From positions 1 to 23,584 of IMG/VR virus record IMGVR_UViG_3300044516_001853: 23,584 nucleotides of DNA; one strand, written 5' to 3'. The position numbers were made by a program, and so were the translations under genes. This document shows positions 1 through 23,584 of the stretch, in pieces (position 1 is the stretch's first letter; every line of letters starts with the position of its first letter). Source of the DNA: a virus. The notes under the pieces are model-generated. The model saw nothing but the letters and a program-made list of their open reading frames with translations. It was not told the DNA's origin and did no database searches.

Positions 1-300
1 ACAGCATCTGCAGTGCTAAAGATCATTGAATCAGGTGTTCCAAATGAAATTTACAATATTGCTGGTGGTTTTGAGCAATCAAATATAGATACAGTGAAAA
101 AAGTTATTGATTGCTATTTTGAAAAAGAAATTTCAGACTATGATCAATATATCAACTTTGGTTTGGAACGTCCAGGCCAAGACGTAAGATATGCTTTGAA
201 TGATGATAAAATTCGCAAATTAGGCTGGTCTCCATCTTGTAATTTTGATGAAGAAATAGTGAAAATTGTTGAACATTATAAAGGCAAATTCATATGGTAG
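1..300 (+). CDS. NDP-glucose 4,6-dehydratase, RmlB-like, C-terminal fragment (5' end outside window)
   Basis: This is the last 99 codons of an extended SDR sugar-nucleotide dehydratase. The frame is open to base 1, so the gene starts upstream and the GTG at 13 is not a start. Visible RmlB hallmarks are YNIAGG (about 52-69), which is the conserved YNIGG segment, and ERPGQDVRYAL (about 166-198), equivalent to the family's RPGHDRRYA substrate-binding strand. A KLGWSP segment and a final helix follow. RmlB enzymes use bound NAD to convert dTDP-glucose to dTDP-4-keto-6-deoxyglucose in the cytoplasm. The catalytic YxxxK and the Rossmann motif lie outside the window, so nucleotide specificity (dTDP, CDP or UDP) cannot be judged. 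The next gene starts inside its last codons with a 7-base overlap, which indicates one operon. The 4-keto sugar is a plausible substrate for the enzymes downstream. Confidence 0.88.
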   Translation, partial: TASAVLKIIESGVPNEIYNIAGGFEQSNIDTVKKVIDCYFEKEISDYDQYINFGLERPGQDVRYALNDDKIRKLGWSPSCNFDEEIVKIVEHYKGKFIW

Positions 301-1319
301 ATTCTTCTAACATTCAACTCCTAGACTGCACTTTGCGAGATGGAGGATATGTAAATAATTTTTCTTTTGGAAAAGAAAACATTTCTAAAATTGTGACTAA
401 TTTAAATTGCTCTGGGGTTGAAATAATTGAGCTTGGGTTTTTGAAGAATGGCGAACATTCCGCAGAACAAACACTTTTTAATTTTGTTGAAGAAGCGGAG
501 CAATTTGTAACAAATATTAGTCCTGAACAGAAATTTTGTTTGATGATTCGTCCTGACTGGTATGACATTAACAAACTAACACCAGCAGTAGGTAAAATTA
601 AGTCATTGAGATTTGCTTTTCATTTAAAAGATTTAGATTTATTGCTTGAACAAACAACTATTGCAAAAGATTTAGGTTATGAAATCATGGTAAATCCTGT
701 TAATATCCTAAGTTATTCACTAGATGAATTAAACTATCTACTTCCGATACTCAATAAAGTAAATCCAGATTGTGTTTCTATAGTAGATACTTTTGGCTCT
801 CTCTTACCAGCAGACTTAAATAGGATTTTTTCTATTTTTGATAATCTTTTAAATAAAGAAATTAAATTTGGATTGCATTTGCATGAAAATTTATCTATAT
901 CTTTAGCATTATCAATTATGTTTATTGAACTAATGCAAAACAACAGAAAGGGATATATAGATTCTTCTATTAATGGTATGGGTCGTATTCCTGGAAATCT
1001 TTGCACTGAACTTATCATGAATTTTTTGAATATAAAATCAAATAAAAACTATGATTTAAAACCTATTTATGATGTGATCGATAATCCTATTTCAGGTTTC
1101 AAGAAAAAAGAACCTTGGGGTTATATGCCTTCTTATGCAATAACAGCATATAAAAATACACATAGATCGTATGCAGAGTTTTTGATGAAAAAACCAGATA
1201 TGTCATTGAATATGCTTACAGACATACTAGATAAGTTAAAGACTACAGAAGAAAAAGAGAATTTTTCTGAATCTGTTGCTGAGTTTTACTACAAAGAGAT
1301 TGTTATAAATAATGATTAA
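294..1319 (+). CDS. DRE-TIM metallolyase / HMGL-like aldolase
   Basis: This 341-residue TIM-barrel protein belongs to the HMG-CoA lyase / 4-hydroxy-2-oxovalerate aldolase / homocitrate synthase superfamily. Residues 10-19 read LDCTLRDGGY, matching the family's D-x-T-L-R-D-G signature, in which the Asp binds the divalent metal and the Arg is catalytic. The metal-binding H-x-H is at H195 and H197, in GLHLHEN. The glycine-rich NGMGRIPGN loop follows at about residues 227-235. The length is near that of 4-hydroxy-2-oxovalerate aldolases. Such enzymes cleave or form C-C bonds next to a 2-keto acid, often pyruvate. The gene overlaps its upstream neighbour by 7 bases and the ThDP-enzyme gene downstream by 8, so the two probably act in sequence on a keto acid or two-carbon unit. 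The exact substrate cannot be read from the sequence. Confidence 0.85.
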   Translation: MVDSSNIQLLDCTLRDGGYVNNFSFGKENISKIVTNLNCSGVEIIELGFLKNGEHSAEQTLFNFVEEAEQFVTNISPEQKFCLMIRPDWYDINKLTPAVGKIKSLRFAFHLKDLDLLLEQTTIAKDLGYEIMVNPVNILSYSLDELNYLLPILNKVNPDCVSIVDTFGSLLPADLNRIFSIFDNLLNKEIKFGLHLHENLSISLALSIMFIELMQNNRKGYIDSSINGMGRIPGNLCTELIMNFLNIKSNKNYDLKPIYDVIDNPISGFKKKEPWGYMPSYAITAYKNTHRSYAEFLMKKPDMSLNMLTDILDKLKTTEEKENFSESVAEFYYKEIVINND

Positions 1320-3114
1320 AGTATCTGACTATATTGTTGACTTTTTACTAAAAAATCAAATTGATAAATGCTTTACAGTGACAGGTGGTGGAGCAATGCA
1401 TCTAAATGATAGTTTTGGCCACAACACTAATGTCACTAATATTTATTGCCATCATGAACAAGCTTGCGCTATGGCTGCTGAAGGATACACTAGAGTTTCT
1501 GGCATTCCTGCAATCGTTTCTGTTACATCTGGTCCAGGCACAACTAATGCTTTGACTGGTGTACTAGGTGCTTGGTTAGATTCTTTGCCTATGATTATTC
1601 TTTCAGGTCAAATGCAACTTAATACCACATTGAAATCAACTCCTTTACCATTGAGACAATTGGGTTTTCAGGAATTTAACATTATTGATAGTGTTAAGTG
1701 TATGACAAAATACGCAGAGATGGTCACTGATGCTAAGTATATTGCTTATCATTTAGAAAAGGCATTATTTTTAGCAGAATCAGCAAGAAAAGGTCCTGTT
1801 TGGTTAGACATTCCACTAAATATACAATCAGAACTAGTTGATGAAAACGATCTCGTACACTTCACTTTTGAAAGTGAAACTAAAGAACACTTTGTCAATC
1901 GAAAAACAATTTCAGATATTTACACAAAAATAAATGCTTCTAATAAGCCTGTTATTCTTGCTGGTTATGAAGTAAGGATGTCAGATGCTTATGAGGAATT
2001 TTTAGAAGTTGTTTCTGCCTTGAAAATCCCTGTTTTGACTGAATGGAATTCTAACGATCTTATTTGGAATGACCATGAATACTTTGGAGGTAGACCTGGC
2101 ACTATTGGGGACAGAGGTGGAAATTTTGTTTTACAAAATGCTGATTTTGTTTTAGCAGTTGGATGTCAATTTACTCTTAGACAAATAAGTTATGCTTGGA
2201 CAAATTTTGCTAAAAATGCATATAAAGTAGCAGTAAGTGCTGACAAGAATGAACTAATTAAAGCAACAGTGAAGATTGATTTCCCAGTTGAATCAAATAT
2301 AAAATCATTTTTATCTGAAATGATAAATCAAAAGTCTCTTGTAGCGAATCGAACTGAAAACACTAAGTGGAACAAATGGTGTAACAATCTAAATAATAAA
2401 TACCCAGTAGTTTTAGAAAAACATTATAATACTGAATCACCCCTAAGTGTTTACGCCTTTGTAGGTACTTTGTCGAATTTGTTAAGCAGCAATGATACGA
2501 TTGTTTTAGCAAATGGCGCTGCTTGTGTTGTTGGATTGCAAGCTACCAAAATAAAACAAAATCAAAGAATCTTTACTAACGCTGGCGCTTCTAGTATGGG
2601 TTATGGATTGACTGCCTCTATTGGTGCTTGTTACGCTAAACAACCAAAAGATAGGGTTATTTGTATTGAAGGTGATGGCTCTATCCAAATGAATCTTCAA
2701 GAATTGCAAACTGTTGTTCATAACAATTTGAATGTTAAAATTTTCTGGATTAATAATGATGGTTATCATTCAATAAAACAAACTCAAAATCTGATGTTTA
2801 AAGCAAAAGAAGTAGGCTTCTGTGGTGCAAACAAAAACAGTGGCATAAGTTTTCCATCTGCTGAGAAAATTGCTTATGCTTATAACTTACCATATTATAA
2901 GATTGAAAACACAAGTGATTTACAATTTGTATTAGAAGATGTTTTGAATAATGAAGGTCCATCAATTTGTGAAGTTATAACAAATCCTAATGAAATTTTT
3001 GAGCCTAAGTTACAATCTAAACTGCTTGAAAATGGCAAATTCTTTACTCCATCTTTAGAAGATATGTATCCATTTTTGCCTGAAGAAGAAATGAAAGAAA
3101 ATATATTTGAATAA
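1312..3114 (+). CDS. ThDP-dependent enzyme, acetolactate synthase large-subunit-like
   Basis: This 600-residue protein has the full three-domain layout of acetohydroxyacid synthase-type enzymes. The N-terminal pyrimidine-binding domain carries the catalytic glutamate at E49 in CHHEQACAMAAEGYTR. The central domain starts near residue 200. The C-terminal pyrophosphate-binding domain has the ThDP/Mg motif GDGS (454-457) ending in NN (481-482), with the usual spacing. Family members decarboxylate pyruvate and transfer the two-carbon unit to a carbonyl acceptor. In sugar clusters, a known relative is YerE of Yersinia, which adds an acetyl branch to a CDP-4-keto sugar. Being next to an aldolase and an RmlB-like dehydratase, with no branched-chain amino acid genes or IlvN-type small subunit visible, this gene more likely works on a sugar than in valine synthesis. 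That substrate assignment is inference. The start overlaps the aldolase stop by 8 bases, and the next gene follows after 2. Confidence 0.88.
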   Translation: MIKVSDYIVDFLLKNQIDKCFTVTGGGAMHLNDSFGHNTNVTNIYCHHEQACAMAAEGYTRVSGIPAIVSVTSGPGTTNALTGVLGAWLDSLPMIILSGQMQLNTTLKSTPLPLRQLGFQEFNIIDSVKCMTKYAEMVTDAKYIAYHLEKALFLAESARKGPVWLDIPLNIQSELVDENDLVHFTFESETKEHFVNRKTISDIYTKINASNKPVILAGYEVRMSDAYEEFLEVVSALKIPVLTEWNSNDLIWNDHEYFGGRPGTIGDRGGNFVLQNADFVLAVGCQFTLRQISYAWTNFAKNAYKVAVSADKNELIKATVKIDFPVESNIKSFLSEMINQKSLVANRTENTKWNKWCNNLNNKYPVVLEKHYNTESPLSVYAFVGTLSNLLSSNDTIVLANGAACVVGLQATKIKQNQRIFTNAGASSMGYGLTASIGACYAKQPKDRVICIEGDGSIQMNLQELQTVVHNNLNVKIFWINNDGYHSIKQTQNLMFKAKEVGFCGANKNSGISFPSAEKIAYAYNLPYYKIENTSDLQFVLEDVLNNEGPSICEVITNPNEIFEPKLQSKLLENGKFFTPSLEDMYPFLPEEEMKENIFE

Positions 3115-3116
3115 AT

Positions 3117-4511
3117 ATGAAAAATATCATTGATAAAGATATAAGTCTTTTTCTTCCAAAGAAATATAAATTTTTGTTATTGGGAGGCAATTTTTTGCTA
3201 TCCAAAAGACTTTATGAAATTGCAAAAAGACAATTTGAAATAAAAAGAATTGATTATGATTTCAAAAATACGGAAGAATACTTTCCTTGTATTGATAGTC
3301 TGGGTTTTGATATTTTTCTAGAACCAGCAAAAAAAATTCAAACAATAATAGACTTGCATAATTCAAATGTTTTAGTTTTTACAAGTGAAATATTATTGCT
3401 CTTAAATGAAACAAAGTTTCAAGAATTTATTGAAGTAATAAAAGACTTGAAGAAGAGAAATATAAGAATTGTTTTTTTGTCAATAATAAATCCTTTGCAC
3501 ATATGTAAAAACAAAGAGCAAGAAATTGAACTGACAAATATGATGTCAAAATCTTGGTACATTTCAAGAATTGTTTTATTAAAAAATTTACTTGACCTGT
3601 CAAAAGACTTGTTGTTTCAATGTTCTTCATTCATAACTTATGTGCGTTCTAATATTCAAGTAAATATTATTGACTTGGAAAAAACACAACAAAACTTTTT
3701 AACTTGCCCAGAAGAATCACATTTTGAATTTCCCATAAGTATTGCAGACGATATTATAAGCTCATTGATAAATAACATTGAACTAGTTGGACACTTCTCT
3801 TACAATGAACAAAATTCTAGACAGATACAAATGCGCTTTATTGAAGATTTCTTGAAAACAGACTATATTTGTAATTATGTAAAGACTCAATCATTATGCT
3901 CAGTAAACCTTATTTATCGCAAAAAATCTAGTGAAATAGAAAGAGATAAATCAATAGCAAACTGGAGATATGACTTAGGAAAAAATCTTGGTCAGAATCT
4001 TTCAGATGTAATCAAAAATGAAATTGACATAGTAATTCCTGTGCCTGAAACTGGAAAATATTATGCCCAAGGATTATCTAATATTTTAGAAAAGCCGTAT
4101 GTAGAAGCATTTTATAAAAAAACAGAGATTGGTAGAAGTTTTGATATTGCAGATGAAGAAAAAAGACAAAATTTTCTTCATTCAAAACTTGGAATATTAA
4201 GCGATTTAGTTGCTAATAAAGTCGTTGCAATAGTTGACGAAGCAATATTCACTGGGCAAACTCTAAAGCTCGTGAAGAGCTTATTAGACTCTTCATCAGT
4301 AGAAAAGATTTATTTTTTTATAGCAAGTCCCATTTGTTCCAAAAAATGTAATTTCAATATGATGCCTGATCGCAAATTGCTTTCCAGTGAGTATGGACAA
4401 GATGATATGGTTAGATACTTTAAAATCCAAGGTATAATATTTCAAGATTTAAAATCTTTCGAAGATATTTCTTTCGATGCTGGTTTTACTTGTACTAAAT
4501 GCTTTAACTAA
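3117..4511 (+). CDS. PurF-type phosphoribosyltransferase domain fused to a degenerate Rossmann/SDR-like N-terminus
   Basis: This is a 464-residue protein of unusual build. Residues 1 to about 230 resemble a decayed NAD-binding SDR: KFLLLGGNFLLSKRL (about 18-32) stands where GxxGxxG should be, and a later SKSWYISRIVLLK stretch recalls the YxxxK helix without clear catalytic residues. From about residue 285 the protein follows the C-terminal half of glutamine PRPP amidotransferase: IPVPETGKYYAQG (compare IPVPDSG), an IGRSF segment, the PRPP loop VDEAIFTGQT at 373-382 (compare VDDSIVRGTT), then FFIASPIC and GIIFQDLKSFEDI near the end. The N-terminal Cys-nucleophile glutaminase domain of PurF is absent, so ammonia would have to come from elsewhere, or another nucleophile is used. 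It ends with a CTKC pair. PRPP binding is likely; the product is unknown. It lies 2 bases after the ThDP gene. Confidence 0.72.
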   Translation: MKNIIDKDISLFLPKKYKFLLLGGNFLLSKRLYEIAKRQFEIKRIDYDFKNTEEYFPCIDSLGFDIFLEPAKKIQTIIDLHNSNVLVFTSEILLLLNETKFQEFIEVIKDLKKRNIRIVFLSIINPLHICKNKEQEIELTNMMSKSWYISRIVLLKNLLDLSKDLLFQCSSFITYVRSNIQVNIIDLEKTQQNFLTCPEESHFEFPISIADDIISSLINNIELVGHFSYNEQNSRQIQMRFIEDFLKTDYICNYVKTQSLCSVNLIYRKKSSEIERDKSIANWRYDLGKNLGQNLSDVIKNEIDIVIPVPETGKYYAQGLSNILEKPYVEAFYKKTEIGRSFDIADEEKRQNFLHSKLGILSDLVANKVVAIVDEAIFTGQTLKLVKSLLDSSSVEKIYFFIASPICSKKCNFNMMPDRKLLSSEYGQDDMVRYFKIQGIIFQDLKSFEDISFDAGFTCTKCFN

Positions 4512-4512
4512 T

Positions 4513-4902
4513 ATGAATGTAGAAAATTTTTTAACTGAAACTGAGCATAATTTAAATAACACCATCTGTTTAGATTTTGATGGTGTTATTCATAATGATG
4601 AGAAAGGTTTTTATGATGGCACAATTTATGGTGAACCTATTGAAGGTTCTCTTGAATCAATAAGAAGCCTTTCATCAAGATATAAAGTTGTAATATATTC
4701 TTGCAAATCTAATCCCAAAAGACCACTGGTAGATGGAAAAACTGGTACAGAATTAATATGGCAATGGTTAGAAAAGTACAACATTAAAGACTATGTATCT
4801 GACGTAACATTCAATAAACCTCATGCAATTGCGTATATTGATGACAAAGCAATTCGATTTGAAAATTGGAATCAAGTCAATAACTTTTTAGGAAATTTAT
4901 GA
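4513..4902 (+). CDS. HAD-superfamily phosphatase-like protein
   Basis: This is a small 129-residue HAD protein. Motif I is CLDFDGVIHND with D21 as nucleophile and D23 as general acid/base. Motif II is the Ser in VVIYSCKS. Motif IV is YIDDKAIRF near the C-terminus, giving the acidic metal ligands. Proteins of this size and layout, with a FDGxI start and a DDKAxxF end, are common in phages and are thought to dephosphorylate small metabolites. I chose the ATG at 4513, two bases after the upstream stop. An in-frame ATG at 4477 would add 12 residues without HAD features and overlap the phosphoribosyltransferase gene by 35 bases. Position directly after the PRPP-domain gene suggests it may remove a phosphate from that enzyme's product, but this is inference. 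The next gene overlaps by 4 bases (ATGA). Confidence 0.78.
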   Translation: MNVENFLTETEHNLNNTICLDFDGVIHNDEKGFYDGTIYGEPIEGSLESIRSLSSRYKVVIYSCKSNPKRPLVDGKTGTELIWQWLEKYNIKDYVSDVTFNKPHAIAYIDDKAIRFENWNQVNNFLGNL

Positions 4903-5681
4903 ATATTCTTATAACTGGAGGAGATGGCTATATTGCATCTACTTTGCAAATACATCTTTCAGCACATCACAATGTAACTTGTATTTCCAGAAAAGATTTA
5001 GATTTAACAGTTTCATCAGAAGTTAATACATTTTTTGAAAATAAGTATTTTGATGTTATTTTTCACTGTGCAATTATTGGTGGAAGTAGATTAAAAACTG
5101 ATTCATATTTTGAAATGGATTGCAATTTGAAAATGTATTACAACTTGCACCAACTCAAAAGTAAACATTTTGGCAAATTTATTACTTTTGGATCAGGAGC
5201 AGAATTACATTCTCCAGATACTCCTTATGGTTTAAGCAAATTAATAATCTGCAAGTCAATTTCAGAAACTAAAAATTTTTACAACTTGCGTATTTTTGCA
5301 CTTTTTGATGAGAATGAGTTAGAATCAAGATTTATCAAAGCGAACATAAAAAGATATATTGACAAAGATACAATGATTATTCACCAAGATAAATATATGG
5401 ATTTTTTCTACATGAAAGACTTCCTAAATATTATAGATTATTACGTCAAGAATGACTTTTGTCCAAAAGAAATTAATTTTACTTACAAAAATACTTGCAA
5501 ACTTTCAGACATTGCTGAGAACATAAATAACTTGAGCGATTATAAAGTTGATATTTCAGTAAACGAAAAAGAAATAGCATCAAGTTACTGTGGTGAGTTT
5601 AATCTAGATTCTATAGATTGTAAAATAATTGGTTTGTATCAAGGTATTTTAAATACATATAATGTTTTAAAACAAAGATAA
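4899..5681 (+). CDS. NAD(P)-dependent sugar epimerase/dehydratase (SDR), first of two
   Basis: This 260-residue extended-type SDR starts with the dinucleotide-binding motif ILITGGDGYIAS (3-14). The following acidic segment and the VIFHCA strand are typical of sugar-nucleotide epimerases, dehydratases and reductases. The active site shows FGSGAE (about 98-103) and YGLSK (about 112-116), which provide the catalytic Tyr and Lys. The overall look is closest to GDP-fucose synthase / WcaG-like reductase-epimerases, but at 260 residues it is shorter than the usual 300 to 330, with a reduced C-terminal substrate domain. It likely modifies an NDP-keto sugar made by earlier genes in this operon. The start overlaps the HAD gene by 4 bases, which supports translational coupling. 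About 32 bases separate it from the methyltransferase gene. The exact reaction is not deducible. Confidence 0.8.
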   Translation: MNILITGGDGYIASTLQIHLSAHHNVTCISRKDLDLTVSSEVNTFFENKYFDVIFHCAIIGGSRLKTDSYFEMDCNLKMYYNLHQLKSKHFGKFITFGSGAELHSPDTPYGLSKLIICKSISETKNFYNLRIFALFDENELESRFIKANIKRYIDKDTMIIHQDKYMDFFYMKDFLNIIDYYVKNDFCPKEINFTYKNTCKLSDIAENINNLSDYKVDISVNEKEIASSYCGEFNLDSIDCKIIGLYQGILNTYNVLKQR

Positions 5682-5713
5682 TAATCAATAAAATAAAAGA
5701 GTATAATAATTTT

Positions 5714-6370
5714 ATGTCCAGATTTGATACAGATTTAATTTTTAAGATAGATGATAAATGGTTTTGGCGTAAAGACGACCATAATCTCAAGACATTTAAT
5801 GGATTGTCAAGTGAAACAGACTTACTAGAGGTTGTAAAGCCTTATCTAAAAGGAAACAGAGTTGTAATCCAAGCAGGCGGAAACTGTGGGATGCAAGTTG
5901 TAAAGTTTGCCGATCATTTTGAAATGGTTTACACGTTTGAACCCGATCCAGTAAACTTTCACTGCTTGGTAAATAATCTTCCATACAATAATGTAATCAA
6001 ATTTCAATGTTGCTTGGGAGATGACCACAGAATGGTATCTATGACAACACTTCCAAATGAAATTGGTGGTTTCTATGTCAACCCGAATTATGGAACAACA
6101 CCAACATTAAGGATAGATGACTTAGCATTGAGCCATTGCGATTTCATTCAATTAGATGTTGAGGGATATCAACTATTTGCTTTGATGGGTGCTGTAAATA
6201 CAATCAAAAAATTCAAACCTGTCATTAGTGTTGAATTTGACTGGGCATTTAGATACAACGTAAATGTTGGTGATATTAAGTCTTTTATGGCAAACTTGGG
6301 TTACGAAAAAGTAGAAACTTACACTACTGATCACATTTACACATATCAAAATCTTTCTTTTAGTTTATGA
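5714..6370 (+). CDS. FkbM-family SAM-dependent methyltransferase
   Basis: This 218-residue Rossmann-fold methyltransferase has a short N-terminal lead and then the SAM-binding motif VVIQAGGNCGMQ (about 50-61), where most FkbM proteins have DVGANIG. The next acidic strand, YTFEPDPVNFHCL (about 73-85), binds the SAM ribose. DFIQLDVEGYQ (about 143-153) matches the FkbM LDVEG hallmark, and a PVISVEFD strand follows. FkbM proteins usually O-methylate sugars in antibiotics, capsules or lipopolysaccharide, and many phages carry versions with AGG in motif I. Its place between two SDR genes fits methylation of the sugar assembled here. It is the only gene in the cluster preceded by a real gap (32 bases). 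That gap contains TATAAT at about 5702-5707, which might be a weak internal promoter without a clear -35. The downstream start overlaps its stop by 4 bases. Confidence 0.85.
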   Translation: MSRFDTDLIFKIDDKWFWRKDDHNLKTFNGLSSETDLLEVVKPYLKGNRVVIQAGGNCGMQVVKFADHFEMVYTFEPDPVNFHCLVNNLPYNNVIKFQCCLGDDHRMVSMTTLPNEIGGFYVNPNYGTTPTLRIDDLALSHCDFIQLDVEGYQLFALMGAVNTIKKFKPVISVEFDWAFRYNVNVGDIKSFMANLGYEKVETYTTDHIYTYQNLSFSL

Positions 6371-7260
6371 ACATCTTAGTTACTGGTGCAAATGGTTTTT
6401 TAGGCTCAAATATATGTAATTTGCTGTCAAAAAATCATAACATTTATGCTGCCTCTAGAACATTTACTAAATTATCAAAACATAATATAGTCTGCATTCG
6501 TTCTGAAATGTCAGACTATATTACTTTAAACGAAACTATTAAAGATAATAAAATAGATACAGTTATTCATTGTGCTTGGATGGGAGGAAATTCATCTAAG
6601 GATACTAATGAATTGTGGCAAACAGAAAATATAAGCTACAGTACTATTCTATTAGAAGCTTGCGCAAAACACAAAATTAAACATTTTATTGGTTTTGGTT
6701 CATCTGCAGAATACGGAAATCAAAATACTAAATTCAATGAAGACACAACGTGTTCTCCAACTACAATGTACGGAGTTAGCAAAAATTGTTTTAAAATGAT
6801 TTCTGAAAATTATTGCAAATCTAATAATATTTTGCATAGTTGGATAAGGCCAGTATATACTTATGGCCCAAATGATGTAGAGACTAGACTGATACCAAAA
6901 GTAATTTTGTCATTACTCAAAAATCAAAATTTGACATTGAATAAATGTTCTGCTGTAGTAGATTACTTGTATGTTGAAGATTTTGCCAAAGCAGTAAAAA
7001 TTATTGTCGAAGAAAAACTTCAAGGCAACTACACTGTTTGTTCAGATGGAGAAATCGATATAAGAAACGTAGTTACATCTATATACAATAAAATAAATCC
7101 TTCTTGCGTACTTAACTTTGATGATGAAATTGAAGAAATAGGCCCTAAGTATGTTTGTGGTACATCTCAAAAATTAAGGTCAGTAAGTAACTGGTTTCCT
7201 GAAATAGATTTTGAACAAGGTTTAGAACAAACTATTTCTTATTTTAAAAAGTTCGTATAA
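6367..7260 (+). CDS. NAD(P)-dependent sugar epimerase/dehydratase (SDR), second of two
   Basis: This 297-residue extended SDR is of usual family length. It has VTGANGFLGS (about 5-14) for NAD(P) binding, VIHCAW, the active-site GFGSSAEYGN segment (about 115-124), and YGVSK (about 137-141) with catalytic Tyr and Lys. WIRPVYTYGPND (about 159-170) is the conserved RxxxxYGP strand that shapes the sugar-nucleotide pocket. It resembles WcaG / UDP-glucose 4-epimerase-like proteins. It shares fold and motif order with the gene at 4899 but is complete and clearly divergent, so the two probably do different steps. It overlaps the methyltransferase stop by 4 bases and precedes the glycosyltransferase by 7 bases. 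The substrate is probably the same NDP-sugar as for its neighbours (inference). Confidence 0.85.
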   Translation: MNILVTGANGFLGSNICNLLSKNHNIYAASRTFTKLSKHNIVCIRSEMSDYITLNETIKDNKIDTVIHCAWMGGNSSKDTNELWQTENISYSTILLEACAKHKIKHFIGFGSSAEYGNQNTKFNEDTTCSPTTMYGVSKNCFKMISENYCKSNNILHSWIRPVYTYGPNDVETRLIPKVILSLLKNQNLTLNKCSAVVDYLYVEDFAKAVKIIVEEKLQGNYTVCSDGEIDIRNVVTSIYNKINPSCVLNFDDEIEEIGPKYVCGTSQKLRSVSNWFPEIDFEQGLEQTISYFKKFV

Positions 7261-7267
7261 TGAGATT

Positions 7268-8077
7268 ATGAATAATCTGTTGCTTAATTTTTTACAAGGT
7301 GGTCGAATTCTAGAATCTTTAGATGCTGAAATTTATCTTTCATCTTTATCCAAGCTCAAAACATTTAAAAAACTTGTTTGTGTTTTTGATGTTCCAGCAG
7401 AACAGATCGAAAAACTTAAAAAATATTACGATTATGTAATCCCGGTTAATTCTGGACTTGTTCCTGTAAACTTTTGTTACTTAGCATACTTTAATTGGCT
7501 GTGTGAACATGGAAAGGACTTTGACTATGTAATGCACTGCGATATGCGTGATGTTGTTATTCAAAGAGACCCATTTCATTTTATGGAATCACATCCAGAT
7601 AAAGAACTATTTTTAGTTTGCGAAGGTATGAAGATTGAGGAAAATGATTGCAATCAGATGTGGCATGATTGGGTTCTTAATACAATAGTTTATAATAAAG
7701 AAAAGTATAGTGATTCATATGTTTTAAATGGTGGAACATATGGAGGGAAAACAAACGCTTTCTTGAATTATTGTACTCTCATTCTTACTGCTATGAATAG
7801 GAAGTACAACTATATTATTCCTGACCAGGCAATGTTAGGTTACTTGTATAGGCAACTTAATCAAAACCCAAATGTAATGCTTACACATCCTATGTCTGAT
7901 AACTTTTGCGCTACAGGAGAGGCAATTAAGAGAGATAATGTAACTGTTACTTTTGACGGTAAAAATGTCTGCACTGTAAACAATGAACCATTCTATCTAT
8001 TTCATCAATGGGATAGAACTATTTATGCAGACACTTTGAGACAAAAACAAGCGAATACTTTATCTTTTTCTATTTAG
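7268..8077 (+). CDS. putative glycosyltransferase with a DxD motif
   Basis: This 269-residue protein has features of a GT-A-fold, metal-dependent glycosyltransferase. The segment DYVMHCDMRDVVIQRDPF (about 92-109) contains a DMRD acidic motif after a hydrophobic strand, as expected for binding an NDP-sugar and a divalent ion. LNGGTYGGKTNAF (about 156-168) resembles the N-x-G acceptor or donor loop of such enzymes. IPDQAML and a late FHQWDR segment add further acidic and aromatic conserved positions. I see no signal peptide or membrane helix, so it should act in the cytoplasm. As the last gene of the sugar cluster it is the natural candidate to transfer the finished sugar to its acceptor, which is not identifiable here. 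Its stop codon overlaps that of the converging tail gene. The fold assignment comes from motifs only. Confidence 0.6.
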   Translation: MNNLLLNFLQGGRILESLDAEIYLSSLSKLKTFKKLVCVFDVPAEQIEKLKKYYDYVIPVNSGLVPVNFCYLAYFNWLCEHGKDFDYVMHCDMRDVVIQRDPFHFMESHPDKELFLVCEGMKIEENDCNQMWHDWVLNTIVYNKEKYSDSYVLNGGTYGGKTNAFLNYCTLILTAMNRKYNYIIPDQAMLGYLYRQLNQNPNVMLTHPMSDNFCATGEAIKRDNVTVTFDGKNVCTVNNEPFYLFHQWDRTIYADTLRQKQANTLSFSI

Positions 8078-8661
8078 CCTAATTGTCTTTCAACATCTAT
8101 ATCTATGTCAGCAATTGAACTTTTCCTTGACTCGTGTTTGGTAGCCAAGATTAGTTGCATAGTTTCAAATTCTTTCATAGACAATTTTGAGAACTCGTCT
8201 CTGCCAAAAGATACTAAACCTCTAAGCATGTAGTCTATTTCAACAATAATAGGCGGAACAGGATATGTTTCTGTGTCATTGGGGTTAAAGTATTTTTTGG
8301 CAGATATGTAATAAAAGTTTGCTTCATCTGCCGAAAGATACAAATAATTTTGATATTGCACCCAAAGTTTTTCAACAATAGTGTGGTCTAAAAAGTCAAT
8401 TAACGACTTATTATATTCTGGGAAAAATGTAACTCCATCTTCAGAATTATAAGCAGATAAAATTGCAATATTTAATATTTCTCTTTTTTCAAATTCAGTA
8501 TTTTGATAAACTACATTGTCTTTCTTGCGGAAAGACTTAGCGTCAATAAGCAACCCTTCTTTCCAAGTAATTTCTTTAATCAAAAATTTGACATTATCAA
8601 TATCAATAATGTGTACTTTATCTGATTTTACTTTTTCGTAATATTCTAAAAACTCTTTCAT
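8074..8661 (-). CDS. small virion-block protein, possible tail assembly chaperone
   Basis: I do not firmly recognise this 195-residue protein. It is mostly helical, without membrane segments. The N-terminal part, with VKFLIKEITWKEGL (about 24-37) followed by helices, recalls the layout of phage tail assembly chaperones and of T4 gp26-like baseplate proteins, where a short beta strand leads into a helical bundle. FSKLSMKEFETM (about 157-168) would be the second half of such a bundle. It is the last gene of the minus-strand virion block, just after two tube-like proteins, which is where tail chaperones often lie. In that case a tape-measure gene would be expected next, but the opposite-strand sugar cluster takes that place. 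Its ATG overlaps the stop of the preceding 438-residue gene by 4 bases. The chaperone reading is a guess. Confidence 0.5.
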   Translation of the reverse strand: MKEFLEYYEKVKSDKVHIIDIDNVKFLIKEITWKEGLLIDAKSFRKKDNVVYQNTEFEKREILNIAILSAYNSEDGVTFFPEYNKSLIDFLDHTIVEKLWVQYQNYLYLSADEANFYYISAKKYFNPNDTETYPVPPIIVEIDYMLRGLVSFGRDEFSKLSMKEFETMQLILATKHESRKSSIADIDIDVERQLG

Positions 8662-9974
8662 GATATATGAAATTCTGAAACCAGAGGATTTCCAGTACCA
8701 AAATATGCTGTAAACTCACCAAGCTTAGCAACAAACTTATACTCGTGAGTGTAACCGCCTGTTGGACTAATTTGTACATCAGGATTTGACCAATCTACAT
8801 TCTTTATTCTATAAAAATATAATGGCCCAAATGACATAGTTAGCGAAGTTGTGTTCTTGTTTACAATACTAGTATTCACATAACTAAATATCTTAATGGA
8901 TCCTGTCACTTCTCTTGAAGACAAACTTGCGAATCTTGGACCAACTTTGTCACCAAAATAAACTGGACTTGAGCCATCGTTCAACAAATCTCCACCAGGC
9001 ATTGTAAATTCAAACAAAATGTTTTGACTTACTTCTAAGGTCATACTTACAAGCCTGAAATTAACATTTTTGCTATTTCTAACAAAATTTATAAAGCTTG
9101 CATACGATTTGTGAAATGTTGAAGCATCGAAAAAACAATCAGTTAAATTAATAGGCCTATAATAACTTTGAAATGGTAATGACGATACGCCTGCAGAATT
9201 CAAAGTTAGATTATATTCTGGCAAAACATTACCATCTAAATCAAGCATATTAGTTCTTGCAGTTGTAGTGAAAGGTTTGTAAGGCGGAATATTACTAGGA
9301 GATATCATTGATTTACCTCCTGAAAATGATGCTTGAATTTCTACATCACCAACAGAACTAGAACCATCTACAGAAATTCTAAAACTGCTCATGAAGCATG
9401 GGCCAAACGTTTTGTGTGTTGGAATAGAAGATGCAGTCATCATTGGATACAAAGGTATAACACTTGCTTTGTAAATAAGATACTCTGCATCATATTGAAC
9501 ATTAAATGAAGTTGAATAAAGTGGATTAAACGAAAAGTTTGCTGAGTATTTTTGTTCTGAAAATATTGGAACGTTATTTAATGTTAATCCAGTAAAGTTT
9601 GCAAGAGGTTTGTAAATATTGTTTCCTGCATTGTCATTATATGATGAACAATATAATGGAAAATAATTCTTATTTCTGCCTAGTAGATTTTGAGGATCAT
9701 TAAAAAAAGGATCAGAAAAAATTGGGACTCGAGTAAAATGACCATATTCTTTTCTGTTATTAGAAGCAGTGTATCCTAGACGATATAAATCCCAAATATA
9801 TGCTCTTGATTTATTTGAGGCTTTATTTATTCTATGTCCACCATAACTTAAGATTAGTTGTGAGCCTGGAATAAAAAGTTTTTGAACATCAATGTTATTT
9901 AAGATATCAGTAAGATAGATATTATGTGATGATGCTGGAGTGTTGTTAATAACATTTGAAACATAATTTGGCAA
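8658..9974 (-). CDS. second tail-tube-like structural protein
   Basis: This is a 438-residue beta-rich protein without signal peptide or membrane segment. Two regions match the tail-tube-like protein encoded at 10386-11834 in order and spacing. FMSSFRISVDGSSSVGDVEI (about 194-213) corresponds to the tube hallmark in which a strand is followed by a G-E/D turn and an alternating hydrophobic strand. SLTMSFGPLYFYRIKNVDW (about 375-393) corresponds to its C-terminal FNMGPVKLDLPEVVW. A VSMTLEVSQNIL strand (about 309-320) lies between them. I read this as a paralogous tube-fold protein, perhaps a second tube ring, a tube initiator or a baseplate adaptor. The N-terminal 150 residues are poor in secondary-structure clues and rich in Asn, Ser and Tyr. 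It sits 1 base after the 136-residue gene. Structural role is likely; the exact position in the tail is uncertain. Confidence 0.6.
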   Translation of the reverse strand: MPNYVSNVINNTPASSHNIYLTDILNNIDVQKLFIPGSQLILSYGGHRINKASNKSRAYIWDLYRLGYTASNNRKEYGHFTRVPIFSDPFFNDPQNLLGRNKNYFPLYCSSYNDNAGNNIYKPLANFTGLTLNNVPIFSEQKYSANFSFNPLYSTSFNVQYDAEYLIYKASVIPLYPMMTASSIPTHKTFGPCFMSSFRISVDGSSSVGDVEIQASFSGGKSMISPSNIPPYKPFTTTARTNMLDLDGNVLPEYNLTLNSAGVSSLPFQSYYRPINLTDCFFDASTFHKSYASFINFVRNSKNVNFRLVSMTLEVSQNILFEFTMPGGDLLNDGSSPVYFGDKVGPRFASLSSREVTGSIKIFSYVNTSIVNKNTTSLTMSFGPLYFYRIKNVDWSNPDVQISPTGGYTHEYKFVAKLGEFTAYFGTGNPLVSEFHIS

Positions 9975-9975
9975 T

Positions 9976-10386
9976 TTACTTTCCGCCTGTGAGCTCCAAC
10001 CATTTCTTTGAGAGAGCTTTGACTAATTCATATCTCATATGATTAACATTATTGATATCAGGATAATAAACTTCTGTTTGATCTTCTTCTTTATCGTCAA
10101 CAATTATTTTTTCTGTTATTCTGATACTTGAGAAAAAGGTAGATAAAATCATACGACAAAGAACTGAAGTCCTGAGAAGAGGATTGCCTGTAACTGAATT
10201 TATAATTGTTGATTCTTCAATAATGTGTGACATCTCACTAAAACTTCTTGCCTTGACATCACAAGAAATTACTGACGAACCTGAAGGACTTATCTTATAA
10301 CAAATAATTTCTTTTTCAGCATCTCTAATGACATCACAATTTAATTTGAGCTCAAACCTTTTGCTTGCATCAACAAATATACTCAT
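9976..10386 (-). CDS. small virion-block protein of unknown function
   Basis: I do not recognise this 136-residue protein. It begins with a strand-rich N-terminal half (FELKLNCDVIRDAEKEIICY), continues with a hydrophobic stretch near residues 74-92 that looks like a buried strand-helix rather than a membrane helix, has an acidic loop DDKEEDQTE (about 97-105), and ends with a positively charged helix. It lies between two tube-like proteins; its ATG shares one base with the stop of the larger tube gene (TAATG), and its stop is 1 base from the next start. This tight nesting suggests a role in tube assembly, such as a chaperone or minor tube component. No catalytic motif is visible. Confidence 0.65.
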   Translation of the reverse strand: MSIFVDASKRFELKLNCDVIRDAEKEIICYKISPSGSSVISCDVKARSFSEMSHIIEESTIINSVTGNPLLRTSVLCRMILSTFFSSIRITEKIIVDDKEEDQTEVYYPDINNVNHMRYELVKALSKKWLELTGGK

Positions 10387-11834
10387 TAATAATTTCCTGT
10401 TGCTTCTAAAGTGAAGTCCTGGGTATAGTTTTGAGTAACAACTTGAAATGAAACTGTATTTTTTTGATACTGTTCACTGCCATGTTCTTGTGATTGTGCT
10501 GTCCAAACAACTTCAGGCAAATCAAGTTTCACTGGTCCCATATTGAAAGTTATACCACCATTGTTTACACTTGAAGGACCTGATAAAAACTCTGTCATCA
10601 AATACGGCTTCATGGGACCAGTATAAGACATTGTTCCTGATATACTTCTCCCTTCGCTGTAATACCCAAAAGGAAGAAGATTTTTCATTTTATTTTTGAC
10701 AGCTACGGAAGATTTAGAATTCAAAGTATATACTGGCTTTAAGTTATTTGCAATTTCAACAGAGATACTATTTACAAAAATACTATCTAGTCCGGTTTTT
10801 TGATAACCTTGAAATACCTTGCTGTCACTTACAGATCCCAAGCCAAAATATCCGTAGTCTGGTATATTTTTACTTACTTGTAAACTGTATCCATTTAAGA
10901 GATAACTTGGTTTTTTAGTCAAATATTTTTGAACAATAGTTTCAAAGTTATTATAGATACTTGTCTGATACTTTCTATCTACACCAAGTACTTTCAAGTC
11001 AACTTCAACATTGACTGTTTCTCCAGGGGTAAAACTAATTGAAAACTTATCTACAAGGCAACCAAAAAGTAATCCTTGCTTAACTGAAAATAAATTGAAA
11101 GTAGAATCTTTAGTATAGTTTTTTACATAAGAGGCTATATAACTAGTATCTCTTACAAAAGATGTTCCCAATCCGCTTGACAGTGTTATAGACCTGTTTG
11201 CTTTAGAAACACTTATAACTTGCACACTTTGCGAAGACTCAGTGATGTCATTCTTTATTTTAGCAGTGAAAGGTGTGTCAACTGCTAAAATTTCTGCAAT
11301 ATTATCAACATACAACACACTAGTACCAGTGCCAATAGTTGCTGAATTTGCTGATGTAAATCTGGATAATATCGATGTGGGTGAACCATATTTTGCTTGC
11401 ATACAATAATCAAAAAATGCTGCAAGAGAAAAGTCCATATATCCCCAAGCATCTATTCTAAATGGAAAACGTAATGTTACTGTATTCTCTATATGACCTA
11501 AGCTGAAAGTTTGAGGATTGATACCCTCACCAGCCAATCTTTCAGTGCTTATCTGTTGATTTTTACCAATAGAAAAGTTCTCTACTGAAAAAATATAATT
11601 TTGGTCAATATTATCAAAATTAAGATTATAGTCAGGGTCCTCACCATAATCTTTTGATAAAACTATCAAATCAAATGAGCCTAAATCATATGACGGATAC
11701 GAAATAATACTTTGAAAGTTTTCGTATGATTGTTTGTATATGTGTTGTGTTGCTACTGATTCAGAGCTAGCAATACCAGATACACCAAGCGTAACGTCAG
11801 CAAATGCCCTGACATTATTGTTAGATTTTCTCAT
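10386..11834 (-). CDS. tail tube protein-like
   Basis: This 482-residue beta-rich protein has the strongest tail-tube signature in the window. GCLVDKFSISFTPGETVNVE (about 260-279) has the pattern of phage tube proteins: a strand, a G-E turn, and a second strand of alternating hydrophobic residues that builds the tube wall. ISVEIANNLKPVYTLN (about 356-371) and ISGTMSYTGP (about 395-404) are further strands, and the C-terminus ends in paired strands. Residues about 160-240 seem to be an inserted beta module beginning GTGTSVLYVDNI, similar to one in the 817-residue protein next door. This insertion would explain why it is longer than ordinary tube proteins, and it may project from the tube surface. 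The N-terminal 150 residues, with ENTVTLRFPFRIDAWGYMDF, fit the first half of the tube fold. It lies 5 bases after the 817-residue gene. Confidence 0.68.
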   Translation of the reverse strand: MRKSNNNVRAFADVTLGVSGIASSESVATQHIYKQSYENFQSIISYPSYDLGSFDLIVLSKDYGEDPDYNLNFDNIDQNYIFSVENFSIGKNQQISTERLAGEGINPQTFSLGHIENTVTLRFPFRIDAWGYMDFSLAAFFDYCMQAKYGSPTSILSRFTSANSATIGTGTSVLYVDNIAEILAVDTPFTAKIKNDITESSQSVQVISVSKANRSITLSSGLGTSFVRDTSYIASYVKNYTKDSTFNLFSVKQGLLFGCLVDKFSISFTPGETVNVEVDLKVLGVDRKYQTSIYNNFETIVQKYLTKKPSYLLNGYSLQVSKNIPDYGYFGLGSVSDSKVFQGYQKTGLDSIFVNSISVEIANNLKPVYTLNSKSSVAVKNKMKNLLPFGYYSEGRSISGTMSYTGPMKPYLMTEFLSGPSSVNNGGITFNMGPVKLDLPEVVWTAQSQEHGSEQYQKNTVSFQVVTQNYTQDFTLEATGNY

Positions 11835-11839
11835 AATAT

Positions 11840-14293
11840 TTACGGCACAGTTTCCACTGTAATTAAGTCATAAATATCCCAAATTATTGGACCATTGCTT
11901 TCTCTGTTTAAGTTTGTCCCAGGAACCACATAAACATCTAGCACTCTATCAAATAAATCGACTTCTGTTCCCAAAATAAATCTAGTATTTCTTGTTGTTC
12001 CTTGAGGTACAGTTGCACTTAAAGTCTTGACTTCACCGAATGAGCCGTTTCTTGCTGTTACATATACTACAAGATCATTTTTGATAGTTGTATCTGTAGT
12101 TGTAGCAATGCCTGTAGCAGAACCATTAAGTCTTATGGCAGATGTTGATAAGTCGTCTACTGGAGGAACATAAACTGATAATCTTCTTGGCTCAAATGAG
12201 ATTCTGTTTGTAAGTGATATGCCTTTTCTTACAACTTCTCCTGTGATGTTTCCATTATCTAAGTAACCTCTTGCTTCAAACCAAAGCGTTCCACCAGTGC
12301 CTGTCCAAGAAACTGCATTGTCTATTGAAGTTTTTGCAACTCCTGTGATTCCGCTTGTAGTTCTTGTAAACAAAGATGTTGTGCCTAAGGCTGTCGCAAA
12401 AGATTCTGGCTTATTTATCATTACATAATAAAAAGAATCTTCGACAACATTTACTCCAGTGTCAAACTTGACAGTGTATGTATTTGTGCCTTGTGCTATG
12501 TCGCTATATCTTAAGTATGCTTGGCTACTCAAGATACCATTATAAGTAGGTGTAGAACCAGTTGCTGAAAATATTGAGAGTGCTAGTCCTGTGTTTCCTG
12601 TGCCTGAAGTCTGACCACCAGCATCATATAGTAACTTTAAGCTCACTCCACCAATATATGCATCTTCTTTAGCTTGGAAAAGAAATGCATTGAATCCATT
12701 TACTAAAGATAAACTTGTATTGTCTGTGTATGATGGAATAGTATTGTAAGGTGGATATTGTATTTCGTCAATATTGGTTATTTTTCTTTCGTAAAGTTCG
12801 TCTGTAAGTCTAGGCTTTTTATAAATATTATAGAAAAGCACGTTTGATATTGCAGTCCCTGTCCAATTCAATTCAACAAAATAATTATTGCTTGTTGTAT
12901 TTGAAGAAATTAGATTGGTATAGGTATTTGTTGACTCAACATACTCAGAACCAGTAATATTGTATACGGTAGAAACTCCATAAATCTGAGTTCCGCTATG
13001 TAATGAAGACAAATAGTTTGAACAAGAATATGTAGCGGTTGTCAATCCTACAGCACTAAAACTTGATGTATTACCTACTGCCGAATTATATGTATTCAAG
13101 TCTCCTCTGAAAATAGCAAAAGTGTGTTGTAAATCTTGACCTGTTGTGTTGTAATATGCTTTTGCAAAATTATATGGAAACTCAAATCTTTCTAAGCCGC
13201 TAAAACTTAAACCCTTAGAATAATACTCATTAGGTCTGAATGGTTGAGTTGATAGTAATTCTCTAACAGTAAGCCCACTAATATTTGCAGTGTAAGTTAT
13301 ATAGTTAAATATGCCATTCATAAGTACACTCAGATACTCATTAGACTTATAACTTTGCAATAAACTCAATGTGTCGTTACAGCTTTGAATAATTAAGTTT
13401 TGATCTGCCGAAGTGCCTAAAATAGGATCGCTTGAAGTGGCTGTTGGCATATCAATTGCAGTTCTTGTGAAACCTGTTCCTGAAGAAATGACAACTGGGT
13501 TTTCAGGATTTTTGCACAAAACTTTTGCAATAGGTAACCAACTTTGTGGTAATGGTGGAAAATACTTAAAACCTGTAATATATTCCAACGCTTCTTCAAC
13601 AGGAAATCCAGTTATGTATTTAAGTTTTGGTTGAAATATGAATGTGACTGTAGAATTTACATATACAGCATTAGGAAGAGTGCCAAACGAACTTCCATTA
13701 TAATACGCAGGATCAATAGTTAGTGCTGTTCTGTCATCATTGATACCAGAAAATGTTATGACAGAATTTCCTACTACTCCCTGTATTGGAAAGCCTAAAT
13801 TTTCTGCTACATTTACATCATTTACATAAAGTATTGAAGTACCAGCAGCACAGTTTTGAGTCACTGTTGTAAAAAATAATTGCTTTGCTTTTTGTACTTC
13901 TTCTAATGGTAATCCAATAGTAATCCCATACTTATAGCCATCTGAGCCAACAAAAGTATCAGAGTAATCTTTTGACCATTCTTTTCTTAATGGTATTTTT
14001 TGTGTTGTTGTTTGAAGCAAACTGCCATCATAAGCAACTTGCCCACCATTTATTGTTAAATAATATGGGTCACTACTCAAGCTGTACGTAAGTCCGAAAC
14101 CTAAGGGATTTGTTTCCACAACTCCAAAAAATGGATATCCATTGTTTGCCAAATTCAACAGATTATTAATTTCAAAAATTGATGAGTTTGGCTGATTGAA
14201 ATCTCCAAGTCCTAAACTTAAGGCATCATATATATTACCAGCAGTTTTTGATAACTCTAAGATAATTTCTTCTATTTTTGATGATATTGCCAT
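11840..14293 (-). CDS. large beta-rich virion protein with adhesin-like modules
   Basis: This 817-residue protein reads as a modular virion surface protein. After a helical lead (1-45), a segment with YYLTINGGQVAYDGSLLQ (about 76-93) resembles the strand pair near the base of tail fibres and baseplate proteins. AAGTSILYVNDV (about 148-159) starts a beta module shared with the tube protein. Residues about 425-525 look like a fibronectin-III-type module: VELNWTG, then FYNIYKKP and SYTDN, the usual W and Y positions. Residues about 530-630 resemble a jelly-roll anchoring or carbohydrate-binding domain (GVSLKLLYD, then YYVMINKP). The C-terminus is strand-rich and Thr-rich. I see no sheath motif, lysozyme motif or signal peptide. 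The gene is 1 base after its upstream neighbour. A host-contact or decoration role is plausible; the exact location is unknown. Confidence 0.55.
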   Translation of the reverse strand: MAISSKIEEIILELSKTAGNIYDALSLGLGDFNQPNSSIFEINNLLNLANNGYPFFGVVETNPLGFGLTYSLSSDPYYLTINGGQVAYDGSLLQTTTQKIPLRKEWSKDYSDTFVGSDGYKYGITIGLPLEEVQKAKQLFFTTVTQNCAAGTSILYVNDVNVAENLGFPIQGVVGNSVITFSGINDDRTALTIDPAYYNGSSFGTLPNAVYVNSTVTFIFQPKLKYITGFPVEEALEYITGFKYFPPLPQSWLPIAKVLCKNPENPVVISSGTGFTRTAIDMPTATSSDPILGTSADQNLIIQSCNDTLSLLQSYKSNEYLSVLMNGIFNYITYTANISGLTVRELLSTQPFRPNEYYSKGLSFSGLERFEFPYNFAKAYYNTTGQDLQHTFAIFRGDLNTYNSAVGNTSSFSAVGLTTATYSCSNYLSSLHSGTQIYGVSTVYNITGSEYVESTNTYTNLISSNTTSNNYFVELNWTGTAISNVLFYNIYKKPRLTDELYERKITNIDEIQYPPYNTIPSYTDNTSLSLVNGFNAFLFQAKEDAYIGGVSLKLLYDAGGQTSGTGNTGLALSIFSATGSTPTYNGILSSQAYLRYSDIAQGTNTYTVKFDTGVNVVEDSFYYVMINKPESFATALGTTSLFTRTTSGITGVAKTSIDNAVSWTGTGGTLWFEARGYLDNGNITGEVVRKGISLTNRISFEPRRLSVYVPPVDDLSTSAIRLNGSATGIATTTDTTIKNDLVVYVTARNGSFGEVKTLSATVPQGTTRNTRFILGTEVDLFDRVLDVYVVPGTNLNRESNGPIIWDIYDLITVETVP

Positions 14294-14294
14294 T

Positions 14295-15143
14295 TTAAAT
14301 AATTATACCCAACTCATTTTGGATGTATGTTTCAAGTGCTTCTGGTAAACCCTCTTCAGATACTGACCAAAATGTCCTGAAGTCTGGATCCCAACCGGAA
14401 TTGCCAACCCAGTTTGAAATAATAGATTTGACCAAACTATTTTGATTATTATATATTTCTAGAATTTGTTCATAATTTCTTATGACTACTGGAGTTATAA
14501 ACTGATTAAGAGTCTGATCATTAAAACCAAAATACCCTCTTGGCTGTCTCAAATCATACAATTTGAAAAACACTCTTGAATTTGATATAGTTTGATCATA
14601 ATATTGGACGTCTGCTAGAAACTTATAAACTACTATGTGATAATCAGGATTATACTCAGGAAAAACTATTTCATTAGAATTAAGTAATATATCTTCTGCT
14701 GTTTTCTCATCAATATCTTTGCTTATGATGATTGGATCTCCATTGTAATCACTGGCTGGTCTTGCCAAAGATATATATAAAGAACTTCCGTATTGATCGT
14801 TTGCTAAATATATTGCACCAAAAATATATCCATTTGACATTTTATCCAAAGGACCTAGCATGTCGTAAACAGATAAACTTTCTTGATTACCAGATGGAAA
14901 AGAAAGATTTGTTGTTGAAGTGACTGATTTTAAGAGAGATTTTCCAAAAGATACAGTGTCATTGTAGTTGCTGTAAGCTATAGATTTTAATGCTGACAGT
15001 CCATAAAGTAACTGTATATTTCTTTCTTCCGAGTTATTAGCAAGCGCATATTCTCTTGAAGATAAAGCCAAATCTAAAGTTGAACGAGTTTTTTCTAGCG
15101 CTAAAACTAACTTATTTAATATATAGGCTGAGGCATAGTTCAT
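14295..15143 (-). CDS. virion-block protein of unknown function, 282 residues
   Basis: I do not recognise this protein. The first 110 residues are helical (MNYASAYILNKLVLALEKTR onward), and the rest mixes strands and helices, with many Tyr and Asn and a Trp pair near the end (WVGNSGW, then FRTFWSVSEEG). It has no signal peptide, membrane segment or catalytic motif. Its gene abuts the giant 1565-residue gene with no gap and is followed 1 base later by the 817-residue gene. It may connect these two large proteins, or act as a chaperone for one of them; that comes only from position. Codon use looks like its neighbours, so there is no sign of recent transfer. Confidence 0.62.
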   Translation of the reverse strand: MNYASAYILNKLVLALEKTRSTLDLALSSREYALANNSEERNIQLLYGLSALKSIAYSNYNDTVSFGKSLLKSVTSTTNLSFPSGNQESLSVYDMLGPLDKMSNGYIFGAIYLANDQYGSSLYISLARPASDYNGDPIIISKDIDEKTAEDILLNSNEIVFPEYNPDYHIVVYKFLADVQYYDQTISNSRVFFKLYDLRQPRGYFGFNDQTLNQFITPVVIRNYEQILEIYNNQNSLVKSIISNWVGNSGWDPDFRTFWSVSEEGLPEALETYIQNELGIII

Positions 15144-18100
15144 TTACTTATTCCTCACAACAATTCTATCTGTTTCTGGGAATCCTAAAGTTGGCGTATT
15201 TATTTCAGACTGAGTTTTGCCAACTACAAGATAAGATAAATTTTTGATTTTACTTGCATTAATTAAGACGGGACTTATATCTGGTTCATAATAAAACGAA
15301 GAGTCAATATTATTCCAAGATACTTCTCCTGTTTTTCTCCATTCAGCCTTTATGGAATGATCATTTTGAGCATTGCAGAATTGAACTTTCAGATTAATAG
15401 ATACTGATGAGCCTGTTGCAACGTAGGAGGTTGTAAATGAATTTGTTGACTCATTTTTCCATTGATTAATATAAGGAGCATCTTGTTCATTGATAAACAA
15501 CTTTACTCCACCATTTGTAGTAACTCTAAAATCAAATGTGCTTCCAATAGAAGATTTTGTTATAAAATCTCCAACAATTTCTCCGTTGAAATAGTTTGAC
15601 TGACCTAACCCTGAAAAGTTAGAAATATCAAGTTTATTATGTGTACTTACCAAGCTTGATTTTTCATTAATGTCTAAATCGTTATAACTCCAATCTTCTT
15701 TTTTGTACCAACGAGAAACCCAAGTTGGAGATTTGTCAAGCTTAAAATAAGATGTATTCAATGTATCGTTTACGTAGTATCTTAGATATATGTGTATATC
15801 ATTTACTCGTTTTACAAACTTCATTGAATCATTTCCAAAATAGTATGTTGTATTTGCAACACCAGATGCATTACCGGATAGAAAAACCTTATAGTTATTA
15901 TTTGATTGGTCGTAAATAATGTTTGTAATCGCTATACCAGATGACAAAGATGAACTTGTTACTCCTAATCCAATCATTACAATATCATCAAAATTTTGAC
16001 CATAAATGTTGATTTGATTAGAACCTGATGCTCCAGTAGCAGCAATACCTGTAAATCTGTTTAGCAAACTTCTTGGATAAATTCTCATCAAGCTTGGAGT
16101 GAAAACTTCTTTATTGTTCAAAGAATAAAAACCATCAACAAAATAGTTTTGAGTTGCTCTAGTTTTATTTGCTTGAGCCATGATTAAGTTGGTATTTTCA
16201 TAATCCCTGTTAAACGAAGCATATATTTCTTCTTCATTTGTAAAGAATATTCTATAAGGAGTCCCTGTTTGATAACTCCATTCGTAACCATTGTAAACTG
16301 CAATATTTTCCACTGTAGGAGATGACTCTTGTATTGCAATGTTGAAAGAATATTTAATTACATAATTTTGATTTGATAATGTAGCACCTGTGCTTGCAAT
16401 TGTCATTGTGCTACTAGATCCAATGCTACTTATTGTATACCAGTTTGAAACTTGTGAAGCAGTCGTAGCACCAATGCCAATTTGAGAATTCGCAAGATAA
16501 TTTTCAAAAACTGTATTAGTGTTGTTTGCTGGGTTAAATACGCCACTTATTTGAGAATCATTTACATCTACAAGCCCTTTGGTATTTTGATCGTAAATAG
16601 GAGGCGTAGTGTTTGATTCAAGTACCATCCAATATGTTCTGTCTTTTGTTAGAGAAAAATTAATATAGAAATAAAAATCTTTCAAAACGTTTTCTATATT
16701 TGAATAGTAAACTTTTGAGCCTGTGCAAAGTTTATTTGATGGCAAATTTTCATAATTGTCATAAATAGAACATTGTATATAAGCGTCATTGTTTAACCAT
16801 AATGAAGTTTTAGACAATTTCATTTTGAAAGATTTTATGTCTTGCTTTTCATTTGAAGTAAACTTGAAGGCAATTTTTTGATAGTTTAGATTCTTAGTGT
16901 TTGCTGTTGAAGAAACGTTGATACCAACTGAGTTTTCAACTTGCATTTGTTGTTTCAAGACATTTTCAATTGAGTTCACAGAATTATCGGCTGTGCCATA
17001 GCCTGATACACAAACAAGGAATGAATCTGAACGTAAATCGTCTATGTTTTTAGGGGTATAGAACTTTGTATCTCCTACACCACCTAAAACTTTTTCAATA
17101 TTTGAGAACCAGTAAGGTTCTCCAGAATTGTAATCTGAAACAGTTACGCCTACTTCGTCTATTCCATTAAATAAATTTGGAATTGATGAAGTGTCTGAAG
17201 AATAGAATGACTTAGTTAACTCATATTCTGCAACGCTATTGTCAATTTGAGTTTGTGTAATAGATGGATTTGTGGACTTCAAGTCGTTTACAAAGTCTGT
17301 TTTAGAGATTTTGGTACTATCAACTGGGGCAACTTGCTTCATTGCAATATTGCGATTTTCTCCCATTTGCAAATCTGCTATGATTGCTGAATTGCCAAAT
17401 AGTCTATAAAGATCAATGCTGTTCAAAGTGCCTTGTGCAGCGTCTTTTTGTTCTTGCGAAGAGCCTTTTTTGAAATAACCATCTAAAGATAATTTTTTAT
17501 TTATTCTTTGAAGATATTCTTGATCTGTTAATAAATATTTACTTGAATTTAAGAAAAGATTTTTGATAATAAAGTTTTGATTTGTATCGCTAAATTTAAT
17601 AGACAAAGAATAATCTTTAACTAACTTGTTACCAGAATCTAAATGGTTTGTAATATTTTCAAGAAATTTATTCTTTTGATAAACTTCAAATTCTGTATTT
17701 GTATTAAGTTGTTGATTATTTATATAAATACCGTCATTAGAGTACTCAAAAAAGTTTGTTGTTGGAGCCTTTATACCTAAGTCAGATATTGAATTGACTC
17801 CTGGAATATCTAACTCTATAAATCCTGGTTCTAATGTTTCGATACTATTTTTTATCTTAAAGTTAATATCTGAAACTGTCTTTTTATATTGACTTTGCAA
17901 AACTAAATATGTGTTGCTGTTTATGCTTGAAACTATTCCATAAAGGACTGTTCCGTCATTGCTGTAAAGATAGTCGCCGACACTTAATTGGGTTAAAAAA
18001 CTTGTATTTCTACCAATAACTACATCAGTTCCACCATTAATGCTTATTGTTCCAAAACAACTAATAAAATCATTATTGCTTCTAAGTAAGTCAGTATTAG

Positions 18101-19841
18101 GGTATTTCAAAAGATTGTGCAATAACTGAAGATTATTTGGGCTTAAGCTTGTAATATTTTGTGAGCCTCTTGATTTGAAATTAGAAAATGGCACAATTAA
18201 TTTTGACATCAGAGAATCAAAGTATTGAAGAAAATCTGTATTTCTTGTAAATTGTGTAAATGCTAAAATTTCTTGCAAACTAAAATTTATAAAATCTGTG
18301 TCTCCAAGAGAAGGCACAGCGAAGTTATTGGCTTTTCTTTCGATATAAACGATTGATGCATTATTAATATTATAAGATGTATTACTTACTTTCTTAATTG
18401 TCCCGGATGTTGACAATGATGGGTAAGTTAATATTAACTTAGCAATTACATTGTATTGTTGATCTATGTCTGGGTAATTATTAAACTCACTCCAATTTGA
18501 TGGAGCCATTGTACTAGACATAGGCTTTCCAAAAAATAAAAATATTTCATTGTCACCATCTTCAAATTCATTACCAGAAATAATGTTAGTTGAAGTGATA
18601 ACTAATGGTATAAATTCATCTTTTCTCAAGGAATAAAAATTACTTAATGAATTGGTATCGCCAGTTGAAGCCTTGTCTATTGTTTCAGGATATACATATC
18701 TAAAAGGAGACAATGTGTAAGGATTATCTCCATCATAAAGTTTATTATTAGTTTTATTTTGTGAAAACAAATATACTTTATTGTCATTTACACCAGTTTT
18801 ATCAAATGTCAAATAGTTCGTAATATCTTTTTGAAAATATGTTTTTCTTGGGAATATATACCAAGAAGAATCTAGTGTTGAACTATTGAAAGTTGTTGCT
18901 GTGCCGGAAGTGTATGTGGGTAAAGAATTTTTGAAAAACAAATCATACGATTCCCAATAAAAACCAAAATGCAACCAATAATTATTGGGCCAAGTTGTTG
19001 GAGTCTTAACTTTAATAAGATAGTTGTCTCTTATTCTTGCAGTTGTACTTCCAGTGCTATTGGACTCTTGTATACTGTATGGCATCAATGTCAAAGCAAT
19101 ACCTGACATTGAACCGCCTAAAGAAAATGTTGAACCAATACCTTGCGTAATAAGGAACTGGTGAGAGTATATCGCAAAATCTTTAGGTGTATTTGTTCTT
19201 GGATCAATATGCAAGCAATTATCAAAGTAAGATTTTGGAATAATAATTCTTGCTTCATCGAAACTAGAGGACCCGGTTGTATTTTTTAACGAAATCCATC
19301 TTGAAGAATTAAATAAATTAACCTGAGTATATCCAGTTCCTGTGTATCTTACTGGGTAGGTATAGTTTGCCCTAGATTGTCCAGTTCCAGGTTCAGAGTT
19401 AATATTATAAATTATATAAGAAGTGTTTGCAACTCCAGCAGAATTATAAGGTGGTAAAAAAGATGACCAAGCGTTGTAGTCATAAACTCCCCATCCTTCA
19501 GTTGTTGGAGGATTGTGATATTCTGGAGTCCAATTTCCAGTATTTGCAAAACCTGCAATCTTGGAATCTACAGAATACTCTCCACCTTGAAAGCCAAAAG
19601 ATATATTTTCATTGGAGTTGTAAACTTGATACGGAGTTGTTACTGAACCTGTTAAAGTTTTACCAGCCAAATCGTAGTCATGAAAGATTGTTGAACCTTT
19701 GATTTTAGGAACAATTGCTTCATAGTCCAAGAACAAACCTCTATTCACAGTCAAATCACCAACCAAATTTTTATAGATATACTTGGCTTTTCCGATTTGA
19801 TCTATTATGAACTTAAGTCCTTTTCTTTTAACTTGACTCAT
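15144..19841 (-). CDS. giant modular virion protein with PA14-like domain, possible adhesin or receptor-binding protein
   Basis: This is a 1565-residue protein, the largest in the window. The N-terminus (1-60) carries a basic helix and strands. Residues about 60-590 are beta-rich and full of Ser, Thr, Asn and Tyr, as in fibres. Residues about 600-665 form a small barrel-like module (VVIGRNTSF, SVGDYLYS) seen in many phage structural proteins. A helical, charged segment spans about 770-900. Residues about 1005-1077 resemble a jelly-roll domain (WLNNDAYIQCSIYD, then RTYWMVLE). About 1280-1350 is a repeat-like strand module with NQINIYGQNF. Residues about 1371-1522 match the PA14 fold: FDFRVTTNGGVKLFIN with KLFIN as core strand, then SIKAEWRK. 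PA14 domains often bind glycans. No enzymatic motif is apparent. A glycan-binding surface role is likely but unproven. The next gene follows without a gap. Confidence 0.62.
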   Translation of the reverse strand: MSQVKRKGLKFIIDQIGKAKYIYKNLVGDLTVNRGLFLDYEAIVPKIKGSTIFHDYDLAGKTLTGSVTTPYQVYNSNENISFGFQGGEYSVDSKIAGFANTGNWTPEYHNPPTTEGWGVYDYNAWSSFLPPYNSAGVANTSYIIYNINSEPGTGQSRANYTYPVRYTGTGYTQVNLFNSSRWISLKNTTGSSSFDEARIIIPKSYFDNCLHIDPRTNTPKDFAIYSHQFLITQGIGSTFSLGGSMSGIALTLMPYSIQESNSTGSTTARIRDNYLIKVKTPTTWPNNYWLHFGFYWESYDLFFKNSLPTYTSGTATTFNSSTLDSSWYIFPRKTYFQKDITNYLTFDKTGVNDNKVYLFSQNKTNNKLYDGDNPYTLSPFRYVYPETIDKASTGDTNSLSNFYSLRKDEFIPLVITSTNIISGNEFEDGDNEIFLFFGKPMSSTMAPSNWSEFNNYPDIDQQYNVIAKLILTYPSLSTSGTIKKVSNTSYNINNASIVYIERKANNFAVPSLGDTDFINFSLQEILAFTQFTRNTDFLQYFDSLMSKLIVPFSNFKSRGSQNITSLSPNNLQLLHNLLKYPNTDLLRSNNDFISCFGTISINGGTDVVIGRNTSFLTQLSVGDYLYSNDGTVLYGIVSSINSNTYLVLQSQYKKTVSDINFKIKNSIETLEPGFIELDIPGVNSISDLGIKAPTTNFFEYSNDGIYINNQQLNTNTEFEVYQKNKFLENITNHLDSGNKLVKDYSLSIKFSDTNQNFIIKNLFLNSSKYLLTDQEYLQRINKKLSLDGYFKKGSSQEQKDAAQGTLNSIDLYRLFGNSAIIADLQMGENRNIAMKQVAPVDSTKISKTDFVNDLKSTNPSITQTQIDNSVAEYELTKSFYSSDTSSIPNLFNGIDEVGVTVSDYNSGEPYWFSNIEKVLGGVGDTKFYTPKNIDDLRSDSFLVCVSGYGTADNSVNSIENVLKQQMQVENSVGINVSSTANTKNLNYQKIAFKFTSNEKQDIKSFKMKLSKTSLWLNNDAYIQCSIYDNYENLPSNKLCTGSKVYYSNIENVLKDFYFYINFSLTKDRTYWMVLESNTTPPIYDQNTKGLVDVNDSQISGVFNPANNTNTVFENYLANSQIGIGATTASQVSNWYTISSIGSSSTMTIASTGATLSNQNYVIKYSFNIAIQESSPTVENIAVYNGYEWSYQTGTPYRIFFTNEEEIYASFNRDYENTNLIMAQANKTRATQNYFVDGFYSLNNKEVFTPSLMRIYPRSLLNRFTGIAATGASGSNQINIYGQNFDDIVMIGLGVTSSSLSSGIAITNIIYDQSNNNYKVFLSGNASGVANTTYYFGNDSMKFVKRVNDIHIYLRYYVNDTLNTSYFKLDKSPTWVSRWYKKEDWSYNDLDINEKSSLVSTHNKLDISNFSGLGQSNYFNGEIVGDFITKSSIGSTFDFRVTTNGGVKLFINEQDAPYINQWKNESTNSFTTSYVATGSSVSINLKVQFCNAQNDHSIKAEWRKTGEVSWNNIDSSFYYEPDISPVLINASKIKNLSYLVVGKTQSEINTPTLGFPETDRIVVRNK

Positions 19842-19844
19842 TTT

Positions 19845-20621
19845 TTAATATGCAGTTGTTGGAACATTATCTGGGCCGAAATAAAGTTGCCTGACAAGTT
19901 CTTTAGCCCTTATTGTAATAGTTCCATTTCTAAAAAGTTGTCTGTTGGTAGCATCATCAGATGATTTAATATCATTGCACATTACATCATAAAGCATTCT
20001 GACTGGTTCAACATTATCAGTTCTCATTCTTAAGATGTTGTTTCTTGCAGTAGTTCCTAAGTTTGTTACAGTCACTCCTGCGCCAACATCATTGTACATT
20101 CTGATAAATGCTTCAGCCGCTAAACCTGATGCTGGCAGAGAAGGAGCAGATATATCAGGATCGTGTGTGTCACTCCATAAATTGTTAAACTCATTAGTTA
20201 CAGTTGTAACATAAGTAGACAATATATTGTTGTGATCAACTGTAAAGTGCTGAGGATTTAATGTAAACTTGTTGCAAATTGGACAAGTGTCAACAATCCA
20301 CATCCTTCTATGCTTTCTAAGAACAGACAATACTATTCTTGTTGCTTCTTGAGTGACTCTTTCCGTTGTTTCAATATTGTCTGCACCAACAGAAATATCA
20401 ATGGTCAATGAGTGTTCAAATTCTTGAAGTCCAAAAGCAATATCTTTCAGTGGTGAACTTGAGCCTTTAAAAGTGAAAGAAATTCCATTAGGCTTTACTG
20501 CTTGCTCGCCAATATAAAATCCGGTGACAGGTCTATCAAAAATAACTAATTGGTTTTTAGCATTTTTAGGTAACTCGTGATATAAAATACCACGCAAGGT
20601 ATCATAAACTTTTTCAAGCAT
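19845..20621 (-). CDS. tail terminator / tail completion-like protein
   Basis: This 258-residue protein looks like a tail terminator of the kind that caps the tube and joins it to the head. The N-terminal half shows VIFDRPVTGFYIG (about 27-39), then FEHSLTIDISVGA (about 68-80) and a long helix with many Arg residues up to residue about 106. This is the alpha/beta layout usual for gpU-like and neck proteins. A short insertion CPICNKFTLNPQHFTVDH (about 112-129) holds two Cys and two His spaced like a small zinc site, which is unusual for the family. The C-terminal part (about 175-258) is an extra helical region. It lies 10 bases after the connector gene and 3 bases before the giant gene. The terminator call rests on fold pattern and position. 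Confidence 0.5.
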   Translation of the reverse strand: MLEKVYDTLRGILYHELPKNAKNQLVIFDRPVTGFYIGEQAVKPNGISFTFKGSSSPLKDIAFGLQEFEHSLTIDISVGADNIETTERVTQEATRIVLSVLRKHRRMWIVDTCPICNKFTLNPQHFTVDHNNILSTYVTTVTNEFNNLWSDTHDPDISAPSLPASGLAAEAFIRMYNDVGAGVTVTNLGTTARNNILRMRTDNVEPVRMLYDVMCNDIKSSDDATNRQLFRNGTITIRAKELVRQLYFGPDNVPTTAY

Positions 20622-20631
20622 AATATGTCAC

Positions 20632-21126
20632 CTATTGATTTTGACCCTTGGATCTTTTGCCTTCAGTAGGATTTATAGAAATACCTCTCAGCGTAGACCT
20701 AACGAATCTGTCACCTCTAAGATTTCTTTGTCCAAATAATCTAATCTCACCATTTTGAATACGAACAATTTGGTTTTGTGCAAAATCAAACCTAACTTTT
20801 TGAGCTTCGGAATATTGTTGATCTGAACCTTGTAATGCTTGCATATAAAACATTTGTGCTGCTAAGATTGCACATATAACTGGAACTGGATTAGGGTAAG
20901 ATACATCTCCACCCATATTTACTTGTTTAAGCGGGACATCATAAATTGTTGCCAAACTAGCATCAATATCTGCAGAAGCTTGTTGAATAAAGAAATCAAT
21001 ATTTATATTAGACGCAGACTCAGGAGTAGGATTTCTAAAATTAGGCACAGGATTATCGCCTTCTGTTACAACGTTAGGCGGCAAATATTGTTTCACGTCA
21101 CTTACTGAACAATAAGATCTAGGCAT
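20632..21126 (-). CDS. head-tail connector protein, DUF1320/gp36-like
   Basis: This 164-residue, mostly helical protein follows the pattern of head-completion connectors. It opens with YCSVSDVKQYLPP (about 5-17), equivalent to the family's Y-x-T-x-x-D-L start, then has a helix ending in ASADIDASLATIYDVPL (about 50-66), which matches the hallmark A-x-x-x-IDS-x-L-x-x-RY-x-x-PL of DUF1320-type proteins. A helical bundle with QMFYMQAL follows. The C-terminus is basic (RSTLRG, GKRSKGQNQ), as expected for a protein facing packaged DNA in the neck. A loop with several Pro and Asn residues (about 22-40) is longer than usual. Its ATG shares its A with the upstream stop. Such proteins form a ring below the portal. 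Position next to the terminator-like gene supports the role. Confidence 0.65.
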   Translation of the reverse strand: MPRSYCSVSDVKQYLPPNVVTEGDNPVPNFRNPTPESASNINIDFFIQQASADIDASLATIYDVPLKQVNMGGDVSYPNPVPVICAILAAQMFYMQALQGSDQQYSEAQKVRFDFAQNQIVRIQNGEIRLFGQRNLRGDRFVRSTLRGISINPTEGKRSKGQNQ

Positions 21127-21803
21127 TATACTTCTCCAGATTGAGGATTGAGATATTTTGGTTCATAATCGATACCTTGCTCTTCGTGAATAAATCCCAT
21201 TTTTACGGCATTTTTCCTCTCAATGAGTGTAAAAACGTTAGTTTTTTCTAACTCATTTGCTGAAGTTGCCCCGGATGAAACAAATCTTGGAAAATCTATA
21301 TCGATATCTCTGTATCCACCAACTTGTGCGTTAAAAACTTCTACCGCATCAGGTGCATACAAACTTCCTTGCAATCTATTGATTTTTTGCCCGATTGCTT
21401 TTGTTACATTTGTTGCCATTACAAATCCACCTTGCTTGTGTGCATACTCACACGCTTTATCAATGGTGAGATTTTTTGGCATTGGTTTTGTGAGCCTGTA
21501 TATGAAGAGAGACTCTTTATCCCTACAAATATACGTTTGACCAGGAACGACAGCAATATCCATTTTTTGTTCAATAGACATTTGCTGTGCTTTTAATCCG
21601 ACAGAAGGATCATCTGCTGAAAGTATTCCTACTATGTCAAGCCCATTAATGATTGCTGATGTAAGAATAGATTTTATGGTTGAATCTAAATAATCTACAT
21701 TTGCAAACTGTTCTTCTTTGTCGATGAATATGCAAAGATCTACTCGTAAAACATTTTTACGAATAGCAACACATTCTTTAGCAGTTTTGTACCAAGGAGA
21801 CAT
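21126..21803 (-). CDS. PHP-domain-like protein lacking metal-binding histidines
   Basis: This 225-residue protein tracks the PHP (polymerase and histidinol phosphatase) fold along its length, but the metal ligands are changed. VDLCIFID (21-28) stands where DLHxHS should be, and GILSADD (59-65) where ITDHD should be. The block after VVPGQTY (about 85-91) lacks the usual Glu. GGFVMATN (about 125-132) replaces the G-x-x-x-AHP segment. AVEVFNAQVGG (about 153-163) matches the well-kept IEVYNA strand, and SSGATSANELEKTNVFTLIE (about 176-195) aligns with the SDAHxxxELG-TxIE end segment. So the scaffold is retained while catalysis is probably lost. The gene is inside the head-tail joining block, 37 bases after the zinc-ribbon gene and overlapping the connector gene by 1 base. 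A virion or assembly role is likely. The PHP relation is a reading by eye. Confidence 0.6.
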   Translation of the reverse strand: MSPWYKTAKECVAIRKNVLRVDLCIFIDKEEQFANVDYLDSTIKSILTSAIINGLDIVGILSADDPSVGLKAQQMSIEQKMDIAVVPGQTYICRDKESLFIYRLTKPMPKNLTIDKACEYAHKQGGFVMATNVTKAIGQKINRLQGSLYAPDAVEVFNAQVGGYRDIDIDFPRFVSSGATSANELEKTNVFTLIERKNAVKMGFIHEEQGIDYEPKYLNPQSGEV

Positions 21804-21840
21804 AATAGATTTTTCTCAAGTAAACCTTTTTGTTCCTTGA

Positions 21841-22395
21841 TTATCTTTTATTTCCACAGTCTGGGCAGAACTTTTCCATTCCAGGGAAACTATATCCGCA
21901 TTCAGTGCAAAATTTCGGCATTTGAGCGGTGCCACATTTTAAACAAAATTTAGCATCTTTGGGAAGATTGTACATGCAGTCTTTGTTCAAGCAATTCTTA
22001 AACAATTGTTCTTCAGCTTGCTTACGTTCAGCAGTACCATCCATTTCATCAAGTTCATTTATCAATGCTTCAAAGTTAACATTATTTGGTGAGATATTTA
22101 ATTTTTCTTCTTCTACGAGAGAATTTGACTCGTACTGCTCTTCAGGTTCAAAACTTTCAGAGAGAGGCCTTTTTTCTGCCCATTTTTTGAATTCTGGACT
22201 GTCGAAGACGCTACGCTTGGGTTCAGCACTAACTGCGCCAAATTCATCGATTTTCAGGTCAATTTCTTGGTCTTGCATTACCCTTTCGTCCCCAAGAACT
22301 GTATGCCCAAACTTATTTACCTTTGGTTTAGGCATATCTTCTCGAAATGGGTTTGTGAATGATGCTCTTAGGGATTTGATTTGTTCTTCGTCCAT
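21841..22395 (-). CDS. double zinc-ribbon protein
   Basis: This is a 184-residue protein with an acidic, probably flexible N-terminal two thirds and a C-terminal double zinc ribbon. The first ribbon has CLNKDC (C-x4-C) and FCLKCG (C-x2-C); the second has FCTECG and FCPDCG (both C-x2-C), ending in NKR. That gives eight cysteines for two zinc ions at about residues 133-182. The N-terminal part is rich in Glu, Lys and Pro (EPEEQYESNSLVEEEK) and has no hydrophobic core. Such ribbons usually mediate binding to protein or nucleic acid rather than catalysis. It lies 12 bases after the acidic 145-residue gene and before the PHP-like gene. A scaffold, portal-binding or regulatory function is possible. 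The start at 22395 has only a poor Shine-Dalgarno sequence. Confidence 0.7.
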   Translation of the reverse strand: MDEEQIKSLRASFTNPFREDMPKPKVNKFGHTVLGDERVMQDQEIDLKIDEFGAVSAEPKRSVFDSPEFKKWAEKRPLSESFEPEEQYESNSLVEEEKLNISPNNVNFEALINELDEMDGTAERKQAEEQLFKNCLNKDCMYNLPKDAKFCLKCGTAQMPKFCTECGYSFPGMEKFCPDCGNKR

Positions 22396-22407
22396 AAGAA
22401 AATTATA

Positions 22408-22845
22408 CTACTTTGCGTTCTTTTTGTCGTCTCTTCTTTCGTATTTAAAACTTACAACTTCAAAAGAATTTCCAGGCTCATCACCACTTGCATACTCAGA
22501 AACATTGTCGGAATGACTTTCAACAGCCTGAAGTATTTTTGACATTAGTTGAGTGTCTGGTATTGGGCCGCTGTGTTTGGCCTTAATTTCCACTGCAAAA
22601 CTGTGCACTGTACCGTCTTCAGTCTTTAGAGCCACACTAGGCCTTGGTCTTGCAAATGACTCTATTTTTGGGGTTTCCGTTGTGTTTATCATTGGGTTGA
22701 ACATTGGCTCTTCAGATTCCATAGGTCCCATCGGTTCCATAGGATCTTCCGGAATAATAGCATCGTCTATTCTTCCAGCTAATGCTGGGTCCACTTGTGC
22801 AACCCTGGTCTTGATATTCTCAAGAAGCTTAATCACTTTATTCAT
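22408..22845 (-). CDS. small acidic protein with Pro/Met repeat, unknown function
   Basis: I do not recognise this 145-residue protein. A short helical N-terminus (1-30) is followed by a low-complexity stretch DPMEPMGPMESEEPM (about 34-48) built on a P-M-x repeat. The C-terminal half (about 68-140) is predicted as alternating strands and helices (TVHSFAVEIKAKH, then FEVVSFKYERR) and ends in a charged tail. It contains no catalytic motif. The ATG at 22845 is preceded by TAAGGAA 8 bases upstream, a good ribosome binding site, and by the longest gap in the window, so it is likely the first gene of a transcript that reads through the head-tail block. A small scaffold or assembly protein would fit, but nothing proves it. 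Confidence 0.65.
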   Translation of the reverse strand: MNKVIKLLENIKTRVAQVDPALAGRIDDAIIPEDPMEPMGPMESEEPMFNPMINTTETPKIESFARPRPSVALKTEDGTVHSFAVEIKAKHSGPIPDTQLMSKILQAVESHSDNVSEYASGDEPGNSFEVVSFKYERRDDKKNAK

Positions 22846-22853
22846 TTTTCTTG

Positions 22854-22860
22854 TTCCTTA
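22854..22860 (-). promoter_or_regulatory. Shine-Dalgarno sequence for the gene at 22408-22845
   Basis: On the minus strand the sequence TAAGGAA lies 8 bases upstream of the ATG at 22845. It is one of the clearest ribosome binding sites in the window, since most other starts here overlap or abut the previous stop. It supports the chosen start. Confidence 0.6.
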
Positions 22861-22933
22861 CATTTAGTCCGTTATCTTACACCCATTAATTAAGGGAAGT
22901 ATAATTATATATATTAATGTTAAATTTAAAGTA
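22861..22933 (-). promoter_or_regulatory. possible promoter region of the head-tail block
   Basis: This AT-rich stretch lies between the partial gene at the right edge and the 145-residue gene. On the minus strand a TATAAT sits at 22904-22909, about 60 bases before the ATG. The -35 position, 17 bases further up, reads ACTTTA, a poor match to TTGACA, so a phage-specific or activator-dependent promoter is as likely as a sigma-70 one. CCCATTAATTAAGGG at 22882-22896 is a near-palindrome around TTAATTAA that could be an operator. The call rests on position and composition. Confidence 0.3.
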
Positions 22934-22979
22934 ATTAAATTGAATTTAACAATTTAATAAATTATTTAAATTTAAATTG
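22934..22979. repeat. inverted repeats in the intergenic gap
   Basis: ATTAAATTG at 22934-22942 and CAATTTAAT at 22950-22958 are perfect 9-base inverted copies with a 7-base loop. The core TTAAATTG occurs a third time at 22972-22979, again inverted relative to the middle copy. The arms are almost pure AT, so a stable terminator hairpin is doubtful; spaced binding sites for a dimeric regulator fit as well. There is no run of T directly after the stem on the minus strand. Confidence 0.55.
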
Positions 22980-22998
22980 CAAAATTTGGAAGAATAAT

Positions 22999-23584
22999 CT
23001 ATCCTCCAGTACCAATATTCCAAATGTATCTGAAGAATCTACTTCTTCCTCCTGGCATGTTGTATTCTGGAACAACAACAGACCTAACACCTGGGTATGT
23101 AGCAATTGGAAGTTTTTCTAACATCTTGTCAAAGTCTTCTTTGTACATAGTTGCTGTTTGTCTAAGTTGATCTGTAAACTGAGCATCAGGATCTTCAACT
23201 AATAATCTGCGTTGTCTATTTGTCAAACTTATCAAGAGACTTCTCAAAAGATAATAAACTGCACCATAAACAATTGCTGGTTCATAGAAAAACGGTGTTG
23301 AAATTACATTTTGATATTTTGATGCACCTGGTTGAGCATTTATTTGCTGCAATGCCATATAAAGTGCATTGTTTATGTGATCATTTGTGAACATCTTGAT
23401 ACTATACGAAACTAACACATTGTCATATGAGTTTATAGAAACTGGGTCTCCATTTGCACTAATGAAATAAATGTTTCCTTTGTAATCGCATTTGTATCTC
23501 AATCCGTTTGGATAGTTGTTTCCGCCTGATAAAGGAGATTCATAGCCATCTCTGTTTTTAATTATTGGATCAAAAGTGTCATTT
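22999..23584 (-). CDS. virion-block protein of unknown function, 5' end outside window
   Basis: The frame stays open from the stop at 22999 to the window's right edge, so the gene begins outside. The TTG at 23502 is inside the gene, and about 27 codons before it are also open. At least 194 residues are visible. Features are YFISANGDPVSINSYDNVLV (a strand pair), a helix with NNALYMALQQIN, a hydrophobic helix YGAVYYLLRSLLISL that looks buried rather than membrane-spanning, an Arg-rich patch RQRRLL, and an ending rich in Arg and Gly (PGGRSRFFRYIWNIG). It lies upstream of the connector genes in the direction of transcription, so it may be a head or neck protein. I cannot name the family. After its stop come 153 AT-rich bases before the next gene. 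Confidence 0.68.
   Translation of the reverse strand, partial: NDTFDPIIKNRDGYESPLSGGNNYPNGLRYKCDYKGNIYFISANGDPVSINSYDNVLVSYSIKMFTNDHINNALYMALQQINAQPGASKYQNVISTPFFYEPAIVYGAVYYLLRSLLISLTNRQRRLLVEDPDAQFTDQLRQTATMYKEDFDKMLEKLPIATYPGVRSVVVPEYNMPGGRSRFFRYIWNIGTGG

Follow-up and report, generated by a model that had tools for sequence, protein, structure and literature searches.

The connector proteins of tailed phages have usually been traced to a few small viral folds. In PHP proteins the metal ligands number nine, in the order H, H, D/H, H, E, H, C/H, D/N, H (Barros et al., PMC3666897). These ligands are retained in RNase AM (Rnm/TrpH/YciV) and the minimal PHP proteins of the TM0559 type (7ug9, 9etk, and 2anu), all of them known or predicted enzymes. 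E. coli Pol III alpha has a variant PHP domain in which five of the nine are replaced and which binds no metal (PMC3666897). The protein described here has its best structural matches in RNase AM and the TM0559-type proteins, with the same order of strands and motifs and a core of about the size of that of RNase AM once the RNase AM insert is removed. In contrast to these proteins, its mapped ligands are all replaced, it has additional N- and C-terminal segments, and its gene lies in a phage connector operon. Like the Pol III alpha PHP domain, it may have kept the PHP fold without catalysis for a structural purpose, and Arg is a common substitute for ligand His in both that variant domain and this family; however the PHP of Pol III alpha is a domain of a polymerase, while here it is a free-standing protein that has lost more ligands and is encoded next to an adaptor. 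A free-standing inactive PHP protein tied to a phage adaptor appears to be new, and searches of open-access full text turned up no report of any PHP protein within the neck of a phage.

The gene comes from a 23.6-kb virus record, the whole of which (23,584 nucleotides) is referred to here as the window. The original prediction described its product as a PHP-fold protein that has lost its catalytic histidines, and the peptides on which that description was based are all present: DLCIFI (residues 22-27), ILSADD (60-65), the GG strand (125-131), EVFNA (155-159), and SGATSANELEKTNV (177-190). The plus strand across 21126-21803 is broken by stops. The 24 homologous contigs, the dN/dS values, and the exclusively PHP top structural matches confirm that the open reading frame and its PHP-type character are more than chance. 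The gene and its segments are as follows.

21126 to 21803, minus strand: putative PHP-fold pseudoenzyme gene, 225 aa (ORF call, AlphaFold2, Foldseek, homologues)
21720 to 21749, minus strand: motif I position LRVDLCIFID, residues 19-28 (PHP: DLHxH; ligand His at C24 and F26 by alignment columns)
21609 to 21635, minus strand: motif II position IVGILSADD, residues 57-65 (PHP: ITDHD; profile-profile register)
21531 to 21551, minus strand: motif III position VVPGQTY, residues 85-91 (PHP: PGxE; the Glu is T90 in the window protein)
21405 to 21467, minus strand: helix and GG strand TIDKACEYAHKQGGFVMATNV, residues 113-133 (PHP: ..GGxxVLAHP; the ligand His aligns with N132)
21327 to 21353, minus strand: strand PDAVEVFNA, residues 151-159 (equivalent of PHP dgiEvyN)
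21243 to 21287, minus strand: motif V position RFVSSGATSANELEK, residues 173-187 (PHP: GSDAH)
21150 to 21218, minus strand: conserved C-terminal extension, residues 196-218, ending G...YxPxYL (invariant residues in homologues)

Modeling with AlphaFold2 from 14 close sequences gave a pLDDT of 63, and the top Foldseek match of that model was the PHP domain of RNase AM (7ug9). With 18 homologues, including divergent ones, the pLDDT was 84.7 and the pTM 0.82. When the 18-homologue model was compared with the PDB, ranks 1-15 were all PHP structures: RNase AM 7ug9 at the top (E 1.6e-6), six chains of T. maritima TM0559 (2anu, E 6e-6 to 6e-5), and EndoQ, V. cholerae RNase AM (9etk), BAD_1165, and the PHP domains of Pol III alpha and PolC. 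The model is a distorted alpha/beta barrel like those of PHP structures, with moderate TM-scores of about 0.47-0.52 (about 0.5 for stand-alone PHP proteins), so the PHP likeness is clear but distant. In the Foldseek viral library the named top matches are phage DnaE-type polymerases and phage G gp329, and the top 16 include no target close to 225 aa in length. Two contrary outcomes had been named in the original prediction, a structure unlike PHP barrels and top matches to an unrelated neck family; the model is PHP-like, its top matches are to no such family, and the claim of a PHP fold is supported by the AlphaFold2 model, Foldseek, and the homologue alignment.

Statistical support for PHP membership from the sequence itself is modest, suggestive rather than decisive. 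Profile-profile comparison with the RNase AM family core scored 30.5; the best of 400 column shuffles reached 26.5, the reversed profile 16.1, and two unrelated neighbour families 12.6-13.9. In an earlier alignment against RNase AM the real score was 31.2 and one of 200 block shuffles scored 31.5, and the HH probability on sequence alone is 22-26%. The hhalign register against RNase AM extends from motif II to the iEvyN strand, with motifs I and V aligned in the global alignment, and a PDB profile search placed 2anu in the correct register (E 0.69). Profile matches to a histidinol-phosphatase PHP alignment and to a DnaE PHP domain alignment (two sequences only) were not significant. The order of PHP motifs along the chain is kept, as had been proposed, both in the hhalign register and visibly in the most divergent copy, L284 (LRSDIH / PGQE / GGFAVIMQP / GIEVYS / TSGSKT), which is, to judge from these motifs, a half-decayed PHP sequence.

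The homologues were gathered in three steps. Two IMG/VR scans yielded 16 contigs at 56-100% identity. Next, 80 loci with related capsid genes were collected with the major capsid protein (phrog_2522) of a related contig, and 45 of the whole records to which these loci belong were searched with the profile, which yielded five divergent members (hmmsearch E 1e-90 to 4e-33). Lastly, three more contigs, one of them 479 kb long, were found through the neighbouring adaptor. The resulting 24 IMG/VR contigs with the PHP-like gene, down to 28% identity, are exactly the 24 that carry the adaptor, and all of the homologues are from uncultured viruses. Single-sequence searches of Pfam, NCBIfam, and the PDB with the 225-aa protein gave no significant match, and the curated PHP family model PF02811 matched none of the members tried at any E-value. 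With four members of the family as queries, tblastn found no homologue in 50,697 phage records, nor did a search of bacterial and archaeal genome contigs with the window protein. The PHP-like gene was likewise not found in phage G, Tunturi_5, Myrna, or LR745208; Myrna gp119 was considered as a counterpart and dropped on reading its sequence. The profile was also unmatched in viruses with capsid proteins 57-65% identical, which is weak evidence because many of these records are fragments. In Bacillus phage G, gp27 is 47% identical to the major capsid protein of related contigs, but the searched data contain no detectable PHP-like homologue or recognisable adaptor. The sheath gene of phage G is gp178 (PMC8570332), and the block before it has no match to the profiles of the present family in record positions 125000-174999 and 86000-125000 (L316). 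Among known neck and head-completion families (PHROGs, Pfam), the only matches were phrog_32482 and unnamed weak ones. The match to phrog_32482 (named PhoH-like, 589 positions) is weak and collinear (E 0.0012, residues 64-219 against positions 93-247); the PhoH ATPase part, placed at positions 406-548 by matches in other phages, is outside the part matched here, and a further family sharing this domain may lie behind the match.

The metal ligands were mapped with the nine-ligand table (PMC3666897) and the profile register, that is, by alignment and not by superposed coordinates. At ligands 1, 2, 4, 5, 7, 8, and 9 the window protein has C24, F26, A63, T90, N132, T180, and A182, and none of these seven confidently mapped ligands is kept. 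Ligands 3 and 6 are less surely mapped (near E31 and S98), and neither is His or Asp in the window protein, whose sole histidines are H122, within a helix, and H206, at a site that varies. Among 21 distinct homologues, ligand 1 is Cys in 15 and Arg in 4, with one Ala and one His; ligand 2 is F, Y, W, or A; and ligand 4 is mostly P, with A, R, T, E, N, and D also found. Ligand 5, the motif III Glu, is T, S, V, E, or D, with Glu in three and Asp in two (five divergent homologues); ligand 7 (H/C) is N, D, E, or Q; ligand 8 (D) is T, R, A, or K; and ligand 9 (H) is A, G, or P and never His. The predicted replacement of the metal-binding residues is thus seen at every mapped ligand of the window protein, and a check of the homologues for kept histidines found the full set in none, L284 having at most one His and the Glu. 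The Glu of EVFNA, counted among the PHP elements in the original prediction, is invariant in the family yet outside the nine metal ligands, which corrects that account. D22 and D166 are invariant together with this Glu (E155), and Q89 and D170 nearly so, in homologues down to 28% identity.

The nine-ligand centre of a catalytic PHP protein is therefore not present in the window protein. Because the metal centre has been dismantled, a canonical PHP enzyme role is very unlikely for the 225-aa protein, and catalysis is presumably absent, given the lost ligands and the precedent of the variant, metal-free PHP domain in E. coli Pol III. In two of the largest contigs there is, in addition, a separate gene for a polymerase of about 1090 aa that matches PF02811 strongly (E 5.8e-42 and 2.6e-44).

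G002:C1:90483-91019 (L030): DnaE-type polymerase with PHP domain, PF02811 match
G001:C1:96262-96798 (L031): DnaE-type polymerase with PHP domain, PF02811 match

The visible PHP motifs of this polymerase (HLHAHTH, ITDHG, GIEVY, and NDVHY) look intact, so that a single genome retains one PHP and has dismantled the other.

The original prediction placed the gene next to connector genes, and the association is far stronger than could be seen from the window: the PHP-like gene is immediately upstream of the adaptor in all 24 contigs, in overlapping frames in nearly all. The neighbouring features of the window are as follows.

20632 to 21126, minus strand: head-tail adaptor, Mu gp36-like (PF07030), 164 aa, always the next gene
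21134 to 21137, minus strand: Shine-Dalgarno-like GGAG for the adaptor, inside the PHP-like gene and followed by a TAATG stop/start overlap
19845 to 20621, minus strand: conserved 258-aa protein, next in the operon, a neck or tail-terminator candidate (synteny)
21841 to 22395, minus strand: double zinc-ribbon protein (C-terminal), upstream, 184 aa
22408 to 22845, minus strand: 145-aa protein, upstream, less conserved (synteny)

The adaptors are 161-164 aa and match PF07030 in seven of seven tested, as well as phrog_195; the phage Mu gp36-like family is that of the obligate next gene and not of the PHP-like protein. In 23 contigs the end of the PHP-like gene and the beginning of the adaptor gene share 1, 4, 8, or 20 bases, and in the remaining contig the two are 8 bases apart. 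The overlapping frames show coupled expression, not physical contact. The gene is thus part of a conserved connector operon, in which the upstream zinc-ribbon and small protein genes are less constant than the PHP-like/adaptor pair. Pairwise dN/dS of the PHP-like gene is about 0.06-0.11, so the protein is maintained by purifying selection. In matched pairs its divergence is similar to that of the next connector-block gene, while the adaptor evolves more slowly (PHP-like versus adaptor identity of 81 vs 97% and 67 vs 90% in the same pairs). Both ends of the protein have residues that are invariant in the 21 distinct homologues and lie outside the PHP catalytic motifs: W4, R15, K16, and R20 at the N-terminus, and R196, G210, P215, Y217, and L218 in the C-terminal extension. 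These N-terminal (W...RK..LR.D) and C-terminal (R...G...YxPxYL) segments are candidate docking segments.

A PHP fold with its mapped ligands lost, encoded beside an adaptor gene, suggests that an old enzyme is now probably a building or assembly part. The reading that we favour, at somewhat better than an even chance, is a PHP pseudoenzyme recruited to the connector operon that docks on the adaptor and stays as a neck component. A free-standing PHP-fold protein would have descended from a metal-dependent phosphoesterase, had its metal centre dismantled, and come to be encoded in the head-tail connector operon within a jumbo myovirus-like lineage. It would be co-translated with the Mu gp36-type adaptor of the next gene, the coupled translation giving matched amounts of the two proteins, and the compact barrel would most likely use its conserved N- and C-terminal segments to dock on the adaptor ring or beside it, and be kept in the neck. 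We infer both that the protein is present in the virion and that it binds the adaptor. More tentatively, and at a little under an even chance, the former phosphoesterase may have become a stoichiometric neck block, for instance a collar or ring seated on the Mu gp36-type adaptor, in a widespread lineage of uncultured jumbo phages. The invariant adjacency and the stop/start overlap would also suit a cognate chaperone, an assembly factor that associates with the adaptor (or with the 258-aa neighbour) while the neck is being built, maintains its partner's solubility or brings it to the portal, and is absent from the finished particle. Faster evolution than that of the adaptor would fit such a role, but the PHP-like protein diverges about as much as the next connector-block gene, itself presumably structural, and no chaperone-like sequence feature was seen; we consider an assembly factor unlikely.

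It is improbable that the protein is an altered but active enzyme, or a ligand-binding protein, with its pocket rebuilt from other polar residues. Position 132 at ligand 7 is always polar, Q89 is kept in distant homologues, and the similarly kept acidic set of D22, E155, D166, and D170 could serve an unrecognised activity; however ligand positions 1, 4, 5, and 8 vary freely, no homologue has the full ligand set, and PHP proteins in general keep the equivalents of D22 and E155 for reasons unrelated to metal binding. An ordinary connector protein of another alpha/beta fold, with an accidental PHP likeness, would account for the missing PF02811 match, the low HH probability, the weak PhoH-like PHROG match, and TM-scores of only about 0.5, but is very improbable given fifteen PHP structures in the top fifteen, the consistent motif register, and the motifs of L284. 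If the favoured reading of an adaptor-docked pseudoenzyme is true, it provides a clear example of enzyme capture for the building or assembly of virions, with the gene fixed beside that of the adaptor and with homologues that display different degrees of active-site decay. A PHP label in a phage genome need not indicate an enzyme.

Several other features of the window and its relatives were observed. The zinc-ribbon protein (window 21841-22395) is kept in most relatives and not in the most divergent. Extra genes are found inside the virion operon at L286:2988-6974 and L287:10482-16877, upstream of the small-protein and zinc-ribbon genes; the PHP-like/adaptor pair is unbroken by these insertions, and two of the L286 genes were tested and have no Pfam family. 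Directly after the connector genes, a 1565-aa protein (15144-19841, minus strand) is poorly conserved and has no profile match; its provisional name as the sheath was dropped for want of profile support. Facing the virion operon of this jumbo phage fragment, a sugar/ketoacid gene block occupies window positions 1-8077 on the plus strand, with these genes identified by Pfam.

294 to 1319, plus strand: HMGL-like aldolase
1312 to 3114, plus strand: thiamine-diphosphate enzyme
3117 to 4511, plus strand: phosphoribosyltransferase
4899 to 5681 and 6367 to 7260, plus strand: two NAD-dependent epimerases
5714 to 6370, plus strand: FkbM methyltransferase
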